Source: Halococcus qingdaonensis | GTDB taxonomy: Archaea > Halobacteriota > Halobacteria > Halobacteriales > Halococcaceae | DNA length: 64,000 nt | Assembly (NCBI RefSeq): GCF_024508235.1 | Contig: NZ_CP101943.1 | Coordinates: 2,081,112 to 2,145,111 of the forward strand | Reading direction: 5' to 3' | Part shown: one piece after another, positions 1 through 64,000 of the stretch | Numbering within the stretch: position 1 is the first letter of the stretch | Layout of the letters: each line of letters starts with the position of its first letter | Program-made: the position numbers and the translations under genes | The notes under the pieces: generated by a model | The model's database searches: none | Seen by the model: only the letters and a program-made list of their open reading frames with translations | Told to the model about the DNA's origin: nothing

Positions 1-68
1 GATACGACTGCACGTGAGTGTCTCTCATGCCTGAAACGGTCCGAAACGGTGCGTATCGATCGGTCAGG

Positions 69-74
69 TTTATG
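69..74 (+). promoter_or_regulatory. Putative TATA box of the prenyltransferase operon
   Basis: TTTATG lies 30 nt upstream of the ATG at 99. That spacing fits an archaeal TATA box driving a leaderless or nearly leaderless transcript. It is the only A/T-rich hexamer in the 98 bases before the gene. Confidence 0.5.
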
Positions 75-98
75 TCTCGCGACCGTGGATGAGAGCTA

Positions 99-1016
99 AT
101 GGGTGAGGCGCAGACACAGCAGGCCGGGTTCGTGCGCACGGCCGCCGGTCTCGCCTACGAGATCCGTCCGTGGCAGTGGTACAAACAGGGCGTGATCCTC
201 ATCGCGATCGTCTTCTCGAAGCAGCTGTTCGACCCGATGGCGTGGGGACGGGTCTCGATCGCCGTGGCGGCGTTCTGTGCGGTCGCCGGCGCGACCTACA
301 TCTTCAACGATATCAGCGACGTCGAGGAGGACCGCAAACATCCCGAAAAGCGCAATCGTCCGATCGCGAGCGGGCAGGTGAGCGTCCAGACGGCGGGTGC
401 GTTCGCGATCGCCCTGCTCGTCGCGGGCTTCGCGCTCTCGTACACGCTCGGCCCGCTGTTCGTCGCGATCATCGTCGCCTATCTGGTCCAGAACGCGGCG
501 TACTCGCTGTATCTCAAGGACGTCGTGCTGGTCGACGTGCTGCTCATCGCCATCGGGTTCGTCCTCCGGGCCGTGGCAGGCGTGGTCGCCATCGGCGTCG
601 CGCTCAGCCCGTGGCTCGTCGTCTGTACGTTCCTCGCGGCACTCCTGCTGGCGCTCGGCAAGCGTCGCCACGAGTTCGCCGCCAGCGAAGTCCCCGGCGA
701 GACGCGCGCGACGCTCGCCGACTACACCACCGAGACGCTCGATCAGCTGCTGGGGATCGTCATCTCGACGCTGTTGATGTCCTACTCGATCTACACGTTC
801 ACGGGCGCGAAGCTCGCGATGATGCTCACGCTGCCCTTCGCCTTCTTCGGCGTCTTCCGCTATCACCATCTCGTCTACACCACGAAGGCGGGCGCGTCGC
901 CGGGCGCGCTGCTCGTCGATCGACAGCTGCTCGTCAACTTCGCCTTCTGGGGGCTGATCGCGGTGGTCGTCCTCTACGGTCGCCCGCGAGCGTGGCTCGT
1001 CGGGGTGTTCGGCTGA
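99..1016 (+). CDS. UbiA-family prenyltransferase, DPPR-synthase-like
   Basis: A 305-residue polytopic membrane protein of the UbiA superfamily, which transfers prenyl groups or attaches sugar phosphates to polyprenyl phosphate. The first Asp-rich motif is N70-D71-xx-D74-xxx-D78, followed by HPEKRNRPIASG. That HPxKRxRPIA signature is typical of the decaprenyl-phosphate 5-phosphoribosyltransferase branch rather than of menaquinone or geranylgeranyl-lipid synthases. About eight hydrophobic helices follow, with a KD..LVDV..IAIGFVLR helix near residue 145. The start is placed at the ATG 25-30 nt after a TATA-like box. The stop shares one base with the next start (TGATG), so the gene is the first of a tight three-gene operon. 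A role in making a lipid-linked sugar is inference; substrates cannot be read from sequence. Confidence 0.85.
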   Translation: MGEAQTQQAGFVRTAAGLAYEIRPWQWYKQGVILIAIVFSKQLFDPMAWGRVSIAVAAFCAVAGATYIFNDISDVEEDRKHPEKRNRPIASGQVSVQTAGAFAIALLVAGFALSYTLGPLFVAIIVAYLVQNAAYSLYLKDVVLVDVLLIAIGFVLRAVAGVVAIGVALSPWLVVCTFLAALLLALGKRRHEFAASEVPGETRATLADYTTETLDQLLGIVISTLLMSYSIYTFTGAKLAMMLTLPFAFFGVFRYHHLVYTTKAGASPGALLVDRQLLVNFAFWGLIAVVVLYGRPRAWLVGVFG

Positions 1017-1657
1017 TGCGCTACGATCTCCAGGTCCACACCGATGCGTCACCGTGTTCAGCCACACCACCGAAAAAGGTCGCCGCAGCTGCTGCAGATG
1101 CCGGGCTCGACGGCATCGTCGTGACCGATCACGACACGCTCGCGAACGTCGGCCGCGTCCGCGAGCACGCGCCAGCAGGGTTGGACGTCGTCTCGGGCGT
1201 CGAGGTGACGACCACGCAGGGCCACCTGCTCGGCATCGATATCGAGGAAGCCCCGAACAAGACGGACCCGCTGACGGTCATCGACGAGATTCACGAACAG
1301 GACGGGATCGCGGTGCTCTCCCATCCGTTCGACACGATGCGACAGTTCTACGACCGGGATCTCCCGGCGATCGCGGCGGCGGTCGACGGCGTCGAAGCGA
1401 CGAACTCCCGGTGTGTGCGCCCGCTGTTCAACCGGCAGGCGCGCGCGTTCGCTGCCCATCACGGGCTGGCGATCACGGGCGGCAGCGACGCCCACTTCCC
1501 GATGGAGGTCGGGCGCGCGGCGACCGAGTTCGAGGGTTCGCTCCGCGAGGCGATTCGTGAGGGAACGACGACGCCGTGCGGGCACGGGCGCTATCTCTCG
1601 GGTCACGTCGCCACGAAGGTCCAGCAGGCGCGACGAGCGATCGGAGGGCTGCGATGA
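1016..1657 (+). CDS. PHP-domain metal-dependent phosphoesterase
   Basis: A 213-residue PHP-superfamily hydrolase. Metal-binding motifs are visible in order: QVHTD (H8, D10), TDHDT near residue 40, LSHPFD near 100 and GSDAHFP near 155. PHP proteins of this size hydrolyse phosphate esters such as nucleoside bisphosphates or histidinol phosphate, or are uncharacterised. The ATG overlaps the previous stop by one base, and the gene's own stop overlaps the next start (ATGA), so translation is probably coupled. Placed between a UbiA-type transferase and a flippase-like protein, it could dephosphorylate a lipid-linked phosphosugar, as the DPPR pathway requires; this is inference from context. Confidence 0.85.
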   Translation: MRYDLQVHTDASPCSATPPKKVAAAAADAGLDGIVVTDHDTLANVGRVREHAPAGLDVVSGVEVTTTQGHLLGIDIEEAPNKTDPLTVIDEIHEQDGIAVLSHPFDTMRQFYDRDLPAIAAAVDGVEATNSRCVRPLFNRQARAFAAHHGLAITGGSDAHFPMEVGRAATEFEGSLREAIREGTTTPCGHGRYLSGHVATKVQQARRAIGGLR

Positions 1658-2655
1658 GCGACTCCCTGGGGACGGGGAGCGAGGCCGACGAATCGACGGG
1701 TCGCATCCGACAGCTCGTGAGCGACCACGGCGTCTGGGTGACGGCGGTGTTGACCGTGGTGGTGTTCGCGGCGCTGTTCGTCCTCGCCGACGCCGAAAAG
1801 GTGATCGCGGCTTTCTCGGAATTCGAGCTCTGGGCGTTCGGCGCAGTCGTTCTTCTGACGACCGTCGGCTACGGCTTTCGCTTCGCCAAGTGGGAGTTCT
1901 ACCTGCGCGAACTCGACGTCCACGTCCCCCTGAAGACGAGTCTCACCGTCTTCTTCAGCGGGCTGATGATGGTCGTCACGCCAGGAAAGGCCGGCGAGGT
2001 CTGGAAGGCGTGGCTGCTGCGCGACGAGGCAGGTGTGCCCGCGAGTCGGACGACCTCCGTCGTGGGAGCCGAGCGTATCACCGACCTGCTCTCGCTGTCG
2101 CTGCTGGCCGCGCTCGGCGTCGTCGCCTACGGGCGCTCGCCCGCGGTGTTGGTGGCGGTCGCCGTCGTCTTCGCGCTCGGCATCGGGCTGCTCCAGTGGC
2201 GGACGGGCTGTCTCCGTCTCCTTTCGTGGATCGGTTCGCTGCCCGTGATCGGAGACTACGCCGAAGGGCTCGAAACGCTCTACGAGAGTACGTACAGGCT
2301 CTTTCGGCTTCGTCCGCTCTCGGTAGCCACGCTGCTCGGCATCGTCGCGTGGGGGCTCGAAGGCGTCGCGCTCTGGCTCACGCTCCGCGGGTTCGGCATC
2401 GAGACCTCCCTGCTGGTCGGTCTGTTCGTCTTCGCGCTCGGCTCGGTCGTCGGCGCGGTGAGCATGCTGCCCGGCGGACTGGGCGCGGCCGAGGCGAGTA
2501 TGACCGGTGTGCTCCTCACGTTCGGCATCGCCGAGCCGATCGCGGTCGGCGCGACGATGGTCATTCGCGTCGGCACGCTCTGGTACGCCGCCATCCTCGG
2601 GTTCGTCGTGTTCAGCGCACACAAACTCTTCACCGGGTCGAGCGCCGAAGTCTGA
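1654..2655 (+). CDS. Lysylphosphatidylglycerol synthase TM-region (UPF0104/AglD-type) membrane protein
   Basis: A 333-residue protein with about eight membrane helices. It carries the hallmarks of the LPG_synthase_TM/UPF0104 family: PGKAGEVWKAWLLR near residue 110, a GAERITDLLSL segment and PGGLGAAEASM near 275. In archaea this module is found alone or at the C-terminus of AglD-type glycosyltransferases and is suspected of moving lipid-linked substrates. The ATG at 1654 overlaps the PHP stop; an upstream in-frame start at 1576 would lie inside the PHP gene and is less likely. It is the last gene of the operon. Downstream lies an interspersed repeat element with a terminator-like hairpin. Confidence 0.8.
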   Translation: MSDSLGTGSEADESTGRIRQLVSDHGVWVTAVLTVVVFAALFVLADAEKVIAAFSEFELWAFGAVVLLTTVGYGFRFAKWEFYLRELDVHVPLKTSLTVFFSGLMMVVTPGKAGEVWKAWLLRDEAGVPASRTTSVVGAERITDLLSLSLLAALGVVAYGRSPAVLVAVAVVFALGIGLLQWRTGCLRLLSWIGSLPVIGDYAEGLETLYESTYRLFRLRPLSVATLLGIVAWGLEGVALWLTLRGFGIETSLLVGLFVFALGSVVGAVSMLPGGLGAAEASMTGVLLTFGIAEPIAVGATMVIRVGTLWYAAILGFVVFSAHKLFTGSSAEV

Positions 2656-2696
2656 CAGTGGATCGGAGCCGGAAGCGGAAATTGGAGACACACTAG

Positions 2697-3036
2697 TTGC
2701 TGTGGCGCGCGCTCGCGCTCGTGTGCGAACGAAGTGAGCACCGAGCGTGAACATTGTGCGAGGTCTGCACGAGCACCGCGAGTGCAGGCTCGTCAGAACT
2801 CTGTTCTGACGGTGGATGAGCGATCAAGCGAAGCGAGTGAGCGAATCGGTTGGGGAGGCATGTGGCTGTCGCGGTGCGGTAGTGGGGATGATTCGTGTCC
2901 GCGCGAGCCATCGGCGAGCGCGGTTCACCGCGAGCGAGGCGAAGCCGAGCGAGCGGTTCTTTTTAGTCCAGGTTTTTGGTCGGGGGTTGAGCGCGAGCGA
3001 ACGCAGTGAGCGAGCGCGATGCCCCCGACCAAAAAA
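2697..3036. repeat. Interspersed element copy E1 (type I, full length)
   Basis: This copy fills the intergenic space between two convergent genes. Three conserved blocks are visible. A 5' block at about 2697-2763 is nearly identical to the reverse complement of about 9430-9490. A middle block beginning AGCGAATCGGTTGGGGAGG lies at 2840-2866. The 19-base core TTTTTAGTCCAGGTTTTTG is at 2960-2978. The core runs into a hairpin, TTTTTGGTCGGGGG (2973-2986) pairing with CCCCCGACCAAAAAA (3022-3036), which ends next to the stop codon of the minus-strand gene. No convincing gene is present. It looks like a non-autonomous repeat carrying a bidirectional terminator. Confidence 0.8.
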
Positions 3037-3044
3037 GTGGGGTT

Positions 3045-4478
3045 CTACCACCAGTAATCGCCGATCAGTTGCAGCAGCAGTGCCTGGCCGAACACCGCCA
3101 CGGCGAGGAGTGCCCGCCGGGCCCGCGAGGCGTTCGTCGCGCGGAGTGCGGCGGCGACCGGGAGGAGGAGGAACGGATAGAGAAAGAGCACGCCACGGGC
3201 GGTCTCGCCGGTGTGATAGACGCCGCCGGCGAACAGGCCCAGGATCGAGGCCAGGGCAGCGCCGAACAGCACGAGCGGTTCACGATCGCGCGTGCTGAGG
3301 CCGCGTGCGCCCCGCCAGAGAACGCGCGTGCCGGCGATCGCGAGCAGACCCAGGTAGGGTGTGAAGAACAGCGCGATCTCGGCGACGTCCTCGATGCGCG
3401 TGTAGAGATAGCGCAGCGGTTCGGCGAACAGGAGGAAGCCGCCGGGGTTCTGCTGTTGGGAGGCGGCGGCGAACGAATCGAGGTAGTTGAACTCGAAGAC
3501 GACCGCGAGCAGGGTGTAGGCACCGAGCAATCCGATGAGCACGACCACGAACGGGCGGCGTTTCGCGGGGCGGATGGCCGCGAACGCGGCGAGCACGGGG
3601 AGGATGAAGACGAAGACGAACGTCTGTGTCGAGGCGATGAAGACGCAGGCAAGCGTACCGAGCGCCGCGAGGAGCGGCGACTCGCGCGTGAAGCAGTAGA
3701 TCGCCCCGAGCATCGCGACCGTGATGACGATGTCGAGCGTCGTCAGCGCGTAGATCTGGACGGCCGGCAGGAGGACGAACAGGAAGGTCGTGAACTGTGC
3801 GACGTCGCGCGGGTAGTACGTCTCGAGCAGCTGAAAGAGGAGCAGCGCCGCGAGCGCGAGCGAGAGCGTACCGACGACGAGCGAGACCGCGAGCGACGAC
3901 GGAAGGAGCACCTCGAAGAGATAGAAGGTGAACACTGCCCCTGGTGGGTGGGTGCGCGCGTGTAACGGGAGGCTCAGCTGTTGCTGTTCGAACGTTTCGA
4001 GGAATCGGATCGGATCGACGACGGTGACGGCGGCCTCGTAGTAGCCGCCGGGGTCGGCGATGCCGATGGCCGCCCGCTCGTAGCTGCCCGGTGCAGAGAG
4101 CGGCCTGAGCAATCCCGGTCCAACGCCGTGGGTGAGCGTCGTCAGCACGAGAAGAGCGATGCCGGCAACGATGACCGGTACGACGGAGTTACGGTCGGTA
4201 CGGAGCAGATAGACGGTCGCGACGAGGAAGACCACGATCGCCACGATGGCGAGGATCGGCGCGTCGGGCAGGGGAATCCGCTCGATGCGGAGGGTGAACT
4301 TGCTGAGCGGCCAGAACTTCGGAATCCGTGTGTTCGCGCCGAGTAGCTGGCGATCGACGAACTTGATGAGGACGTTGCAGAAGACGACCGTGGTGAGCGT
4401 CACCCAGCCGATCACGAGAACACGTCGGAGCGAGAAGAGGCCGGCGAAGTGACGTGTGGAGTCGGTACCGCCGGTCAT
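3045..4478 (-). CDS. Polytopic membrane protein, GT-C/ArnT-like glycosyltransferase candidate
   Basis: A 477-residue protein with about 11-12 predicted membrane helices. A large extracytoplasmic loop follows the second helix pair and contains HARTHPPGAVFTFYLF near residue 195, a pattern seen in GT-C-fold (glycosyltransferase 39-like) proteins that use lipid-phosphate sugars. The N-terminal cytoplasmic stretch is short and there is no signal peptide. It is convergent with the LPG-synthase-like operon, with element E1 between them. A CTAAGC-like box lies about 28 nt before the ATG. Function as a sugar transferase for cell-surface glycans is inferred from topology and the HPPG motif; the catalytic acid is not certain. 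Confidence 0.6.
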   Translation of the reverse strand: MTGGTDSTRHFAGLFSLRRVLVIGWVTLTTVVFCNVLIKFVDRQLLGANTRIPKFWPLSKFTLRIERIPLPDAPILAIVAIVVFLVATVYLLRTDRNSVVPVIVAGIALLVLTTLTHGVGPGLLRPLSAPGSYERAAIGIADPGGYYEAAVTVVDPIRFLETFEQQQLSLPLHARTHPPGAVFTFYLFEVLLPSSLAVSLVVGTLSLALAALLLFQLLETYYPRDVAQFTTFLFVLLPAVQIYALTTLDIVITVAMLGAIYCFTRESPLLAALGTLACVFIASTQTFVFVFILPVLAAFAAIRPAKRRPFVVVLIGLLGAYTLLAVVFEFNYLDSFAAASQQQNPGGFLLFAEPLRYLYTRIEDVAEIALFFTPYLGLLAIAGTRVLWRGARGLSTRDREPLVLFGAALASILGLFAGGVYHTGETARGVLFLYPFLLLPVAAALRATNASRARRALLAVAVFGQALLLQLIGDYWW

Positions 4479-4538
4479 GCACGTCCATCCAGCCGACGGC
4501 GCTTAGGTGCTTTCGTCCGCGCCGGATGGGTGGTGGAG

Positions 4539-4859
4539 TCAGGCCTCGGTACCGGGACCCTCAGTTTCGGCGTCGTACTCCCAGTAGCCGTTTTCGCGCA
4601 TCGTGTCACCGACCTGCTGATGCATCGTCTGGATGTCCTCGATTTCGTCGCTGTCGACGTTATCGAAGATCTCCGCCAGGCTGACGACCCGCTCGTGATT
4701 CAGACGAATGGGGTCGTCGCCGTGTTCGTCGATGAACGCCGAGACGTCGAGCGGGAAGTCATCGTGCTCGTCGACCTTCTTCGCGATGACTGCCTGTCCG
4801 TACTTGCGCATCCCTTCGCTCCCTTCCTCGCCGTCGGGGTCGTGGGGCCAGTCGGCCAT
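4539..4859 (-). CDS. Small acidic conserved haloarchaeal protein (DUF5785-like)
   Basis: A 106-residue acidic soluble protein (MADWPHDPDGEEGSEGMRKY...). It has no membrane segment, no cysteine and no catalytic motif that I recognise. I believe it belongs to a haloarchaeal family listed as DUF5785, from memory. A GCTTTTGCGG TATA-like box lies about 28 nt before the ATG, supporting leaderless expression as a single gene. The function is unknown. The composition fits a real haloarchaeal protein. Confidence 0.75.
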   Translation of the reverse strand: MADWPHDPDGEEGSEGMRKYGQAVIAKKVDEHDDFPLDVSAFIDEHGDDPIRLNHERVVSLAEIFDNVDSDEIEDIQTMHQQVGDTMRENGYWEYDAETEGPGTEA

Positions 4860-4935
4860 GTATCAAACCCGGTCGGTCGCCGCAAAAGCGTTGCTGCTCG
4901 CTATTGTGTTAGTAATTCAGTCGTCACGAGAAACG

Positions 4936-4960
4936 CGATGGGGATGAGATTCGAACCACG
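4936..4960 (-). other. Degenerate copy of the tRNA-Ser 3' end
   Basis: The stretch resembles the 3' part (acceptor and T-arm) of the tRNA-Ser gene, with ATTCGAACC preserved, but the rest of the tRNA is absent. It lies exactly 140 nt downstream of the tRNA 3' end at 5076, twice the 70-nt spacing seen for other tRNA relics in this window. The 115 bases between are rich in words such as TCACTCACTCCGTTCGCTC. Confidence 0.6.
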
Positions 4961-5075
4961 GTCGTTTCACTCACTCCGTTCGCTCCACTCTCTGCTTCGA
5001 ATTCCACCGTACTCGTTTCACTCGCTCACGCGGTTGCTCGCGCACGAAGCGCTCGCAGGATGGTTCGCTCGGAAA

Positions 5076-5158
5076 CGGTGGGGATGGGATTCGAACCCAT
5101 GAGGCCATCGGCCACCTGTTTTCAAGACAGGCGCAATCGTCCACTCTGCCACCCCACC
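5076..5158 (-). tRNA. tRNA-Ser (anticodon UGA)
   Basis: This is a full cloverleaf of 83 nt. Acceptor GGTGGGG pairs with CCCCACC, the anticodon stem CCTGT/ACAGG holds the loop CTTGAAA (anticodon TGA), a long variable arm is present as expected for class II tRNAs, and the T-arm is ATGGG-TTCGAAT-CCCAT. The discriminator base is G. CCA is not encoded. Confidence 0.95.
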
Positions 5159-5184
5159 ACAGCCACGACTATCTCCGCGGACGT

Positions 5185-5928
5185 CTAAGGGCTGTCGGTG
5201 TCCGCTTTCCGCAACGAGAGGTCGCCGTCTGCCTCGACGAGCGTCAGGTCCAGATCGTCGAGACACGCGGCAGTATGCTGGGGCACCTCGCGACCGGCTC
5301 GGTCACGCGCACGGACGAGCGCGAGCGCGCCCGTGAGGTCCGTGCCCGTCTCGATCACGGAAGTCATCGGTCCGTAATCGACGTCGAGCCCGGCATCGTT
5401 CGCGCGCGCGGTGAGCGTCTCGACCGCCGGTGGCGTGTAGGCATCCTCGAAGTCGATCGGCGTGGAGAAGCCGGCGGCGTAGACCCGGCCTTCCGAGGTG
5501 GGACCGAGCACGACCTCGCTCCGGCGGAGCTTCATCATCAGCCCGTCGATGACGCCGCGCGTGAGGAACGGAGCGGTCGGCTCGACGGCCATCGCCGAAC
5601 TCTCCTCCTCGCTTTCGAGCAGATGCGTGATCGTGTTGCCGACGCGCCCCGCGAACGTCGAGCCGGCTTGCGTCTCGTAGCGCACGCCATCCGGGTTCTC
5701 GAGCGCGGCATCGGCGAGTGCGCGCAGTTCCGACTCGGGATCGCCGGACTCGTCGGGGCGGTAGTTGACGAGCAGGTCGCTCGCGCTCGTCTCGACGGCG
5801 CGGAACACGTCGGCGCACATCGCGGCGTAGAGGTCGGCGGTCTCGCCCTCGGTGAGCGACATCGACGCTGCGAGGTCGGCCAGCACGCCCTCGTTCGGCG
5901 CATCACAGAGGACGGCGACGGTGGTCAT
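5185..5928 (-). CDS. DUF2064 / GT-A-like nucleotidyltransferase-fold protein
   Basis: A 247-residue protein resembling the DUF2064 (rSAM/selenodomain-associated transferase 1-like) family. It starts TVAVLCDAPNEGVLADLAASMSLTEGE, a degenerate form of the family's AKxPxxGxVKTRLxPxL start, and has LVLGPTSEGRVYAAGF near residue 145 in place of the usual GPxxDGGYYLIG. The family has a GT-A-like fold and is thought to handle nucleotide sugars. The expected KTRL basic motif is missing, so activity may differ. It is a single gene between tRNA-Ser and the divergent small membrane gene. The biochemical role is unknown. Confidence 0.65.
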   Translation of the reverse strand: MTTVAVLCDAPNEGVLADLAASMSLTEGETADLYAAMCADVFRAVETSASDLLVNYRPDESGDPESELRALADAALENPDGVRYETQAGSTFAGRVGNTITHLLESEEESSAMAVEPTAPFLTRGVIDGLMMKLRRSEVVLGPTSEGRVYAAGFSTPIDFEDAYTPPAVETLTARANDAGLDVDYGPMTSVIETGTDLTGALALVRARDRAGREVPQHTAACLDDLDLTLVEADGDLSLRKADTDSP

Positions 5929-6021
5929 GGACGCACTCGGCGCGCGGCGCTCTTGAACGGCGTGGCTCGCCCGTCCGATCGCGGGGTTTATTCACACTGG
6001 CGCTGTCACTCGCTCTCACGC

Positions 6022-6084
6022 ATGAACCTCGATCCCGATCGTACCGACGATGACGAACGCGACGAACGACCACGGAGTGCCTGA
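6022..6084 (+). CDS. Possible 20-residue acidic leader ORF
   Basis: ATG at 6022 opens a 20-codon frame, MNLDPDRTDDDERDERPRSA. Its composition is typical of haloarchaeal coding DNA. It ends TGA at 6084, one base before the ATG at 6086. A TTTATT box at 5987-5992 would put transcription start near 6016. It could be a translated leader coupled to the next frame, or the remnant of a frameshifted N-terminus. Confidence 0.35.
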   Translation: MNLDPDRTDDDERDERPRSA

Positions 6085-6085
6085 G

Positions 6086-6301
6086 ATGTGGCTCTCACGG
6101 CTGCTCGCCGGACTCGTCACCCTGCTCGTCGCCATTGCAGCAATCGGTAGCCTCGTCGTCCTCGTGCTGAATGCGCTCGCGCCGAGCGCGGTCGCCGTGC
6201 TGGCGACGGTAGCTGTACTCGCACTGGTCGTCGTCGCCCTCGTCGGGATGAGCGCCGTCGGTGCGCGCTCGCGGCGATGGCTGTCGAACCCCTACTGGTA
6301 A
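6086..6301 (+). CDS. Small two-helix membrane protein
   Basis: A 71-residue protein with two hydrophobic helices (about residues 5-28 and 31-56) and a basic C-terminal tail, GARSRRWLSNPYW. The start is uncertain. ATG 6086 follows a short acidic frame by one base and has GGAG nine bases upstream. ATG 6050 would add 12 residues (MTNATNDHGVPE) overlapping that frame out of phase. The gene is tail-to-tail with aroC, with two bases between the stop codons. There is no recognised family, and an integral membrane location is the only safe statement. Confidence 0.55.
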   Translation: MWLSRLLAGLVTLLVAIAAIGSLVVLVLNALAPSAVAVLATVAVLALVVVALVGMSAVGARSRRWLSNPYW

Positions 6302-6303
6302 GA

Positions 6304-7491
6304 TCAGTCCTCTGTCGGTTCGGCGCTCGTCGGCGCGTCGGGATCGTTCTCGGGACTACTCGGGTGGTAGTCGGTGTCGTATTCGCCCACGTCGCCGTCC
6401 AGGCGATCGGGGTTGACGCGCCCGGCGAGCAGCATGAAATCGACCATCGTGAGCGCGGCCATCGCCTCGACGACGGGGACGCCACGCGGCGGGAGCACGG
6501 GGTCGTGACGGCCGATGACCTGCGCTTCCTTCTCCTCGCCCGTCTCCCAGTCGACGGTGGTCTGCTTCTGCGGGATCGAGGTCGGTGCGTGGAGGGTGAC
6601 CTCGCCGCGGATCGGCTGGCCGGTCGTGATCCCACCCTGGAGCCCGCCGTGGTCGTTGCCGACGGGTATCGGATTGCCATCGTCGTCGAACTCCCAGTCC
6701 TCGTTGCGTTCGCTGCCGCGATAGCGCCGGGCTTCTCGTCCGAGCCCGAATTCAAAGCCCGTCGCGGCGGGCACGCTCAGCATCGCCTGCCCGAGTCGCG
6801 CCGGCACCGAGTCGAACCGTGGCGCACCGAGCCCACGGGGCGCACCCCGGATTGCGAACTCGATGGCACCGCCGATCGAGTCGCCCTCCTCCTGGTATTC
6901 GTCGATGCGCTCGCGCATTCGTTCGGCCGTTTCCGGGTGAGCACATCGGATTTCGTTCTCCTCGGCGTGCTCCCCCATCGCCTCGAAGCTCACGTCGGGA
7001 GCTTCGATCTCGCCGATCTGGTTGACGTGCGCCCGGATCTCGACGCCCTCGTTTGCGAGAATTTGCTTGGCGATCGCGCCCGCCGCGACCCAGTTGGCCG
7101 TCTCGCGGGCCGACGAGCGCCCGCCGCCGCCCCAGTTCCTGGTGCCGAATTTCGCCGAGTAGGTGAAGTCGCCGTGTGAGGGTCGCGGCGCGGTGATGAA
7201 CGGCTCGTACTTGCCCGAGCGGGCGTCCTTGTTCTGGATGACCATCCCGATCGGCGTTCCGGTCGTATAGCCGTCCTGCGTGCCGCTCTTGATCGAAACG
7301 GCGTCGGGCTCGCCGCGACTGGTCGTGATCTGTGACTGGCCAGGTTTGCGCCGGTCGAGCTCGTGCTGGACGTCTTCCTCGTCGAGTTCCAGCCCCGCGG
7401 GACAGCCCGAAACCGTGACACCCATCGCCTCGCCGTGGCTCTCGCCGAAGGTCGTGGCCCGGAAGAGCCGACCGAACTCGTTGCCGTTCAT
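6304..7491 (-). CDS. aroC: Chorismate synthase
   Basis: A 395-residue chorismate synthase, the last step of the shikimate pathway (EPSP to chorismate, FMN-dependent). Signatures in order are TFGESHG near residue 15, RPSHGDFTYSAKFG near 105, GGGGRSSARETANWVAAGAIAK, DSVPARLGQAMLSVPAATGFEFG near 235 and NDHGGLQGGITTGQPI. The start is the ATG at 7491 (MNGNEFGRLFRATTFG), which matches family N-termini; longer in-frame extensions run into a repeat and are rejected. aroA lies upstream on the same strand, separated by repeat element E2. An A7 tract about 35 nt upstream is the only TATA-like candidate. Confidence 0.97.
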   Translation of the reverse strand: MNGNEFGRLFRATTFGESHGEAMGVTVSGCPAGLELDEEDVQHELDRRKPGQSQITTSRGEPDAVSIKSGTQDGYTTGTPIGMVIQNKDARSGKYEPFITAPRPSHGDFTYSAKFGTRNWGGGGRSSARETANWVAAGAIAKQILANEGVEIRAHVNQIGEIEAPDVSFEAMGEHAEENEIRCAHPETAERMRERIDEYQEEGDSIGGAIEFAIRGAPRGLGAPRFDSVPARLGQAMLSVPAATGFEFGLGREARRYRGSERNEDWEFDDDGNPIPVGNDHGGLQGGITTGQPIRGEVTLHAPTSIPQKQTTVDWETGEEKEAQVIGRHDPVLPPRGVPVVEAMAALTMVDFMLLAGRVNPDRLDGDVGEYDTDYHPSSPENDPDAPTSAEPTED

Positions 7492-7501
7492 GGCTTCGCG
7501 T

Positions 7502-7525
7502 TGGCGCGCAGGGATTTGAACCCAC
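7502..7525 (-). other. Orphan tRNA 3'-end fragment upstream of aroC
   Basis: Read on the minus strand, the stretch gives a T-arm (GTGGG-TTCAAAT-CCC) followed by an acceptor-like GCGCGCC and A. No matching 5' half exists nearby. The fragment runs straight into the T-tract of repeat element E2. Confidence 0.45.
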
Positions 7526-7730
7526 TTTTTTTGGGGGGGGGGGGGGCCCCCCCCCCCCCCCACCACTCCTCGCAAAAACCTGGACTAAAAACACCTGCTC
7601 ACTCGGCCTCCGGCCTCGTTCGCAGTGAACCGCGCTCACTACGTTCGCGCGGATACGAACACCCCCACAAACCGCCCGCCTCCGCCGAAGCCCTCGCATC
7701 CCTTGGGATGCTCGCCCTTCATCCACCAGG
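7521..7730. repeat. Interspersed element copy E2 (type II) with G14/C15 hairpin
   Basis: The copy contains CCCACTTTTTTT, an extreme hairpin (14 G then 15 C), the 19-base core CAAAAACCTGGACTAAAAA at 7573-7591, a GTGAACCGCGCTC segment near 7626-7638 and a border ending CTTCATCCACCAGG. This matches copies E3 and E5 in the same order, with E3 reversed. It separates aroA from aroC, two co-directional genes, and has no coding capacity that I trust. Confidence 0.8.
7533..7561. repeat. G14/C15 homopolymer palindrome
   Basis: Fourteen consecutive G (7533-7546) are followed directly by fifteen C (7547-7561), forming a perfect self-complementary tract. It occupies the position where the other copies of this element have a hairpin of mixed sequence. 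Such a tract is prone to length change in replication and to assembly error. Confidence 0.9.
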
Positions 7731-7776
7731 ACCGCCCGCCCCGCTCCGCTGCAATCGCCCCACAAGCACTGTCGTT

Positions 7777-9069
7777 TCAGTTGAGGGTCACGTCGGCACC
7801 AGCATCGGAGAGTATGGCGAAAAAATCCGGAAACGAGACGTCGACGTGGTCCGCGCCGACGACGGTGGTCGTCCCGTCGGCGACCAGCCCGGCGATCGCG
7901 AGTGCCATCACGATCCGATGATCACCTCGACCATCGACACGCGCGCCCTGGAGGGCCGAGTCGTCGCCGTGGATCGTGAGCGAATCCTCGCGCTCGGTGA
8001 CGGTCGCACCCATCGTTTCGAGTTCGTCGGCCATCGCACTCACGCGATCGGTCTCCTTGTACCGGACGTGTTCGGCGTTCACGAGTCGCGTCTCGCCGTC
8101 GGCCGCGGCCCCGAGGACCGCGAGCGTCGGCAGGAGATCGGGCGTATCGCCGACGTCGATCTCGACGCCCGAGAGCGGCGAGCGCGCGATCGAGATCGTG
8201 CCAGCGTCGCGCTCCCACGCGATCTCCGCGCCCATCCGGTCGAGGATCTCGACGATGGCGCTGTCGCCCTGCGCACTCGGACGTGCACCCTCCACGGTGA
8301 GTTCATCATCGGCGGCGAGCGCGCCGGCGGCGAGCAGATAGGAAATCGACGAGAAGTCACCGGGCACTCGATACTCGCCGCCCGCATCGTAGGCCTGCCC
8401 GCCCGCGACCGCGAAACCCTCTCCTTCGTTCTCGGTCTCGACGCCGAAGTCGGCGAGCAACTCGCGGGTGATTTCGACGTACGGCGATGACTTCAGTTCC
8501 GTTTCGAGATCGATCTCGATCCCCGACTCGGAGCGCGCACCGGCCATCAGGAGCGCGGTCACGAACTGTGAGGAGACGTCGCCGGGCATCGAAACCCGCC
8601 CACCCTCCATCGGTCCGCCGACGACCAATGGGGCCTGGCCGTTCGCGCGCGTGCTCTCCGCACGCCCACCCAGCTCCTCGATCGCAGCGAGCAGCGGCCC
8701 GTGCGGGCGCGAGCGCAGCGATCCGTCGCCGGTGAGCACCGTCAGCCCCTCGGCGAGCGCTGCCGTCGCCGTGACGAGACGCATCGTCGTCCCGCTGTTG
8801 GCACAGTCGACGACATTGGCTGGTGTCTCTGGATGGCCGAACCCCTCCACCGTGATATGCTCACTGTCGTCCGCGAGCCCCTCGACACGCCCGCCGAACG
8901 CCTCGACGGCCCTCGCCGTCGCGCGCGTGTCGGCGGAGACGAGCGGCCGCTCGATCCGCGTAGTGCCATCGCCGTAGCCCGCCGCCAGGATCGCCCGGTG
9001 GGTGTAGCTCTTCGACGGCGGTGCTCTGACCGTGCCGCTCACGCGCGAACTCCCGATGTCGGCGTTCAT
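7777..9069 (-). CDS. aroA: 3-phosphoshikimate 1-carboxyvinyltransferase (EPSP synthase)
   Basis: A 430-residue EPSP synthase, which joins shikimate 3-phosphate and phosphoenolpyruvate. Motifs seen are [15 protein letters not shown] near residue 15 (substrate-binding Lys), [14 protein letters not shown] near 85, [15 protein letters not shown] near 105 and [15 protein letters not shown] near 340. The start at 9069 ([12 protein letters not shown]) fits the family; the longer frame to 9114 has an atypical 15-residue extension. It is on the same strand as aroC, with element E2 between. The AAAAAAGTGG end of element E4 lies about 45 nt upstream and may contribute the promoter. Confidence 0.97.
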
Positions 9070-9111
9070 ACCCGCCCCTCGGACGGCGGGGCTATCAGAC
9101 TGCCGGACCTC

Positions 9112-9490
9112 CACTTTTTTACTCGTCGGGTGCGCGCGGAGCGCGCACCACTCTCTGCTCGCGGGCGTGCGAGGCGGCTTCGCCGCCTCGAACTCGCGGC
9201 GCTACGCGCCGCGCATGGCCCGCTCGCACGGTATGAGGGACCGGAGGTCCCTCACTACTCGCAAAAACCTGGACTAAAAAGGACCGCTCGCTCCCGACGG
9301 TCGCTCACGGTGAACCGCGCTCACGTTCGTTCGCGCGGACGGTTCATTCACAGCACCGCACCAACGACGCCCACATACCTCCCCAGCCGATTCGCTCCGC
9401 TCACTTCGTTCGCGTCGCTCATCCCTCGCACAATGTTCATGCTCGGTGCTCACTTCGTTCGCACACGAGCGCGAGCGCGCGCCACAGCAA
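9112..9490. repeat. Interspersed element copy E4 (type I, full length)
   Basis: This is the inverted counterpart of E1. In order it holds CCACTTTTTT, three GC-rich hairpins (about 9130-9150, 9170-9192 and 9236-9254), the 19-base core at 9262-9280, the middle block (reverse complement of AGCGAATCGGCTGGGGAGG) at about 9370-9396 and the long 5' block at about 9430-9490. The first 35 bases from the T-tract equal those of copy E5. It lies between the 3' end of the GH15 gene and the start of aroA. Confidence 0.8.
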
Positions 9491-9531
9491 CCGCCAGCGA
9501 CGCATCGTCCATCGTGATTCACGCGCTCGCC

Positions 9532-11379
9532 TCAACTGGTCCCATCGGGTGCGTCGACGCCGATGGGGGTCGGAGTTCGGGGGTCGGCACCCTCGCTGAC
9601 GTAGATGGCGCTGTTGATGAGACCGAGATGGCTGAACGCCTGCGGGAAATTACCCCGCTGTTCGCCGGTCTCTCCGTCGACCTGCTCGGCGAACAGGCCG
9701 AGCGAGGTCGCGTGTTCGAGCACGTCCGTGTAGAGTTCGCGGGCCTCCTCGCGACGGCCAGCCAGCGCGAGCGCGTCGACCAGCCAGAACGAACAGAGTA
9801 CGAACGGGTTCTCCTCGCCGTCAAGCCCGTCGTCGGTGTCGTAACGATAGACGAGTCCCTCGTCGGTCGCGAGATGGTCCTGGACCGCCTCGATCGTCCC
9901 GAGAATCCGGTCGTCGTCGGGTTCGAGAAAGCCGACGACCGGCAGGCGAAGCAGCGAGGCGTCGACGTTGTCGGTCTCGAACGAGCGGGTGAAACTTCCC
10001 ATCTCCTCGTCGTAGCCCTCGTCGAGCACGCGCTCTTCGATCTCGGCGCGGACGGCCTCCCACTCGTCGGTCGGGGCCTCGTAGTCGGTCGCCTCGGCCA
10101 TCGTCAGCGCCCGATCGATGGCCGCCCAGCACATCACCTTCGAGTAGACGAACTGCTTGGGATCGACGCGGTCCTCCCAGATGCCGTAGCCCGGTTCGTC
10201 CCAGACCTCGCAGACGTGATCGACGACATCCCTGACGACCCTCCAGTTTGCCTCGGAGAGAGTTTCGCTATACTGGGTCGTCTCGTGGATCGCCAAGACG
10301 AGTTCGCCGTAAACGTCGAGCTGACGCTGGTCGCCCGCCGCGTTGCCGATGCGCACTGGTGAGGAATGACGATAGCCTTCGAGATGGTCGAGCTCTTCCT
10401 CCTCAGGAATCTCCTCGCCGTCGACCCCATAAAACGGCTGTTCGACCCGACCGGACTCTCCCTCGGCGATCCTGGAGAGACACTCCTCGAAGAAGTCCTC
10501 GACCTCCCCGGCGTGGCCGAGTTCGTGGAGCGCCTGCACGGTGAACGCCGCATCACGGATCCAGTTGAACCGGTAGTCCCAGTTGCGCTCGCCGCCGATC
10601 GTCTCCGGCAGCGAGGTCGTCGGCGCGGCGGCGATGGCGCTGGTCTCGCGGCGCATCAACAGCTTGAGCACGAGTTCGGAACGGATGACGAGCTCGTGCC
10701 ACGGCCCGTAGAACAGACAGCGCTCTGAGTCCGTACAGTGGTGCACCCAGCCCTTCCAGAACTGGGTCGTCGCCTCCAGCATCGCCGCCGCTTCCTCGTC
10801 GTCGATCCGTTCGCGCTCGCCGTACTGGCAGACGAACCAGACGGCATCGCCCTCGTCGAGCGTGACGGTCCCCGTCGCCGTCCCGTTCTCGGCGTCGAAG
10901 GCGATCGAGCTCCGACAGAACAGTTCCTCGTCGTTGCCGGTCGCGAGCACGCCACCGTCGACCGCCTCGACGATCGTCTCGGCGCGCGCGTAGTCGAATC
11001 GAGGGGCGAACTCGATGTCGAGTTCGATCGAACCCTCCCCGCACTCGACGCGTCGATAGAGGGCGTGCTCGGCGATATCCAGAGTCTGCTGCTCGCCGAC
11101 GACCGGCATGAAGTCGGTGAGGGTCGCCGTACCGGATTCGGTCGTAAAGGAGGTTTCGAGCACGTTCGTCCGCTCGACGTACTCCTGATCGCTCTCGAAC
11201 TCGCCGGTGGGCTGGATCGCGAACTGGCCGCCGACCTCGGGATCCAGGATACCGGCGAAGATGCTCGACGATTCGATATGTGGGAGACACCACCAGTCGA
11301 CCGTCCCGTCGCGCCCGACCAGCGCGCAGGTTTCGAGGTTGCCGACGATGCCGTAGTCGCCGATCGGAAGGAAATCCAT
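9532..11379 (-). CDS. GH15 glucoamylase/trehalase family glycoside hydrolase
   Basis: A 615-residue cytoplasmic GH15 protein with no signal peptide. The N-terminal trehalase-like domain begins FLPIGDYGIVGNLETCALV and DGTVDWWCLP (residues 3-31). The (alpha/alpha)6 catalytic domain contains GERNWDYRFNWIRDAAFTVQAL near residue 255, GIWEDRVDPKQFVYSKVMCW near 400 and NPFVLCSFWLVDALALAGR near 525. Archaeal relatives act as glucoamylases or trehalases; the N-terminal module favours trehalase, but the substrate is not certain. The ATG at 11379 is chosen because it precedes the conserved DFLPIGDYG start and lies about 25 nt after a TTATGTGG box; the upstream extension is not protein-like. Confidence 0.88.
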   Translation of the reverse strand: MDFLPIGDYGIVGNLETCALVGRDGTVDWWCLPHIESSSIFAGILDPEVGGQFAIQPTGEFESDQEYVERTNVLETSFTTESGTATLTDFMPVVGEQQTLDIAEHALYRRVECGEGSIELDIEFAPRFDYARAETIVEAVDGGVLATGNDEELFCRSSIAFDAENGTATGTVTLDEGDAVWFVCQYGERERIDDEEAAAMLEATTQFWKGWVHHCTDSERCLFYGPWHELVIRSELVLKLLMRRETSAIAAAPTTSLPETIGGERNWDYRFNWIRDAAFTVQALHELGHAGEVEDFFEECLSRIAEGESGRVEQPFYGVDGEEIPEEEELDHLEGYRHSSPVRIGNAAGDQRQLDVYGELVLAIHETTQYSETLSEANWRVVRDVVDHVCEVWDEPGYGIWEDRVDPKQFVYSKVMCWAAIDRALTMAEATDYEAPTDEWEAVRAEIEERVLDEGYDEEMGSFTRSFETDNVDASLLRLPVVGFLEPDDDRILGTIEAVQDHLATDEGLVYRYDTDDGLDGEENPFVLCSFWLVDALALAGRREEARELYTDVLEHATSLGLFAEQVDGETGEQRGNFPQAFSHLGLINSAIYVSEGADPRTPTPIGVDAPDGTS

Positions 11380-11460
11380 ACCGAGGGCTACGGTGGCGGC
11401 CACATAACGCTCCCGCCCGTGAGACGCCATCGTTTTGTCGGCTACACCCGAACGTCCGTT

Positions 11461-12618
11461 ATGGATCCGGATCTCTCCGCGCTCGACGCGGAGCTCGCCG
11501 ACTGCGACGCCGATGGCTACCTGCTCGATGCCGACGGCGACGACCCCGACCAGCGCTATCTCTCCGGGTTCGTCGCACCCGACCCGTTCGTGACGCTCTA
11601 CAACGGCGACACCCACCTCCTGGTGTCGGCGCTTGAATACGGCCGTGCGAAAACCGAGAGCCGCGCCGCGACCGTCTCCCGACACGCCGACTACGCCGAC
11701 GACGCCGGCGGGCGCGAGGCAGGTACCGAGATGCTCGGACGCTTTCTCGACGACCACGACGTCGACTCGCTGCTCGTCCCGGAGCGGTTCCCGGTCGGGA
11801 CCGCCGACGGGCTCCGCGAGCAGGGCATCGACGTGACCGCCGAGGACGACGGGATCCTCGTCGACATCCGCGCGGTCAAGACCGACGAGGAGATCGAGAA
11901 CGTCAGGGACGCCCAGCAGGTCAACGAGCGTGCGATGGTCGCCGCCGAGAACGCCATCCAAGGAGCCGACGTCGAGGACGGCCGACTCGTCGCCGACGGC
12001 GAACCACTCACTTCCGAGCGCGTCAAGACCACCGTCGAGACGACGCTGCTCCAGCACGGCTACACCTCTGGCGAGACGATCGTCGCCGGCGGTGCCGACG
12101 CCGCCGACCCGCACAACGACGGCAGCGGTCCCCTCGCCGCCGGCGAGCCGATCATCGTCGACATCTTCCCGAAGAGCAGTTCGACTGGCTATCACGCCGA
12201 CATGACCAGGACGTTCGTGAAGGGCGAACCAAGCGAACGCGCCGAGGAGTGGTACGACCTCTCGAAGGAGGCGCTCGACGCGGCGCTCGACGTCGTCGAA
12301 CCCGGCACGACCGGCGAGGAGGTCCACGACGCGGTCTGTGACGTCTACGAGGACGCCGGCGAGCCGACCCTGCGCGACGACCCCGAAACTGAGACGGGAT
12401 TCATCCACGGGACGGGTCATGGCGTCGGGCTCGCAGTCCACGAGCTGCCGAGCCTGAGCTTCGAGGGTGGCGAGCTCGAAGCGGGCAACGTCATCACGAT
12501 CGAGCCCGGGCTCTACGACCCGGAGGTCGGGGGCGTGCGCGTCGAGGACTTCGTGCTCGTCACCGACGACGGCTACGAGAACCTCACCGACTACCCGAAA
12601 CGACTCCGCGTCGAGTAG
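11461..12618 (+). CDS. Xaa-Pro dipeptidase/aminopeptidase (M24 family)
   Basis: A 385-residue metallopeptidase with an N-terminal creatinase-like domain and a C-terminal pita-bread catalytic domain. The five metal ligands are identifiable in VDIFPKSSSTGYHADMTRTF (two Asp), GTGHGVGLAVHE (His), ITIEPGLYDPE (Glu) and GGVRVED (Glu). It cleaves the bond before proline in peptides and is cytoplasmic. The gene is divergent from GH15 across an 81-base gap, with a GTTTTGTC box about 30 nt before its ATG. tyrA follows after 48 bases. Confidence 0.92.
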   Translation: MDPDLSALDAELADCDADGYLLDADGDDPDQRYLSGFVAPDPFVTLYNGDTHLLVSALEYGRAKTESRAATVSRHADYADDAGGREAGTEMLGRFLDDHDVDSLLVPERFPVGTADGLREQGIDVTAEDDGILVDIRAVKTDEEIENVRDAQQVNERAMVAAENAIQGADVEDGRLVADGEPLTSERVKTTVETTLLQHGYTSGETIVAGGADAADPHNDGSGPLAAGEPIIVDIFPKSSSTGYHADMTRTFVKGEPSERAEEWYDLSKEALDAALDVVEPGTTGEEVHDAVCDVYEDAGEPTLRDDPETETGFIHGTGHGVGLAVHELPSLSFEGGELEAGNVITIEPGLYDPEVGGVRVEDFVLVTDDGYENLTDYPKRLRVE

Positions 12619-12666
12619 TCGAGATCACTCGAAGGGGCTTTTGCCAGCCGCTCGCAACGGCGCACA

Positions 12667-13401
12667 ATGACCCTTCTCGTCGTCGGCGCGGGCACGATGG
12701 GCGAGTGGTTCGCCCGCACGCTCGCCGAAACGACCACAGTCACCCTCACCGACACCGATCCCGAGAGAGCCGCCGCAGTCGCCGACCGCCTCGACGCGCG
12801 GTCGGTGGCGCTCGACACCGACGAACGGTTCGACACCGTCTGTTTCGCCGTGCCGATGCCGGCAGTCGAAGCGGCCGTCGCCGAGCACGCGCCGAAGGCC
12901 GAGCGCGCCGTGATCGACGTCACCGGGAGCATGGCCGAACCGCTCGCGGCGATGCGAACACACGCACCCGATCGCGAGCGACTGAGCCTGCATCCCCTCT
13001 TCGCGCCCGAAAACGCCCCCGGCCGGATCGCGACGGTCGCCGACGCGACCGGCCCGGCGACCGACGAGGTTCGCACGGCGCTGGCCGCCGAAAACGAACC
13101 CTTCGAGACGACATCCGACGAACATGATAGTGCGATGGAGACGGTCCAGGCTGGCGCGCACGCGGCCGTGCTCGCCTACGCGCTCGCAGCCGAGGACGTC
13201 CGCGAGGAGTTTCACACGCCCGTCTCCGGCCCGCTCGACGACCTCGCGAGCCAGGTACTGTCGGGATCACCGCGGGTCTACGCCGAGATCCAGGAGCGGT
13301 TCGACGGCGCAGAGGCGGTCGCCGAGGCCGCGGAGCGCATCGCCACGGCCGACGGGGCGGGTATCGAGGAGCTGTACCGCGAGGCGCGCGAGCGACGATG
13401 A
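12667..13401 (+). CDS. tyrA: Prephenate dehydrogenase
   Basis: A 244-residue NAD(P)-dependent dehydrogenase with a Rossmann start, LLVVGAGTMGEWFARTL, followed by DVTGSMAEPL near residue 83 and LHPLFAPENAPGRIATV near 105 (the H-P-x-F substrate/active-site region of prephenate dehydrogenases). It makes 4-hydroxyphenylpyruvate for tyrosine synthesis and fits the nearby aroA and aroC. The family is usually longer, but short single-domain archaeal forms are common. Its stop overlaps the next start (ATGA), so the next gene is probably coupled. Confidence 0.88.
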   Translation: MTLLVVGAGTMGEWFARTLAETTTVTLTDTDPERAAAVADRLDARSVALDTDERFDTVCFAVPMPAVEAAVAEHAPKAERAVIDVTGSMAEPLAAMRTHAPDRERLSLHPLFAPENAPGRIATVADATGPATDEVRTALAAENEPFETTSDEHDSAMETVQAGAHAAVLAYALAAEDVREEFHTPVSGPLDDLASQVLSGSPRVYAEIQERFDGAEAVAEAAERIATADGAGIEELYREARERR

Positions 13402-14849
13402 ACGACGACCAGCGTGCGGCGATCCGTGCGAACGCGAACTATCTCCGGGAGGTGCGCCCGATCGACCCCGAGGAGATCGACGAGTACGTTTCCGGCCAGC
13501 CACACCCTGCCGTCGTCCGCGAGGTGCTCCGCGAATCGGCCGCCGAGCTCGACCTCATCGAACGCGACGACGGCACGTTCGTCCCCGTCGCCGCGGAACC
13601 GATCGAAACCGAGTTCGCAGGTGTCGCGGCGCTGCCCGAACACCACGTCAGAGCGCTCGAAGACCTGCTCGTCGACGAGTACGGGCCCGGCTGGCCGACG
13701 GGCGAGTCGGGCGAGCGCCTCCGCGAGCGGATTCGAGAAGTCAAGGAATCGTACTTCGCCGGCGAGTCGGTGCACTACGATCGCGAGACGGCGCTCGCCT
13801 ACGCCATCTACCACCTGCCGGACTACTACGCGACCGTCCAGTACGTCCTCGCCGATCTCGCGCGTGACGGACTGCTACCGAAGGGGCTCCGCGTACTCGA
13901 CGTGGGCGCCGGCGTCGGCGGACCGGCGCTCGGCCTCGCCGACTTCCTCCCTGACGACGCGCTCTGCGAGTACCACGCGGTCGAGCCGAGCGCCGCCGCG
14001 GACGTCTTGGAAACGCTGCTCGGTGCTACTGGGAAAAACTTCCACTCGACTGTGCATCACACGAGCGCCGAGGCGTTCGCTCCCGACGGCGAGTACGATC
14101 TGGTGTTGCTGGCGAACGTACTGAGCGAGCTCGACGACCCGACCGCGGTCGCGCAGCGGTATCTGGACGCGCTCGCACCCGACGGCTCGCTCGTCGCCAT
14201 CGCACCCGCCGACCGCGAGACGTCGATCGGTCTTCGGGGAATCGAGCGCGCGCTCGTCGACGGTGAGCGCGCCTCCGGCGCGCGATCCTCGTCGGTCGAG
14301 CGAAGCGAGTCCGACGGTAGTCCGGCGACGGCGTACGCACCGACCGTCCGCCTCTGGCCCGGTCACGCACCGACCGACAGGGGCTGGTCGTTCGACGTGC
14401 AGGGCGATCTGGACGTGCCGCCCTTCCAGCGCCGCCTCGCCGAGACAGCCGGCGAGGGCGCGGCGTTCATCAACGTCGACGTCCAGTACTCGTATTCGAT
14501 CCTTCGCCGGGACGGAGCGCGCCGCATCGAGTTCACGCCCGACTCGAACCGGGTGGCGAAAATGGCCGACAGCGAGCGCCACGTCTCCAGTCGAATCGAC
14601 TGCATCGCCGCGAAACTCAGCCACTCGCTGTCCGACGGCAATCCCATATTCAAGATCAGCGACGGCAGCGAGGCGGTCGATCACTACGCCGTGCTCACCC
14701 GCGAAACGGCACTCAACCGGGAGCTCTCGGACGCGGACTACGGCGCGCTCCTGGCGTTCGAGAACGTGCTCGTGCTCTGGAACGACGACGAAGAGTCCTA
14801 CAATTTCGTCGTCGACGACGAGACGATCGTCGACCGGATCCCCGTCTGA
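13398..14849 (+). CDS. Rsm22-like SAM-dependent methyltransferase
   Basis: A 483-residue protein with a C-terminal-half Rossmann methyltransferase domain (LRVLDVGAGVGGPALGLADF near residue 165; EYDLVLLANVLSELDD near 232). It has the long N-terminal region and the RLWPGHAPTDRGWSFDVQGD segment of the mitochondrial-type Rsm22 family, which assists small-ribosomal-subunit assembly. The C-terminal region ends in an acidic strand-rich segment. The start overlaps tyrA by four bases. The linker with SGARSSSVERSESDG near residue 295 is lower in complexity than the rest. Methyl transfer activity is not proven for the family. Confidence 0.75.
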   Translation: MNDDQRAAIRANANYLREVRPIDPEEIDEYVSGQPHPAVVREVLRESAAELDLIERDDGTFVPVAAEPIETEFAGVAALPEHHVRALEDLLVDEYGPGWPTGESGERLRERIREVKESYFAGESVHYDRETALAYAIYHLPDYYATVQYVLADLARDGLLPKGLRVLDVGAGVGGPALGLADFLPDDALCEYHAVEPSAAADVLETLLGATGKNFHSTVHHTSAEAFAPDGEYDLVLLANVLSELDDPTAVAQRYLDALAPDGSLVAIAPADRETSIGLRGIERALVDGERASGARSSSVERSESDGSPATAYAPTVRLWPGHAPTDRGWSFDVQGDLDVPPFQRRLAETAGEGAAFINVDVQYSYSILRRDGARRIEFTPDSNRVAKMADSERHVSSRIDCIAAKLSHSLSDGNPIFKISDGSEAVDHYAVLTRETALNRELSDADYGALLAFENVLVLWNDDEESYNFVVDDETIVDRIPV

Positions 14850-14850
14850 G

Positions 14851-15006
14851 CTACTCCGTCGACTCGTCGATCTCTGCCTGCAGCCGGGCACGCTGTTCCT
14901 GCTGTCGCTCGCGCCCATCGTGACCGAGGAGTTTCGAGAGCAGCGCCGGTCCCTTGTGGCTTCGCTGACCGGTTTCGTCCGGGCGTCCGTCGTCGCTCCC
15001 GCTCAT
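14851..15006 (-). CDS. 51-residue charged protein coupled to the upstream membrane protein
   Basis: The ATG at 15006 overlaps the TGA of the upstream membrane gene (ATGA), which strongly suggests a real, translationally coupled small gene. The product, MSGSDDGRPDETGQRSHKGP and onward to LQAEIDESTE, is charged, with a Gln/Arg/Glu-rich helical second half, and lacks membrane segments. It ends one base from the Rsm22-like gene's stop (convergent). The function is unknown. Confidence 0.6.
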   Translation of the reverse strand: MSGSDDGRPDETGQRSHKGPALLSKLLGHDGRERQQEQRARLQAEIDESTE

Positions 15007-15515
15007 GCTCCGAGATAGGTCACGATCGGGTAAAAAGCCACGCTCGCGGTGAGTGTGACGATCCCGACGACGAACAGCACCTGTGTGTAGAAGAGCAGGC
15101 GACCGTTGTCGGCGATGTCGGCGGCGTTGCTCTCGGTCCACGAGGCGAGTTCGACGAGAAAGTCAAGCTCCCAGTCGCCGTCGTCGCCCGTCGCCAGCGA
15201 GACGGCGTATGCGCCGCTCGGCCCGACCACGAGGTCCGATTCACCGTAGGTGAGCACGCCGACGATGGCCGAGAGAACGAGTGCGAGTACCCCCACGGCG
15301 GCGAGCAACGGCTGGAACGTGACGGCCGCGAGACCGGCTGCCGGAACGACGACGCCGAGCAGGAGCGCCGTGATGCGTACTGTACGCAGCGCCTTGTCGT
15401 CGATGTCGTCCATCACGGACTGCTGGCTGTCGAGGACGTCCCGAAGTTCGCGGTAGACGGTCTCGCGGCGCTTGCTCGACCAGCCCCGGCGCGGTGCGTC
15501 GGATCCCTCGCTCAT
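15003..15515 (-). CDS. Small integral membrane protein of unknown function
   Basis: A 170-residue protein. The cytoplasmic N-terminus has basic residues and a predicted helix (RRETVYRELRDVLDSQQSVMDDIDDKALR). Two closely spaced helices follow at about 47-70 and 72-93, then a soluble segment DLVVGPSGAYAVSLATGDDGDWELDFL, and a last helix near residue 150. The start at 15515 (MSEGSDAPRRGW) is the first ATG. It is followed by an overlapping 51-codon gene. It is divergent from surE with 72 bases between. The topology suggests a membrane-anchored accessory or sensor protein; no family is recognised. Confidence 0.7.
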   Translation of the reverse strand: MSEGSDAPRRGWSSKRRETVYRELRDVLDSQQSVMDDIDDKALRTVRITALLLGVVVPAAGLAAVTFQPLLAAVGVLALVLSAIVGVLTYGESDLVVGPSGAYAVSLATGDDGDWELDFLVELASWTESNAADIADNGRLLFYTQVLFVVGIVTLTASVAFYPIVTYLGA

Positions 15516-15587
15516 CCGTTCGTTCTCGCACAGCGAAGCGATGGCCCTTAACGGTGCGCTTTTGCGCTGGGCCACCGCAGACCGACC

Positions 15588-16370
15588 ATGCAGATCCTGC
15601 TGACGAACGACGACGGCATCGAGAGCACGGGGATCGCCGTGCTGGCCGATGCGCTCGCCGCTCACGGCGAGGTGACGGTCGTCGCGCCCGCCGAGGACCA
15701 GAGCGCCGTCGGGCGCACGCTCTCCGATCGCGTCGTCGTCGAGGAGCACGACCTCGGCTACGCCGTCGACGGAACGCCCGCCGACTGCGTGGTCGCGGGT
15801 CTCGGTTCGCTCCGTCCCGATGCCGATCTCGTGGTTTCGGGCTGCAATCAGGGCGCGAACCTCGGCGAGTACACGCTCGGGCGCTCGGGGACGATCAGCG
15901 CCGCCGTCGAGGCGACCTTCTTCGACGTTCCGGCGATCGCCGTCTCGCTGTACGTCCCCGGTGGCGACATCGACTTCCGCGAGTACGTCGCCCGCGAGGA
16001 CGAGTACGACGAGGCCGTCCGGGCGACGAGCCATCTCGTGACGAACGCGCTCGGCGACGGGATCTTCGAGCGGGCGGACTATCTGAACGTCAACGCACCA
16101 ACCTCGGCGGCCACCGACGGCGAACATGGCGAGATGGAGATCACCTACCCATCGGAGGTCTACCAGCTGACCGCCGTCGGCGACGACGGCGATCTCACGC
16201 TCCGGGATCACATCTGGCAACGGATGGCCGACGGGACGATCCCCGATCCGGAGGGCACCGATCGCCGGGCGGTCTTCGAGGGGCGCGTGAGCGTCTCCCC
16301 GTTGACCGCACCACACACGACCGAAGCCCACGACGCACTCAGCGCGGTCGCCGAATCGTACGGGCGGTAG
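15588..16370 (+). CDS. surE: 5'-nucleotidase SurE
   Basis: A 260-residue SurE-family nucleoside 5'-monophosphate phosphatase. The metal site is LLTNDDGIES (D8, D9), with further ligands in VVAPAEDQSAVGR (Ser) and SGCNQGANLGEYTLGRSGTISAA (Asn). The rest follows the family: VDGTPADCVVAGL and the C-terminal TDRRAVFEGRVSVSPLT. It is a cytoplasmic stationary-phase or housekeeping phosphatase. The start ATG lies about 27 nt after a CTTTTGC box. Confidence 0.95.
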   Translation: MQILLTNDDGIESTGIAVLADALAAHGEVTVVAPAEDQSAVGRTLSDRVVVEEHDLGYAVDGTPADCVVAGLGSLRPDADLVVSGCNQGANLGEYTLGRSGTISAAVEATFFDVPAIAVSLYVPGGDIDFREYVAREDEYDEAVRATSHLVTNALGDGIFERADYLNVNAPTSAATDGEHGEMEITYPSEVYQLTAVGDDGDLTLRDHIWQRMADGTIPDPEGTDRRAVFEGRVSVSPLTAPHTTEAHDALSAVAESYGR

Positions 16371-16382
16371 TTCGAGCCAGCG

Positions 16383-16655
16383 TTACTCCGTATCGAGCAG
16401 TCCGTAGTGGCCCGGTTCGTCGTCGCTTTCGGGATCGCCGAAACAGAGTTCGTCGGCGTTCGTGACCAACCACGGGATCGCCCAGTCGAGCAGGATACCC
16501 TCGGTCTCGATGTCGAGTTCGGTGTCGGGCTCCAATCCTTGCAAGAGGCGAGCGATCTCGTAGACGGTGTACATCACGTCGGGATCGAGCACGTCGGCCG
16601 GTTTGCGGAACTCGAAAGGGCGCAACCGATCGAAGGAGGATTTCTGGCGCGGCAT
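16383..16655 (-). CDS. Small conserved haloarchaeal protein (DUF5827-like)
   Basis: A 90-residue soluble protein, MPRQKSSFDRLRPFEFRKPA and onward, rich in acidic residues, with a conserved-looking MYTVYEIARLLQGLEP segment near residue 28 and WAIPWLVTNADELCFGDPESDDEPG near 58. I recall a haloarchaeal family like this under the name DUF5827, but cannot verify it here. It is convergent with surE (12 bases apart). The start is the first ATG in the conserved region; the upstream extension is basic and not protein-like. Confidence 0.7.
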   Translation of the reverse strand: MPRQKSSFDRLRPFEFRKPADVLDPDVMYTVYEIARLLQGLEPDTELDIETEGILLDWAIPWLVTNADELCFGDPESDDEPGHYGLLDTE

Positions 16656-16704
16656 ACCGGCGATAGGCCGGAACGGCCTAAATCCTCGGCGGTGTTGGAC
16701 TCGA

Positions 16705-16986
16705 TCAGTCCGCCAGCGAGCTATCGACATCGTAGTTCGGGTGCTGGCCCGGCGGGCGACCCCGATAGAACGCCACGACCAGCCACAATGCGCCGCCGAG
16801 CGCACTCGCGATCGCCGCCAGCGGGTAGGAGATCGTGACGTACGTCGCCGCGTAGACGAACCAGACGAGCGCCGTCGGGACGCTCGTCTCACGCGGAACG
16901 GTCGAGCCGCTATCGAGGAGCACGGGCAGTGTGAACGCGATCTGGAAGACTGTTGCACCGAGAAAAACCATCTCAGCAGCGACCAT
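16705..16986 (-). CDS. Small membrane protein, three helices
   Basis: A 93-residue hydrophobic protein with helices at about 3-20, 32-52 and 53-72 and a polar tail, RGRPPGQHPNYDVDSSLAD. The ATG at 16986 (MVAAEMVFLGATVFQ) is preferred over upstream frame because the upstream part is basic and coincides with the region near tRNA-Ala. It is upstream of and co-directional with the DUF5827-like gene (49 bases). No function is recognised. Confidence 0.6.
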   Translation of the reverse strand: MVAAEMVFLGATVFQIAFTLPVLLDSGSTVPRETSVPTALVWFVYAATYVTISYPLAAIASALGGALWLVVAFYRGRPPGQHPNYDVDSSLAD

Positions 16987-17104
16987 ACGATATCGCCGTC
17001 CGCCCGGTCCGTATTTTTCACGGTTCGATATCGGTGCGAGGCGACTGTGCGATACGAGGGCAGGGAGTAGCATGTGGTGCGGCCGCGGTACGGTTTTCAC
17101 TACG

Positions 17105-17151
17105 TTTTTGGCCGGCTTCGCTCGTCGTCGACTCGCTCAGCCGGCCAAAAA
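17105..17151. terminator. Bidirectional hairpin terminator downstream of tRNA-Ala
   Basis: TTTTTGGCCGGCT (17105-17117) pairs with AGCCGGCCAAAAA (17139-17151) around a 21-base loop. The T5 and A5 flanks make it terminator-like on both strands. It ends 7 bases from the 3' end of tRNA-Ala. The design (T-tract, GC arm, loop, GC arm, A-tract) is the same as the hairpin in repeat copy E1. Confidence 0.7.
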
Positions 17152-17157
17152 GTAGAA

Positions 17158-17229
17158 TGGACTCGTCGGGATTCGAACCCGAGGCCTTCTCCTTGCGAAG
17201 GAGACGATCTACCACTGATCTACGAGCCC
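17158..17229 (-). tRNA. tRNA-Ala (anticodon CGC)
   Basis: A 72-nt cloverleaf. Acceptor GGGCTCG pairs with CGAGTCC (one G-U pair), anticodon stem TCTCC/GGAGA encloses the loop TTCGCAA (anticodon CGC), and the T-arm is TCGGG-TTCGAAT-CCCGA. The discriminator is A, as expected for alanine. Confidence 0.95.
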
Positions 17230-17239
17230 GCACCCACTA

Positions 17240-17848
17240 TTATCCGGGCGGTCCGCTTGTATGTTGTGTTTGTCCGCGATGCCGACTCGTCCCCAGAACG
17301 CCGAGGCGACCGGCGAGCAGCCCGAGCAGGAAGCCGGTGAAATGCGCTACGAGCGCCACGCCCGGCGCGCCCGTCAGCAGCGTGACGACGACCGCGAGCA
17401 GCGCGAACAGCACGAGCTGGGTGCGCCGGCGCAGACGGAGCACGTCGAGCACCGAACTCGACACCGGGTTGGCGGCGACGAGATAACCGAGAAAGGCGAA
17501 GATCGCACCGCTCGCACCGAGCACACGGCTACCGGGCAACAGCGTGATCTGGGCGAGCCCCGAGAGCGCGCCGGCCGCGACGAAGAAGGCGTGATAGCGC
17601 GCGGTCGTCGTGAACGACTCGACGATCAACCCCACGAGGAGGAGCATGGTCGCGTTGCCGAGCAGATGGGCCAGGCTGCCGTGGGCGTAGATGCTCGTCA
17701 GTAGCGTCCACGGCCGGAGCGGGACGGTCGGCCCGAGTACGAAGAAAAAGCCCATCGCGCCGAGCAGCCCGGCGACCTGCTGACCGAGAAAGACGACGGC
17801 CATCACCGTGAGCGTCTGGACGGTCGGACTGCCCCCGAGACGAGCCAT
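17240..17848 (-). CDS. Rhomboid-family intramembrane serine protease
   Basis: A 202-residue membrane protein with six predicted helices. Rhomboid signatures are HGSLAHLLGNATMLL near residue 58 (H...N in helix 2), GASGAIFAFLGYL near 107 (catalytic Ser in GASG) and AHFTGFLLGLLAGR near 162 (catalytic His). It cleaves membrane-anchored substrates inside the bilayer. A GTG at 17857 is an alternative start; the ATG at 17848 is preferred. It lies upstream of tRNA-Ala and downstream of rps10 on the same strand. Confidence 0.88.
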   Translation of the reverse strand: MARLGGSPTVQTLTVMAVVFLGQQVAGLLGAMGFFFVLGPTVPLRPWTLLTSIYAHGSLAHLLGNATMLLLVGLIVESFTTTARYHAFFVAAGALSGLAQITLLPGSRVLGASGAIFAFLGYLVAANPVSSSVLDVLRLRRRTQLVLFALLAVVVTLLTGAPGVALVAHFTGFLLGLLAGRLGVLGTSRHRGQTQHTSGPPG

Positions 17849-17905
17849 ACGCCCCACTCACGGCTGGGGATGGAAAGCGTTACGGGTGAAAAACCGGCGA
17901 ACGGC

Positions 17906-18214
17906 TCAGTCTTCGAGGACGATCTCGATGCTGACGTCGTTTGGCACCTGAATGCGCATGAGCTGGCGGAGCGCACGCTCGTCGGCGTCGAGATCGATCA
18001 GCCGTTTGTGGACGCGCATCTCCCAGTGCTCCCAGGTCGCAGTCCCCTCGCCGTCGGGCGATTTCCGTGCCGGAACTTCGAGTTCCTTCGTCGGCAGTGG
18101 GATCGGCCCGCTGAGGTTGACCCCGGTCTTGGTGGCGATCTCGCGGACGTCGTCGCAGATGTCGTCCAGATCCTCGGGGCTGGTGCCGGCGAGGCGGACG
18201 CGCGCCTGCTGCAT
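17906..18214 (-). CDS. rps10: 30S ribosomal protein uS10
   Basis: A 102-residue ribosomal protein uS10. It begins [19 protein letters not shown] and contains [22 protein letters not shown] near residue 36, [17 protein letters not shown] near 62 and [18 protein letters not shown] at the end, all standard for archaeal S10. Its ATG overlaps the tuf stop by one base (TAATG), so it is translated from the EF-1A message, as in other archaea. Confidence 0.98.
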
Positions 18215-19479
18215 TATGCTTCGTCGACCGAGAGCACTTTGCCAGCGGCGATGGTCTGACCCATGTCGCGGATGGCGAAGCTCCCGAGTTCGGGGATCTC
18301 GCCCGATGGCTCGATGCTGAGCGGTTTCTGCGGGCGCACGGTGACGACGGCGGCGTCACCCGACTGGATGAAGTCGGGATCCTCCTCGGCGACCTCGCCG
18401 CTTGCCGGGTCGATCTTCGAGTCGATCGACTCGATCGTGCAGGCGACCTGTGTCGTGTGGGCGTGGAACACGGGCGTGTAGCCCGAGGTGATCACGCTCG
18501 GATGCTGCATCACGACGACCTGTGCCTGGAACGTCTCGGCGACCGTCGGCGGGTCGTCGGCCGGCCCACAGACGTCACCGCGGCGGATGTCGTCCTTGCC
18601 GATGCCGCGGACGTTGAAGCCGACGTTGTCGCCCGGCTCGGCGTTGGGGACTTCCTCGTGGTGCATCTCGACGGTCTTGACCTCGCCGCCGACGTCGCTC
18701 GGCTGGAAGGAGACGTTGTTCCCGGTCTCCAGAACACCGGTCTCGACGCGGCCGACGGGCACAGTACCGATGCCCGAGATGGTGTAGACGTCCTGGATCG
18801 GCAGCCGCAGCGGTGCGTCCGTCGGCGGCTGGGGCTCGGGGAGGTCGTTGAGTGCCTCCAGCACCGTCTCGCCGTCGTACCACGGCGTGTCGTCGGAGCT
18901 GTCGGCGATGTTGTCGCCCTCGAACGCCGACACCGGGATGAAGCCCGCGTTGTCGGTGTCGAAGCTGACCTGATCGAGCAGGCCCTTGACTTCCTCGACG
19001 GCCTCGTCGTAGCGGTTCTCCTCGTAGTCGACGAGGTCCATCTTGTTGACCGCGATGATGAGCTCGTTGATACCCAGCGTGCGGGCGAGGAAGACGTGCT
19101 CCTGGGTCTGGGGCTGGACGCCGTCGTCCGCCGCGACGACGAGCACGGCGTTGTCGGCCTGGCTCGCGCCCGTGATCATGTTCTTCACGAAGTCGCGGTG
19201 GCCAGGGGTGTCGACGATGGTGAAGTAGTATTCGTCCGTGTCGAACTCCTGGTGGGCGATATCGATCGTGACACCGCGCTCTCGCTCTTCGGCGAGGTTG
19301 TCCATCACGTAGGCGAACTCGAAGCCACCCTTGCCCTGTTCTTCGGCTTCCTCCTTGTGCTGCTCGATGACGTGCTCGGGAACGTTCCCCGTCTCGTAGA
19401 GGAGTCGTCCGACGAGCGTGCTCTTACCGTGGTCGACGTGGCCGATGACGGCCAAGTTCTGGTGTGGTTTGTCTGCCAT
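18214..19479 (-). CDS. tuf: Translation elongation factor 1-alpha (EF-1A)
   Basis: A 421-residue GTPase that delivers aminoacyl-tRNA to the ribosome. G motifs are GHVDHGKST (G1), DTPGH (G3) and NKMDLV (G4), followed by the two beta-barrel domains ([21 protein letters not shown] near residue 230). The start is the ATG at 19479 ([18 protein letters not shown]). A TTTTAA box (19530-19535, minus strand) lies about 52 nt upstream, giving a short leader. It is co-transcribed with rps10. Confidence 0.98.
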
Positions 19480-19529
19480 TGGTGTCTCACGCGCAGTGGC
19501 GCTATGTCGGATGGTTACTGTGGTTTCAG

Positions 19530-19535
19530 TTAAAA
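19530..19535 (-). promoter_or_regulatory. Putative TATA box of tuf-rps10
   Basis: On the minus strand GTTTTAACTGAAACC is the only A/T-rich stretch between hom and tuf. Its position predicts a leader of about 25 nt before the EF-1A start, fitting a highly expressed translation gene. Confidence 0.45.
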
Positions 19536-19611
19536 CGATTACGATACCGCACGCAGCGAATCGGGCGCACACGGGCGATTCGACCCGATTGTCGACGGTT
19601 TCGGTCTCGAC

Positions 19612-20562
19612 TCAGGGCAGTCGGCCGACATCGGCGAGCACCGCCGACGCCGTCGCCCGCCCGCCCGCACCGCGCCCGCTGAGGTTCAACTGTCCGGCGT
19701 GGCGCGTCTCCAGCTGGACGATGTTCTGGGTGCCCGTCACCGCGAGCGTCCCGTGCTCGGGGACGAGTCGCGGGCCGACGCGAACGGTGGGATCCTCGCC
19801 GTCAGTGACTTCACCGACGAGCCGCACCGTGCGCCCGTCCTCGCTCGCAAGGTCGAGCGCGCTCGGGGTGAGTCGCGTGATCCCCTCGACCTGCGCGTCG
19901 TCGAGGGTCACGTCGCCGTCGCCGAGCACGTTCGCGAGGATGACGCACTTGAGCGCGGCGTCGGTGCCCTCGACGTCGAAGGTGGGGTCGGTTTCGGCCA
20001 CACCGAGATCCTGGGCCTCGGCGAGGACGTGCTCGTAATCGAGGCCCTCGGCGCTCATCCGCGAGAGGACGAAGTTCGCCGTCCCGTTGAGAACGCCACG
20101 GACCGCCGTCACGTCCGCCGAACCGAGATCGGCGATCGTCGAGAGGATCGGGATCGCCCCGCCGACCGTCGCCTCGAACAGGACAGTCCCTGCACTGTCG
20201 CGCTCCGCGGCGCGGAGATCGCCGTAGCGCTCGGCGACCGGTCCCTTGTTCGCCAGCACGACGTGTGCGTCGCGGGCGAGCGCGCGCTCGGCGTGGGAGA
20301 AGCCGGGTTCGGCGTCGCCGAGCGTCGTCGGCGTGGCCTCAACGAGGACGTCGTAGTCGCCGGCGAGCGCGCGCTCCCGATCGCCCGAACCGACGCTGCC
20401 ACGCTCGGCTTTCCGATCGAGAACGGTTTCGACGTCGAGACCGCTCTCGTCGACGGCGGCACTCGTCGAGTCGGCGATGGCGGTCACGCGATGGCCGTAG
20501 CTTCCGGCGAGTTCGCAGACCGCGCGTCCGACCGCGCCACACCCGGCGACAGCGAGGTTCAT
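19612..20562 (-). CDS. hom: Homoserine dehydrogenase
   Basis: A 316-residue NAD(P)-dependent enzyme converting aspartate semialdehyde to homoserine for threonine and methionine synthesis. It shows MNLAVAGCGAVGRAVCELAG (Rossmann), VVLANKGPVAERYGDL near residue 100 (catalytic Lys), RGVLNGTANFVLSRMSAEG near 155 and AQDLGVAETDPTFDVEGTDAALK near 187. There is no C-terminal ACT domain; instead the preceding gene encodes a separate ACT protein whose stop overlaps this start (ATGA), which suggests a regulatory partner. Confidence 0.95.
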   Translation of the reverse strand: MNLAVAGCGAVGRAVCELAGSYGHRVTAIADSTSAAVDESGLDVETVLDRKAERGSVGSGDRERALAGDYDVLVEATPTTLGDAEPGFSHAERALARDAHVVLANKGPVAERYGDLRAAERDSAGTVLFEATVGGAIPILSTIADLGSADVTAVRGVLNGTANFVLSRMSAEGLDYEHVLAEAQDLGVAETDPTFDVEGTDAALKCVILANVLGDGDVTLDDAQVEGITRLTPSALDLASEDGRTVRLVGEVTDGEDPTVRVGPRLVPEHGTLAVTGTQNIVQLETRHAGQLNLSGRGAGGRATASAVLADVGRLP

Positions 20563-21086
20563 CGATCGCCCCCCGCGAGCGGCTCGACGAGATGAAGGCC
20601 CTTCTCGTCGGCGAGTTCGCGAACGGTGTCGAGTGCGCGCTCGCGCTGGCCGGTCTCGGTCGCGAGTCGGAGTCGCGCGCTCGACGGTTCGTCGGTGCCC
20701 GCCGGTGCCGAGAGCGCGACGTCGGCCACGGCGGCGTTCGCCTGCTCGACGCGCGAGAGCGTATCCGAGAGGTCGGTCTCGACGAGATCGCCGACGAGCA
20801 CGACCGAGAGCTCCTCGCCGTAGCGCTCCGCGCCCGCCCGGATGACGTTGACGCCGGCCTCGCGGAGCGCGCTCACGATCGTCTCGAAGCGCTCGGGCGT
20901 CGCCTCCAGATCGACCTCGACGGGGATGTGGCCGCGCGGCGTGAGCGAGCCGCGCTCGTGAAAGATCGAGAGCAGATTACCGCCGTTGTCGGCGATGGGT
21001 GCGAGCGCGCGGAGCAGCTCGCCGGGTTCGTCGACGAGTTCGAGGCGCACGGTGTAGGCCGAGCGCGATTCCGACGCGTCGCTCAT
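20559..21086 (-). CDS. ACT-domain amino-acid-binding regulatory protein
   Basis: A 175-residue protein with an ACT domain at about residues 10-85 (YTVRLELVDEPGELLRALAPIADNGGNLLSIFHERG), followed by a second domain ending LRLATETGQRERALDTVRELADEKGLHL. The start is the ATG at 21086 (MSDASESRSAY); the longer frame adds an unlikely N-terminus. It overlaps hom by four bases. Inference: it binds an amino acid and controls homoserine dehydrogenase, replacing the ACT domain fused to that enzyme elsewhere. A GTTTATC box near 21145-21152 may be the promoter. Confidence 0.85.
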   Translation of the reverse strand: MSDASESRSAYTVRLELVDEPGELLRALAPIADNGGNLLSIFHERGSLTPRGHIPVEVDLEATPERFETIVSALREAGVNVIRAGAERYGEELSVVLVGDLVETDLSDTLSRVEQANAAVADVALSAPAGTDEPSSARLRLATETGQRERALDTVRELADEKGLHLVEPLAGGDR

Positions 21087-21180
21087 CGCCTCACTCCCGT
21101 CGGCCGCTCGACTCGATGCATACCACGCTGTCACACAGCGGCAGTGATAAACACCAGCGTTTCCGCTCGCGTCCGAACCG

Positions 21181-21186
21181 TTTAGG
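21181..21186 (+). promoter_or_regulatory. TTTAGG promoter box of small membrane gene
   Basis: TTTAGG begins 29 nt before the ATG at 21210. The same hexamer at the same distance precedes three other genes in this window, consistent with leaderless transcripts. Confidence 0.5.
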
Positions 21187-21209
21187 CCGCCGGCGCTGCT
21201 ATCGGCCGC

Positions 21210-21428
21210 ATGTCCGTCGCCTATCAGATCGTGGACGTGCTCATCGCGGGGATGGTCGCCGGCCTCTCGGCGTTCGTCCTCAGCGCCATCACGCCGCGAT
21301 TTTCCGTCACCATCGGCGTGATCCTCGCGAGCATGTACTACTTCTCGCGCAACCCCTGGGGCTCCCAGAACGGTGACGATCTCAACCGCCGAATAGACGA
21401 TCTCTACGAGCGCTACCTGCCGTTCTGA
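21210..21428 (+). CDS. 72-residue membrane protein
   Basis: A short protein with two hydrophobic helices (about 5-25 and 30-45) and a charged C-terminus, NPWGSQNGDDLNRRIDDLYERYLPF. A TTTAGG box 29 nt upstream supports expression. It is convergent with fusA, and repeat element E3 fills the gap. Its function is not recognised. Confidence 0.7.
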   Translation: MSVAYQIVDVLIAGMVAGLSAFVLSAITPRFSVTIGVILASMYYFSRNPWGSQNGDDLNRRIDDLYERYLPF

Positions 21429-21493
21429 GCGGATCGAGCCGCCGCGGCGGCTGCGGCCGCGGTGCGGTTGCGGCGCGGTGGTGGTTTGCGATT

Positions 21494-21780
21494 CCTGGCG
21501 GATGAAGGGCGAGGGAGCGAGTGGAACGAGCGACTGAGGGCTTCTGCGGTGCTGTGCGGTTTGCGGTGGCGAGCGTCCGCGCGAGTGAAACGAGCGCGGT
21601 TCACGAGAGACGCGAAGCGTCTCTCTGGCTCTCGTTCACTCCCTGCGGTCGTTCACGAGAACACTGCGAACGAGGCCGGAGGCCGAGTGAGCAGGAGTTT
21701 TTAGTCCAGGTTTTTGGCCGGGGGTTGAGCGCGAGCGAACGGAGTGAGCGAGCGCGACGCCCCCGTCTAAAAAAGTGGGT
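21494..21780. repeat. Interspersed element copy E3 (type II)
   Basis: The copy runs from CCTGGCGGATGAAGGGCGAG at 21494, through GAGGGCTTCTGCGGTGCTG, GAGCGCGGTTCAC and CGAGGCCGGAGGCCGAGTGAGCAGG, to the 19-base core at 21698-21716. A hairpin with GGGGG/CCCCC arms and AAAAAAGTGGG follows. The last base sits next to the fusA stop codon region. It matches E2 and E5 block by block. The 60 bases before it (21429-21493) are CG-rich and hold no gene. Confidence 0.8.
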
Positions 21781-21782
21781 GC

Positions 21783-23966
21783 TTAGAAGTAATCGACGCT
21801 CGCGGGCAGTTCGAGCTTCATGCCCTTGCGCTCGCGGATCTCCATGATCGTGTCGGGCTGGAGATTGTCGGCCATCACCTGGAAGCCGGCGTTCTCGGTG
21901 TTCCAGGAGGCGCGTCCCTCGGTGGCCGAGCGGATGTCGGAGGCGAAGCCGATCATCTCGTCGACCGGGGCGACGCCCTCGACGACCATCAGATCGCCTT
22001 CCTGGTACATGTCGTCCACGCGTCCGCGGCGACCCTGAAGCTCGCCGGAGGCGGGACCCATGTGCTCGCTCGGGACGTCGATGCGCACATTTTGAATCGG
22101 TTCGAGCATCGAGATGCGGCCGTCGATGAGCGCGCCGTGGACGGCCTGCCGCACTGCGGGGATGACCTGTGCCGGGCCGCGGTGGATGGCGTCCTCGTGC
22201 AGGCGGGCGTCGTCGAGTCGGATGAGGGTGCCCTGGACGGGTTCGGCGGCGAGCGGCCCGTCGTCGAGGGCTTCTTCCCAGCCTTCGACGACGAGTTCCA
22301 TCGTCTCGTTGAGATGCTGGATCCCCTTCGTGTCGTCGACGAGGACGTTCGTGCCGTGGATGGTCTCGATCTCTTGGGAGGTTTCCTTGTCCATCCCGGC
22401 CTCCTGGAGTGCCTCGCGGCGTTCCTGCTCGGGCATGTCCATCGACGCCTCGCCGCGCTTGATCGTCTCGACGACGTCCTGCGAGAGCGGTTCGACGGTC
22501 AGGTAGAACCGGTTGTGCCGGTTCGGCGACTGCCCCTCGACCATGTCGGAGGGCTGCTGGACGGCCTCGCGGAAGACGACGATCGGCTCACCCGTGGTGA
22601 CGGGGATGCCCTGGTTGCGCTCGATGCGCTGGGTGATCACTTCGAGGTGGAGCTCGCCCTGCCCCGAGATCAGGTGCTCGCCGGTGTCCTCGTTGATCTC
22701 GATCCGGATCGTGGGGTCCTCCTTCGAGACCTGCTGGAGCGTCTCGATCAGTTTCGGCAGGTCGTCCATGTTCTGTGCCTCGACGGACTTGGTAATCACC
22801 GGCTCGGAGATGTGTTCGATCGACTCGAACGGCGTCATCTCGATCGACGAGACGGTGGAGCCGGCGATCGCGTCCCGGAGACCGGTGACGGCGGCGATGT
22901 TGCCCGCGGGAACGCTCTCGACCTCCTCGCGCTCGCCGCCCATGAAGATCCCGACCGACTGGATGCGGTTCGTGCCGGCGGTGCCGGAGACGTAGAGGTC
23001 CTGACCGCGTTCGAGCGTTCCCGAGAACAGCCGTCCGGTGGCGATTTCGCCGGCGTGGGGGTCGATACCGATATCGGTCACCATGAAGACGACATCACCC
23101 TCGTCGTCGACGAGACGCATCCCTTCGGCGAGCTCGGTCGTATCGTCGCCACGCCAGACGGTCGGCACCCGTTCGGGCTGAGCCTTGACCGGGTTCGGGA
23201 AGTGTTCGGCGACCATGTCGAGCACGACCGTCGAGAGCGGCGAGTACTCGCGGAGCTCGTCGATCTCGTCGTTGCGGTTGTATTCGATGATGTCGGCGAA
23301 GTCGATGCCCGTCTCCTGCATCTGGGGGACGCTGGTCGCCCAGTTGTAGAGCGCCGAGCCGAAGGCCACAGTGCCGTCCTGAACGGAGACTTTCCAGCCC
23401 TCCTCGTATTTCTCCTCGGCCATCCCGCGGATGAGTTCGTTGACGTCGCCGATCACCGACTGGAGGCGCTCCTGCATCTCCTCGGGCCCTTCCTGAAGCT
23501 CGTTGATGAGCCGGTCGACCTTGTTGATGAACAACGCGGGCTTGACGCCCTCACGAAGGGCCTGGCGCAGCACGGTCTCGGTCTGGGGCATCGTCCCCTC
23601 GACCGCGTCGACCACCACTAAGGCCCCGTCGACCGCACGCATCGCCCGCGTCACGTCGCCGCCGAAGTCGACGTGGCCAGGAGTATCGATGAGGTTGATG
23701 AGGTGGTTGGTCTCCTGATATTCGTGGGTCATCGAGACGTTCGCCGCGTCGATGGTGATGCCCCGTTCCTGCTCGTCCTCCTCGGTGTCCATCGCGAGCT
23801 GCTCGCCGGCGAGATCCGAGGAGATCATGCCCGCGCCCGCGAGCAGGTTGTCGGTGAGGGTGGTCTTGCCGTGATCGATGTGGGCGGCGATGGCGATGTT
23901 CCGGATGTTCTCCGGAGTGTCCATCAGCCGCTCGCATTCCTGAACGATCTTCTTACGTCGGCCCAT
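21783..23966 (-). CDS. fusA: Translation elongation factor EF-2
   Basis: A 727-residue GTPase catalysing ribosomal translocation. It shows [16 protein letters not shown] near residue 25, the switch-[24 protein letters not shown] near 90 and NKVDRL near 145. Domain IV contains [20 protein letters not shown], where archaeal EF-2 carries the histidine converted to diphthamide. The start at 23966 ([15 protein letters not shown]) matches other haloarchaeal EF-2. A CCCTTTTGACC stretch about 31 nt upstream is a TATA candidate. The gene is separated from rps7 by about 5 kb and from tuf by hom, ACT and a small membrane gene. Confidence 0.98.
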
Positions 23967-24136
23967 TATGCGAACTCGTATCGGAAGGAGGGTCAAAAGG
24001 GTGCTGTTTCCAGTCCCGGAGCCGATGACGTCGGGAAATTCGGCCGGCTTCGCTACTCACGACAAGCGAGGAATCGAGCGGCGAACCGTCGCGGCACGCA
24101 GCATCCAACGAACGGGAACGGGGAGCAAGAACCACA

Positions 24137-24230
24137 GTTGATCGCGAACTACGTAGCGGGCGTCTTCGACGGCGATACCGGCGACGACCAGCGCCACCAG
24201 GTTGATCGCGAACTATGTAGCGGGCGTCTT
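24137..24230. repeat. Direct repeat pair (30 bases, one mismatch, 64-base period)
   Basis: A 30-base stretch at 24137-24166 recurs at 24201-24230 with one substitution. The copies sit in the 312-base gap between the divergent fusA and HEXXH genes, which otherwise holds nothing I can call. No protein frame explains the duplication. Confidence 0.75.
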
Positions 24231-24278
24231 GCCCCCGACACAAGAATCATACTCTGCCGTCCCGTGTTAATAGAACAC

Positions 24279-25028
24279 ATGGACGTTCGCGTGCATTCGC
24301 CCGGTCCGGCCGACCCGTTTCTGGGGGCGCGGGACCTCTTCACGACCGAACACGACCTCGCGCTCCCGGTTCACGTCCACGTTCGCACCGATCCCGATTC
24401 GCGGACGTGGAGCGCCCACTACGACGATCGCCACGTCCTGAACATCTCCCGGCAGGCCGCGACCAGCGCGATGGCGCGTCCGCTCGCGCTCCACGAGTAC
24501 TCACACATGCGTCGGTACGAGCAGTCACACCCGTCACATATCCAATCGACCACGGAGGCGCTCACGCTCGCGCTCGCGGGCCACTCGGTCGAGCGCCGGC
24601 GACTCGTCCACTGCCATCAGATCGCGAACCACATGAAGGACATCTACGCCGACGACATTACCCTGAGTGTTGGACCGGCCAACAAGCTCGTGTCCTTCCT
24701 CGAATCGAGTCTCGCGGGCGCGCTCGCCGACAGACCGGTCGATCCACCCCGCTGGACGCGGCTGACGCCCGCGGCCGACCCCGAGATCACGGCCGTCAAC
24801 GCGGCCTTCGCGCTCGCCCTCTTGGAGCGCCACGACTGCATCACCGACAACCACCGCCTCTACGACCTCGCTCACGCCGCCGCCAACGACGCTCCGGGAA
24901 CCGATCTCGCGGCGTTCAAACACCGCTTCCGGGAGCTCGTCGCCGATCCCGACGAGAGTCAGTATCGACAGGCGCTCGTCGACGCGACCCGCGAGTACGC
25001 TCTCCAAACGGACTCTGCCGCCGACTGA
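24279..25028 (+). CDS. HEXXH-containing conserved protein (DUF5781-like)
   Basis: A 249-residue soluble protein. Near residue 70 it has RPLALHEYSHMRRYEQSHPSH: HEYSH is an HEXXH zinc-protease signature. It is followed about 14 residues later by STTEAL with Glu, which could be a third ligand. The rest is helical and acidic. I recall a family called DUF5781 near EF-2 in haloarchaea, but cannot confirm it. It could be a metallopeptidase or a non-catalytic relative. It is divergent from fusA and convergent with the acidic TM protein. Confidence 0.65.
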   Translation: MDVRVHSPGPADPFLGARDLFTTEHDLALPVHVHVRTDPDSRTWSAHYDDRHVLNISRQAATSAMARPLALHEYSHMRRYEQSHPSHIQSTTEALTLALAGHSVERRRLVHCHQIANHMKDIYADDITLSVGPANKLVSFLESSLAGALADRPVDPPRWTRLTPAADPEITAVNAAFALALLERHDCITDNHRLYDLAHAAANDAPGTDLAAFKHRFRELVADPDESQYRQALVDATREYALQTDSAAD

Positions 25029-25044
25029 CGAACCTGCACCGTAC

Positions 25045-25578
25045 TCAATCGGACGTCTCGTTTCCGTCGGCCGGCTCACCGGCCGGGAACTCCTCGACAG
25101 CGACGGTCGATCGCTCCGTCGTGGTCCGTTCGGTCGTCGACGAAGTTACTGTCGACGTTGTCCGCGTCGATCGCGCCGTTGCTCGCGTCGACGAGTGGTT
25201 GGGGTCCGATGCGTCCGTCGTCGGTGGTGCGACCGTCACCACGATCTCCGTCGAAGGATCGGTCGATGCTGCCGATGTCGAAACACCAGCGGAGCCACCA
25301 CCGTCGCTCGGTGCATGCCCGTTGGTCGATCCGCCGGTGTCGAACGTACCCATCACGACCGGATAGGCCATCGCCCCAGCGACGGCGACCACCACGGCCA
25401 CCAGCACCACCGTCGCGACCGTCGTAGTGATGCCGTCGAGCGGCGATCGTTCAGGGGATGTGGCTCCGTCGTTCGATCCGAAACGACGGTCGCCGTCGCT
25501 CGACGCCGTCTCGGACGACCCGAACAGCGATTCGTTCTCGTCGTCACCGAAGACGAACCCGTCGTCATCGTCGCTCAT
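25045..25578 (-). CDS. Single-pass membrane protein with acidic N-terminus and Ser/Thr-rich ectodomain
   Basis: A 177-residue protein. Residues 1-48 are acidic and cytoplasmic-like (MSDDDDGFVFGDDENESLFG), one helix spans about 51-76 (TTTVATVVLVAVVVAVAGAM), and a low-complexity Ser/Thr/Arg tail follows with few globular features. It is the last gene of the DUF6230/DUF6114 cassette, 90 bases after the short DUF6114 gene. The Thr-rich tail resembles O-glycosylated stalks of haloarchaeal surface proteins. There is no known family, and a surface role is inferred. Confidence 0.6.
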   Translation of the reverse strand: MSDDDDGFVFGDDENESLFGSSETASSDGDRRFGSNDGATSPERSPLDGITTTVATVVLVAVVVAVAGAMAYPVVMGTFDTGGSTNGHAPSDGGGSAGVSTSAASTDPSTEIVVTVAPPTTDASDPNHSSTRATARSTRTTSTVTSSTTERTTTERSTVAVEEFPAGEPADGNETSD

Positions 25579-25668
25579 CGATCCACCCGTGTTGGACGAA
25601 CGGTTGGAAGACAGGGGATACGGAACGAACTCGGTGCTGTCATCGGTCGTACTCGACCGCGCGGGGAG

Positions 25669-26043
25669 TTAGCTCTCCGCTTCGGGCTGCCAGGCATAGC
25701 AGAGGTTGCCGCCGAGAATCGAGAGCACCACGCCGAGGACGGCTCCGAGCGGCGTGCCGACGAGCGAAACGACGACCGAGACGACGCCGACCACGCCTAA
25801 CAGCCCCGCGAGATCGGGTTCGACGAGCGCGAAGACGCCACAGAGAAAGGTCGCCGTCGCCGCGACGAGTGCGAACGCCGACGGGCTGGCCCGGGCGAAC
25901 GTGATCCCCATCGAAAATATCAGCACGAACGCAACGGTGATGCCGCCGAGTGCCAACAGCACGCCGCCGAGAAACGGCCGCGACGCCCGCCACTCGCCGA
26001 ACCGTGCCCGATGGGCCGACAGCCCCAGCCGTTCGGTGCTCAT
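25669..26043 (-). CDS. DUF6114-type membrane protein (short)
   Basis: A 124-residue protein with four hydrophobic helices, beginning RARFGEWRASRPFLGGVLLALGGI and ending GNLCYAWQPEAES. The same R-x-RF-x-W-x-x-RPF-x-GG start and CYAW end are found in the N-terminal domain of the next upstream gene, so the two are paralogous DUF6114 domains. Its ATG overlaps the TGA of that gene (ATGA). The family is known in actinobacteria and haloarchaea, often beside DUF6230 proteins, and has no assigned function. Confidence 0.75.
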   Translation of the reverse strand: MSTERLGLSAHRARFGEWRASRPFLGGVLLALGGITVAFVLIFSMGITFARASPSAFALVAATATFLCGVFALVEPDLAGLLGVVGVVSVVVSLVGTPLGAVLGVVLSILGGNLCYAWQPEAES

Positions 26044-28031
26044 CGGTGCCCCCGACGATCGCTCGTCAACACGGAAGCGCCGATGAGTGCTGAGCCGTTC
26101 GTACTGTTTTGCCGAGCGGTCGGGGCCGCCGTTGCCGTAGTCGCCGACGCGTTTTCGGCTCCCACTGCCGCGGCCGTGGCGGTTTCCGTGGTCGTCGCCG
26201 TCGATGCATCGGTTGCCGTCGGCGTCGGCGAGGCGGTGTCAGTTGCGCTCGTCGACGGAGCGTCACCCGATGGGGTCGGAGTGGGCGTCGTCGATGTCGT
26301 CGGCTCGGCCGTCGTGCCGTTTTCGCCGGGCGTGGTCGTCTCGTTCCCTACACTCGTCTTGTTCGTACTGCTCGTCGCGTTCGCCGATTCGTTCGTGCCG
26401 TTTGCGGCGGCAGTCGACACGTTGGTGGAGGCGTTGCTCGCGTTGGCCGAGGCGTTGGACCCGTTTGCCGAGCTGTTCGGCGCGGTGATCGTGAGGGTTC
26501 CGGTGGTCTCGTTCGCGCCGGCCGTGATGGCGTGGTCGTACTCGCCCGGACTCAGTCCGTCCGTCCCGATGTCGGTGAACGAGACGGTCGTCTCGTTGTC
26601 CGGACCGAGCGTGACGTTGCGCTGGGCTAGCGTCTCGCCGTCACGGCGGTACGTGACGGTCGTTTCGTCCTCGATGTAGCCCGCGTTCGTCACGGTCGCG
26701 TTCACGTCGTAGGTCTCGTTTCGCTGGACTTCGGCGGGTGCCGCAAAGTCGCTGACCGTGAAGTTGTTGGTCGTCACGTTCGGGCTGATGACGCCCTCGT
26801 CGGTCAGCAGCGCGAGCGCGTTCGCCGTGATGAGGTCCAACACCGGCTCGATCGGATTCCGGGTACACTCGGGCGTTCCCGAGACGCTCGTCGATTTCGT
26901 CCCGCCCTGCATCGTGAGCTCGAGGTTCTCGATGGTGATCGACTGCGCGGACAGCTGATGCGTGTTCGTCACCACCTTGCTCGAATCGATCGGCGGGCCG
27001 GGCAGCGGCCCCAGATCACCGATCGAGAACAGGAAGTCCTCACCGGGACACGTCGACCACTTCTTGCGCGCCGCCGGGATGACGACCGGATCCTTGCCGA
27101 TCCCCAGTCGCCCGAAGTACGCCTCCGAGGCCGTCAGCGAGAGCCCGTCCGGGGCCGACGCAGACGATCCCTTGATCGTGAGATGCGAAGTCCCACCCGG
27201 GCCGCCACGGAAGTTCTTGTACATCGTCAGCCCCTCGATGTTCACGTTGCTCTTGAACGAGAACTCCCCCGCTGGGACGCTCTCGCGGTTCGAACTGTCG
27301 GTCGTGACGTTTTCGTGGTTGAAGCCGCTGCCCGAGAACTCGTCGGCGACGACGACGGTGCCGTCGATCCCCTCCTGTTCGGGAAAGTCGCGGGCTGCCG
27401 CCGTCATGAGCGGATGGGCGAACGCGCCGAGGACGATCACCGAGACGAGCAGGAGGGCGATCGACGCGGTTCGGCCGCCCGCACCGCCGCCGTCGGCGCT
27501 CGCCGCACGACGCACGCGCGATCGCGTCCCGAACAGTCCGTCGTCGGACTCCTCGGCAGCCGTCTCGTCGTCGGTGAACTCGAAATCGGCCTCCGTGGTC
27601 CCGCCGGAGCCGCCCCCGCCGTTGTCCCCGTCTTCGGTGTCCTCATCACGCCAGGCGTAGCAGAGCACGCCGCCGACGATGCCGAGACCGGTACCGATGA
27701 TGAAGCCGCCAAGCGCGCCGTACAGCGAGAAGATCGAGAACACAACGCCGAAAATCCCGAAGATATCGGCGTTGCCGGGCCGGGTGAGCGCGAAGATGCC
27801 ACAGAGGAACACCAGCGCGGCGAACAACAGCCCGATCGGCGAGAGCGTCTCGCCGATGAGGATGGTATCGGGCGCGATGTTGATCGGAATCCACGCGATG
27901 ACGAGCGACGCCACCACCAACAGCGCACCGCCGGCGAACGGCCGGCCACGCCGCCAGCGGTCGAACCGGGCGCGTCGCGTTCCAACCGACCCGTTACCAC
28001 CGCCCGATCCGGACTGTGTCATTTCAACCAT
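26040..28031 (-). CDS. Large surface protein: DUF6114 membrane domain, DUF6230-like ectodomain, glycosylation-rich stalk
   Basis: A 663-residue modular protein. Residues about 20-130 form a four-helix DUF6114 domain ending CYAWRDED. An acidic Gly-rich linker follows, then a helix near 187-207. An ectodomain (about 215-420) contains blocks paralleling the next gene's DUF6230 domain (VPAGEFSFKSNVNIEGLTM; LTIKGSSASAPDGLSLTASE; SAQSITIENLELTM). A CARDB-like beta domain (about 435-510) follows, with PAEVQRNETYDVNATVTNAG. The tail after about 515 is Asn/Ser/Thr-rich with many N-x-S/T sequons. MTQSG at 28022 is an alternative start. It is probably a glycosylated cell-surface protein. Function unknown. 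Confidence 0.7.
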   Translation of the reverse strand: MVEMTQSGSGGGNGSVGTRRARFDRWRRGRPFAGGALLVVASLVIAWIPINIAPDTILIGETLSPIGLLFAALVFLCGIFALTRPGNADIFGIFGVVFSIFSLYGALGGFIIGTGLGIVGGVLCYAWRDEDTEDGDNGGGGSGGTTEADFEFTDDETAAEESDDGLFGTRSRVRRAASADGGGAGGRTASIALLLVSVIVLGAFAHPLMTAAARDFPEQEGIDGTVVVADEFSGSGFNHENVTTDSSNRESVPAGEFSFKSNVNIEGLTMYKNFRGGPGGTSHLTIKGSSASAPDGLSLTASEAYFGRLGIGKDPVVIPAARKKWSTCPGEDFLFSIGDLGPLPGPPIDSSKVVTNTHQLSAQSITIENLELTMQGGTKSTSVSGTPECTRNPIEPVLDLITANALALLTDEGVISPNVTTNNFTVSDFAAPAEVQRNETYDVNATVTNAGYIEDETTVTYRRDGETLAQRNVTLGPDNETTVSFTDIGTDGLSPGEYDHAITAGANETTGTLTITAPNSSANGSNASANASNASTNVSTAAANGTNESANATSSTNKTSVGNETTTPGENGTTAEPTTSTTPTPTPSGDAPSTSATDTASPTPTATDASTATTTETATAAAVGAENASATTATAAPTARQNSTNGSALIGASVLTSDRRGHR

Positions 28032-28067
28032 TCTGTGTGTCGTGGTGGAAAAACGTATCGACCGTCG

Positions 28068-28745
28068 TTAGCTCAACGTGACGTCGCCGCCGTCGGTGTA
28101 GTCGCCGTCACCGTTGTTGTCGTACTCGGCGGCGAGCGTGAGACCCGGAATCGAGATCTCGTTGACCGCCTGATAGTGAGCGCGGATCGTCGCGTTCTGG
28201 AGGACGATCCCCGGGTTCGAGGCGTTCGAGAGATCGAGCGTCTTCGGACCGCCCGTCGCGCTGTCGACGCCTTCCTGGCGCTGTTCACCCGTCGACGGGG
28301 CGACCTGCTTGAACGAATCGCTGTATTTCGCGTTCTCCTCGTCGATCAGCAGCCCGTTGAACGTCGACGAACTGGCCTGGAGCTTGGTCTGTTTGACGAG
28401 GAGTGAATCCGCCGTCACCGTATCCGTCGAGGTGATCACGATTCGCGCGTTACCGCCGATGGCCGGCACGTCCTCGAGCTCCTTGGTGAGTTCGAGACCG
28501 TCGATCTCGACCGAGGAGAACTCCGCGGTCGCCACCGGGACGCCCTCACGCTCGCTCGTGTCGCTCACGCCCGGATAGAGGTACAGGTCGTCGCCCCGAA
28601 GCTCGTCGGCCTCGATCGTGAACCCGCCGATGCCGCTGATCGGTGCGGCGAAGGCCATGCCGCTGCTCACGATGAGCATCGCCACGAGCGCGACGACGCC
28701 GAACGACACCGCCGTCCCCTTCGCCAAGACTTTCTTATCGTACAT
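28068..28745 (-). CDS. DUF6230-type exported protein
   Basis: A 225-residue protein with an N-terminal signal/anchor helix (residues 9-33, KGTAVSFGVVALVAMLIVSSG then MAFAAP) and a beta-rich ectodomain containing GGFTIEADELRGDDLYLYPG, ATAEFSSVEIDGLELTKEL and NPGIVLQNATIRAHYQAVNEISIPGLTL. I assign it to the DUF6230 family from these features and from its DUF6114 neighbours; in other genomes the two occur as adjacent pairs. It is the first gene of the cassette and is likely held outside the membrane. A TATA box lies about 200 nt upstream. No activity is known. Confidence 0.7.
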   Translation of the reverse strand: MYDKKVLAKGTAVSFGVVALVAMLIVSSGMAFAAPISGIGGFTIEADELRGDDLYLYPGVSDTSEREGVPVATAEFSSVEIDGLELTKELEDVPAIGGNARIVITSTDTVTADSLLVKQTKLQASSSTFNGLLIDEENAKYSDSFKQVAPSTGEQRQEGVDSATGGPKTLDLSNASNPGIVLQNATIRAHYQAVNEISIPGLTLAAEYDNNGDGDYTDGGDVTLS

Positions 28746-28751
28746 GATGTA

Positions 28752-28910
28752 TCACCTGTTGTCGAGTGCGACGCCCGAACGGTGTGCGCCGGCGATCCAC
28801 CGCCATCGGTGGCTCCCCGCGTATGCGGCCGAGGGACGCCCGCGTGGCGACTCCCGCGTCGCGTCGACGTCCCACGTTACGACACCGTCCATGACACCCG
28901 TACTAACCAT
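28752..28910 (-). CDS. Possible 52-residue ORF preceding the DUF6230 gene
   Basis: ATG at 28910 opens a 52-codon frame (MVSTGVMDGVVTWDVDATRE and onward) ending seven bases before the DUF6230 start. Transcription from the TATATAA box at 28951-28957 would begin close to its ATG. The product is Arg-rich toward its end and unlike acidic halophilic proteins, so it may be a leader or chance frame. Confidence 0.3.
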   Translation of the reverse strand: MVSTGVMDGVVTWDVDATRESPRGRPSAAYAGSHRWRWIAGAHRSGVALDNR

Positions 28911-28950
28911 ACCCACGCCTGTGACTGTTCCCCCCGCTATACATGGGCAT

Positions 28951-28957
28951 TTATATA
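28951..28957 (-). promoter_or_regulatory. Strong TATA box upstream of the DUF6230/DUF6114 cassette
   Basis: On the minus strand GTTATATAAATG is one of the best TATA matches in the window. It sits about 200 nt upstream of the DUF6230 gene and 75 nt beyond the rps7 stop, implying that the cassette has its own promoter. Confidence 0.55.
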
Positions 28958-29029
28958 ACAGTCGTTGTTGTCAAAGCGATGGCTGACCGAACAGCGAGGA
29001 TCGGAAACGAAAAAGAACTGTGCGAACGG

Positions 29030-29641
29030 TCAGCGGGCGGCGGCCGCGACGCGCTCTTTCTCCTCTTTCTGGTTGACGGCGTACGTCTGGACGTCGTAGT
29101 TCGCCGCGCCGGTGAGCTGGTCGGCGAGCGCCTCGTGGGCGTCGGTCGGCGACTTGAACGAGGCGCTGTGGGTACCTTCGGCGATGAACTTGAGCGCCTG
29201 ATCGACGCGACGCTGCGGGGCGACGTCGACGGCCTGCGGGACGGAGATCCCACCGTATTTCAGCCGGACGGTCTCCTCGCGCGGGGCGGCGTTCTCGACG
29301 GCGCTGACGAGCACCTGCACCGGGCTCTCTTCGGTGCGCTCGGCGACGAGATCGAAGGCGTTGCGCACGATGCGGGTGGCCTGCTGTTTCTTGCCCGTGT
29401 TCTCGTCGGTCTGCATCAGCCGGTTGATGAGGCGCTCGACGATGGAGATCTCGCTCTTCTGGAACTGCTTGCTCGCGTGACGACCCATCGTGTGCTCCAC
29501 AGGAGTGACGGTGATGTAGCGCTCGGTGCTCGGATCGTCGTACTCGATCCCGGTCACGTCCCAGCGCTCGAACAGTTTCGCGCCGGTCGCTTCCTCAGCG
29601 CCGGCGGGCTGGTCGGGCTCGGGGGCTTCGGATTCGCTCAT
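29030..29641 (-). CDS. rps7: 30S ribosomal protein uS7
   Basis: A 203-residue uS7 with the haloarchaeal acidic N-terminal extension ([20 protein letters not shown]). Core motifs are [49 protein letters not shown] and [20 protein letters not shown]. It nucleates assembly of the 30S head by binding 16S rRNA. It overlaps rps12 by four bases (ATGA). It is the last gene of the rpo-str unit; fusA, which usually follows, is displaced by the cassette. Confidence 0.98.
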
Positions 29642-30066
29642 CGGACGGGTTTCTCCGCGTTACCGCGCACGAGTTCGATGAGCGAGACGCCGTTGACTTT
29701 CTCGACCTTGTAGTTGACCGCCGAGAGATCGCCCATCGCACGACCCTTCGCGCCGCCGATGCCGGCGATCGTGACCTCGTCGTGCTCGTCGATGAACGAG
29801 ATCGCACCGTCACCCGGACAGAAGGCCGTGACCTGCTGGCCGTTCTTGATGAGCTGGACCCGCACGCACTTGCGGATCGCAGAGTTGGGCTGTTTGGCCT
29901 CGATGCCGACCTTCTCCAGAACGATCCCTCGACCCTGCGGCGCGCCTTCGAGCGCGTCGGTTTTCTCCTTCAGCCCGCGAGCGCGTCGGGCGTACTCCGA
30001 GTCGGACCACCGATGGTTCTGACGGTCCTTTTTGAGTTTCCGCGCAGCGTACTTGCCGTTGGCCAT
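29638..30066 (-). CDS. rps12: 30S ribosomal protein uS12
   Basis: A 142-residue uS12, the decoding-centre protein. It contains [50 protein letters not shown] (PNSAIRK is invariant) and [24 protein letters not shown]. Its first codon follows a 340-base gap from nusA that contains part of a repeat element, so it may have its own promoter. It is coupled to rps7. Confidence 0.98.
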
Positions 30067-30208
30067 ATACCCCCGCTACCCGATGGGCGCACTTATGCCT
30101 CCCGTTTCAGGCCGCCCCGAGCGCCGACGGGCGAGTTCCTGGAACGAGTCGATCATGAGCCGAGTCAGTAGCGGTGGCGCGCGATGAATCCGGCCGAAGG
30201 CCGGAGAA

Positions 30209-30285
30209 CGCGCGAGGGATGAGCGAGTGAGTGAAACGAACGAGCGAATCGGCTGGGGAGGTATGTGGGCTGTGCGGGGCGGTGC
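30209..30285. repeat. Partial interspersed element E6 (type I middle block)
   Basis: The nusA-rps12 gap (30067-30406) carries GCGAGGGATGAGCGAGTGAG followed by the AGCGAATCGGCTGGGGAGGT block of type I elements and CTGTGCGGGGCGGTGCGG. The 19-base core and hairpin are absent. Nothing else recognisable lies in the gap apart from an A/T-richer stretch at 30370-30410. Confidence 0.7.
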
Positions 30286-30406
30286 GGTTGCGGTCCCTCA
30301 TTGTCGTCGGTTTTCGCAGCGTTGCGGTGGAACACCGAACGCAACCCAATTCCGGTGTTGCAGCAGGACTATAGCACGACCACTATCGAAATTCGAAACA
30401 ATCGAT

Positions 30407-30826
30407 TCAGGCCAGTTCGATGTCGTCGATGTCGAAATGGCGGTCCGCCAGCCGGCGCGCGGTCTCGATCGTCTCGCCGTCACGGCCGATCGCGACACCA
30501 GTGTCGGCCCGATCGACCTCCGCGTAGGCCACGGTCGAAGCGTTCTCGCTGATCGTCACGTTGTGCACCACCGCGGGGGCGAGCGCGTTGGCGACGAACA
30601 GTTCGGGTGTGTCGGCGTTCTCGACGAGCGAAACCCGCTTGTCGAGTCGTTCTTCGACCTGCTCGACGGTCGTCCCGTCGGGGCCGATCGCGTCGCTCAT
30701 TTCGCCGGCAGCCACCAGAAAGCAGACGCGGTCGTCGCCGACGAGACAGTCGACCGCGGTCGCGCCCGTGACGTCCTCGAACAGGGCGATGTGTCGGAGT
30801 GCGGTATCGGAAAGCGTGACGCGCAT
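30407..30826 (-). CDS. nusA: NusA-like KH-domain transcription factor
   Basis: A 139-residue archaeal NusA consisting of two KH domains without the S1 domain of bacterial NusA. The first contains DRVCFLVAAGEMSDAIGPDG (G-x-x-G loop IGPDG), the second ADTGVAIGRDGETIETARRLAD (loop IGRDG). It is an RNA-binding protein presumed to act in elongation/termination. It lies 42 bases after rpoA2, in the conserved archaeal order rpoA''-nusA-rps12. Confidence 0.95.
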   Translation of the reverse strand: MRVTLSDTALRHIALFEDVTGATAVDCLVGDDRVCFLVAAGEMSDAIGPDGTTVEQVEERLDKRVSLVENADTPELFVANALAPAVVHNVTISENASTVAYAEVDRADTGVAIGRDGETIETARRLADRHFDIDDIELA

Positions 30827-30868
30827 GGTGAATGAGCTATGGTTCGACGAGCGATACGGGGTCGGGAG

Positions 30869-32050
30869 TCAGTCCGCGCGGCCGGAGCCGTCGGTCGTCG
30901 CGCCACCCATCCGGAGGTTGACGTCGCCGGTGCCGAGCTTGATCGGCTTGCCGACGATGACGTTCTCGGTCACGCCGTCGAGATCGTCGACCTCACCGTG
31001 GACCGCGGCGTCGAGCAGGTGGTTGACGGTCACCTCGAAGGCCGCGCGCGCGAGCACGGAGTTCTTGTTGCCCGAGATGCCGTGGCGGCCGATCGACTCG
31101 ATCGTCCCCTCGGCGGTCATGATGTCCGCGACGAGCATGAGATGGCGGATGTTCACGTCGCCGAGGCCCTGCTCTTCGAGCGTGTTCATCGTCTCGTCGA
31201 TGATCGTCTCGCGGGCGGCCTCCACACCCAGGTTCCGGTAGACCTCGTGGATGTTGTTGCAGGTCGTCCGCGAGGCGTCGACGCCCTCGATGTCGAGCAC
31301 GTCGCCGAAGGCCGACCCCTCGGTGTAGAGGACGAACTCCTCGTTGTCGTCGACCTCCTCCTTACGGATGACGACCCGCGAGACCTCCTCGATGCCCTTG
31401 AAGACGATCTCGCGCAGCTCCTCGACCAACTGGAGCAGGCGACGATAGCTCGGCTGTTCGGGCCCGAACTCGATCGTCGTCCCCGTCTGCGTGACCTCCA
31501 CGCCGAGCGAGTCCTCGACGATCTCGGCGACCGTCTCGGCCGAGATCATCCGCTCTTCGAGGGTCTGCTCGTTCAGGCTCACCTGGACGAGCATGTCGGC
31601 GACGTTCGTCGAGACGTCGCCGAGCGCCAGGATCCGCGTCGATTCGATGTTCCAGACGACCTCGTGAGCCTTCTCGCGGTTCTCGGCGTGCTGCTCGTCG
31701 AGATACACCGTCATCATCGGCGTGTCGGGCGTCTTCCGCGCGTCCACCAGTTCGATGAGCCTGGGCAGCCCCTGCGTGACGTCGATCTCGGCGACGCCCG
31801 CGTAGTGGAACGTGTTCATCGTCATCTGCGTTCCCGGCTCGCCGATCGACTGTGCCGAGACGGTACCGACGGGATCGAGCGGTTCGACGCGCGTGTCGAG
31901 ATAGCGCGACTCGACGGCTTCGGCGATCGAGGCCGCCTGCTCGTCGGTGACGTCGCGTCCTTCGATGCTCTCGTACACCTCGTCCTTGAGCCGCTTCGGG
32001 AGATCCGTCCCCTCGACGGTGCGCTCGATCGCGTTCGTGATCTCAGTCAT
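30869..32050 (-). CDS. rpoA2: DNA-directed RNA polymerase subunit A''
   Basis: A 393-residue C-terminal part of the largest RNAP subunit. It contains the trigger-loop region [28 protein letters not shown] near residue 70, followed by the [16 protein letters not shown] motif and the C-terminal jaw ending [21 protein letters not shown]. Its start overlaps the rpoA1 stop by eight bases. Splitting of subunit A into A' and A'' is an archaeal trait. Confidence 0.98.
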
Positions 32051-35000
32051 CGCCCACCTCCGGAACGTCGATCGGGGAACTCGGCCGATCGCGATCCATC
32101 CGGTCGTCGGCGCTCTCCGAGAGGTTCGTCGCCTGTTCGCCGGCGAACTCCTCGCCTTCGTCCTCGAACTCCGCGGCGAGAACGCGGTCGGCGATCTCGT
32201 CGACGTCGATCTCGTTCTCGTCGCTCGAGGAGACCTTCACCGGGCTCGTGTTGTCCTCGCCGAACTCGAACTGGACGATGTTGTCCGAGGTGTCCCGGAC
32301 GGTGCCGTCGTACTGCGTTTCGAGCTCGGAGAGCGCGTTGATGAGCCGGCGCTGGAGATAGCCGGATTTCGAGGTCCGGACTGCGGTATCGACCAGCCCC
32401 TCACGGCCACCCATCGCGTGGAAGAAGAACTCCCGGGGCGTCAGCCCGCTGCGATAGGAGTCCTCGACGAAGCCGTGAGCCTCGGCCGAGAGATCGCCCG
32501 GCTTGAAGTGACTCAGCGTGCGCCCCTCGTAGCCGCGGTTGATCCGCTCGCCACGCACCGCCTGCTGACCGACACAGGCGGCCATCTGCGTGAGGTTGAG
32601 CATCGAACCACGCGCGCCCGACTCGGCCATGATGACCGCCGGGTTGTCGTCGTCGAAGTGCTCGTCGGCGATGTCACCCGCCGAGTCACGCGCCTTCCCG
32701 AGCGTCTGCATGATCTTCATCTCCAGAGTCTCGTCGACCGTCCGCCCGGGCAGTGATTCGAGATCGTCGTTCTCGTAGGTGTCGATGAGCTCCTGAACCC
32801 GCTCGTAGGCGTTCTCCATGCTCTCGTCGATCTGTGCCTCGGCGGCGTCGGAGATCGACTCGTCATCGATACCGATCGAGAAGCCGAAGTGCATGATGGC
32901 GCGCATCGCCAGCGAGGCGACCTCGTTGATGAACACGCGGGCGCGCGTCTCGCTGTACTGCTTGACGATCGTGTCGACGATCTCGCCGCCGAACGCACCG
33001 ACGGCGTCCTCGTCGATCGTGCCCTCGACGAGCGCACCCTCGTCGATCGTCACCGTGTCGCCCGTCGAACTCGTGAATTCGAGATCGAGTGCGCTCGGCA
33101 GCAGTTCGGAGAAGATCGTCCGGCCGGTCCAGTACGGCCGTCCCTGCTCGTCGTCGCCGTCAGGCTCGGGCAGCGTGTCGACGCCCGTCGCACGCAGCAG
33201 GTCGAGCGCCTGCGTCTCGTTGAACCGCGGCAGCCCACCCATCTCGGGGTCGTCGTGGGTGAGGAGATAGGTGCCCGAAACGTGGTCCTGGATCGCACCG
33301 ATGATGTTCTCACCGAACCGCGGCGAGAGGATCTGCTCCTGGACGCGCATCAGCACGCGCGCCTCGGCACGCGCCTCCTCGTTCTGGAGGGCGTGCATGT
33401 TCATCTCGTCGCCGTCGAAGTCGGCGTTGTACGGCGGACAGACAGTAGTGTTCAGCCGGAACGTCTTGTACGGCATCACGACCACCTCGTGGGCCATGAT
33501 ACTCATTCGGTGGAGCGACGGCTGGCGGTTGAAGATCACGATGTCCCCATCCGAGAGGTGGCGCTGGACCTGCCAGCCCGGCTCGATGCGCTCGGCGAGC
33601 TCCTCCTTCGCCTGATCGAGGATCTTCATCACCTTTCCGTCCGGTCGAATGACGCGGTTCGCACCCGGATGCGCCTCGGAACCGTTCCGGACGTACTGGC
33701 GCGCCTCCTCGATGTTCTGCTCGTTGACGTTCATCGTCTGGGTCATCTCGCGCGCGACCCGTTCTGGAACGCCGACCTCATTCAGGCTCAGTGTGGGATC
33801 AGGCGATATTACTGTGCGCGCCGAGAAGTTCACGCGCTTGCCCGACAGGCTCCCGCGGAACCGACCCTCTTTCCCCTTGAGTCGCTGAGAGAGGGTCTTC
33901 AGGGGGCGGCCGGAGCGGTGACGGGCCGGCGGCGTGCCCGAGATCTCGTTGTCCATGAACGTCGTCACGTGATACTGGAGCAGCTCCCAGAGGTCCTCGA
34001 TGATGAGCTGGGGCGCACCAGCCTCACGATTCTCCATGAACCGCTGGTTGATGCGGATGATGTCGACCAGTTTGTGTGTGAGGTCGTCCTCGGAGCGCTG
34101 GCCGTTGTCGAGCGTGATCGAGGGCCGTGCCGTCACCGGCGGTACCGGAAGCACGGTGAGGATCATCCACTCGGGGCGCGAGCGCTCGGCGTTGATCCCG
34201 AGCACTTCGACGTCCTCGTCGGGGATAGCCTCGAACCAGTCACGGATGTCCGACGGCATCAGCTTGTTCAGATCCTCCTCGGAGAGATCGACGTCGAGCG
34301 CGCGCTCGATCGCCTCCCGACTCTCCTCGCGCGGGCGGAACTCGCCGCCCAGGATGTCGTTGATCCGCGAGAGCTCGATATCCGTCGCGTCGGCGAGCTC
34401 CTGCGGCGAGGTCGCCGGCCGGTCTTCCTCCTCGTCGGGCTGCATCGCCTCGGCGATGAGCTGAGGATACTCGGCAGCGAGCACGTCCTGGACCTCGTAG
34501 TAGGTCGTCGGCTTCTCGTGCTGGACGTCGTACTGCTCCTCACCACAGTACGGACAGCGGTCGGCCTTCCGTGCCTGCCGAATGGCTGCCTTCGTCACGT
34601 CGTTGACGTCGTCGTCGAGATCGCGCGCCCGCTGGAGGCGCTCGGCGAACTCGTCGCGCTCGTGCTCGTCGAGCAGCAGGCGCGAACACTCACGGCAGGT
34701 TCCCCGGAGGAGCCGCCGGATGAGCTTCGTGAAGCCGACGTGGATGACGGGTGCGGCGAGCTCGATGTGGCCGAAGTGGCCGTTACAGGAGCCCGAGTGC
34801 TGGCCGCAGGTCTTGCACTCCAGCCCGGGATCGATGACGCCCAATCGCGGGTCCATCAACCCCATGTCGATCGGGTAGCCGTCGTCGTCGTAGGTGTCGG
34901 CGGTGATGATCTTCGTCGCGCTCATGTCGCGATACTCCTCCGGGTTCATCAGCCCGAAGTCGATCGCGCCGATCTCTTTCGGTGTTGCGTTGGTGCTCAT
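32043..35000 (-). CDS. rpoA1: DNA-directed RNA polymerase subunit A'
   Basis: A 985-residue catalytic subunit. The zinc-binding clamp is near residues 60-75 ([20 protein letters not shown]) with a second cysteine cluster CRECSRLL and CPYCGEEQY. The active-site metal motif is [16 protein letters not shown] (three Asp in NADFDGD) and the bridge helix region includes [28 protein letters not shown]. An acidic C-terminal extension is halophile-specific. It lies 12 bases after rpoB1. Confidence 0.98.
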
Positions 35001-35012
35001 GGTTTCGTGATC

Positions 35013-36848
35013 TCAGACCGCGTCCAGCAGTTCGAGCCGCGGGGCGATGCCGAGCGCCTTCATCTCGTCGAGTAGGAGCTTGAACGCGTAGCTCATCTCG
35101 ATCTCGTGGATGTCGGTCTCCTCGCCACAGTTCGGACAGTAGACGCGGCGCTGTTCGACGTTCTCGACCGCACTCATCCCACATTCGCCGCAGACGTAGA
35201 TGAACTCCCTGTCGGATTCGTCGAGCAGGCGCTCCTTGAGCGCCATCGCCGCACCGTGCCCGATCAACACGTCGCGCTCCATCTCGCCGACCCGGAGCCC
35301 ACCCTCGCGGGCGCGCCCCTCGGTCGGCTGGCGAGTGAGGACCTGCACCGGCCCGCGGGAACGGGCGTGGATCTTGTTCGAGACCATGTGATAGAGTTTC
35401 TGATAGAAGATGGTCCCGACGAAGATCTCGGCGTCGATCTTTTCGCCTGTCACGCCCGAGTGCATGATCTCCTTGCCGCTCGAATCGAAGCCGTGCTCCT
35501 CGAGCGAGTCGCGGAGCTCCTCCTCCTCCTCGCCGGTGAAGGCGGTCCCGTCGACGCGGCGGCCTTCGAGCGAGCCGACCTTGCCGCCGAGCATCTCCAG
35601 AACGTGACCGACCGTCATCCGCGAGGGGAGCGCGTGCGGGTTGACGATCAGGTCAGGGACGACACCCTCCTCGGTGAACGGCATGTCCTCCTGGGGTGCG
35701 ATGTGACCGACGACGCCCTTCTGTCCGTGCCGGGAGGCGAACTTGTCGCCGAGTTCTGGCACCCGCTGGTCGCGCACGGAGACCTTCGAGAGCTTCGAGC
35801 CGTCCTCGCCCTGCATCAGCGTCACCGTGTCGACGATGCCCGATTCGCCACTGCGCATCGTCACGCTCGTCTCGCGACGTTTCTGCGGGCTGAGACCGCC
35901 CATGTCGTCCGGCTCTTCGAGGAACCGCGGCGGGCTCGTCTTCCCGAGCAGGACGGCGCTCTCGCCGACCTTCGTCTCGGGGTTCACCAACCCGTCCTCG
36001 TCGAGATGGGTGTAGGCCTCCTCGCCGTGTGCGCCGCGCACGTCGTCGTCGGGGATCTCGAAGTGGTCCTCCTGACCACCCGGATAGCGGCGCTCCTCGC
36101 CCTCGTAGGTACGGAAGAAATGCGAGCGCGCCAGTGCGCGATCGACCGACCCCTCGTTGAGCACGAGCGCGTCCTCGATGTTGAACCCCTCGTAGCTCAT
36201 GACGGCGACCACGAAGTTCTGGGCCGCCGGCCGGTCGTCGTAGCCGATCTGCTCGGTGGTCTGTGTCTTGACCATCGATAGCTGCGGGTAATGCAGCAGA
36301 TGCTGGCGCGTGTCCGGGCGAATGCGGTAGTTCGCCGACGGCAGCCCGAGCGACTGCTTGATCATCCCCGCACCCATCGTGATCCGGGGAGAGGCGTTGT
36401 GCTCGGGATACGGGATCATCCCCGCGCCGATACCGAAGATGAGCTGCGGGTCGATCTCCAGATGGGTGTGATCCTCGGTGAGATCCTCCTCGTCGACACC
36501 CACGAGGATGTCCTCCTCTTCCTCGGCGTCGATGAACTCGATGTAGCCCCGCTCGACGAGCTCCTCGAACTCGGTGTCGCCCTCGGTGAGCGACTCGACC
36601 TCCGACTCGGTGATGAGCGGCTCGCCGTCCTCGACGATGATCAGCGGTCGGCGGGCCCGTCCCGCGTCGGCGTTGATGATGACCTCGTTGGTCGTGTCCT
36701 TGACCGAGACGTTGACCGTCCGACCGATGTCGCCGCGTCGGCGTGCCTGCCGGACCTGGGTTGCAAGCTGTTCGGGGTCGGCGTGCGTGCCGACCAGACT
36801 TCCGTTCACGTAGACTTTCGCGTCGCGTGCCTGGCTTTGGCTACTCAT
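35013..36848 (-). CDS. rpoB1: DNA-directed RNA polymerase subunit B'
   Basis: A 611-residue C-terminal half of the second largest RNAP subunit. It includes [25 protein letters not shown], the [27 protein letters not shown] region near residue 370 (catalytic lysines) and the C-terminal zinc ribbon [20 protein letters not shown]. Its ATG follows the B'' stop by one base. B is split into B'' and B' in haloarchaea and methanogens. Confidence 0.98.
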
Positions 36849-36849
36849 A

Positions 36850-38409
36850 TCAGTCCCCCATCGATGTCGCGCCCTCGATACCGGGGATGCCGTCGACCCC
36901 CATCGAGGACAGTTCGCGTTTGAGTTCCCGTTCGTCGTCGACGTCCTGCGACAGCTCCATCGACTGCGCGAAGTTCTTCACCAGCCCACAGTTCGGGCCT
37001 TCGGGCGTCTCAGAGGGGCAGATGCGCCCCCACTGCGTGGCGTGCAGATCGCGCGCCTCGAAGTGTGGCTGACTCCGCGAGAGCGGACTGCGGAGCCGCC
37101 GGAGATGCGAGAGAACACCCATGTAGTCGGTGCGGTCGACGAGCTGGCTCACACCAGAGCGCCCGCCGACCCAGTTGCCCGTCGCGATCGGATGCTCCAG
37201 ACGCTCGGTCAGTACGTCCGAACGAACGACCGTGTTGACCGAGAGCTGCCGATTGCGCATGTTCGCCCGCTCCAGCTGGTATTTCACGTCGCGCGCGAGC
37301 TTGTTGAGCGCCGTGCGGAACAGGTCGGTCATCAGATCGCCCGACACCTTGAGGCGCTTGTTGGCGTAGTGGTCCTTGTCGTCGGCCTCGCGCCGGCCGA
37401 GCGCGAGCTCGAAACAGGCCTCGGCCATCCGACAGAGGTAGAACGCCTTGTTGATCCGCGTCTCCTCGTCGGGAACGCCCTCCTCGTGGAGATGCGGCAG
37501 CAGGTAGCGATCGATGACGTAGTTCGCCCGCTTCAGCTGGTAGTTCTTCCCCTGGCCGGAGGCGACGCGCTCGCCGAGGGTCTCGATCGCCTCCTCCTCG
37601 GTCTGGACGTCGGCGGTCTCCAGGTTTTCGAGCATGAACTTCACGACCTCGGGATCGTCGCTGACCCGGTGGACGATCTCCTCGTCGGATTCGAGGCCGA
37701 GCGCGCGAACGAGGGTGACGAAGTCGATCGAGCCCGAGACGCTCGGGAACGAGACTTCGAGGAGCCCCTCACGATTTCGCTCACAGAGCACGAGGGCGCG
37801 GTAGCCACGGCGCTGGCTGAACGTCTTGGCGACCTGGATCTCGTCGTCGTATTTCGTGTCGTACTCCGCGAGGATCTTGTTCGGCGCGAGGTCCTCGCTG
37901 GTCATCAGTACGCGCTCGGAGCCGTTGACGATGAAGTAGCCACCGGGGTCGGCGGGGTCCTCGCCAAGGTCGATCAGCTCCTCGTCGCTCGCATCGGCGA
38001 TATTACACTTGTCCGAGCCGACCATGATCGGCATGCGACCGATCTGGGTCTCGGTCGTGTCGACGACGCGCTCTTCCTCTTCCTCGCCGCCGACGACGAC
38101 CGCCATCTCCATGAAGACGGGCGCGGCGTACGTGATGTTTCGGAGGCGGGCTTCCTGGGGGTTGAGCCGTTCCTCGCTCCCGTCGGCCTCGCGGACGCGC
38201 GGCGTCACGACACGGACGTCGCCGAGCTCGACGAAGACGGGCTCCTCGCCCTCCTTGTCGCCGATGTCGGTGTCGATCGTCTCCTTCTCGTCGACGACCT
38301 GCTGCATGCCGCCGTTGAGAAAGGCGTTAAACGAGCTGAAATGGTGTTCTGCGAGCCGTTCACGGGAGAAGTACTCCCTCGAAATCGAGCGTCTGAGTTC
38401 CCTGTTCAT
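36850..38409 (-). CDS. rpoB2: DNA-directed RNA polymerase subunit B''
   Basis: A 519-residue N-terminal half of subunit B: protrusion, lobe and fork. It includes [15 protein letters not shown]-like text ([15 protein letters not shown]), [23 protein letters not shown] near residue 150 and [26 protein letters not shown] near 465. Its ATG shares one base with the rpoH stop. The long plus-strand frames across this gene are mirror artefacts of GC-rich codon use. Confidence 0.98.
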
Positions 38410-38636
38410 TATTCGATGACGAGTCGATGGACCACCGCACGGTCGGTCGTTCGCGAGTCCCGTTCGATCCGGACGATGTCGCCGGTCGCCGCCTCGTCGG
38501 GCAGCGCCGGATCCGTCCGTTTGATCTTCGGAAGGTCGGTGCGACTGATGTCGTACTCCGCGAGCAGCGCGTCGATCTCGTCGTCGTCGACGAGGCGATG
38601 CTCGGGAACGAGTGTGTGTTGGCTGACCTCTACCAT
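38409..38636 (-). CDS. rpoH: DNA-directed RNA polymerase subunit H
   Basis: A 75-residue subunit H (Rpb5 C-terminal homologue): [35 protein letters not shown] and [27 protein letters not shown]. It binds the lower jaw of RNAP. It is the first gene of the rpoH-B2-B1-A1-A2-nusA-rps12-rps7 unit and is followed directly by rpoB2. A TATATA box lies about 50 nt before the ATG. Confidence 0.97.
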
Positions 38637-38683
38637 GTGTACCTATCCGGGGGAGAAGTTGCTATCACGAGAGACTACAGTCC

Positions 38684-38689
38684 ATATAT
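38684..38689 (-). promoter_or_regulatory. Putative TATA box of the RNA polymerase operon
   Basis: ATATAT within GGTGATATATGGACTG on the minus strand lies 48-53 nt before the rpoH start, giving a leader of roughly 25 nt. It is the only such box in the 228-base gap between rpoH and tRNA-Asp. Confidence 0.6.
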
Positions 38690-38831
38690 CACCGGCGAAC
38701 TTAAGCATTGCTACCGACGACCCAAACGGGTCGCCGACAGCGCAGCGCTCGTGGAGACCGCGCTTGCCCGGCCCGACGCGACCGTGGAATATAGCGTTTT
38801 GGGCCACCGCAGACGAGGTCGTTTGAAAACC

Positions 38832-38837
38832 CTTAAG
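38832..38837 (+). promoter_or_regulatory. Putative TATA box of tRNA-Asp
   Basis: CTTAAG within AAAACCCTTAAGTCC lies about 30 nt upstream of the first base of tRNA-Asp, the expected TATA position for an archaeal tRNA promoter. Confidence 0.5.
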
Positions 38838-38864
38838 TCCGTCTCCGGAGTACGGATGGTTGTT

Positions 38865-38937
38865 GCCCGGGTGGTGTAGTGGCCCATCATATCACCCTGT
38901 CACGGTGATGACGCGGGTTCAAATCCCGCCTCGGGCG
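38865..38937 (+). tRNA. tRNA-Asp (anticodon GUC)
   Basis: A 73-nt cloverleaf. Acceptor GCCCGGG pairs with CTCGGGC (one G-U), anticodon stem ATCAC/GTGAT encloses CCTGTCACG with anticodon GTC, and the T-arm is GCGGG-TTCAAAT-CCCGC. The discriminator is G, an Asp identity element. It has no downstream tRNA relic, unlike four other tRNAs here. Confidence 0.95.
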
Positions 38938-39044
38938 TTTTCTGCCGACGCCAACTCGTGAGCCAGAGGAGCGACGCAGCCGGAACGGCGCCGGGAACGT
39001 CGAATGCCGATCGTTTATGTGGTCCGGCATGAACTACATACCCA

Positions 39045-39989
39045 ATGTACGAACTGCGGCAGCTGCGGCGCGCGCTCGACGAACCGAAACTCTTCGTCCG
39101 TGAACTGAACCGACTCTACTACACCCGTCTCAACAGTCGGGAGTACAACACCGACGGCGTCGACGTCATGGCCGCCGACTGGGACAACCTCCTGCTCCTC
39201 GATGCCTGCCGATACGACGCCTTCGCTGCCCGCGCTGACCTACCCGGACGGCTGGAAAAGCGGCGCTCGCGCTCGTCGATGACCAGCGAGTTCTTCGCGG
39301 CCAACTTCGACGGGCGGGAGATGCACGACACGGTGTACGTCACCGCCACGCCGATGCTCTACTGGAACCGCAACCGGGGCGACGTCGAGGCGAGCTTCCA
39401 CCGCGAGATCAACGTCTGGCGCGACGGTGGCTGGGACGAGGAGTTCAATACGGTTCGGCCCGAGACGGCCGCCGAACACGCCAAACGCGCCGCCGAAGAG
39501 TATCCCAACAAGCGACTGTTCGTCCACTTCCTCCAGCCGCATTTCCCCGCGATCGGCCAGACCGGACGCGAACATCCCGAACTCAACGACCTGCGGGCGT
39601 GGGACGCCATCAACAGCGGCAGGCTCGATCTTCCCGATTCGGTGCTCCGGCGTGCGTTCGTCGAGAACCTCGACGCGATACTCCCGCACGTCGAGGACCT
39701 CCTCGAAACGCTCGGCGGCAAGACGGTCGTCACCGCCGACCACGGCCAGATGATCGGCGAGCGTTCGTTCCCGATCCCGTTCCGGGAGTACGGCCACCCG
39801 CCCGGTATCTACACCGACGAACTGCTCTCGGTGCCGTGGCACGTCCACACTAACGGCCAACGCCGGGAGATCGTCGCGGAGGAACCCGAGCACGAACCCG
39901 AACGCGGCGACGAGACGGAACCGGCGGACATGGGCATGGACAACGACGTGGTGGCCGACCGGCTCGAAGACCTCGGTTACAAGATGTAA
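39045..39989 (+). CDS. Alkaline-phosphatase-superfamily (sulfatase-like) protein
   Basis: A 314-residue protein of the alkaline phosphatase/sulfatase fold. DNLLLLDACRYDAFAARADL near residue 44 carries the first metal-ligand Asp, HFLQPHFPAIGQ near 164 a metal-binding His, and VVTADHGQMIGERSF near 228 the Asp-His pair. There is no signal peptide, so it is cytoplasmic or membrane-associated through partners. Haloarchaeal members often sit in glycan-modification loci, which suggests sulfo- or phospho-group chemistry on surface sugars; the substrate is unknown. Start: first ATG, with no strong promoter box nearby. Confidence 0.75.
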   Translation: MYELRQLRRALDEPKLFVRELNRLYYTRLNSREYNTDGVDVMAADWDNLLLLDACRYDAFAARADLPGRLEKRRSRSSMTSEFFAANFDGREMHDTVYVTATPMLYWNRNRGDVEASFHREINVWRDGGWDEEFNTVRPETAAEHAKRAAEEYPNKRLFVHFLQPHFPAIGQTGREHPELNDLRAWDAINSGRLDLPDSVLRRAFVENLDAILPHVEDLLETLGGKTVVTADHGQMIGERSFPIPFREYGHPPGIYTDELLSVPWHVHTNGQRREIVAEEPEHEPERGDETEPADMGMDNDVVADRLEDLGYKM

Positions 39990-40134
39990 CTCTCATCCAG
40001 TCAGGAACCGCATCGCGAACGAGCAGCGTCGTGTCCGTGAGCGTCAGCGGGGGTGTTTTCAGAGATCCGTGGCGATCGGTGGAGGGAACGGTTCACGACT
40101 GCCGCTCGGACGGCTGTGTGTCGGTGCCGCACGC

Positions 40135-40163
40135 AAAAACGGGACGACCCGTCGGGGGTCGTT
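40135..40163 (-). terminator. Terminator of the beta-helix protein gene
   Basis: Directly after the stop codon, the minus strand reads ACGACCC-CCGAC-GGGTCGT, then CCCG and five T. A stem of seven with a short loop followed by a T-tract fits intrinsic-like termination. The rest of the 39990-40161 gap shows nothing else. Confidence 0.55.
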
Positions 40164-42297
40164 ACTCGTCGAGCGTTTCGGGGTCGGTGGTGATCGAGAC
40201 CGAGTCCTCGATCGACGCCTGGACGAGTTCACCGGTGTAGGTGTACTCGTCGCGGAAGCTGCCGACGCCACCCGAGACCGAGCTGTTGTCGTCGGAGATC
40301 GGGTCGGACGAGTCGTCGGCGTGTTCGAGCTCGCCGGTGACTTCGAGCGAGTAGTCGGTGCCGCTCCCGTCCTCGCCCATCACCGTGATCGTGCCCGCGT
40401 CACCGTCGAGCTTGATCGTCGCGCGGTCGTCGACTTCGAGCGAGACGATCTCGCCCTCGTACTCGTAGGCGTCGCGCCACTCGTTGACGCCGCCCGAGGC
40501 GCTCTTGCCGGAGATGTCGTCGTTGGAGTCCTTGGTCGCCCCACCGGTCCCGGCCTTGTCGATGTTGCCGCTCGTCTCGACGTTGTAGGGGATACGCCCG
40601 CCCGAGGTGTCGGTATCCGTGACGACGAAGTTGGCGTTGTCGGACGGTTCGGGGACGTCGGATTCGTTGACGTCGCCGCTCAGCTCGTCGTCGGAGCCCG
40701 CGCCGTCGTCGTTGTTCGACGAGTCGTCCGAATCGGACGAGGAATCCTTGGAATCGGAGTCGTCGCTCGATTCCGAGGAGGAATCGTTCGACGAGGACTC
40801 ACTCGACGAATCGTCGCCCGACGACTCGTTACTGGACGAGTCGCTGCTGGACGAGTCATCGCCCGAAGAGCTGTCGGAGCTATCCGAATCGGAACCGCTC
40901 GAACCCGACGAGCCGCTGTAGCTCGACGAGTCGAGGTTCGGGGCGGGACAGCTGCCGCTCTTGTCGATCCCGCTGACGTTCACGTCACCGTTGCGAACGC
41001 GGACCGCCTGTGCGCCCGCGTTGATGGTGGAGTTTTTGACCGTACTGCCACCACAGTTGTGCAGTGCGAGACCGGTCCGACCGCTACCGGTCTGCTGGAT
41101 ACAGCAGTCCTTGACGGTCGTGCCGGAGCGGTCCGCGATGAGGACGCCGACCCAGTCGGAGGCGTCGCCGGTGACGCTGACGTTCTTGAGCGTGCCGCTG
41201 CCGGAGCCGCCGGGCTTCGCGCGGATCGAGTAGCCCTGCGGGTTGTACTCGACGTTCGTGTTCTCGATGGTGAACTCGCCGTAGTTGCCGAAGATCTGGA
41301 TCCCGCCGTCGGCGTTGACCTCGGGGCCGATGCGGACGTCACAGTTGCGGACGACGGCACCGGAGCCGCCACGATCGCTTTCGAGGCGGATGCCCGAGCC
41401 GTTGAGCATGTCCTTGGGGTTCGGCGATCGGCTGTCGGAGACGTCGGCCTCGATCGTCGCGCCATCAACGTAGCTGCCCGAGCTGCCGATCCGGACCTGC
41501 GAGAGGTCGTTGTTCTTGTAGGTGCCGCCCTCGACCTTCACCGCACCGGGAGTACGGCTGGCGTAGACGCCGTTGTTCGAGAATCCTTCGACGTTGCAGT
41601 TGCGCAGGGTGATGGTCCCCTTGTTCGAGCTGCCGATCCAGATACCGGAGCGGGCGTAGGCACCCATCCGGCCCTCGTTGTGCGCGACGAGGTTTTTGAC
41701 CGTCCCCGAACCGCCCGAGGAGCGAATCATCGGCGTGAACGCGTCCTCGGCGCTATCGCTCGATTGGAGGCTCTGGCCTTTGATCGTGACGTCGTGGACC
41801 TGGAGGTTGTCGTCGGGAGCGACCTGGAGGTTCGGACACGCGCCGCTCTGGTCGATCGTGATGTTTTCGACCAGCGCGCCCGACCCGCCGTTGATCGCCA
41901 GCAGCGTGTCGTTGAAGCCGTCGGGGACGGTGAAGGTGACGTCGCCTTCGCCGACAATACCGACGCTACCACCGCTGATGACGTTCTTCTGGGTGAACTT
42001 GTACGTTCCCGAGGGGAACTTGAGCAGGGTGTTGCTGCCTGCGGCCGACTGAAGTGCGCCGTCGGACGCCTCGTTGCCGTTCGGGTCGGCACCGGCATCA
42101 GCCATGTTCACGACGTTATCGAAGCTGATCCCGTGGCGCTCGGTCGCCGCCGCCCCCTCCCCAGCGAGCAGCGGAACCGACACGGCAGCCGCACCGGCAG
42201 CCTTGAGATACGACCGTCGGCTCGGTTTGAAACCGTCGTCTGTGCTATCGCTATCGTTGCGTGCTCCGTCGCGTGGCATCGTCTGCTCATTAGGCAT
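40162..42297 (-). CDS. Tat-exported right-handed beta-helix protein with Ser/Asp-rich linker
   Basis: A 711-residue secreted protein. Its Tat signal is SRRSYLKAAGAAAVSVPLLAG (RR at 27-28). Residues about 60-450 are a parallel beta-helix with short repeated strands (TIENTNVEYNPQGYS, GTVKNLVAHNEGR, TTVKDCCIQQ), a fold of polysaccharide lyases and glycan-binding proteins. Residues about 455-540 are almost pure Ser/Asp. The C-terminus (about 560-711) holds two related beta units of about 65 residues, each with a D/S-rich lead, SGGV..(W/F)RD.Y.Y.GE and a following strand pair. There is no obvious C-terminal anchor. It is probably a cell-wall or extracellular glycan-acting protein. A terminator follows the stop. 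Confidence 0.75.
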   Translation of the reverse strand: MPNEQTMPRDGARNDSDSTDDGFKPSRRSYLKAAGAAAVSVPLLAGEGAAATERHGISFDNVVNMADAGADPNGNEASDGALQSAAGSNTLLKFPSGTYKFTQKNVISGGSVGIVGEGDVTFTVPDGFNDTLLAINGGSGALVENITIDQSGACPNLQVAPDDNLQVHDVTIKGQSLQSSDSAEDAFTPMIRSSGGSGTVKNLVAHNEGRMGAYARSGIWIGSSNKGTITLRNCNVEGFSNNGVYASRTPGAVKVEGGTYKNNDLSQVRIGSSGSYVDGATIEADVSDSRSPNPKDMLNGSGIRLESDRGGSGAVVRNCDVRIGPEVNADGGIQIFGNYGEFTIENTNVEYNPQGYSIRAKPGGSGSGTLKNVSVTGDASDWVGVLIADRSGTTVKDCCIQQTGSGRTGLALHNCGGSTVKNSTINAGAQAVRVRNGDVNVSGIDKSGSCPAPNLDSSSYSGSSGSSGSDSDSSDSSSGDDSSSSDSSSNESSGDDSSSESSSNDSSSESSDDSDSKDSSSDSDDSSNNDDGAGSDDELSGDVNESDVPEPSDNANFVVTDTDTSGGRIPYNVETSGNIDKAGTGGATKDSNDDISGKSASGGVNEWRDAYEYEGEIVSLEVDDRATIKLDGDAGTITVMGEDGSGTDYSLEVTGELEHADDSSDPISDDNSSVSGGVGSFRDEYTYTGELVQASIEDSVSITTDPETLDE

Positions 42298-42505
42298 TTG
42301 TAAAATACCGCTTCTGGCCAGTTAGTTACGTTTACGTATTTTTCAGCTAGCATAGACGGCATTTCGTGACGAACCGGCATAGATGCACTTTCGGTTTTCC
42401 TGTAATAATTTGTCTGAGGGCATCGAGACGGTGATCCGTGCGCGAGTGGTAGACCCTGGCATGGCACGGTAGCGGCCGCCACGGGCCGTCTCGTCGGGAA
42501 ACGGG

Positions 42506-43243
42506 CTACTGACGGTCCCAGTCGATCCAGTCGTGCTCCCAGCCGTTGCGCCGCTCGGCGCTCGCCCGTGCACGCTCGCGGTCCTCGCGAACAGTCCTGT
42601 TGCGCTCGACCGCATCGGACTGTTCACCCTCGACGAGCAGCGGCGCGAACCGTACCGGGCCGAACCGCTCGCGCGCCCCCCGTTCGTCGACGGCGACCAG
42701 TGACTGTTCGTGATTTCCAACGGGTGCGACGAGCCGTCCATCAGGGGCAAGCTGGTCGACGAGCGCGCTCGGAGGTCGGACGACGGCGGCTTCGAGAAGG
42801 ATGCGATCGAAGGGTGCGTAGTCGGGAAAGCCGTGCGTTCCGTCACGTCTGTCGACGAGTACGCCGCCGTAGCCCGCGTGCGAGAGGTTCCGGCGCGCGT
42901 CGACGACGAGCCGGCGGGCGATGTCGACCGCGTGGACGTTCTCCTGACCGACGATCTCGGCGGCCACCGCGGCCGTATAGCCGACGCCCGCACCGACGAC
43001 GAGCACGCTGTCACCGGAAGCGGGCAACAGCGCCTCGAACAGTCGCGCGACCGTGCTCGGCGCGAGCACGCGCGTGTTCGCGTGTTCGGTCGTCCGGTCG
43101 GCGTAGGCCGCACGCTCCTCGGGGAGGAACTCGTGACGCGGGACGGTCCGCATCGCCACGCTGAGTGCCTCGCTCTCGACGACCCCCTTGCTCTCGTGTT
43201 CGAGGCCGTCGACCATGTCCTCGCGCACCGCCGCAGGCTCCAT
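42506..43243 (-). CDS. Divergent PIMT-like methyltransferase
   Basis: A 245-residue protein related to L-isoaspartyl O-methyltransferase. It keeps MRTVPRHEFLPEERAAYADR and a Rossmann loop VLVVGAGVGYTAAVAAEI, but the canonical QTISAPHMVA substrate segment is replaced by NTRVLAPSTVA and EIGTGCGY by VVGAGVGY. A C-terminal extension rich in Arg/Glu ends GWEHDWIDWDRQ. It follows the canonical copy by 50 bases on the same strand. It probably binds SAM, but its substrate is likely to differ. The 208 bases upstream of the neighbouring beta-helix gene (42298-42505) are A/T-richer and hold no gene. Confidence 0.75.
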   Translation of the reverse strand: MEPAAVREDMVDGLEHESKGVVESEALSVAMRTVPRHEFLPEERAAYADRTTEHANTRVLAPSTVARLFEALLPASGDSVLVVGAGVGYTAAVAAEIVGQENVHAVDIARRLVVDARRNLSHAGYGGVLVDRRDGTHGFPDYAPFDRILLEAAVVRPPSALVDQLAPDGRLVAPVGNHEQSLVAVDERGARERFGPVRFAPLLVEGEQSDAVERNRTVREDRERARASAERRNGWEHDWIDWDRQ

Positions 43244-43293
43244 GCGAAACGAACGCCGCGTAGAGCCTTGAATCGCGTGCCTTCGGCTGCGCG

Positions 43294-43914
43294 CTAGCCT
43301 TGCATCGGGACGAACCGCACGCCGCCGTGCTCGGTCCTATCGAGGCTGCCGTCGGCCCGCCGGCGAGCACGCACGAGCGTCTGTCGATGCGTGCCGATCG
43401 GGGCGACGATCGCTCCACCGGGACGGACCTGCTCGGCGACCGGTTCGGGGATTGCGGGCGCTGCACACGTGAGATATGCGCCGTCGTAGGGCGCGTGCTC
43501 GGGCCAGCCATCGTGGCCATCGCCGACGCGGACATCGACGGCATAGCCGAGCTCCGTGAGGCGCTCGCGAGCGCTCTCGGCGAGCGATGCGTGATATTCG
43601 ACGCTCTTCACGCCGTCCGTGATCGCGGCCGTGACGGCGGCGTGGTAGCCACAGCCGGTACCGATCTCGAGAACCGAGTCGCCCGCTTCCGGCGCGAGCA
43701 GGTCGGTCATGATCGCCACCATATGCGGGGCGCTGATCGTTTGATCCGCACCGATCGGCAGCGGCCGGTCGTCGTAGGCGTCTTTCCGTCGATTCTCGGG
43801 CACGAACTCGTGGCGGGGGACTGAGAGCAGCGCCTCACGGGTCGAGTCGCGCTCGATGCGACCCTGCTCGTCGAGTCGGGCGACGAGCTGCTCGCGGGCG
43901 CGCTCGTGGTCCAT
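43294..43914 (-). CDS. pcm: Protein-L-isoaspartate O-methyltransferase
   Basis: A 206-residue PIMT that methylates isoaspartyl residues to start protein repair. It has VPRHEFVPENRRKDAYDDRPLPIG, QTISAPHMVAIMTDLL (substrate segment), SVLEIGTGCGYHAAVTAAI (SAM motif I), YDGAYLTCAAPAIPEPVAEQ and LRPGGAIVAPIG-like text (VRPGGAIVAPIG). The ATG shares one base with the stop of the upstream zinc-finger gene (TGATG), so the two are coupled. A divergent paralogue follows. Confidence 0.95.
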   Translation of the reverse strand: MDHERAREQLVARLDEQGRIERDSTREALLSVPRHEFVPENRRKDAYDDRPLPIGADQTISAPHMVAIMTDLLAPEAGDSVLEIGTGCGYHAAVTAAITDGVKSVEYHASLAESARERLTELGYAVDVRVGDGHDGWPEHAPYDGAYLTCAAPAIPEPVAEQVRPGGAIVAPIGTHRQTLVRARRRADGSLDRTEHGGVRFVPMQG

Positions 43915-44558
43915 CACCAGACGGACCAGGCCGAGCTCGACTCGTCGTCGGCGTACACCCGGTTGACATCCTTGGCGAAGGCCATGTCGCCCTCGTGGTC
44001 GAGGTGGTCGAACCCGTAGCCCTCGGCGTCCGCGCGCAGGTGGATCCCCTTCACCGTGAAGCGCTCGTCGGCGAGGTCCTCCCGCTCGCCGACGGTGAAC
44101 TCGTAGTCGCCGGGTACGCGGAGTTCGATGCCGCGCGTCTCGTCGTTTCCACCCGTGGGATTGAGCGTCACGTCGACAGCGACGTTGCCGACGACGCGCG
44201 TCCAGACGGTCCGGATGTCGGGGACGTCGGCCTCCTCGGTGCGTCCACCCTCGACTTCGAGGCTCGTGATCCGCACAGTCAGAAGTGCCTCGGGCGTGTC
44301 GAGGACGAACTCTTCGCCGACGGCGAGCTGCTCCTCGCGCGGGATCTCGGTCGTCGTCGAGAACGACTCGCCGTCCTGGGAGACGATGACGTCGCGCTGT
44401 TCGGTGGCGGGCTCTTCGAGGCGCGTCTTGTGGACGTGGCCGCATTCGCCACAGCGGACGGTCGCCTGGCCGCCGGATTTCAGCAGTTCGTGGACCACGG
44501 GTGTGTCGGGTGAACACGCCGGGCAGGTGGTGCCGACGCGCTCGGTGGCTTCGCTCAT
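43914..44558 (-). CDS. HVO_0476-type zinc finger protein
   Basis: A 214-residue protein with an N-terminal zinc finger (CPAC at about 12 and CGEC at about 36, with [19 protein letters not shown]) followed by a beta-rich domain containing [21 protein letters not shown]-like strands and a C-terminal acidic stretch. The family is known in haloarchaea next to pcm as HVO_0476-type zinc finger proteins; its role is not known. The overlap with pcm suggests joint expression. Confidence 0.8.
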
Positions 44559-44600
44559 GGACGACCTATCGGTCGCACGGATAAAAGCCCGTGGCGTTCG

Positions 44601-45569
44601 CTACGCCCCGTTCGGCGTCGGCAGGTCGATCTCTTCCCCGTCGGCATAGACGGTTGGCTCGCGGAGAATCCCATCGAGATGGAGCGGTGCCTGCGTGTCG
44701 CCGCCGATACCGTGGTCGTCGCCGATGGCGATATGAACTGTTCCGGCGGCTTTCTCGTCGAGCAGCACCGATCCAACCAGTTCGGTGACGGCGACGTTCG
44801 TCCCGATGCCGAGCTCGGCGAGGTTGTAGGCGTCGTCGCCGACCTCCTCGGCACCGCGCTCGACCTGCTCGCGGACGTCCCGATCCGAGATCTCGGTCAC
44901 GAAACCGTCCTCGACGGTGAACTCCAGCTCCTCGTCGAGCAGGCCGTGAGGCATCATCGTGCCGTCGACGACGTAGGTTCCCGATGCGCTCTCGGGGCTG
45001 ACGAACACCTCGCCCGCCGGGAGGTTCGACATCGCGCCCGCCTCGTGGACGATGCCCGTGTCGGCAAGCCACTCGTGCTCGCCCGGCTCGAAGGTGATAT
45101 CGGTGCCCGCGGGCGAGGTGACGCGGATCTCGCTCGCGTCGGCGATCGCATCCAGGATCGACTCACAACAGCCCTCGATGGAGCGGTAGTCGGCGTCGAG
45201 ACCCGTGCGGAACACCTCCTCTGTGATGCCGGGGAGGGTAGCGACGCGTGCACCGGCCTCGTTGGCCCCCGAGCGGGCGCGCGTGTGACTGAGGCTCTTC
45301 GTCGTCGGGCAGAACACGACGTCCGCCCCGCGCATCGCCGCGGCGACGGGTGCCGGCGGTTCGGTGCCGTGCTGGTCGCCCGGCGGATACTGGACCAGAA
45401 CCACGTCGTCGCTCACCGCACACGCGGCGTCGTACAGCGCCTGCCCGATCGAGAGGCGTTCGTCGTCGGTGACGACGGCACAGGATTCCTCGGCCCCGAG
45501 CGCGAGACACTGGTCGACGGCCGTCTCGGCGGCGCTGTCGAGCGTCGCGCCGATGTTCGTCCGGCTCAT
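44601..45569 (-). CDS. M29-like aminopeptidase
   Basis: A 322-residue protein resembling archaeal leucyl aminopeptidases of the M29/aminopeptidase T type. C-terminal blocks include [29 protein letters not shown] near residue 185, [37 protein letters not shown] near 260 and [12 protein letters not shown], which contain the expected metal-binding Glu, His and Asp residues. The start at 45569 ([18 protein letters not shown]) is used because upstream codons are not protein-like. It is divergent from GAPDH. Confidence 0.8.
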
Positions 45570-45689
45570 GAAACCACCGACGGGGCAGCCATGCCTGAGG
45601 CTTTCGGCTGTCGGAGCCGTCCCGTCGCAGCCTCCCACCCATCGAGCGACAGTAGAAACGATTATCCCGGTCGGTCGAACAGCATTACT

Positions 45690-46703
45690 ATGCTCAGCGT
45701 CGGCGTCAACGGCTACGGCACGATCGGCAAACGCGTCGCGGACGCGGTGGTCGCCCAGCCGGACATGGAGCTCGTGGGAGTGGCGAAGACCCGACCGAAC
45801 TACGAGGCCGAGCGCGCCGTGACGAACGGCTATCCGCTCTACGCCGCCATCGAGGAGCGCGCCGAAAAGTTCGACGCGGCGGACATCGAGCTCGCGGGGC
45901 TGGTCGAGGAACTCATCGAGGAGGCGGACGTGATGGTCGACGCCACCCCGTCGGGCATCGGTGCGGAGAACAAGTCCTTGTACGAAGAACGCGATACGCC
46001 CGCGCTCTACCAGGGCGGCGAGGACGCCGATCTCGTCGATACGAGCTTCAACGCCCGCGCGAACTTCGCCGACGCCGCGGGGGCCGACCACGTGCGCGTC
46101 GTCTCGTGCAACACGACAGGGTTGTCGCGGCTCGTCGCCCCGCTCGAAGAGGAGTACGGCATCGAAAAGGTGCGCGCGACGCTCGTCCGGCGCGGCGGCG
46201 ACCCCGCTCAGACCGACCGCGGCCCGATCAACGACATCCTGCCGAACCCGCGGACGATCCCCTCCCACCACGGGCCCGACGTCCAGACGATCTTCCCCGA
46301 TCTCGCCATCGACACCTTGGGGCTCAAGGTGCCCGCGACCCTGATGCACACCCACTCGATCAACGTCTCCCTGAACGGGGACGCAACCGCTGACGAGGTC
46401 CGGGAGCTGCTCGACTCCCAATCACGGACGTTCGTCATCCCCGAACACCTCGACATCGACGGCGCGGGCAAACTCAAGGAGTTCGCGCTCGACGCCGGCC
46501 GCCCGCGCGGCGACCTCTGGGAGAACTGCATCTGGGGCGAGTCGATCTCCGTCGAGGGCGACGACCTCTACCTGTTCCAGGCGATCCACCAGGAATCCGA
46601 CGTCGTCCCCGAGAACATCGATGCCATCCGCGCGGTGAGCGAGACGGCCGACGCCGACGAAAGCATCGAGACGACGAACGACGCCCTCGGCATGGGTTTC
46701 TGA
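45690..46703 (+). CDS. Type II glyceraldehyde-3-phosphate dehydrogenase
   Basis: A 337-residue archaeal (class II) GAPDH. It has [18 protein letters not shown] (Rossmann), [16 protein letters not shown], the catalytic-cysteine region [20 protein letters not shown] near residue 140 and [14 protein letters not shown] near 218. It interconverts GAP and 1,3-bisphosphoglycerate; archaeal type II enzymes mostly serve gluconeogenesis. The start is the ATG at 45690. The 98-base gap to hsp20 has no other gene. Confidence 0.93.
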
Positions 46704-46822
46704 GACCTCACGAACACGAATCACAATCTGGCCGAAACGCAGGTGTTGGTCGATCATCTCGACGATGATCGGTCGCAATCGTTCCCCTGACGCGAACCCT
46801 TTTGTCCCGTCCGCACCAACCG

Positions 46823-47209
46823 ATGGTCATGCAACCGGGCGACCGTGACGACAGCGATCCCTTCGACGACATCTTCGACGAAATCGAGCGGATGATGAAC
46901 GGCATGATGAACGGCAACGTCGACATCCGAACCGAGGGGATGGGCACCGACGCCCACATCGATATCCAAGAGGACGGCGAGCTCGTGCGCGTGATCGCCG
47001 ACATGCCGGGCGTCGCCAAGGACGCCATCGATCTCACCTGCGACGGTCGCCACGTCACCATCGACGCCGCGAGCAACCGCCGCGAGTTCGACGAACGCGT
47101 CTCGCTGCCGGTCCGCGTCGACGAACAGTCCGCGAACGCCTCCTACAACAACGGCGTCCTCGAAGTCGTCTTCGAGCGCGCCGACACCTCCGCCGACATC
47201 GACCTCTAA
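46823..47209 (+). CDS. Hsp20/alpha-crystallin family chaperone
   Basis: A 128-residue small heat-shock protein. An acidic N-terminal helix (DPFDDIFDEIERMMNGMMNG) precedes the alpha-crystallin domain (DAHIDIQEDGELVRVIADMPGVAKDAIDL and RREFDERVSLPVRVDEQSANASYNNGVLEVVF), with the conserved GVL motif. It holds unfolding proteins in the cytoplasm. A CCCTTTTGTCCC box about 26 nt before the ATG may be the promoter. The stop is followed at once by repeat element E5, whose T6 tract may terminate it. Confidence 0.92.
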   Translation: MVMQPGDRDDSDPFDDIFDEIERMMNGMMNGNVDIRTEGMGTDAHIDIQEDGELVRVIADMPGVAKDAIDLTCDGRHVTIDAASNRREFDERVSLPVRVDEQSANASYNNGVLEVVFERADTSADIDL

Positions 47210-47212
47210 GCA

Positions 47213-47428
47213 CCCACTTTTTTACTCGTCGGGTGCGCGCGGAGCGCGCACCTCTCCTCGCAAAAACCTGGACTAAAAACTCCCCGCTCGCTCACTACGT
47301 TCGCTCGCGGCGAACCGCGCTCGTTGCACTCGCACGGATAGGACCACTCTCCGCAACCGGCCCGCACAGCACCGCCGAAGCCCTCGACTGCTCGCTACGC
47401 TCACAGTCTCGCCCTTCATCCGCCAGGA
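47213..47428. repeat. Interspersed element copy E5 (type II)
   Basis: Starting three bases after the hsp20 stop, the element reads CCCACTTTTTTACTCGTCGG, a hairpin with GGTGCGCGC/GCGCGCACC arms, the 19-base core at 47261-47279, GGCGAACCGCGCTCG, the GCCGAAGCCCTCG block and CTTCATCCGCCAGG. It lies between convergent genes. The last 50 bases before the ATP-grasp gene are CG-rich with no gene. Confidence 0.8.
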
Positions 47429-47480
47429 CAACACCGCTACCGCAACCGCACCGCGGCCGCCACAATCGGCCGCACCGCGA

Positions 47481-48344
47481 TCACACTTGAGCTTCGATCA
47501 GGGCCGCGAGATCGTCGTAGAACCGGGGTTCGTACTTCGTTTCGTCGTCGATCGTCGGGCGCGCGTTGGTCTCGGAAACCACTACGCGATCGTCGGTGAC
47601 GAGTAGATCGACGCCGAGCCACGGGATGTCGAGCAGTCGTGCAGTGCGCTCGGCGAGATCTCGGAGATCGTCGGAGAGATCCACGCCCGTGGCCTCGGCC
47701 CCCCGGTGGACGTTGTGTTTCCAGTCGCCCGCGGCGCGGGCCGCGTCAGGGAGTCGGCGCTCAACCGCGCCTGCGTAGCGTCCGTCGATACACATCGCGC
47801 GGTAGTCGGTCGCGTCCTCGATATATTCCTGGACCAGAAACGAACGGTCGCCAGTCGCCGGATTCCGGTGGATGAGCCCGAGATAGTCCGCCACGCCGAG
47901 AAACGAATCGCGATCGGTGATCTTCACCACGCCCGTCCCCCGCGTCGTCGAGTTCGGTTTCACGACGATCGGCGGATCGAATCGGGAGAACAGCTCCACG
48001 AGCTCGGCCTCGTCAATGGGGTTCGAGATCAGCGTCGTCCGCGGGACGGGGAGTCCCGCGCGCGCGAGGCGGGCGATGACCCCGGCCTTGTTCCGCGAGG
48101 TCAAGATCGCGTCGCGGTCGTTGACCCACGGTACGTCGAGCAGCGCGTCGGCGACGCCACCCTCCATGAGGCGCGACGGATGGACGAAGCCGACGTCGAA
48201 GCCTGCCCACTCGTCGTCTGGATCGGTGATCGAGACGGTTCGCTCCTCGGTTGCGACGTGGCGAACCTCGATGCCGCGCTCGGCGAGCGGGGCGGCCATT
48301 CGCTCGAAGGTCTCCTTCCGTGTGGCGACGGCGAGAGTGAGCAT
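47481..48344 (-). CDS. RimK-like ATP-grasp ligase
   Basis: A 287-residue ATP-grasp enzyme. The central subdomain begins AGVIARLARAGLPVPRTTLIS, with the ATP-binding lysine in PPIVVKPNSTTRGTGVVKI near residue 130, FLVQEYIEDATDYRAMCIDG near 168 and the C-terminal metal-binding DLLVTDDRVVVSETNARPTID (Glu-x-Asn) near 255. RimK-type enzymes ligate an amino acid or carboxylate to an amine using ATP. The substrate is unknown. It is separated from hsp20 by repeat E5 and from uL16 by 26 bases. Confidence 0.85.
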   Translation of the reverse strand: MLTLAVATRKETFERMAAPLAERGIEVRHVATEERTVSITDPDDEWAGFDVGFVHPSRLMEGGVADALLDVPWVNDRDAILTSRNKAGVIARLARAGLPVPRTTLISNPIDEAELVELFSRFDPPIVVKPNSTTRGTGVVKITDRDSFLGVADYLGLIHRNPATGDRSFLVQEYIEDATDYRAMCIDGRYAGAVERRLPDAARAAGDWKHNVHRGAEATGVDLSDDLRDLAERTARLLDIPWLGVDLLVTDDRVVVSETNARPTIDDETKYEPRFYDDLAALIEAQV

Positions 48345-48370
48345 GGAGGCGAAAACGGTCGCAGAAAGCC

Positions 48371-48901
48371 TTATCTGACGAGCAGTTCGGCACCGCGCTC
48401 GACGGTGACGTCACAGGGCGAGCCGAGCTTGTTGTACGCACGTCGGAGCGCCTCTTTGGCCACGTCGGCCTGATCGACGTCACACCAGATGGTGAAGATG
48501 CGCTCGTTGGCATCGACGCGGGCAGCGGTGCCCACGGGTTTGCCGAACGCCTGGCGCATCCCGTCCGAAACGCGGTCCGCGCCCGCGCCGGTCGCCTGTT
48601 TGTTCTCCCGAAGCACGTGATGGGGGAACTTCCGGAGGATCATCTTGTAGTTGCCCTCGCCGAGATTCTTGAGGAGATAGCGGTTCGCCGAGAGCCGTGA
48701 AGATTCGAGCGCGCCGTGGCGGAGCTGGATCTCCTCCTCGACCGAGAGGCTGATCTGGACCGGGAACTCCTCGGGGTCGGCGCGGACGTCGCCCATCTTG
48801 TGCTGGGCGATCTTCGACCCGGGAATGCCGGTGATATACTCCTTGCGGGTGTATGCGGGTTTGGATATCTCCCGATACATCGAGGCGGGTTTGTCGGCCA
48901 T
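48371..48901 (-). CDS. rpl10e: 50S ribosomal protein uL16 (L10e)
   Basis: A 176-residue uL16/L10e: [64 protein letters not shown] and [35 protein letters not shown]. It helps position tRNA between A and P sites. It is transcribed divergently from the glutathione-transferase-like gene with 101 bases between. Confidence 0.97.
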
Positions 48902-48975
48902 GGGAATCGGAGGCCGAGGGCGCGAATAAACCCTTCGAAGCCACCGTAGCGGGCGGGAAACACCCGCGACGGGGC

Positions 48976-48981
48976 TTTATT
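48976..48981 (+). promoter_or_regulatory. TTTATT promoter box of the GST-like gene
   Basis: TTTATT starts 27 nt before the GTG at 49003, giving a leaderless message. It supports that GTG as the true start. Confidence 0.5.
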
Positions 48982-49002
48982 CGTCGAGGCACTACCCGCT
49001 AC

Positions 49003-50010
49003 GTGAACCAACTCGTCGACGGGGAGTGGCGGACCGACATCTACGAAACGACGAACGACGACGGAGAATTCGACAGAGAGGAGACCAGTTTCAGGAACTG
49101 GGTGAAAGCCGATCCCGACGCGGAATTCCCGGCCGAGGCGGGGCGCTACCATCTCTACGTCTCCTATGCCTGCCCGTGGGCACACCGGACGCTCGTGACG
49201 CGCGCACTACGCGGCCTCGAGGACGTCATCTCGGTCGATATCGTCGATCCCTACCGCGAGAACGACGGCTGGCAGTTCACACCCACGCGCGAGGGCGCGA
49301 CGACCGACTCGCAGAACGATTTCGACTACCTCCGGGAAACCTACGTCGCGGCCGATCCCGATTTCACGGGTCGCGTGACTGTGCCCGTGCTCTGGGACAA
49401 AGAAAAGGAGACCATCGTCAACAACGAATCCGAGGAGATCATGCGGATGCTCGACACGGCCTTCGCGGAGTTCGGCAACGACGTAACCCTCTATCCCGAG
49501 GGCTATCGAGAGGCGATCGACGAGACCATCGACGCCATCTACGATCCCATCAACAACGGCGTCTATCGGGCAGGCTTCGCCGACACGCAGGAGGCCTACG
49601 AGAACGCCGTCGGCGATCTCTTCGACGCGCTCGACCACTGGGAGGGAGTGCTCGCCGACCAGCGCTATCTCTGTGGCGACGTCCCCACCGAAGCCGACGT
49701 CGCCATGTTCACGACGCTCGTCAGGTTCGACGATGTCTACCATACCCACTTCAAATGCAACGTCCGAAAGATCGCCGAATATCCCAACCTCTGGAACTAC
49801 CTGAAGGAGCTCTACCAACTGCCTGGCGTGGCCGACACGGTATGGATGGACCACATCACGGAACACTACTACGAGACCCACACCGACGTCAATCCGAAAG
49901 GCATCGTCGCCGTCGGTCCCGATCACGATTTCGACGCCGACCACGATCGCGATCGGCTGGCCGGTGGGCCGCCCGAGGAACTTCGGCAGACCACCTCGAC
50001 CGCCGACTGA
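49003..50010 (+). CDS. Glutathionyl-hydroquinone reductase-like (Xi-class GST) protein
   Basis: A 335-residue thioredoxin-fold plus helical-domain protein of the YqjG/ECM4 type. YHLYVSYACPWAHRTLVTRAL near residue 46 carries the catalytic Cys of CPWA. VNNESEEIMRMLDTAF near 138 binds the thiol gamma-Glu group, and YLCGDVPTEADVAMFTTLVRFD near 222 marks the C-terminal domain. The family reduces glutathionyl-hydroquinones; haloarchaea lack glutathione but make gamma-glutamylcysteine, so the thiol partner probably differs. GTG at 49003 (VNQLVDGEWR) is the family-like start and has a promoter box 27 nt upstream. Confidence 0.88.
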   Translation: MNQLVDGEWRTDIYETTNDDGEFDREETSFRNWVKADPDAEFPAEAGRYHLYVSYACPWAHRTLVTRALRGLEDVISVDIVDPYRENDGWQFTPTREGATTDSQNDFDYLRETYVAADPDFTGRVTVPVLWDKEKETIVNNESEEIMRMLDTAFAEFGNDVTLYPEGYREAIDETIDAIYDPINNGVYRAGFADTQEAYENAVGDLFDALDHWEGVLADQRYLCGDVPTEADVAMFTTLVRFDDVYHTHFKCNVRKIAEYPNLWNYLKELYQLPGVADTVWMDHITEHYYETHTDVNPKGIVAVGPDHDFDADHDRDRLAGGPPEELRQTTSTAD

Positions 50011-50149
50011 GGCCCCGTCGCAAGCAATCGACCGCTACGTGCTGCGAAAACAGTTCGCTGCGGCGTCGATACACCACCTGAACCCGCCAGACACATCAAA
50101 ACACCTCATCAGCGGAGAGCACCCGTCTGCAATCATCGCGCTGTAGCGG

Positions 50150-52408
50150 CTAGTCGCCAAACAGTCGAGCAAAGAATCCACTGGATTCGTCCTGTACCTC
50201 GTCAGACTGCGTGGAGTTCATGCCGACTGCAGCAGTACCGTTGAGAAGATCTTCGACTGAATGCCCTATCCACTCGGCGAATTCCACAGGGGCACCGATG
50301 TAGACGCTGGTAGCGGATTTCTCGGACATGAACCGTTTGGGCAGGCGCTTCTCGTAGTCATACACTTCGTATTCTTCGCGGTCGAAGTCAGCGGTGATCG
50401 CGCCGGGTTCGGATGCGAACGTAATGCGACCACCCTGAATATCACGCTGCCATTTCAGACGCCCCGTGTCGTACGTTTTCTCGGCCGGTTCGTCGGCAGG
50501 GAAATATTCGGGCTGCGGTCGGTCGGCTTCGTCGTAGAACTCGCGGAAGATCTGCCGAACGTCTTCGATGGTTCCGTGCGAATCGGTCCACGGTCGCTCG
50601 GTGAGCATCCGGCGGGCGACGTAACTGAAGATCGGGTTCCGGCGCTCCAGCACGTTCGAAAGGTCGTCTTGGGCTTCATGGAACCCCGGATCTTCCGGAT
50701 TGGACGGGAAGGAGACGTCCATATTCAGGATCTTCATTCGGTTGCGGAACTCCGATGTCGGAAGCGCGTCGTTCGTCGTGAAAATCAAACAGGGTTGATC
50801 GACACTGGTTGGCATCCAGTCGCTCCAGTAGTTTCGGATCGGACTCCATCCATGGAGTTTCTCCTTCTCCGCATCGATGATGGCATACGGGAAGCTAGTG
50901 TCCCACTCACGGATACCGCGGATCGCCTTGACACCGATCTCGTCCGCGTCGACTCCTGAGATAACCGTATTGTCGGAGATGAGCCGAAGGATGTACTCGG
51001 TGAGCTTGTCCTTCCCGGCGTCGCTCTTCCCCTCGATGTAGAGGTGTTGAAGAACGTTGTCAAGCGTCCGTGACGGCGACGACAAGGCCTCGGCGTACTG
51101 ATTGGCGAACGGAGCCCAGAACCCATAGAGGAACGCTTCGTACATCTTTGCCATCACTGCGGTCTCGGATTGCGTGTGGCCGTGGTTTTCGACGGTCTCG
51201 ATGTATTCCTCGATGGTTTCGAGGCAGTGATTCAGGACTCCGGATGTCGGATCCTCGGTGGCGACGAGGATCATCTCGTCGTCCTCTCCGATCACGATCT
51301 GTTCGGCCTCTGGAAGAACCGACATCGTCGGAATGGCCGTCGACTCCCTGACCTGGTTGTTGTACGCACTCAGCGGCGCGACGATGCTATGATCTTCGAC
51401 AGTGCCACCGCGGTTGCGAAGACCGATCCCGAACTCGTCGGCGACGTCCTTGTCGACCGTGCTCGTACCCATCCGTATCTTTTCCTCGGGTGCGCGGACC
51501 CGCGGCCGGTCAAGCGTGTCAGTCAAGCCCGTCTCGTGGGCCGATTCAACGAGCCCGACCTCCGGTGGTTCTGCGGTGCTGTCAGTCGTCTCGGAATGGT
51601 TCTCGTCGGTCGAATCGTCGCGCTCGGTGATATTCCGGTCGGCGTTCTCGGGTCCTTCGACGAACGCGACAGTCTCAGCAGCCTCCTCTGGATCATCGAC
51701 AACTGCGGTGATCCGATCAGCGACAGCTTTCAGATCCTCGACCGCATCCCGATTCAGAGCGGCTGTGTCGCTCATGTCGAGGTCACCGGCACCGACCCAG
51801 TACTCGATACGATTTTCCCGCTCTTGAGGCGAGTCCGCCCCCGCGATCGCTTCGACCAAGCCTTCGAGGAGCGTTTGATCGCTATACCTCTCCCGATACT
51901 CGTCGATGAACGTCTCGAACGCCTCGTCGAACTCTGTCCCGATGTCGGTCGTGAAAACGGAGATCTGGTTGGTATGATACTCCCACGAGTTCCGCGAGAG
52001 ATTCGCTGACCCCTGCACGAGTTTTACCGTGTCGTCCGGCATGACGATCCGATAGATCTTCGAATGTACGGTCTTGCGATTCTTCAACCGAATCACGAGA
52101 CGATCGTCTTGGCGCAACTGGACGAGTGAGCGGGCCGTCGAAACCTCGTTGACGTGATCCGCGTAGTTGTCGGCGTTCCCGATGAGCACGTCCAGCGATC
52201 CGACGCCGTACTCCGTCAGCATCGTCACCATCAGCTCGGGCGTCTCGGCGTACGTCACAGCGTCCACGTGACGAGCACCCTCGAATAGATCGAGAAAATC
52301 AGCTCGTTGCTTTACCATCTCCAAGCGGTATCCGGCGGCACCTGGGCCGTAGAACTCCGGCATATCGGAAAACCTATCGAACGAGATAGTCGCTGTCAGC
52401 TTATCCAT
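50150..52408 (-). CDS. Fusion of PLD-family nuclease domain and P-loop (SF3/AAA+-like) ATPase
   Basis: A 752-residue two-domain protein. Residues about 1-180 form a phospholipase-D-superfamily domain: H115-x-K117 in TVHSKIYR and G133-S-A-N-L-S in VQGSANLSRNSWEYHTN. A low-complexity acidic linker spans about 235-310. Residues about 370-640 contain a Walker-A-like G460-x4-G-K466-D467, a Walker-B-like YAIIDAE (508-514), and LIFTTNDALPTSEFRNRMKI (541-560), whose Asn and Arg resemble sensor-1 and arginine-finger positions of viral SF3/D5-type ATPases. The start is set at MDKLTATISF because a TTATTC box lies 27 nt before it; an ATG at 52510 adds 34 poor residues. GC is about 52% in 60 counted bases (50161-50220), below neighbours. 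It is a candidate defence or mobile-element ATPase-nuclease. Confidence 0.7.
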   Translation of the reverse strand: MDKLTATISFDRFSDMPEFYGPGAAGYRLEMVKQRADFLDLFEGARHVDAVTYAETPELMVTMLTEYGVGSLDVLIGNADNYADHVNEVSTARSLVQLRQDDRLVIRLKNRKTVHSKIYRIVMPDDTVKLVQGSANLSRNSWEYHTNQISVFTTDIGTEFDEAFETFIDEYRERYSDQTLLEGLVEAIAGADSPQERENRIEYWVGAGDLDMSDTAALNRDAVEDLKAVADRITAVVDDPEEAAETVAFVEGPENADRNITERDDSTDENHSETTDSTAEPPEVGLVESAHETGLTDTLDRPRVRAPEEKIRMGTSTVDKDVADEFGIGLRNRGGTVEDHSIVAPLSAYNNQVRESTAIPTMSVLPEAEQIVIGEDDEMILVATEDPTSGVLNHCLETIEEYIETVENHGHTQSETAVMAKMYEAFLYGFWAPFANQYAEALSSPSRTLDNVLQHLYIEGKSDAGKDKLTEYILRLISDNTVISGVDADEIGVKAIRGIREWDTSFPYAIIDAEKEKLHGWSPIRNYWSDWMPTSVDQPCLIFTTNDALPTSEFRNRMKILNMDVSFPSNPEDPGFHEAQDDLSNVLERRNPIFSYVARRMLTERPWTDSHGTIEDVRQIFREFYDEADRPQPEYFPADEPAEKTYDTGRLKWQRDIQGGRITFASEPGAITADFDREEYEVYDYEKRLPKRFMSEKSATSVYIGAPVEFAEWIGHSVEDLLNGTAAVGMNSTQSDEVQDESSGFFARLFGD

Positions 52409-52431
52409 ACGGAGAACAACGGACTGGAGTG

Positions 52432-52438
52432 AATAAGT
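52432..52438 (-). promoter_or_regulatory. Putative TATA box of the PLD-ATPase gene
   Basis: CTTATTC on the minus strand lies 24-30 nt before the ATG at 52408. The 200 bases upstream are unusually A/T-rich and include CCCCAT-CTCAAT-ATGGGG at about 52504-52521, a small inverted repeat that could bind a regulator. Confidence 0.45.
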
Positions 52439-52626
52439 CCATGCCTGTATTACTCTCACATGAAGATAGATGTGTTTCGTTCTCACACACGAGTACGAAA
52501 GCACCCCCATCTCAATATGGGGTATTATCTATTCTCTATTTCAAAACCGCCACACATCTCGGGAATAATCGAGCTTCGAGTTTGAATATTTGAGTGGAAA
52601 AATCATATGTACCACGAGGGCCGACG

Positions 52627-52840
52627 ATGGGTGAATCAGGTCGGAATTCGTAGACGGAGCGTACGAGTGGGCGTGAGCGCGTCAGGCACGTCGTGGAGCT
52701 GTTGGAGGAGCCCACCCCGGTGCAGACGATCGCCGACCGCGCGGAAGTTTCGCGTGCAACCGCCGACGACGAGCTCGAGCATCGGCTCACGGAGCTGAAG
52801 GAAGACGTCAATGATTTCAGGTATGATCCCTTTCCGCTTC
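52627..52840 (+). pseudogene. Decayed HTH transcriptional regulator (DUF7342-like)
   Basis: Pieces of one protein lie in different frames: EFVDGAYEW from 52644, then RERVRHVVELLEEP and PVQTIADRAEVSRATADDELE from about 52672 onward in another frame. Together they read like the N-terminal helix-turn-helix of haloarchaeal DUF7342-type regulators, with stops and frameshifts before and a truncated end after DDELE. It is therefore a gene remnant, next to the tRNA-Phe fragment ladder and upstream of the PLD-ATPase gene. Confidence 0.6.
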
Positions 52841-52896
52841 GGATTTGGATCGGAGGAGACGACAGTTCATTCGCTCATGTGTCGTCGGCAAAACGA

Positions 52897-53120
52897 GTGC
52901 CACCTCCGGGTTTGAGCCGAAGGAAGACGTGCCACTCTCTTCGCTCGTTACGCGTGACTTCCACAGTTCAAATCCGTCCGGTATTCCTTCTCGACCGTTC
53001 GCGTCGCTCACGGTCTCGAAGTATGCCGCCTCCCGGATTTGAACCGGAGCAAGACGGTCCTGCTCGTTCGCCTCACTCACAGTACGGGCTGCGACTTGCG
53101 GGGTTCAAATCGCGGTCCGA
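52897..53120 (-). repeat. Ladder of tRNA-Phe 3'-end fragments
   Basis: Four partial copies of the tRNA-Phe T-arm/acceptor region begin near 52897, 52957, 53023 and 53090, before the intact gene at 53183. The copy at 53023-53047 is identical over 25 bases to 53182-53206. The other three are degenerate but keep TTTGAGCC or TTCAAATC cores. Steps are about 60, 66, 67 and 93 nt. Spacers share words like GTTCGCGTCGCTCAC. No gene lies in this stretch. Confidence 0.75.
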
Positions 53121-53182
53121 ATGCAGATTTCCTGCTCACAGACTCGGTCGCATCGCTCCCTCGCTGGTTCGCGGAGAAATCA

Positions 53183-53256
53183 TGCCGCCTCCCGGATTTG
53201 AACCGGGGACAGCTCGATCTTCAGTCGAGTGCTCTCCCAGTCTGAGCTAAGGCGGC
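53183..53256 (-). tRNA. tRNA-Phe (anticodon GAA)
   Basis: A 74-nt cloverleaf. Acceptor GCCGCCT pairs with AGGCGGC, anticodon stem CTCGA/TCGAG encloses CTGAAGA (anticodon GAA), and the T-arm is CCCGG-TTCAAAT-CCGGG. The discriminator is A. Its 3' end is the parent of the fragment ladder downstream. Confidence 0.96.
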
Positions 53257-53304
53257 TCACTCCGATCGATGTCGACCCAACGAAAAAGGATTTCGAAAGG
53301 CGGC

Positions 53305-53424
53305 TCAGTGGACGAACAGATCCGCCACGTCGAACTCGGTCCCGCAGTCGGTGCAGACGTAGCCGAGCCCGTCCTGGGTCTGCACGTGACCACCGCATTC
53401 GGGACACGTCGAGCCGGATATCAT
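53305..53424 (-). CDS. 39-residue zinc-ribbon mini-protein
   Basis: ATG at 53424 opens a 39-codon frame: MISGSTCPECGGHVQTQDG followed by LGYVCTDCGTEFDVADLFVH. Two CxxC pairs (CPEC and CTDC) 16 residues apart form a classical zinc ribbon, as in TFIIB-like or ribosomal-type fingers. The codon choice and acidic end support a real gene. It lies between tRNA-Phe and tRNA-Val. Many haloarchaea encode such zinc-finger micro-proteins; its role is unknown. Confidence 0.75.
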   Translation of the reverse strand: MISGSTCPECGGHVQTQDGLGYVCTDCGTEFDVADLFVH

Positions 53425-53512
53425 CACCGTAATTTCGCCACGGCGGGCAAAGCCACTTTCGCTCGGCGAACGTCGCCCGACCGGTTTTTGCGCTCCAGCG
53501 ACAACTCACACC

Positions 53513-53602
53513 ATGACGTCTTCACAGACGGTGGCGGCGCTCTTCGCGCTCGCGATGCTGGTGTTCGCGGCGGGGTTCGTGGTCATCATCCTCCTCAGTT
53601 GA
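53513..53602 (+). CDS. 29-residue single-helix membrane mini-protein
   Basis: ATG at 53513 gives MTSSQTVAALFALAMLVFAA then GFVVIILLS, one hydrophobic helix with a short polar start. It is divergent from the zinc-ribbon gene, with an 88-base gap containing GGTTTTTGCG about 30 nt before the ATG. A clean short frame with a promoter-like box favours a real gene, but no family is recognised. Confidence 0.5.
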   Translation: MTSSQTVAALFALAMLVFAAGFVVIILLS

Positions 53603-53624
53603 TCGACGAAGTCACAGAATCCGA

Positions 53625-53655
53625 TGGACCCCGGCGGAGTCGAATCGCCCTCGAT
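53625..53655 (-). other. Degenerate copy of the tRNA-Val 3' end
   Basis: TGGACCCCGGCGGAGTCGAA and the following bases match the start of the tRNA-Val 3' region at 53694 with a few changes. The copy starts 69 nt downstream of the tRNA 3' end and lacks the 5' half of a tRNA. Confidence 0.6.
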
Positions 53656-53693
53656 CCAGAATTCGCTGCTCGCTGTCGCTCACAGGAACTGAG

Positions 53694-53767
53694 TGGGCTC
53701 GGGCGGAGTCGAACCACCGATCTCGGCCTTGTAAAGGCCGCGTCATAACCAACTAGACCACGAGCCC
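53694..53767 (-). tRNA. tRNA-Val (anticodon UAC)
   Basis: A 74-nt cloverleaf. Acceptor GGGCTCG pairs with CGAGCCC, anticodon stem CGGCC/GGCCG encloses TTTACAA (anticodon TAC), and the T-arm is GGTGG-TTCGACT-CCGCC. The discriminator is A. Confidence 0.95.
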
Positions 53768-53818
53768 TCATCGGGAGAACTGCCGCACGTCGAATAACCC
53801 TTTCTCTCTGTCGGAACG

Positions 53819-53824
53819 TTTAGG
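53819..53824 (+). promoter_or_regulatory. TTTAGG promoter box of the DUF192 gene
   Basis: TTTAGG begins 29 nt before the GTG at 53848. The conserved distance supports the GTG as start and a leaderless message. Confidence 0.5.
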
Positions 53825-53847
53825 CCTCCGCTCGTCAATTCCCATCC

Positions 53848-54357
53848 GTGAACCGCGGGCGCGTTCTCAACGTCCTGTTCGCGCTGGCCGTCGTCGCGCT
53901 GGCCCTGACGACGGCCGTCGCCACCGGCGTCGTGCCGCCGCCAGCGACGCTGTTCGACACCGGCGAGTACGATCACGCCGAGATCATGATCACGAACAAC
54001 TGCTCACAGGAGTTGGGGACGGTCGACGTCCGCATCGCCGAATCGCGCCAGCAGAAGATCGTCGGCCTCTCCGAGACCGCCACCCTCCGGAACGGCTCGG
54101 GCATGCTCTTCCCATACGACGAATCGGGCGACCACACCTACGTGATGCGCGGGATGGACTTCCCGCTCGACATCGTGTTCATTGGGGACGACGGTCGCAT
54201 CAACGCCATCGAGAGCGCGCCCGCACCCGGACCGAACCAGGACGGCAACGACATCCAACGCACCGGCACGGGGAAATACGTCCTCGAAGTACCTCGCGGC
54301 TGGATGGAGAGTCACGGGATCGATGTCGGTCATCGCGTAACGGTCGACCGCTCGTGA
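53848..54357 (+). CDS. DUF192-family exported protein
   Basis: A 169-residue protein with an N-terminal signal/anchor helix (residues 6-28, VLNVLFALAVVALALTTAVA) and a DUF192 domain: VDVRIAESRQQKIVGLSETATLRNGSGMLFPYDESGDHTYVMRGMDFPLDIVFIGDDGRI shows the family's G(L)M-FP-Y-MR-M-PLD pattern, split here by a few substitutions. Residues after the helix would face outside. The domain has a small beta-barrel fold of unknown role. The GTG start is supported by a TTTAGG box. Confidence 0.85.
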   Translation: MNRGRVLNVLFALAVVALALTTAVATGVVPPPATLFDTGEYDHAEIMITNNCSQELGTVDVRIAESRQQKIVGLSETATLRNGSGMLFPYDESGDHTYVMRGMDFPLDIVFIGDDGRINAIESAPAPGPNQDGNDIQRTGTGKYVLEVPRGWMESHGIDVGHRVTVDRS

Positions 54358-54415
54358 ACCGGCGGCGACATCCGAGTTCGAGGGTATGGAAGTGGTTCAC
54401 AGGCCCGAGAAGCCT

Positions 54416-54421
54416 TTTAGG
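54416..54421 (+). promoter_or_regulatory. TTTAGG promoter box of the ABC exporter
   Basis: TTTAGG begins 29 nt before the ATG at 54445, the same arrangement as at 53819 and 21181. It argues against the in-frame GTG at 54421 as a start. Confidence 0.55.
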
Positions 54422-54444
54422 TGCGCATCCGCTTTATTGGTTCA

Positions 54445-56367
54445 ATGAGTTTTTCTTCCGACGACGAGGATCCTTTTGAGGATCAACGGGAGGGGACCGA
54501 CAACGCCATGCGACGGCTGTTCGCCGAGTACGGTCGCAAGAACGCTTTCTCCTTTCTCGTCGGCACGCTGACGAGTCTGGTCGCGCGGATGCTCGATCTG
54601 CTGCCGCCGCTACTGCTCGGTATCGCCATCGACGCCGTGCTCAATCAGAACCAGCCGTTCGGGCTGGGGCCGGTTCCACAGGCGTGGTTGCCGACCACCC
54701 GCACCCAGCAATTCTGGCTCATCGCCGGCATCATCGCCTTCGCCTTCTTCGGCGGCGCGATCTTCCATTACGGGCGCAATTGGGGCTGGAACTCCTTCTC
54801 GCAGAACATCCAGCATCAGATCCGGACGGACACCTACGACAAGATGCAGCGGCTGAACATGGATTTCTTCGCCGACAAACAGACCGGCGAGATGATGTCC
54901 GTGCTCTCGAACGACGTGAATCGGTTGGAGCAGTTCTTGAATGGCGGGATGAACTCGGTGTTCCGGCTCACGGCGATGGTGCTCGGGATCGCGACCGTCA
55001 TGTTCCTCACGAACTGGCAGCTCGCGCTCATCGCGCTCTCGCCGATCCCGCTGATCGGGGGGTTCACCTACTACTTCGTGAAGAAGATCCAGCCCAAGTA
55101 CGCCGCCGTCCGCTCGTCGGTCGGCGAGATGAACTCCCGCCTCGAAAACAACCTCGGCGGGATCCAGGTGATCAAATCCACCAACACCGAGGGGTACGAG
55201 TCCGACCGCGTCGACGACGTCTCGCAGTCGTACTACGATGCCCAGTGGGGAGCGATCAAGGTGCGCATCAAGTTCTTCCCCACGCTGCGCGTCATCTCGG
55301 GGATCGGCTTCGTCGCGACGTTCATCGTCGGCGGCATCTGGGTGTTCCAGGGTCCACCGGGGCCGTTCACGAGCAACCTCTCGGTCGGGCTGTTCACCAC
55401 GTTCATCCTCTACACGCAGCGGTTCATCTGGCCGATGGCGCAGTTCGGCCAGATCATCAACATGTATCAGCGCGCCCGCGCCTCCGCCGAGCGCATCTTC
55501 GGGCTGATGGACGAACCGAGCCGGCTCGCACAGGATCCCGACGCCGAGGAACTCGCCGTTTCGGAGGGACGCGTCGAATACGACGACGTGAACTTCGGCT
55601 ACGACGAGGACGAGCGCACGGTCAAGGACGTCTCCTTCGACGTGGCCGGTGGTGAGACAGTCGCGCTCGTCGGTCCCACGGGAGCGGGGAAATCCACCGT
55701 GCTGAAACTCCTCCTCCGGATGTACGACGTCGACGACGGCGAGATCCGGATCGACGGCCAGGACATCGGTGACGTGACGCTGTCGAGCCTGCGCCGGTCG
55801 ATCGGTTACGTGAGTCAAGACTCCTATCTGTTCTACGGCACGGTGAAGGAGAACATCGCCTACGGGAGTTTCGACGCCACCGACGAGGAGATCGTCGACG
55901 CCGCGAAGGCGGCCGAGGCCCACGAGTTCATCGAGAACCTCCCGGATGGCTACGAGACGATGGCCGGCGAGCGCGGCGTCAAACTCTCGGGCGGCCAGCG
56001 CCAGCGCATCACCATCGCACGAGCGATCCTCAAGGACCCCGCGATCCTCGTGCTCGACGAGGCGACTTCGGACGTCGACACCGAGACGGAGATGCTCATC
56101 CAGCGCAGCCTCGACCGGCTGACCGAGGATCGCACCACCTTCTCGATCGCCCACCGACTCTCGACGATCAAGGACGCCGACGGGATCGTCGTCTTGGAAG
56201 ATGGCCAGGTGAAAGAACACGGCACCCACGAGGAACTGCTCGAACTGGGCGAGCTGTATGCGAACCTCTGGGCCGTCCAGGCCGGCGAGATCGACGAACT
56301 TCCCGAAGAGTTCGTCGAGCGCGCGACCCAGAGACAGGCCCAGACGGAAGCCGGAACGGGCGACTAG
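54445..56367 (+). CDS. ABC exporter (fused permease and ATPase)
   Basis: A 640-residue half-transporter of the MsbA/LmrA type. An acidic N-terminus is followed by six membrane helices (about 40-340), including FADKQTGEMMSVLSNDVNRLEQFLNGG. The nucleotide-binding domain has Walker A GPTGAGKSTVL near residue 412, Q-loop YVSQDSYLF, signature LSGGQRQRITIARAILKDP and Walker B ILVLDEATSDVDTETE, then the H-loop IAHRLSTI. It probably dimerises and exports lipids, peptides or drugs; the substrate is unknown. The last four bases overlap the convergent small acidic gene. Confidence 0.93.
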   Translation: MSFSSDDEDPFEDQREGTDNAMRRLFAEYGRKNAFSFLVGTLTSLVARMLDLLPPLLLGIAIDAVLNQNQPFGLGPVPQAWLPTTRTQQFWLIAGIIAFAFFGGAIFHYGRNWGWNSFSQNIQHQIRTDTYDKMQRLNMDFFADKQTGEMMSVLSNDVNRLEQFLNGGMNSVFRLTAMVLGIATVMFLTNWQLALIALSPIPLIGGFTYYFVKKIQPKYAAVRSSVGEMNSRLENNLGGIQVIKSTNTEGYESDRVDDVSQSYYDAQWGAIKVRIKFFPTLRVISGIGFVATFIVGGIWVFQGPPGPFTSNLSVGLFTTFILYTQRFIWPMAQFGQIINMYQRARASAERIFGLMDEPSRLAQDPDAEELAVSEGRVEYDDVNFGYDEDERTVKDVSFDVAGGETVALVGPTGAGKSTVLKLLLRMYDVDDGEIRIDGQDIGDVTLSSLRRSIGYVSQDSYLFYGTVKENIAYGSFDATDEEIVDAAKAAEAHEFIENLPDGYETMAGERGVKLSGGQRQRITIARAILKDPAILVLDEATSDVDTETEMLIQRSLDRLTEDRTTFSIAHRLSTIKDADGIVVLEDGQVKEHGTHEELLELGELYANLWAVQAGEIDELPEEFVERATQRQAQTEAGTGD

Positions 56368-56684
56368 AGCGACTGCTCGTCGTCGCCGTCGGTCGCGGTC
56401 GAGGGGCCGCGATCGGAGTAGTTCTCGCGGCCGATCGCGTCGTCGCCGACCAGATTCAGGATCATCGTTTCGAGCTCGGCGGCATCCTGGTAGGTCTGCT
56501 CCTCGTCCTGCAGCGGCGCGAGCAGTTCGTCGAGACGCGTCTCGCCGTCGGGCAGTCCGATCTCGGCGTCGCCGTGTTCGTCGACGAGCGTCTCGTGATC
56601 GATCGGGTAGTCGAACGATTCCATGCGATCGCCGAACTCACCGAACTCGACGCCATGCTGTCGCGTGTCGTCTACGTCAGTCAT
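56364..56684 (-). CDS. Small acidic conserved haloarchaeal protein (DUF5789-like)
   Basis: A 106-residue acidic protein, MTDVDDTRQHGVEFGEFGDR with ESFDYPIDHETLVDEHGDAEIGLPDGETRLDELL and a helical middle, then a disordered acidic tail. I associate the pattern (short start, FDYPI, IGLPDGETRLDELL) with a haloarchaeal family that I recall as DUF5789. It is tail-to-tail overlapped by four bases with the ABC exporter. The function is unknown. Confidence 0.7.
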   Translation of the reverse strand: MTDVDDTRQHGVEFGEFGDRMESFDYPIDHETLVDEHGDAEIGLPDGETRLDELLAPLQDEEQTYQDAAELETMILNLVGDDAIGRENYSDRGPSTATDGDDEQSL

Positions 56685-56755
56685 GCATCATATCTGCACG
56701 GAGCACGGTCAAATCAGTTCTGCCTGCTTAAGCCGCTGGCTCCGTTCGTCGGGAT

Positions 56756-57481
56756 ATGCAGCTCACCGAGGCGACGTGGACCGACGCCGACGGGCTCGAT
56801 ACGGACCTCGCACTCCTCCCCGTCGGCAGCACCGAACAGCACGGCCCGCACGCCCCGCTCGGCACCGATCACCTGACCGCCCGCGCGGTCGCAGCGAACG
56901 CGGCCGATGTCCGCGAGGAGAACGATGAAGAGATCGTCGTCGCGCCGGCGATCCCCGTCGGCATCGCCGAAGAACATCGCCAGTTCACGGGGACACTCTG
57001 GGTCTCGCCCGACAGCTTCCGGGAATACGTCCGCGACGTCCTCACGAGCCTCGCGTCACACGGCTGGCGGAAGATCGTGGTCGTCAACGGCCACGGGGGC
57101 AACGTCGGCGCGCTGCGGGAGGTCTGTGCGGACGTGACGCGCCACGAGGAGGCCTACGCCGTCCCGTTCACATGGTTCGACGCCATCGGCGCGACGGAGA
57201 TGGGCCACGGCGGGCCGGTCGAGACGGCCATGCTCAGAGCCACAGATCCGGAGCTCGTCCGTGACGAGCGCATCGGAGAGGCGAGCGCTGGCGCAAGCGA
57301 TCGCTGGGGCGAGTGGGTGTCGGGGACGAATCTCGCCTTCGATTCGGCGGAATTCACCGACAACGGTGCGGTCGGCGACCCCGGTGAGGGAACCATCGAA
57401 CGCGGCGAGGAGCTGCTGGAGGAGGCGACGACGGCGCTCGTGACGCTGCTCGATGCCGTCGACGAACGGGATCGAGCCTGA
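56756..57481 (+). CDS. Creatininase-family amidohydrolase (ArfB-like)
   Basis: A 241-residue creatininase-fold enzyme. Metal ligands appear in LLPVGSTEQHGPHAPLGTDHLTA (Glu, His, Asp, His) near residue 21, VNGHGGNVGALREV near 105 and MGHGGPVETAML near 146. Archaeal members include ArfB, the formamide hydrolase of riboflavin and F420 synthesis, a reasonable guess here; other family members act on creatinine or mycofactocin. The start is the first ATG; the family begins at L-T-E-A-T-W-like text. Its stop is adjacent to the convergent DUF5790-like gene's stop. Confidence 0.85.
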   Translation: MQLTEATWTDADGLDTDLALLPVGSTEQHGPHAPLGTDHLTARAVAANAADVREENDEEIVVAPAIPVGIAEEHRQFTGTLWVSPDSFREYVRDVLTSLASHGWRKIVVVNGHGGNVGALREVCADVTRHEEAYAVPFTWFDAIGATEMGHGGPVETAMLRATDPELVRDERIGEASAGASDRWGEWVSGTNLAFDSAEFTDNGAVGDPGEGTIERGEELLEEATTALVTLLDAVDERDRA

Positions 57482-57958
57482 CTACTCGGCGACTTCCTCG
57501 CGGTCGTCGGCCGCCTCGGTACTCATCTCGCTGTCGTCCTCGCGCTCCCCGTCCACAGCCCCACCGTCCGCGTGGAGATCGTCGAGCGCACCGCGGAGTT
57601 CGGGAACAGTACTTGCGAGTTCGCTCGCGTGCTCGTGGGCCGCTTCGACATCGGCCATCGCGTCTTCGAGTGCCGCGATCCGCTCGTCGAGTTCGTCCGA
57701 ATCGTCGAACACCTCGGCGCGGTCGCCCATCATATACGACTTCTTCGCGTCGCGGAGATGGCCGGTGGCGTCGCCGATGTCGAGCGCCGAGCGCAGCGCG
57801 TTGAGCACCCCGAGCGTGTTCTCGGCTTCGGCCTCCCAGATGGCGTCGCCCTCAGGTAACGCCGCCTCGGCCGCGTCGAGATGTTCCTCGACGTCCGCCC
57901 GAATGTCGTCGGCTGCCTCGTCGAAGAGGTCGTCCTCGTCGAACGTCGCCTGGCTCAT
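57482..57958 (-). CDS. Acidic helical protein (DUF5790-like)
   Basis: A 158-residue acidic protein with predicted long helices (MSQATFDEDDLFDEAADDIRADVEEHL, NALRSALDIGDATGHLRDAKKSYMMGDR and ELDERIAALEDAMADVEAAHEHASEL) consistent with coiled coil, then a disordered acidic tail. I recall a haloarchaeal family called DUF5790. Stop codons of this gene and the creatininase gene abut. No activity is known. Confidence 0.75.
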   Translation of the reverse strand: MSQATFDEDDLFDEAADDIRADVEEHLDAAEAALPEGDAIWEAEAENTLGVLNALRSALDIGDATGHLRDAKKSYMMGDRAEVFDDSDELDERIAALEDAMADVEAAHEHASELASTVPELRGALDDLHADGGAVDGEREDDSEMSTEAADDREEVAE

Positions 57959-58070
57959 ACCGTGGCATTCGCTCTCATGTGATTTAAAAGCGTGCCCGAA
58001 AGCGAAAGTGAAAGCGGGTTCGAGATCACGTCATCGAAACGCTGATTCACGCCGGGAGTCGGGCGAGGGC

Positions 58071-58376
58071 ATGGAAGAACAGCGAACAGTTGCAGCCTTC
58101 ATCGACGAGCACGATCTAGATGGCAAGCCGGCGTTCCGAATCCTAGATTTGGCTGCCGAAGTGGGTGAAATCGCTGCGGAGGCGACCGATTCGACGAATT
58201 ACGGGACGGAATCGGACGAGATCAACGTTGCAACGGACGAGATCGGCGATGCGCTGTTCTCACTACTCGCGGTCGCTCATTCGCTCGACATCGACGCCGA
58301 CGAGGCACTACAAGAGTCGCTCGAAAAATACGAACGACGGCTCACGGAAACCGGAAGCGCTGCATCCGGCAACTGA
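58071..58376 (+). CDS. MazG-like nucleotide pyrophosphohydrolase
   Basis: A 101-residue all-helical protein with the MazG signature: LDLAAEVGEIAAEATD (Glu-x-x-Glu motif) near residue 26 and ATDEIGDALFSLLAVAHSLD near 54 with the Glu-x-x-Asp pair. MazG-like enzymes cleave (d)NTPs to the monophosphate and pyrophosphate and remove abnormal nucleotides. It is shorter than standard MazG, as in single-domain house-cleaning homologues. It is convergent with mptD (nine bases apart). Confidence 0.82.
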   Translation: MEEQRTVAAFIDEHDLDGKPAFRILDLAAEVGEIAAEATDSTNYGTESDEINVATDEIGDALFSLLAVAHSLDIDADEALQESLEKYERRLTETGSAASGN

Positions 58377-58385
58377 CACAGTGGG

Positions 58386-58754
58386 TTAGTTGTCGTCTGC
58401 GACCGAGACGATCTCCATCAGCGGGTAGCCGTCGTCCATCGCCATCCGTGCGGTGACGCTCCGCCCCTCGCGTGCGACGACGATCTCGACGGTCATGAAC
58501 CGACCAGTGAGCTCGGTGTATGCCCCATCGGCGGCCGCCGCGAGCGCCTCCTCGTCTATCTCGATCGTGACCGACTCGCAGTGGGGCTGATTTTCGATTG
58601 CTTCCTCCATCGCGCGGGCGAGACTGTCGGCGCTCTCGGAACTCACGGGGGTGCCGGCGAACTGGTGATACAGCGAGCCGAACTTGATGCCGACCTCGAA
58701 GCACGCGATCTCGGCCTTCGTCGGGTCCGTATCGTCGCTCTCTGCGCTGCTCAT
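58386..58754 (-). CDS. mptD: Archaeal dihydroneopterin aldolase MptD
   Basis: A 122-residue member of the archaeal MptD (DUF381) family of dihydroneopterin aldolases, which release glycolaldehyde and 6-hydroxymethyl-dihydropterin for folate/methanopterin-type cofactors. IACFEVGIKFGSLYHQFAGTPVS near residue 16 is the family start signature, and CESVTIEIDEEAL near 58 and LTGRFMTVEIVVAREGRSVTARM follow. The start ATG has no strong box. The neighbourhood (creatininase-like, mptD) fits pterin and flavin metabolism. Confidence 0.85.
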   Translation of the reverse strand: MSSAESDDTDPTKAEIACFEVGIKFGSLYHQFAGTPVSSESADSLARAMEEAIENQPHCESVTIEIDEEALAAAADGAYTELTGRFMTVEIVVAREGRSVTARMAMDDGYPLMEIVSVADDN

Positions 58755-58885
58755 TATCAGTAGTTTCGTGGTGCCCGGACAAATGCGCTGTCAATCGGAT
58801 ACATGAGAGCTGATCGACGACGGGTAGCAGCAGCGGATCGGCGACGACGATCACGTCCTCAACAGCGATCTCAGCCGCCGCGTAA

Positions 58886-58990
58886 ACTAACAAAAAGGAG
58901 AGACCGCAACCGCCTCGCACAGCCCACATGCCTCCCCAACCGATTCGCTCGCTACGTTCGCTCCGCTCATCCCCCGCGCGAGTCGCGTAT
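58886..58990. repeat. Partial interspersed element E7 (type I middle block)
   Basis: The 367-base gap between mptD and the aIF2-beta gene contains, in inverted orientation, the type I block (CCCACATGCCTCCCCAACCG plus ATTCGCTCG at about 58922-58948) followed by TCCGCTCATCCCCCGCGCGA. No 19-base core or hairpin is present, and an ACTAACAAAAAGG stretch is at 58886. The rest of the gap shows nothing else. Confidence 0.65.
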
Positions 58991-59094
58991 CTTCGGTGCG
59001 CTCCCGCGCGTCACCGCAACCGATATTTGTGGGATTCGGGAAGTGACGGGCTGCGAACGGACAACGGGCCTGTCTCGGTCTCTCACGGAATCCA

Positions 59095-59100
59095 TTTAGG
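59095..59100 (+). promoter_or_regulatory. TTTAGG promoter box of the aIF2-beta gene
   Basis: TTTAGG starts 27 nt before the ATG at 59122, fitting a leaderless message for a highly expressed translation factor. Confidence 0.55.
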
Positions 59101-59121
59101 TCGGAAGCATCGATCTCGGGT

Positions 59122-59730
59122 ATGGACTACGAAGCAAGCCTCGACCGCGCGATGGACTCGGTGCCGGATCTCGACACCGGTGATTCGCGCCTCGACGTCC
59201 CCGATGCGGAGGCCCAGAAGGACGGTGCGTTCACCCGGCTGACGAACCTCGGGGACGTCGCCGATGCGCTCTCGCGCGATCCCGAACATCTTCATCGAGT
59301 GATCCAACGCGATCTCGGGACCAACGGCCAGTTCAGCGGCGATCGAGCGCGCTACAACGGCTCCTTTTCGGGCGACGACTTCGACGCGGCCATCGACAGC
59401 TACAGCCAGGAGTTCGTCATCTGCTCGGAGTGCGGGTTGCCCGACACGCGACTGGAGATGGAGGGGCGCACGCAGATGCTGCGCTGTGAGGCCTGTGGCG
59501 CGTTCCGTCCCGTCGAGAAGAACACCGGTTCCCAGGAGACCGAACAGCGCCCCGATGTCGAGGAGGGCCGCACCTACGAAGTGAAGATCACGGGCACGGG
59601 TCGCAAGGGCGACGGCGTGGCCGAACAGGGCAAGTACACCATCTTCGTTCCCGGCGCGCAGGAGGGCGATGTCGTGGACATCTACATCGAGAACATCAGC
59701 GGGACGCTCGCGTTCGCGCGGTTGGCCTGA
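59122..59730 (+). CDS. Translation initiation factor aIF2 subunit beta with TRAM domain
   Basis: A 202-residue factor. The aIF2-beta core has NLGDVADALSRDPEHLHRVIQRDLGTNGQFSGDRARYNGSFSGDDF and the C-terminal zinc ribbon FVICSECGLPDTRLEMEGRTQMLRCEACGAFRPV (CxxC ... CxxC). A TRAM domain follows, about residues 142-202 (GRTYEVKITGTGRKGDGVAEQGKYTIFVPGA), as is known for haloarchaea. Together with alpha and gamma subunits it carries initiator Met-tRNA to the ribosome. The start lies 27 nt after a TTTAGG box. Confidence 0.95.
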   Translation: MDYEASLDRAMDSVPDLDTGDSRLDVPDAEAQKDGAFTRLTNLGDVADALSRDPEHLHRVIQRDLGTNGQFSGDRARYNGSFSGDDFDAAIDSYSQEFVICSECGLPDTRLEMEGRTQMLRCEACGAFRPVEKNTGSQETEQRPDVEEGRTYEVKITGTGRKGDGVAEQGKYTIFVPGAQEGDVVDIYIENISGTLAFARLA

Positions 59731-59780
59731 GCGGAAAAAACCGCACGGTACTTACCGGTGCCTGCCCGATCCACACCCGA

Positions 59781-60536
59781 ATGTCGGGGAGGCCACGGGA
59801 GCCGACGGTGTTGCTCACCGGCGCGTCCGGGCGCGTCGGTCGTGCGATCCTCGGCCGGCTCGGCGACACCTACGACTGGCGGCTCGTCGACCGCGAGCCA
59901 CCGACCGGCGAGACCGAACACATCTATCTCGTCGCCGACGTCACCGATTCGGAGGCGATGGTCGAAGCGATGGCCGATGTCGACGTCGTGGTCCATCTCG
60001 CGGGCGACCCGCGCCCCGAAGCGCCGTGGGACAGCGTGCTCGCGAACAACATCGACGGCACCCAGACCGTGCTCGATGCGGCCGCGACCGCCGGCGTCGA
60101 GAAGTTCGTCTTCGCCTCCTCGAACCACGCCGTCGGCGGCTACGAGACCGACGAGCGGACGCCAGGGATGTACCGCTCGGACGACGGCTTCCAGCTCGAC
60201 GGTACTGAACTCCCGCGTCCGAGCAATTTCTATGGCGTGAGCAAGGCCACCGGCGAAACGCTCTCTCGGTACTACCACGACGAACACGACATGAGTGTCA
60301 TCTGTCTACGCATCGGCAACCTGACGGAGAACCATCCCCCTGAGGACTACGAACGCGGGCAGGCGATGTGGCTCTCCCATCGGGACTGCGCACAACTCTT
60401 CGAGCGCGCCATCGAGGCCGACTACGACTACGAGATCGTCTACGGCATCTCCGACAACGACCGGAAATACTACTCGCTAGAGGGTGCTCGCGAAGTGCTC
60501 GGCTACGAGCCTGAGGACAACTCGGCGGAATACTGA
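59781..60536 (+). CDS. NAD-dependent extended SDR epimerase/dehydrogenase, Azf-like
   Basis: A 251-residue extended short-chain dehydrogenase. It has VLLTGASGRVGRAILGRLGD (Rossmann), DVVVHLAGDPRPEAPWD, FASSNHAVGGYE near residue 118 and a catalytic FYGVSKATGE (Tyr-x3-Lys) near 152. Haloarchaeal Azf is an NAD-dependent glucose-6-phosphate dehydrogenase of this class, and uronate dehydrogenases look alike, so the substrate is unsettled. The gene is only 50 bases after aIF2-beta, perhaps co-transcribed. Stop adjacent to the convergent DUF309 gene. Confidence 0.8.
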   Translation: MSGRPREPTVLLTGASGRVGRAILGRLGDTYDWRLVDREPPTGETEHIYLVADVTDSEAMVEAMADVDVVVHLAGDPRPEAPWDSVLANNIDGTQTVLDAAATAGVEKFVFASSNHAVGGYETDERTPGMYRSDDGFQLDGTELPRPSNFYGVSKATGETLSRYYHDEHDMSVICLRIGNLTENHPPEDYERGQAMWLSHRDCAQLFERAIEADYDYEIVYGISDNDRKYYSLEGAREVLGYEPEDNSAEY

Positions 60537-60537
60537 G

Positions 60538-61149
60538 TCACGCCTCGAACAGACCGTCGACGTCGTGCTCGCGGGCGCGACGGCGCTCGGTGTGTTCGGC
60601 GAGGCGCTGGTGGACGATCCCCCTGTTCTCCCCGCGCGCGAAATCGAGCACGAGCGTGACGAACGGGCTGGTCGGTCGACCGTCGTCGAGATCCGTGCGA
60701 GCGTAGCCGACGGCGCGCTCGATCATCGTCTCGTCGTAGTCGCTGTTCTCCGCGAACACCACCGCAGCGATCGTGCTCGCGTCGAAATCGAGCTCGGAGA
60801 GCGTGAGTTCCCGACCCTCGTAAGTGAGATAGAGGGGTGGTGCGCGTTCGATGCGCTCGGGGTCCGCACGGAGGCTTGCGAGGAACGTCCGCACCGCGGT
60901 GACGTCCACGCCACGATAGGGCGAGGAGAGCGAGGCGAGATAGTTGCTGGCGCTGTCGGCGAGCCCGGTCGCCCCGGTCCAGTTGCGTTCGCGAGCGTGA
61001 TGGATCGCGGCGGTGAACTGGATGAGTCCGTGGAGAAACCGTTCGTCGTCGCCATCCGATTCGAGCCAGCGCTCCTCCCAGGCGTCGTGGGCGGCGTGAT
61101 GGTTGCCGGCGTTGTGGATGGCGATGCCGGCGCGGAGATGCGATCGCAT
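60538..61149 (-). CDS. DUF309-family protein
   Basis: A 203-residue protein whose N-terminal half is a DUF309 helical domain: GIAIHNAGNHHAAHDAWEERWL near residue 9 (family signature N-x-G-x-x-x-x-x-H-x-x-W-E-x-x-W) and FLHGLIQFTAAIHHARERNWTGAT near 38. The C-terminal half is not recognised. DUF309 proteins lack a proven function. Its 3' end abuts the Azf-like stop. Confidence 0.8.
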   Translation of the reverse strand: MRSHLRAGIAIHNAGNHHAAHDAWEERWLESDGDDERFLHGLIQFTAAIHHARERNWTGATGLADSASNYLASLSSPYRGVDVTAVRTFLASLRADPERIERAPPLYLTYEGRELTLSELDFDASTIAAVVFAENSDYDETMIERAVGYARTDLDDGRPTSPFVTLVLDFARGENRGIVHQRLAEHTERRRAREHDVDGLFEA

Positions 61150-61175
61150 GGCTGCTCGATCCCCGATCGGTGGAT

Positions 61176-61559
61176 TCAGACGACGTCCTCGCGGTCGGCG
61201 AGGTGGTCTTCGAGCAGCGAGACGTTGCGCTTGTTCGCCTTCCAGGCGGCGTCGACGAGCGTGCCGAGCACCGGCACCGACCCGCCGAGAGTGTCGAGAG
61301 TCACGTTACCGACCATCCTAAGTAGCGTCTTCGGCGGGACGCCGAGCCGAGTCGCTTCGCCGATGATGTAGCACGACAGCGCCGCGCCGGCGACGTCGCC
61401 CGAAACGGGGGCGATGCTGAGCAGCGGGTCGAGACCGACGCGGTAGCCGATACCGGGGATGGCGACCGCCTCGTCGAGCAGTCGCGCCATCGTTCTGGTA
61501 CGCGCGAGAGCCGCTTGCTCGCGGCCCGTGAGCGCGTTCTCGTCGAGTTCGTCTGTCAT
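61176..61559 (-). CDS. DUF4112-family membrane protein
   Basis: A 127-residue membrane protein of the DUF4112 type: RTMARLLDEAVAIPGIGYRVGLDPLLSIAPVSGD near residue 22, then ALSCYIIGEATRLGVPPKTLLRMVGNVTLDTLGGSVPVLGTLVDAAWKANKRN. There are two short hydrophobic regions. The family is common in bacteria and archaea and has no known role. It is on the same strand as, and 26 bases upstream of, the DUF309 gene. Confidence 0.85.
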   Translation of the reverse strand: MTDELDENALTGREQAALARTRTMARLLDEAVAIPGIGYRVGLDPLLSIAPVSGDVAGAALSCYIIGEATRLGVPPKTLLRMVGNVTLDTLGGSVPVLGTLVDAAWKANKRNVSLLEDHLADREDVV

Positions 61560-61686
61560 GCATCTCGATGAGAACCCCGCACGGATAGGTGCGTTGCCAG
61601 CAATCGCCGACGGCGTGGTTCTCCGTTGTCTCCCTCCTCGGAATCCGCACGGGAACGGCTATCACGCCGGCGGGTCGAGGGGATGC

Positions 61687-62127
61687 ATGGGCCGCGACTA
61701 TTTCGAAGACGTCGAGATCGGCGAGACGCGCACGTTCGGCGAGCGCGACGTCACCCGTGCGGAGATACTCGAATTCGCCGAGCGCTACGATCCACAGCCG
61801 TTCCACACCGACGAGTCGGCCGCGAGCGACTCCCTGTTCGGTGGACTGATCGCCAGCGGCTGGCACACCGCCGCGATGACGATGGAGCTACTCGTCACGA
61901 ACGTCTTCCCCGACTCGGCGGCGACGGGTGCGGTCGGCGTCGACGAACTGCGCTGGCCGAACCCCGTCCGACCCGGCGACGTGCTCTCGGTGCGGACGGA
62001 GGTCATCGATACCGAACCGTGGAACGAGGAGTTGGGGCTCGTGAGGCGTCGAACCACGACGCTGGCCGGCGAGACGGAGGTCATGTCGATGGTCGGACTC
62101 GTGCTCTACGAGCGCCGCGAGCGCTAG
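61687..62127 (+). CDS. MaoC-like (R)-hydratase/dehydratase
   Basis: A 146-residue hot-dog fold protein. FEDVEIGETRTFGERDVTRAEILEFAERYDPQPFHTD near residue 6 carries the catalytic Asp and His of the (R)-hydratase motif (D-x4-H), and LFGGLIASGWHTAAMTMEL near 56 follows the family. It hydrates enoyl thioesters in acyl metabolism or PHA supply; the substrate is unknown. Its 3' end overlaps the convergent small membrane gene by four bases. Confidence 0.87.
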   Translation: MGRDYFEDVEIGETRTFGERDVTRAEILEFAERYDPQPFHTDESAASDSLFGGLIASGWHTAAMTMELLVTNVFPDSAATGAVGVDELRWPNPVRPGDVLSVRTEVIDTEPWNEELGLVRRRTTTLAGETEVMSMVGLVLYERRER

Positions 62128-62396
62128 GAGCCGAGGACGAACAGTCCGAAACTGGCGAGGACGAACCCGGCCGGCACCGCGAGCACGGTCTGGGGGATCG
62201 AGCAGATGCTCGCGCCGCCGTCGCGACTGTAGACGAGCGCCCCGTCGGCGAGTTCGACGAACTGAACCGGTCCCAGTCCGCCGATCGCCTCGCCGGTCTG
62301 CGTACAGGTCGCGGTCGGTTCGAGCACGGCGACGGCGGCGATGGCGACGACGCCGAGCGCGACGACGGCGATCCCGACGCCCGTTTTGCCCTCCAT
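62124..62396 (-). CDS. Small two-helix membrane protein
   Basis: A 90-residue protein with one helix near 7-25 and another near 68-88. Between them a loop with two cysteines (TCTQTGEAIGGLGPVQFVELADGALVYSRDGGASICSI) probably faces outside. The start ATG at 62396 is chosen because the upstream frame is basic and not protein-like. It overlaps the MaoC gene tail by four bases. No family is recognised. Confidence 0.6.
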   Translation of the reverse strand: MEGKTGVGIAVVALGVVAIAAVAVLEPTATCTQTGEAIGGLGPVQFVELADGALVYSRDGGASICSIPQTVLAVPAGFVLASFGLFVLGS

Positions 62397-62494
62397 ACGG
62401 CGATATCGTGCACCATGACAGTAATAATCATGGGTCCGATGGATTGCAGTTGCCGGATGAACACTGATAAGCGCTGCCGTCGAAACGGGGGCGA

Positions 62495-63121
62495 ATGAGT
62501 GACCACGATCACGAGTACACCCTCGCCGTCCGGCCGAACGCCACGGTTCATCTCGCCTACAGCACCGACGACGGGAAACTGGCGGACGCGTTTCTCGCCG
62601 TCGAATACGGTCGCGAGGGGCTCGATGGCGACGACGCGACCGCGGAGGGGATCGCGTGGCGTGGCTACGAGATCGCGCTCGCGCGCGACGGCGAGGCCGT
62701 TCTCGGTGAGAACGTCGAGGCGGCGCTCGATCGCGGGGTGGATCGCGTTCTCGACGGCGAACGATCGCTGACCGACGACGATCGCCTCCAGCGCGCGCTG
62801 AGCGTCGCGGGCACGTACGGTCGGCGGGCGAAGGCCGGCGTGGCAGGGCTCCGCGGGAGCGGGGATACAAGTCTGGACGCCGGGATGCCGGAGACCGTCG
62901 AGGTGCCGGGACCGGGCGGGGCGACGATCGACGTCTCGCTGTCGGAGGCCGCGGCCGCGTTCGATCTCTACGAGGACGACGGTGGCAACTGGCGCTGGCG
63001 GCTGGTCCACGACGACGAGACGCTCGCGGTCAGTCCGTCGGGCTACGATTCGCGCGACGACGCCGAGGCGACGATCACGACGATCAAGGAGAACGTGCTC
63101 GGCGCGGACATCGAGAAATAG
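62495..63121 (+). CDS. Protein with C-terminal DUF1508 (YegP-like) domain
   Basis: A 208-residue protein. The C-terminal 55 residues form a DUF1508 motif: FDLYEDDGGNWRWRLVHDDETLAVSPSGYDSRDDAEATITTIKENV (F-x-L-Y-x-D..G-x-W-R-W-R-L). The first 150 residues are acidic and unrecognised but continuous in frame and haloarchaeal in composition. I recall a related haloarchaeal group as HVO_2922-type proteins. The function is unknown. Confidence 0.78.
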   Translation: MSDHDHEYTLAVRPNATVHLAYSTDDGKLADAFLAVEYGREGLDGDDATAEGIAWRGYEIALARDGEAVLGENVEAALDRGVDRVLDGERSLTDDDRLQRALSVAGTYGRRAKAGVAGLRGSGDTSLDAGMPETVEVPGPGGATIDVSLSEAAAAFDLYEDDGGNWRWRLVHDDETLAVSPSGYDSRDDAEATITTIKENVLGADIEK

Positions 63122-63339
63122 CGCACCCCTTTCATCGACCCTTTATTCGTTTCACCGAGTCCTCGTTCTTCCGATCGAGATCACGACCGACGCACCGCCG
63201 AGGATGTCCGAGGCGGGCAGCCAGGGTTCTCGGGATCGTCTCAAACCGTTCGTCGTTCGTGTTGTCGATGTGTGAAAATTGGAACAATATTTGGTGAGAC
63301 GAGCGCTGCGCTGTGCTTGTCGCGTTGTGAGTCCGAAAC

Positions 63340-63351
63340 GTCCTGGCGGAG
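63340..63351 (-). other. Copy of the tRNA-Arg 3' end
   Basis: GTCCTGGCGGAG at 63340-63351 repeats the first 12 plus-strand bases of tRNA-Arg (63413-63424) exactly, 73 nt away. It is followed by an inverted repeat, GTCCCACG...CGTGGGAC. The surrounding 290-base gap holds no gene. Confidence 0.55.
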
Positions 63352-63411
63352 TCCCACGTGAGCGCAGCGAGCGTGGGACACGCCAGGACGCGAACGAACG
63401 AAGTGAATGAG

Positions 63412-63484
63412 CGTCCTGGCGGAGATTTGAACTCCGGTCACCGGCTCCGCAGGCCAGTAGGATAGTCCACTACCCAACCAGGAC
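63412..63484 (-). tRNA. tRNA-Arg (anticodon GCG)
   Basis: A 73-nt cloverleaf. Acceptor GTCCTGG pairs with CCAGGAC, anticodon stem CTGGC/GCCGG encloses CTGCGGA (anticodon GCG), and the T-arm is CGGAG-TTCAAAT-CTCCG. The discriminator is G. Confidence 0.93.
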
Positions 63485-63572
63485 TCACTCACCAGTAGCG
63501 GACATCCGGTTAAACCCGTTACGATTCGCGGTTCGCCGCAAGACCCATGCCGCTGGTGGTCGCCCGACCCAC

Positions 63573-64000
63573 ATGGAACGCCGCGAGCTACTCCGGGAGC
63601 TGCTTCTCGCCGGTGGGACCGTCGCCGTCGCGGGCTGTATCGGTGACGATGGTGGGGAGAACGGATCGTCGCCGACCGGGACCGGAACGAGTCGGATGGA
63701 GGACGAGCCGACCGCGGCGGGTCCCGAACCGACCACCGCGGGGCCCGCACCGACGAGGAGACCGGCGACGGACGAGCCGGCGACGGAGCCAGGCGAAGCG
63801 ACACCAATTGGGACAGGAACGCCGAATGCGACGGAAGGAGGGGAGAGCACGACCGATTCGCCGTCGGTCGACGTGCCCGGTGATGGGAATGGCACGTCGA
63901 CGGGCGGTTCGGCACGCGTGACGAGCGAGGGGGATGGCTCGCGGATCGTCGTGGAGGGGACGATCGTCGGGCAGAACGGCTGTCAGTCGGCGGTGCTCGA
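63573..64000 (+). CDS. Lipoprotein with Thr/Glu/Pro-rich spacer, cut by window end
   Basis: The first 142 codons of a longer gene. The N-terminus MERRELLRELLLAGGTVAVAGC combines a twin-arginine-like RR with a lipobox (AVAGC; Cys is the lipid anchor), typical of haloarchaeal Tat-exported lipoproteins. A long low-complexity Thr/Pro/Glu/Gly spacer follows, then GSRIVVEGTIVGQNGCQSAVL, the start of a globular domain. There is no stop before the window edge. It is attached to the outer face of the membrane; its role is unknown. Confidence 0.75.
   Translation, partial: MERRELLRELLLAGGTVAVAGCIGDDGGENGSSPTGTGTSRMEDEPTAAGPEPTTAGPAPTRRPATDEPATEPGEATPIGTGTPNATEGGESTTDSPSVDVPGDGNGTSTGGSARVTSEGDGSRIVVEGTIVGQNGCQSAVL

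Follow-up and report, generated by a model that had tools for sequence, protein, structure and literature searches.

The window, a 64,000-nucleotide stretch of the Halococcus qingdaonensis genome, carries in the gap between rps7 and fusA a cassette of four co-directed minus-strand genes encoding, in order, a DUF6230 protein, a 663-aa fusion, a DUF6114 protein and a stalk protein (Table 1). Open reading frames and Pfam matches above the cut-offs bore out the four-gene DUF6230/DUF6114 cassette that an earlier note had placed here, and the products are, as it also proposed, predicted to be exported or membrane-bound. Of the coupled overlaps claimed within the cassette, one stood, a 4-nt overlap of a single gene pair (26040–26043), whereas the other neighbours are separated by 36 nt and 90 nt. 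Because GC content is flat across the cassette, its origin as a recent foreign island is unsupported. DUF5781 is a fifth gene in the gap, absent from the earlier note.

Table 1 Features of the rps7–fusA gap and its flanks in the window
Feature	Position	Strand	Basis
rps7 (uS7), upstream flank	29030..29641	-	NCBIfam PRK04027 and TIGR01028
Promoter element, TATA plus inverted repeat, ATAAATGCCC-ATG-TAT-AGC-GGGGGGAA	28928..28954	-	pattern search and matrix score
Presumed leader, ~180 nt	28746..28927	-	alignments; kept in four Halococcus genomes
DUF6230 protein, 225 aa	28068..28745	-	PF19741, E = 2.1e-9
663-aa fusion (DUF6114, divergent DUF6230-like domain, stalk)	26040..28031	-	PF19609, E = 2.3e-24; hhalign
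DUF6114, 124 aa, multi-helix membrane protein	25669..26043	-	PF19609, E = 9.8e-21
177-aa stalk protein	25045..25578	-	without Pfam match
DUF5781, convergent, outside the cassette	24279..25028	+	PF19093, E = 2.3e-130
aEF-2 (fusA), downstream flank	21783..23927	-	TIGR00490, 1031 bits

The DUF6230 gene product scored 38.2 bits against PF19741 (gathering cut-off 27.5), making it a family member, and DUF6114 (PF19609, gathering cut-off 27.9) was matched twice in the cassette, at 86.5 and 74.8 bits. In the DUF6230 protein an N-terminal hydrophobic segment precedes a beta-rich domain (AlphaFold2 model, pLDDT 73, pTM 0.70); the DUF6114 model was poor (pLDDT 59.7). The fusion consists of DUF6114 (residues 23–128), a further hydrophobic segment, a DUF6230-like domain (about 220–400) and a Ser/Thr/Asn-rich stalk. 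Because this middle domain falls below the PF19741 cut-off, with no Pfam DUF6230 match, but is related to DUF6230 by profile–profile comparison (hhalign, probability 96.2, E = 2.2e-9; E = 0.008 against our own DUF6230 profile), we class it as an apparent divergent relative and do not count it as a family member. The fourth protein, for which a Pfam search returned no match, combines an acidic N terminus, one hydrophobic segment and a Ser/Thr-rich stalk; Halococcus G214 has a 174-aa gene at the same place with, by eye, a very similar start (MSDDDDGFVFGDD). Searches for DUF6230 relatives of known function gave no Foldseek hit at E ≤ 0.001 and none in a PDB sequence search; the best VIA-align Z was 3.1, a lack of fold match that is not proof of a new fold. 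‘Cholesterol esterase’ may be an older name of DUF6230 proteins in Streptomyces, but the name is unproved and carries no weight here. By our own profiles, DUF6230 and DUF6114 adjoin each other in 20 of 23 loci, the other three (L205, L207 and L213) having DUF6114 without DUF6230, and DUF6114 is joined to a DUF6230-like domain in two families. The pair is thus recurrent among these loci, and the earlier description as a two-component system understates it, since pairs are repeated, fusions occur and some DUF6230 paralogues carry stalks.

The location had been called unusual against a usually tight rps7–fusA arrangement, and comparison of haloarchaeal genomes showed these claims to be weak or wrong. 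The interval is shorter than 400 bp in only 3 of 145 haloarchaea, which rejects tightness as the haloarchaeal baseline, and measures 0.96–20 kb in 109; because its cargos are numerous and unrelated (104 intervals gave 178 called ORFs, which fall into 62 clusters), the location alone is not unusual. DUF5781 is the constant occupant, always convergent, in 109 of the 109 intervals read. The cassette genes, whose HMM matches hold, do not occur in all haloarchaea, and the cassette is optional even within Halococcus. It was found at the same site in Halorientalis, and Natrinema cassettes sit elsewhere in the genome. A single origin of the site was rejected, as DUF6230 genes from rps7–fusA do not form one clade; the tree holds five changes, at least three of them forced by starred branches, and because several nodes are weak, both repeated insertion and old paralogy remain. 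One relative was found on a plasmid (Natronococcus sp. AD-5), and a plasmid search with Marininema DUF6114 found none. We describe the rps7–DUF5781/fusA gap as a variable-cargo site, occupied here by an optional, predicted cell-surface cassette.

The cassette does have its own TATA box, as previously noted (TTATATAAAT, minus strand, about 28950–28958); some 205 nt separate it from the ATG of DUF6230, and the other carrier Halococcus genomes have kept it. Just downstream lies an element of the form GCCC-N3-TAT-N4-GGGG, whose copy here is the sole zero-mismatch match in the whole genome and, in sense orientation upstream of the cassette, has a matrix score of 35.9, against 6.0 for the runner-up in the window. 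The same TATA-plus-inverted-repeat element stands at DUF6230 cassettes in several families and at different sites. An exact search of 18 genomes returned 14 matches, each of which maps by its coordinates to a DUF6230 cassette (reversed pattern, 0), and a search of 391 genomes returned 43 versus 7 for the reversed pattern: 21 at cassettes, 8 before SCP2-family genes, 2 before FabG-like SDR genes, 10 before unrelated genes or none, and 2 not inspected. With one mismatch allowed, six Halococcus genomes yielded 14 matches (reversed, 9), all in the four carriers and none in G044 or G073; these lie at the cassette (4) and at SCP2 (5), SDR (4) and R2lox-like (1) genes. Apart from the cassette, strong sites in the carrier Halococcus genomes occur only in front of genes for SCP2-type lipid carriers and FabG-like reductases. 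R2lox, with one weak site (score 10.9), was not accepted as a regulon member and is kept as a lead. When 1.16 million background positions were scanned with a matrix built from 13 cassette elements, the nine sites scoring at least 17 were all at cassettes, and the best other site scored 15.0. Among 40 SCP2 promoters chosen by homology, 9 scored at least 14 (antisense, 0; reversed matrix, 0) and 31 scored below 14.

The presumed leader that follows the element in the window folds no better than shuffles (z = 0.19). We took the Halococcus leader as noncoding and rejected a 51-codon upstream ORF within it, because substitutions among three species show, by eye, no third-position bias. Halorientalis cassettes carry a structured leader RNA (model R1) with 12 of 49 pairs doubly compensated; the covariance model scored 137–166 bits in the six Halorientalis loci matched and was not detected in the window leader (best 8.0 bits). 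No known RNA family was found in the leader, and the Halorientalis leader, without an Rfam match, is a previously undescribed structured archaeal mRNA leader with real covariation.

Lipid genes also cluster with the cassette. In one genome (G260), acyl-CoA dehydrogenase, SCP2, acyl-CoA synthetase, SDR, an HTH_10 regulator, DUF6230 and DUF6114 lie within 9 kb. The window's genome has an SCP2-like gene and an acyl-CoA dehydrogenase at its SDR locus, together with an HTH_10 regulator that shares 50–52% identity with those next to DUF6230 in G260 and one Natrinema, G034; a PHA synthase operon is close to one of its SCP2 genes. Each carrier Halococcus has three to five SCP2 matches; no homologue was found in G044, G073, G255 or G329, and G261 has one 39-aa fragment. 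Cassette carriers in which no SCP2 homologue was detected are G125, G004, G091 and Marininema. R2lox adjoins SCP2 in some genomes. According to excerpts of PMC10867098, it reportedly acts as an alkane monooxygenase in Geobacillus and responds to hexadecane by induction in Halorientalis hydrocarbonoclasticus (Kumar et al. 2020 as cited in PMC10867098).

Membership of the cassette in a putative lipid regulon defined by the element is well supported by these sequence comparisons. We tentatively favour, at somewhat less than even confidence, the reading that it forms the envelope limb of a regulon by which haloarchaea handle hydrophobic substrates of the acyl/alkane type. The element would probably be an operator, plausibly read by an HVO_0513_N/HTH_10 regulator, through which the cassette is induced along with SCP2-type lipid carriers of the cytoplasm and the FabG-like reductase. 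DUF6230 would be an exported beta-rich domain binding hydrophobic ligands at the cell surface, carried on Ser/Thr-rich stalks in paralogues and fusions, with DUF6114 as its probable membrane partner; the direction of transport and the substrate are likewise those we infer. Counting against this reading are the missing fold or sequence relative of known function for DUF6230, the poor DUF6114 model, the carriers in which no SCP2 homologue was detected, the 31 SCP2 promoters that scored below 14 and the ten element matches that stand before unrelated genes or none.

The cassette may instead serve structure or adhesion at the surface, as a coat or adhesin on stalks by which cells attach to particles, oil droplets or one another; it would be co-induced with lipid genes and handle no lipid. 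Halorientalis DUF6230 paralogues in which the domain is interrupted by two PA14 domains or by five PKD repeats, a neighbour with CARDB and PEGA, and the stalks that end the window's fusion and fourth protein all suit such a module, but the core pair lacks adhesive domains in Natrinema and Marininema and clusters with acyl-CoA enzymes in G260, and we regard it as possible though doubtful. Envelope protection, with the cassette induced under stress to stabilise membrane or S-layer as hydrophobic compounds build up, would draw on the same regulon evidence and on a cassette made mostly of small membrane proteins and surface domains; it seems unlikely, as the genes behind the element in the inspected matches included none recognised as a known stress gene. 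That the cassette is neutral accessory cargo of a permissive site, and the element just a strong core-promoter type, would suit the variable interval and the patchy presence within Halococcus but is improbable, since remainder scores of at least 4 were reached by 2 of 4821 TATA-like background positions versus 11 of 140 at SCP2 promoters, and the element recurs across sites and families.

We know of no settled account of how archaea carry water-insoluble substrates across an S-layer and one membrane. Extending the envelope-limb reading, DUF6230/DUF6114 could capture alkanes or long-chain lipids at the haloarchaeal cell surface and hand them over, as a counterpart of bacterial hydrophobic-substrate uptake, with a dedicated HTH_10-type operator common to SCP2, reductase and R2lox pathways and a riboswitch-like structured leader RNA in Halorientalis; in this full form we consider it rather unlikely. 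An element shared with lipid, and possibly alkane, genes gives two role-less domain families a testable function; from sequence it delimits a small regulon, hints at the regulator and suggests which genes to delete.

Literature searches returned only a mention of DUF6230 in a promoter table, nothing on DUF6114 or HVO_0513, and nothing relevant among the titles listed for haloarchaeal surface cassettes near rps7/fusA. Bacterial FadL and Mce/MlaD, systems that take up lipids or alkanes, resemble the cassette in its proposed role of bringing hydrophobic substrate past the envelope, but the searches gave no significant match in sequence or fold, and the archaeal envelope has one membrane. The haloarchaeal alkane degradation genes resemble it in that their neighbours SCP2, acyl-CoA dehydrogenase and R2lox have the element or lie next to it; the surface cassette, however, does not figure in the excerpted description of those genes (PMC10867098), and its putative link to them is drawn here from sequence. 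The cassette is also like the DUF6230 (PF19741)/DUF6114 (PF19609) pair in general, with both HMMs above the curated cut-off in adjacent, co-directed genes, but differs in the additional fusion of DUF6114 to a divergent second DUF6230-like domain that bears a stalk, and in a promoter element common to lipid genes.

Four minus-strand genes lie between rps7 and fusA (aEF-2) in the window, which bears out the earlier note's claim that a cassette separates the two; the coupled overlaps described inside it come down to a single gene pair sharing 4 nt, and no other pair overlaps. The source of the window is a Halococcus, and its DNA is 92–96% identical to that of H. thailandensis and H. morrhuae over this region. 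Tight rps7–fusA spacing, taken to be the usual state, was found in 3 of the 145 haloarchaeal genomes compared (<400 bp); the genes lie 0.96–20 kb apart in 109 and are not colinear or are farther apart in the other 33. DUF5781 is present in 109 of 109 intervals, all of them read, and is convergent every time. A cargo count with a crude gene caller, which detected DUF5781 in 104 of the 109, left 35 of these 104 without other cargo and gave 178 cargo ORFs in 62 clusters for the remainder, including a lipoprotein (21 genomes) and BioY-type transporters (11 genomes), both named by eye from sequences. Given this mixed cargo, the rps7–EF-2 interval is a variable-cargo site. DUF5781, the constant convergent neighbour of EF-2, contains a HEYSH motif resembling a zinc-protease site, and the stretch between fusA and DUF5781 holds a direct repeat of 30 nt whose copies are 97% identical at a spacing of 64.

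Features and their coordinates in the window or in stretches of other genomes (L-numbers)
Feature	Location	Strand or remark
DUF6230 gene, 225 aa	between rps7 and aEF-2	minus
663-aa fusion gene	between rps7 and aEF-2	minus
DUF6114 gene, 124 aa	between rps7 and aEF-2	minus
177-aa stalk protein gene	between rps7 and aEF-2	minus
DUF5781 gene, convergent	window 24279-25028	after cassette
Direct repeat	window 24137-24230	between fusA and DUF5781
DUF6230 with PA14 insertions	L189:4188-5852	
668-aa membrane protein	L188:5589-7595	
Marininema halotolerans locus	L204:5958-9501	
Small membrane proteins	L285:7890-8540, L184:2922-3542, L289:436-1077	
Halorientalis leader RNA	L191:2009-2175, L192:7022-7203, L194:6919-7082, L199:7062-7249, others	covariation
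SCP2/R2lox-like clusters	L284:7316-12184, L285:4236-10885	

The cassette is optional, and its presence varies within Halococcus: the window's genome, H. thailandensis, H. morrhuae and G214 carry it, and it is absent from Halococcus G044 and G073. DUF6114 was detected in 13 of 145 haloarchaeal genomes and at the rps7–EF-2 site in 5 of these 13 (G000, G125, G058, G086 and G110), so the same genes do not fill this interval in all haloarchaea. The DUF6230/DUF6114 pair occupies other sites in Natrinema and Halopiger and also occurs in the Bacillota genome of Marininema halotolerans, whose gene plan resembles that of Natrinema: DUF6230 and DUF6114 are accompanied by a divergent GAF-LuxR regulator and by one more exported protein, the third.

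The two families are not only paired but fused: the 663-aa protein begins with DUF6114, followed by a further hydrophobic segment, a DUF6230-like domain and a Ser/Thr/Asn-rich stalk. Its middle domain scored just E 0.008 against DUF6230 by plain hmmsearch and reached an hhalign probability of 96.2 over 176 columns, which by profile comparison makes it a divergent DUF6230 relative. A comparable 395-aa fusion occurs in the Halorientalis-group genome G110. Because the partners are fused in one protein, these architectures support a physical or functional coupling of DUF6230 and DUF6114. The first DUF6230 of the cassette is short and predicted to be exported; other paralogues carry PKD repeats (five) or PA14 insertions (two), the latter interrupting the DUF6230 domain in one protein, and a Halorientalis gene adjoining the cassette encodes CARDB and PEGA domains. 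Another protein, of 668 aa, has three like membrane segments (by eye) and DUF6114 fused at its C-terminus. AlphaFold2 modelled the DUF6230 domain as beta-rich (pLDDT 73, pTM 0.70), with no significant match in a PDB comparison, and DUF6114 as helical with low confidence.

When regions upstream of DUF6230 genes were compared, those of Halococcus, Halorientalis, Natrinema and one unclassified Halobacteriales genome proved to share a TATA box with an inverted repeat after it, an element kept even between cassettes at different sites. Since it sits between the TATA box and the expected start, it is likely an operator. The pattern TAAANNNCCNNNYATNNNNNGRGNAA gave 14 matches in 18 genomes, all at cassettes by coordinates (reversed pattern, 0), and 43 in 391 genomes (reversed, 7). 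Of the latter, 21 lie at cassettes, 8 before SCP2-family (lipid-carrier type) genes (G380, G371, G357, G223, G388, G356, G191 and G236), 2 before FabG-like reductase (SDR) genes (G214 and G260) and 10 before other genes or none, leaving 2 uninspected. A Pfam scan of five of the eight SCP2-family genes placed SCP2 above cut-off in four and just under it in the fifth (L242); sequence similarity was the basis for assigning the remaining three.

The element is common to cassette, SCP2 and SDR genes. With one mismatch allowed, six Halococcus genomes yielded 14 matches (reversed, 9), all in the four carriers of the cassette: 4 cassettes, 5 SCP2, 4 SDR and 1 R2lox-like gene, the last with a low matrix score (10.9) and the other 13 scoring at least 17. 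The matrix was built from 13 cassette elements; on a background of 1.16 million positions (109 intervals plus the window), 9 sites scored at least 17, every one at a cassette, the next best scored 15.0, and the reversed matrix peaked at 14.6. Among 40 SCP2 upstream regions, chosen by protein homology with pattern-known sites excluded (two had been met in an earlier matrix scan), 9 scored at least 14 in sense, against 0 of 40 in antisense and 0 of 40 with the reversed matrix. When a TATA-like start was required and the remainder scored separately, 11 of 140 SCP2-promoter positions reached at least 4, compared with 2 of 4,821 background positions. In the window's genome three SCP2 genes were found, and each of them has the element (19.2, 18.5 and 21.2). 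Against a lipid-gene regulon stand the 31 of 40 SCP2 promoters scoring under 14 and four cassette carriers in which no SCP2 homologue was detected. Next to SCP2 clusters and DUF6230 cassettes lie small membrane proteins that resemble one another by eye; element-like sites precede those of L285, L184 and L289 (21.1, 22.7 and 14.3), and a Pfam scan of one of the three found no match.

The Halorientalis cassette also has a leader of about 230 nt with an invariant TCCCGTGGTGTTGGG block and a conserved fold of 49 pairs, 12 of them doubly compensated; 96.3% of cells are paired versus 91.6% in shuffles, and 0 of 500 shuffles reached its covariation score. Rfam returned no match for it. Its covariance model found one match per Halorientalis-group genome (4 of 4), located at the cassette, none in the other 8 of 12 genomes searched, and none in the window's leader, which folded no better than shuffles; the four Halococcus leader sequences compared for covariation are too alike to judge by.

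Genome G260 groups DUF6230 and DUF6114 with acyl-CoA dehydrogenase, SCP2, acyl-CoA synthetase, SDR and an HVO_0513_N/HTH_10 regulator. Such regulators adjoin DUF6230 in Natrinema and, in the genome from which the window comes, the SDR/SCP2 locus; the regulator of the window's genome shares 50–52% identity with those of G260 and the Natrinema G034, 49% with its G143 counterpart and 38% with the one at the second G005 locus. This regulator would act at the element; a lipid or alkane would serve as both signal and substrate, with DUF6230 as a putative ligand-binding domain and DUF6114 as its putative membrane partner. The surface role of the cassette is possibly purely adhesive or protective. In the window's genome, one SCP2 gene has an acyl-CoA dehydrogenase beside it and PHA synthase subunits within a few kb; in some genomes, SCP2 lies next to an R2-like protein and a ferredoxin, and SCP2, R2lox-like oxidase, ferredoxin and acyl-CoA dehydrogenase recur as a haloarchaeal cluster, a candidate module for oxidising alkanes or fatty acids. 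The nearest solved relatives of one such R2-like protein are R2lox proteins; in PMC10867098, a Geobacillus R2lox is reported as an alkane monooxygenase, and R2lox induction by hexadecane is cited for Halorientalis hydrocarbonoclasticus.

Follow-up and report, generated by a model that had tools for sequence, protein, structure and literature searches.

The window analysed here, a 64,000-nucleotide stretch of DNA from Halococcus qingdaonensis, contains an intact open reading frame of 752 amino acids on its minus strand, running from an ATG at 52408 to 50150. An in-frame ATG further upstream, at 52510, is not supported as the start; relatives begin at the position equivalent to 52408. The product (50150..52408, minus strand) combines a PLD nuclease with an SF3-like ATPase and is placed in the AgaP family below. 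The PLD nuclease module comprises residues ~20-180 (51869..52351) and is recognised by Pfam matches, a predicted fold and an invariant motif, with H115 and K117 at 52066-52058 and G133-N136 at 52012-52001. The SF3-helicase-like P-loop ATPase module, supported by hhalign comparison with a DUF5906/SF3 set, comprises residues ~385-640 (50489..51256). It contains a Walker A motif, G460-x4-G465-K466-D467 (51008..51031), a Walker B-like strand, YAIIDAEK, that includes D512 (50864..50887), and the sensor-1 or SF3 motif C residue Asn546 together with Arg557 (50738..50776). All of these features lie on the minus strand.

An earlier note on this DNA had described an H-x-K/GSANLS motif, Walker-A-like and Walker-B-like motifs, an asparagine sensor and two downstream arginines. 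All of these are present, and they are conserved in 87 relatives: residues H115, K117, S134, N136, G460, G465, K466, N546, R557 and R618 are identical in every one of the 87 aligned non-identical sequences. Position 512 is aspartate in 85 of the 87 and glutamate in the other two, and the Walker B strand reads VVDDI in relatives and FIDEI or LIDEV in the bacterial ones. Judged from the alignment, the conservation of both motif sets exceeds chance by far. The aspartate at the end of Walker A, for which the same note had asked an explanation, is found in 43 of the 87 relatives, which form the clade of the window protein and its sister clade; 42 have glycine at this position and two, both bacterial, have threonine. 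Since the residue at 467 follows clade, Asp467 is a property of the clade and does not reflect damage. Its reading as a dead P-loop was set aside, as the aspartate is invariant across the clade and the position also varies in SF3 proteins (GKS, GKG), although the P-loop may still be inactive. Comparison of the window gene with four relatives gave dN/dS values of 0.06-0.08, indicating that the window copy is under purifying selection.

The Pfam families RE_NgoFVII and PLDc_2 matched the window protein weakly and were present in 20 of 21 relatives, while Tyr-DNA_phospho matched 13 of 21 members. The N-terminal fold predicted by AlphaFold from an alignment of 28 close relatives contained many blocks with pLDDT values of 65-87, and the best fold matches of the predicted PLD part were the NgoAVII R-protein and SauUSI. 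In this prediction the window protein shows the PLD fold with HxK and GSxN that characterises the PLD superfamily. A PADLOC match to PbeA was weak and confined to the PLD part, and was rejected as the identity of the protein; PHROGs and NCBIfam searches with the window protein gave no match. Family and motif together suggest that the N-terminal PLD domain cuts DNA.

The C-terminal half had no Pfam match of its own. A family profile of the ATPase region was aligned by hhalign with the haloarchaeal DUF5906 SF3 helicases over 124 columns (probability 80%, E 1.5e-5), and this alignment spans Walker A, Walker B, the motif C asparagine and then the arginine, in SF3 order. Control comparisons gave 22 columns for AAA (probability 16%), 26 columns for HerA (2%) and 19 P-loop columns for Rad50/SMC (66%); the reversed SF3 profile scored 0.2% and 30 column shuffles scored 0.5% or less. 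The probability alone is moderate, and the SF3 assignment rests on the alignment of all motifs in order. The AlphaFold model of the C-terminal domain, from the alignment of the 28 close relatives only, had a pLDDT of 34 and no C-terminal fold. The proposed joining of a PLD nuclease to an ATPase was therefore borne out by Pfam, profile comparison and the PLD fold match. Of the wider label SF3/AAA+-like that had been given to the second half, the SF3 part stood and the classical AAA part did not, the profiles placing this half nearest to SF3 helicases.

The gene lies in a region of lower GC content, 54-60% at 50-53 kb compared with ~65% in the surrounding DNA. A TATA-like TTTATT-type box is located at 52431..52438 on the minus strand, ~25 bp before the ATG, and aligns in most relatives, where it is kept ~25-30 bp before the ATG. 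DNA homology to relatives ends ~36 bp upstream of the ATG and at the stop codon, and the gene thus has its own promoter region. The region extending from a GST-family gene to the tRNA-Phe scar region forms a variable island (49974..52992): the sibling genomes G009 and G003 retain both the GST-family gene and tRNA-Phe, and ~800 bp of other DNA takes the place of 49974-52992. The tRNA-Phe gene that anchors the site is at 53183..53256 (minus strand), and an exact 25-nt duplicate of its 3' end, an integration scar, is at 53023..53047 (minus strand). In four relatives from other families (L038, L056, L059, L060) the PLD gene lies 2.5-9.5 kb after tRNA-Phe in the same orientation. The replacement DNA of the siblings and these four linked relatives identify the site as a tRNA-Phe hotspot with exchangeable cargo.

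Several further features were observed around such sites. At the corresponding GST/tRNA-Phe site of G009 (L179:2579-3179) there is a PIN-domain gene resembling a toxin, together with an AbrB/MazE-like gene. An HVO_2833-like HTH gene and a nucleotidyltransferase-like gene (291 aa) at L031:3979-5811 resemble an AbiE-type toxin-antitoxin pair, and pairs of this type adjoin tRNA-Phe in several relatives. In the window, a diverged copy (80%) of 25 nt of tRNA-Val is present at 53625-53649, 69 bp away from that gene, and may be a second integration scar.

The gene was found in 94 of 391 genomes of the class, but 17 other genomes of the family to which the window belongs all lack it. Identity to the best-matching haloarchaeal relatives is 82-85% across the full length, while core GAPDH in the same genomes is only 60-80% identical. 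The accessory island and tRNA-Phe scar recognised in the earlier note are thus upheld by the exact 25-nt copy, the patchy spread, an identity higher than that of a core gene and the sibling genomes with other DNA at the site, and the universal core homologues that it had named as grounds for refutation were not what was found. Taken together, the sequence comparisons identify the gene as a one-gene cassette that moves horizontally and carries its own promoter. Searches of viral contigs and of viral and phage collections returned no relatives, and within the phylum outside Halobacteria only PLD parts inside other proteins, mostly of >800 aa, were found. Full-length-type relatives beyond the phylum occur in Arcobacter, Athalassotoga and Lactobacillus. 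Plasmid-borne bacterial PLD-ATPase genes were observed at L082:11041-13134 (Arcobacter), L083:9035-11029 (Athalassotoga) and L140:8950-11148 (Lactobacillus); the Arcobacter and Athalassotoga proteins have a canonical GKT Walker A.

The window protein is 29.8% identical, over 92% query coverage, to a protein encoded on a plasmid of Natrinema pellirubrum (Np). In the Np protein H105, K107, E112, G119, S120, D122, G157, S158 and N160 all occur at the positions named in PMC11442185, with a Piwi gene 68 bp upstream of the gene that encodes it. Because these nine residues fit and a Piwi gene adjoins, the Np protein is identified as AgaP, the nuclease of the pAgo-AgaP (APAP) system. By itself this protein is lethal in H. 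hispanica; its toxicity depends on the PLD residues H105, K107, G157, S158 and N160 and is suppressed by pAgo (PMC11442185). AgaP is required for plasmid restriction; it also boosts immunity to HHPV-2, with viral DNA suppressed by APAP and no noticeable abortive infection (PMC11442185). Only an N-terminal PLD domain is described for AgaP in that paper, in which the words ATPase, Walker and AAA are absent. Aligned with the window protein, however, the second half of Np AgaP reads GESNGGKGTF ... VVDDITK ... FISND ... FRNR. The view that no described system has this order of modules is therefore wrong at the family level, since Np AgaP is the same two-half protein. In this alignment AgaP-family proteins share a conserved SF3-like ATPase, which appears to be undescribed.

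The two proteins come from the same host class and have the same two modules and all catalytic motifs, with homology over both halves and the catalytic H, K and GSxN at H115, K117, G133, S134 and N136 of the window protein. There are also clear differences between them. One is that HxK and GSxN are separated by 49 residues in Np AgaP and by 15 (K117 to G133) in the window protein, which lacks the HxK(x)~49GSxN spacing; the long insert is present only in alignment rows near Np AgaP. Another is that Walker A ends GKG in Np AgaP and GKD in the window protein. By sequence, the window protein can be assigned to the AgaP family if this is defined broadly, without the long spacing, and its gene falls in a GKD clade whose members mostly occur without pAgo. 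While APAP has a pAgo partner, the window protein belongs to a solitary or cassette-associated clade and its genome has no pAgo. The locus has no long-A pAgo in the same operon, and as a Piwi search of the whole genome gave no match it is not an APAP locus. The genome has a single NurA gene, distant at 1.17 Mb, so that with no Piwi match the window copy is solitary. Its own neighbours are ordinary genes, and no antitoxin-like gene was seen beside it.

Many relatives adjoin pAgo, usually at a distance of 20-140 bp, and others adjoin a five-gene cassette of Mre11, Rad50/SMC, NurA, a ~235-aa protein (x) and HerA. The PLD gene precedes the cassette, co-directionally and with gaps of 185-224 bp, in L075, L076, L086 and L108, follows it co-directionally with gaps of 97-118 bp in L052, L053 and L130, and is convergent with it in L031, L034, L035, L047 and L057. 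A 13-kb co-directional run of pAgo-PLD-Mre11-Rad50-NurA-x-HerA (L071:6542-19520) is the most complete form of the system proposed below. The cassette lies beside the gene in 11 of 31 loci of close relatives and is absent beside the window copy. NurA of the cassette type (at least 63% identity) was found in 25 genomes, in 13 of which an AgaP-family gene lies within ~12 kb (P ~5e-22 under naive random placement, a model that ignores the clustering of defence islands). On a quickly built family tree that has some long branches, the pAgo and cassette labels form clusters, requiring 5 changes compared with a mean of 12.6 for shuffled labels, and none of 200 shuffles gave a value as low. The cassettes are themselves accessory, with a patchy distribution in a minority of genomes. 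Methyltransferases are also among the neighbours of relatives, and the neighbours of other solitary copies match methyltransferases, GajB, DRT helicase, CARF and candidate defence families.

From this gene order, Mre11-Rad50-NurA-x-HerA is probably a new partner set of the AgaP family; in the limited literature covered, no text was found that joined HerA/NurA with pAgo or SF3 with PLD defence. The survey of neighbours suggested in the earlier note thus returned defence genes and supports its nucleic-acid defence reading. Its one-gene system holds for the window genome, where the copy is solitary, but not for the relatives that are often beside pAgo or the cassette. Near the loci with the cassette it was also observed that 14 tRNA genes are present at L052:15757-19538 and four in L053, possibly as part of a large mobile element with a tRNA array, and that the interval from the PLD gene to the HerA cassette repeatedly contains two conserved genes (387 and 252 aa; L034:12309-14304) with no convincing Pfam match.

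Among other known systems, the ATP-dependent type IV restriction enzyme SauUSI also contains an N-terminal PLD nuclease, with a matching fold, and an ATPase motor in one chain. SauUSI has an SF2 helicase motor and a C-terminal modified-base reader, and no sequence homology was found between its motor and that of the window protein; the likeness is one of working principle and not of motor descent. NgoAVII and CglI pair a nuclease with an ATPase and have a sequence-specific DNA-binding domain. The NgoAVII R-protein is the best PLD fold match, but the DEAD-family helicase-like subunit, as described for CglI, is a separate protein, unlike the single chain of the window protein. The DUF5906 SF3 helicases of haloarchaeal mobile elements, which have a replicative role, share the P-loop, Walker B, motif C asparagine and following arginine over the 124 columns; no PLD domain was noted in them. 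The canonical archaeal HerA-NurA-Mre11-Rad50 set serves recombination repair, whereas the accessory version that recurs beside the AgaP family has the additional ~235-aa protein and is patchy.

The protein could instead be a DNA-end repair or clean-up enzyme working with Mre11-Rad50-HerA-NurA, for example a TDP-like PLD enzyme removing blocked ends, and not a defence nuclease. The end-resection cassette adjoining relatives, the annotation of several relatives as tyrosyl-DNA phosphodiesterase and the Tyr-DNA_phospho matches described above are consistent with such a role. The gene is patchy and horizontally moved, however, the cassettes are accessory, the best fold matches are restriction enzymes, and the same family beside pAgo has shown anti-plasmid activity, so that an end-repair role is unlikely. 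SF3 domains are characteristic of the replication proteins of plasmids and viruses, and a protein that replicates or maintains a mobile element would use its SF3 motor as the replicative helicase and its PLD domain as a processing nuclease. Several relatives are plasmid-borne, and the Arcobacter relative adjoins ParA/ParB near a replication initiation gene. Such a function appears highly improbable for a chromosomal single-gene cassette with homology confined to the gene, recurring partners that are defence or end-processing genes and no relative in viral contigs or phage records.

The protein could also be a self-poisoning (abortive or addiction) effector, its restraint lifted by infection, rather than a nuclease with selective clearance of invader DNA as its function. 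On its own, Np AgaP kills H. hispanica, and a sibling genome has the PIN/AbrB pair at the same site, but APAP suppressed viral DNA without noticeable abortive infection (PMC11442185) and the window copy has no antitoxin-like gene seen beside it, making self-poisoning very unlikely. The identity to Np AgaP of only ~30%, the C-terminal pLDDT of 34 and the ordinary neighbours in the window count against defence. With these taken into account, the window protein is probably a defence nuclease of the AgaP family that acts against the DNA of plasmids and viruses.

As such a defence nuclease, the protein would cut DNA with its N-terminal PLD domain, the equivalent residues of Np AgaP being needed for activity in cells. 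The SF3-like P-loop domain is likely to assemble on DNA, possibly at ssDNA, forks or ends, and its binding or hydrolysis of ATP would gate or move the nuclease. In many relatives a partner would restrain and aim the nuclease; this partner is the long-A pAgo, as shown by others for Np AgaP, or may alternatively be the adjacent Mre11-Rad50-NurA-HerA end-processing set. Because the toxicity of Np AgaP is unchecked when pAgo is missing, a lone copy requires some other form of control, and the solitary window copy would have to control itself or rely in trans on the single HerA-NurA of the host or on some other factor. The gene spreads horizontally, as a single-gene cassette that includes a promoter. 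More tentatively, AgaP-like PLD-SF3 nucleases may serve a modular defence system as its common effector. In it, pAgo and the accessory Mre11-Rad50-NurA-x-HerA would be alternative or joint partners, supplying the ATP-gated nuclease with guided breaks or resected ends, and the solitary clade would be autonomous.

The apparently unreported ATPase motor in AgaP, a studied pAgo effector, would help to account for the restraint and targeting of a toxic nuclease. Through its four end-processing proteins, the probable partner set could connect guided DNA interference with end resection, and the plasmid clearance reported without the catalytic centre of pAgo itself becomes testable through one Walker-A mutant.

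Follow-up and report, generated by a model that had tools for sequence, protein, structure and literature searches.

The tRNA-Phe gene in the window (the whole stretch of 64,000 nucleotides of Halococcus qingdaonensis DNA analysed here) is followed by a ladder of partial copies of its own 3′-end, and the question raised by this locus is how such a ladder comes about. An initial annotation had described four copies at steps of about 60-93 nt, apparently of different ages, and had suggested that integrative elements repeatedly entering and leaving the tRNA gene could have left them as scars. The answer favoured here, to which we give an even chance of being correct, is that mobile cassettes, gene-less and non-autonomous, are arrayed in the ladder, and that they represent a family widespread among haloarchaea.

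Layout of the tRNA-Phe ladder

The ladder consists of two head-to-tail units downstream of tRNA-Phe, and the order of parts is the same in both. Each unit carries a hairpin at its 5′ side, one half of the T-arm in inverted orientation (the anti-T arm), a scaffold of the form AGTCGCAG...GACCGTCT and a direct copy that spans the tRNA from G53 to the final base. The features are as follows (positions in the window, with the supporting evidence in brackets).

53183-53256, minus strand: tRNA-Phe(gaa), the anchor gene (ARAGORN, Rfam RF00005)
53183-53204, minus strand: last 22 nt of tRNA-Phe, the sequence copied downstream
53024-53182, minus strand: unit 1, 159 nt, the youngest, adjoining tRNA-Phe (covariance model R1, 72.4 bits)
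53126-53181, minus strand: 5′ hairpin segment of unit 1, GATTTC...GAAATC (sequence and fold)
53102-53113, minus strand: anti-T arm of unit 1, GCGATTTGAACC (sequence; pairing with the copy)
53046-53097, minus strand: scaffold of unit 1, AAGTCGCAGCCCG...GGACCGTCTTGCTCC (pattern match; family covariation)
53024-53045, minus strand: exact copy of the tRNA-Phe 3′-end in unit 1, 22/22
52898-53023, minus strand: unit 2, 126 nt, older and degenerate (R1 match of 57.9 bits at 52905-52981)
52988-53020, minus strand: 5′ hairpin of unit 2, TTCGAGACCGTGAGCGACGCGAACGGTCGAGAA (sequence)
52965-52976, minus strand: anti-T arm of unit 2, CGGATTTGAACT (sequence)
52898-52919, minus strand: degenerate copy of the tRNA-Phe 3′-end in unit 2, 14/22
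52831-52852, minus strand: putative fossil third copy, CGATCCAAATCCGAAGCGGAAA (sequence only)

In the 64 kb there are two exact occurrences of the 22-mer from the tRNA-Phe 3′-end, at 53183-53204 and 53024-53045, with a next best match of 15/22, and the 25-nt identity reported earlier between 53023-53047 and 53182-53206 was confirmed as an exact match. The scaffold of unit 1, which comprises a covarying stem, an internal loop and a variable apical part, gave the only match to its pattern in 64 kb, with 0 expected. The copy of unit 2 by itself (14/22) stands at chance level in the window, and it was accepted because unit 2 as a whole matches the family covariance model at 57.9 bits. The resemblance at 52831-52852 is possibly a fossil third copy of the tRNA-Phe 3′-end. 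Sequence near-identical to the 5′ hairpin of unit 2 was found directly 3′ of tRNA-Phe in the relatives G009 and G007.

Two of the four copies described earlier, the exact one at 53024-53045 and the degenerate one at 52898-52919, are indeed direct copies of the 3′-end, whereas the other two are inverted and represent T-arm halves (53102-53113 and 52965-52976), not 3′-ends. Likewise, the spacing of about 60-93 nt exists, but it arises because inverted and direct arms alternate within units that measure 159 and 126 nt; the remark that so regular a step is unlike ordinary att duplications was borne out. No integrase gene lies between the copies, and the adjoining gene called foreign-looking turned out to be no part of the ladder. 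That gene (50150-52510, minus strand, 786 aa) gave weak PLD-like matches, to RE_NgoFVII and PLDc_2, both under the Pfam cut-offs. When window positions 50000-55000 were searched with Rfam 15, only the two tRNAs scored above the gathering threshold, and the units matched no family.

Units behind other tRNAs and on plasmids

A search of this genome for 3′-end copies found a tRNA gene's own 3′-end downstream of 7 of the 42 tRNA genes and upstream of none, and tRNA-Trp was recognised as the eighth tRNA of this genome with a unit. Two further cases lie in the window, behind tRNA-Ser(tga) and tRNA-Val(tac).

4936-5075, minus strand: unit behind tRNA-Ser(tga) (5076-5158), model match of 26.7 bits
4936-4957 and 4994-5005, minus strand: copy (20/22) and anti-T arm of the tRNA-Ser(tga) unit
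53625-53693, minus strand: remnant unit behind tRNA-Val(tac) (53694-53767), with a copy at 53625-53646 (18/22)

As a separate observation, Rfam identified a tRNA at 63412-63484 on the minus strand (genome positions 2144523-2144595) that ARAGORN had missed, and about 50 nt downstream of it stands a copy of some 13-15 nt of its acceptor end, CTCCGCCAGGACG.

When the Phe region was compared with 20 relatives, matches far from tRNA-Phe proved to be units of this kind behind Leu, Ser, Gly, Ile, Tyr, Arg, Lys, Val, Ala, Cys and Asp tRNAs, and these always end in a copy of the local tRNA. The exact scaffold pattern was then found in a scan of 84,980 genomes at least 120 times, and 79 of the 80 named records among the matches listed belong to Halobacteria; the single bacterial match among these records was dismissed as chance. 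In the loci listed, 106 of 125 matches lie downstream of a same-strand tRNA, with 18 amino acids represented, and 72 of these 106 carry a copy identical to the local tRNA over 21 nt. The listed matches placed otherwise are mostly at contig starts, at intron-bearing tRNAs or at displaced 3′-end fragments.

A covariance model was built from 47 cores, which had been selected by the pattern, so that its invariant columns are partly so by construction, and the covarying columns lie outside the pattern. The model, whose E-values are rough, hit 18 of 19 genomes of the order (haloarchaea); in the 101 genomes tested from the rest of the phylum it had no hit. The sole genome of the 19 without hits, G116, is probably Haloquadratum. 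Three complete genomes yielded 82 model hits, 72 of them downstream of a tRNA and on its strand, and a unit accompanies 18 of 55, 16 of 43 and 20 of 42 tRNAs, respectively. The units are gene-less and about 100-170 nt in size, commonly near 100-140 nt, and their arrays reach four copies. A dense one-strand tRNA gene cluster in another genome (G015:C1:2635124-2637763) was also seen to have unit-like model hits among its tRNAs.

Pattern scans and a consensus-core search revealed no unit in viral contigs or phage records. A loose scaffold pattern gave 120 hits in viral contigs, none with T-arm flanks and hence taken as chance, stricter patterns gave none, and a third pattern gave 21 weak hits, of which those examined were ordinary phage tRNA genes. 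The consensus-core search of plasmids and phages, whose bacterial matches were also put down to chance, yielded one unit behind a plasmid-borne tRNA-Gly and, as a second case, a core that interrupts a tRNA within a plasmid tRNA array. This array of about 22 tRNA genes, on the Haloarcula halophila plasmid NZ_CP119561.1 (234157-246214), is flanked by genes for a type-B DNA polymerase and a TROVE (Ro60-like) protein. In this single case the core lies exactly between nucleotides 53 and 54 of a tRNA that, in our reading of the letters, would be a tRNA-Cys, and no duplication accompanies it. An uninterrupted form of this tRNA was found in none of the plasmids or phages searched, and viral contigs hold 66 exact matches to the junction of the interrupted gene.

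Presence, absence and covariation of the units

All comparisons of unit gain and loss were made between species. The downstream flank of the Phe locus, TACTTCGAG.CCGTGAGCGACGCGAACG, stands directly 3′ of the tRNA in G009 and almost so in G007, and the same flank stands after two different units in this genome (G000) and in G001. At the locus of tRNA-Ser(tga) and superoxide dismutase in Halorubrum, zero, one or two units are present depending on the species. A pair was counted as filled/empty when what follows the first copy in one species matches what directly adjoins the tRNA in another. In the pair L371/L389 the flank identity is 0.89 over 110 nt and the unit measures 123 nt, and flank identities of 0.90, 0.85 and 0.82 were obtained for L383/L367, L056/L057 and L002/L003, respectively. 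In most pairs the difference lies at the tRNA-proximal position, and mean identity to the tRNA is 98.6% for first copies and 95.2% for second copies. The earlier suggestion of different-aged copies from repeated events thus held, in that related species differ in the ladder and copy identity drops with distance from the tRNA; a ladder that is the same everywhere, which the initial annotation had set against repeated events, was not what the species compared displayed. Insertion of units is well supported. A single filled/empty pair could equal a precise deletion between the 21-nt repeats, and insertion over precise excision in any one pair is what we infer.

Local tandem duplication through slippage or template switching would also build a ladder, and near-identical neighbouring units in some arrays (L061, L062) indicate that tandem duplication does occur secondarily. 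As the origin of the units it is refuted and has hardly any probability left: adjacent units often show no relation in their 5′ hairpins and bodies, and slippage cannot import a new body such as that by which L371 differs from L389. The tRNA-proximal body, too, often bears no relation to the unit behind it, a pattern that slippage cannot yield. Resemblance between bodies was seen in two settings: the nearest-neighbour body lies at the same tRNA in another genome for 14 of 82 units (3.5 expected), and at another tRNA of the same genome for again 14 of 82 (5.6 expected, 95th percentile 11).

The units also occur in unusual settings. In Halobacterium sp. KA-4, a unit stands behind a gene of the enolase superfamily (Pfam PF13378, PF02746). 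The sequence duplicated there, GTTCGACGAGGCGTAAG, is 17 nt from the 3′-end of that gene; this is a single case, and it follows that the target need not be a tRNA. In G015, inverted cores were found between T-loop arms at both a tRNA-Phe (L012) and a tRNA-Ser (L431).

The tRNAs that carry units also serve full-size, integrase-bearing elements, which are something separate from the units and, in the cases seen, lie between the tRNA and its displaced array. An example is G077, where an array severed from its tRNA (unit 1221360-1221428; C1, L411) has an integrase gene (1220286-1220840) directly next to it, apparently through insertion of a full-size integrated element between tRNA and array. This shared choice of tRNAs, and the att copy of the tRNA 3′-end that such elements retain, speak for the reading of the ladder as scars of repeated integration and loss. 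However, scars would not share a covarying scaffold across all tRNAs and genera, nor would their sizes cluster near 100-140 nt; the units contain no remnants of an integrase, and the att copy that was closely read (L219) is without the scaffold. What was inserted is a unit of 100-170 nt with a family-wide scaffold and covarying stems, and the scar reading is therefore largely refuted and highly improbable.

The stems of the units covary. Two positions beside the scaffold are paired in all or nearly all sequences and use all Watson-Crick types, as in the column pair 25-81, which is GC in 18 sequences, AU in 16, CG in 13 and broken in 0. Over 20 pairs the covariation score was 0.340 against 0.153 after shuffling, with 0 of 500 shuffles as high, and it fell to about 0.115 when the partner was shifted by one column. 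The anti-T arm follows the unit's own copy, with a best match of 7.80 of 10 compared to 6.52 when copies were shuffled among units; examples are GTTCGAGCCCTGG with CAGGGCTCGAAC (tRNA-Asn) and GTTCAATTCCC with GGGAATTGAAC (tRNA-Gly). No shuffled version folded as well as unit 1 or the unit L366 (z −2.65 and −2.52, respectively), and unit 1 gives a good DNA fold on either strand; good folding has been lost in unit 2 and the Ser unit. In G019, units behind tRNA-Arg(ccg) and tRNA-Ser(gga) (L065 and L073) were observed to have near-identical apical sequences next to scaffold-adjacent stems that differ and are each self-complementary.

The pairings can be read as those of an RNA or of a folded DNA strand alike, and covariation suits both. 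The most serious rival is a structured RNA within the tRNA transcript, such as a trailer-processing, termination or regulatory element, in which the anti-T arm pairs with the copied or the real T-arm and the copies are kept by selection or gene conversion. Several stems covary, as does the anti-T arm with the T-arm, unit 1 and L366 fold well, and units take a same-strand position downstream of tRNAs, all of which fits this explanation. It is nevertheless unlikely, since most tRNAs of the three complete genomes are without a unit, congeners differ in unit presence at the same tRNA, arrays grow up to four copies, one unit stands on a protein gene, two cores are inverted, and unit 2 and the Ser unit now fold poorly.

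Proposed recombination at the T-loop and related systems

The layout of the units, their ties to the local tRNA, the covariation, the presence or absence at the tRNA-proximal site, the inverted cores and the bodies shared between tRNAs of one genome are observed in the sequences; the precise crossover point, the strand that folds, the intermediate and the enzyme are what we infer, in the following course. A cassette would be a hairpin unit of roughly 100-170 nt that carries its own copy of one tRNA's 3′-end. Its recombination with the tRNA gene would fall in the T-loop, near G53/T54 and within the universal GTTCRA, at a site folded from the anti-T arm, the scaffold and the T-loop, with the recombining enzyme supplied in trans. 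The incoming 3′-end would restore the tRNA, and the old 3′-end would be displaced downstream, where it appears as the copy. Later insertions would reuse the intact tRNA, leaving the youngest unit proximal and older units to decay farther off. With recombination in the T-loop, it would make sense that the identity starts at G53, that one insertion lacks a duplication, that cores can be inverted and that the carried end restores the tRNA; a folded site would account for the conservation of the inverted arm and the stems in paired form. In the genome sequences compared, no recombination event, excised form or responsible enzyme was seen.

Casposons duplicate 14-15 nt of their target, and CRISPR adaptation duplicates a repeat. 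By analogy, a Cas1-like or other integrase could insert the unit through a staggered cut and duplicate about 21 nt, from the T-loop to the tRNA end. The exact duplication of 21-22 nt together with tRNA-proximal growth does recall CRISPR polarity, and the KA-4 unit duplicates 17 nt of a protein gene. Yet a fixed cut leaves unexplained why the inverted arm follows the local tRNA, how a unit inserted without duplication and how cores became inverted, which renders this route improbable.

As for the enzyme of the cassettes, this genome contains a single PF00589 tyrosine recombinase (G000:C1:1079997-1081034, L427), whose relatives, at 60-68% identity, are single-copy in 20 of the 20 genomes of the order tested; outside the order only weak similarity was found. 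It is also present in the genome without detectable units. Because it is universal in the order, that genome included, co-occurrence cannot single it out, and it is a candidate only. A fuller version of the cassette reading would be an integron-like system without cassette genes, in which an order-wide chromosomal tyrosine recombinase inserts, inverts and excises cassettes at tRNA T-loops via folded hairpins, routinely swapping 3′-ends; we hold this version only tentatively, as possible and rather doubtful.

The attC core sites of integrons read RYYYAAC...GTTRRRY. The unit core, RTTYGAAC/GTTCRAAY, differs from this and is set by the tRNA T-loop, its GTTCRA having an extra C; the units also carry no genes, and their anchor is a tRNA that each cassette would repair. 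Like integrons, the units have a hairpin site that is conserved in its outer part, covaries in its stem and is variable at its apex, as well as inverted core sequences and array growth beside a fixed, attI-like point. Gene-less integron cassettes are the best functional analogy, and we use it as a working one. When 21 genomes were searched for the integron integrase IntI (TIGR02249), none scored above the curated cut-off, and the weak hits were general tyrosine recombinases. On these grounds, no IntI above the cut-off and a different core, an integron cassette array proper was rejected. Archaeal integrons have been described (PMC9668308).

Other insertion systems share particular features with the units. 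Archaeal integrative elements with tyrosine recombinases reside in tRNA genes (PMC8371274). The units resemble them in the insertion into the 3′ part of the tRNA, its restoration and the direct repeat of the tRNA end, and differ in their size of 100-170 nt, the lack of genes and integrase, the inverted arm and the ladders. Casposons, too, use tRNA genes. Casposon and CRISPR insertion have in common with the units the target-proximal growth of an array with repeated target sequence; in the units, however, what is repeated is the end of the tRNA, the inverted arm tracks the target sequence, and one insertion occurred without duplication.

Among elements already described, the closest are the small mobile repeats (SMRs) from Haloquadratum. 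SMR-A and SMR-B of Haloquadratum walsbyi are about 110 bp, gene-less and inverted at their ends, their mobilisation is unexplained, and SMR-A insert into the palindromes of PATEs and IS605-type transposons (PMC3119063). SMRs are near-identical within a type, target other mobile elements and make no target duplication (PMC3119063). As a class, the SMRs of haloarchaea span about 80-110 bp, and their inverted ends are unrelated to those of transposons. The units agree with them in size, inverted arms, gene-lessness and a strong preference of site. In contrast, the units sit on tRNA T-arms, would restore the 3′-end of the tRNA, carry arms matched to the target and form arrays; target copies are the rule among them, with one plasmid case lacking any, and no units were detected in G116, taken as Haloquadratum. 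We therefore file the units under neither the SMRs nor the integrons and rate them as close to the small-mobile-repeat kind. A search of the literature outside subscription journals found no published description of the units, and the family appears to be undescribed.

If the cassette reading is true, tRNA 3′-ends would be renewed throughout the order by tiny cassettes that bear the correct end, and tRNA genes would act as both landing site and selective filter. It would give a simple account of the many partial tRNA copies in haloarchaeal genomes, represent a natural folded-site recombination system outside integrons, and offer a testable partner for the conserved chromosomal recombinase. Even if the units are RNA elements, they would constitute an order-wide covarying structure tied to each tRNA and unexplained by any family found.
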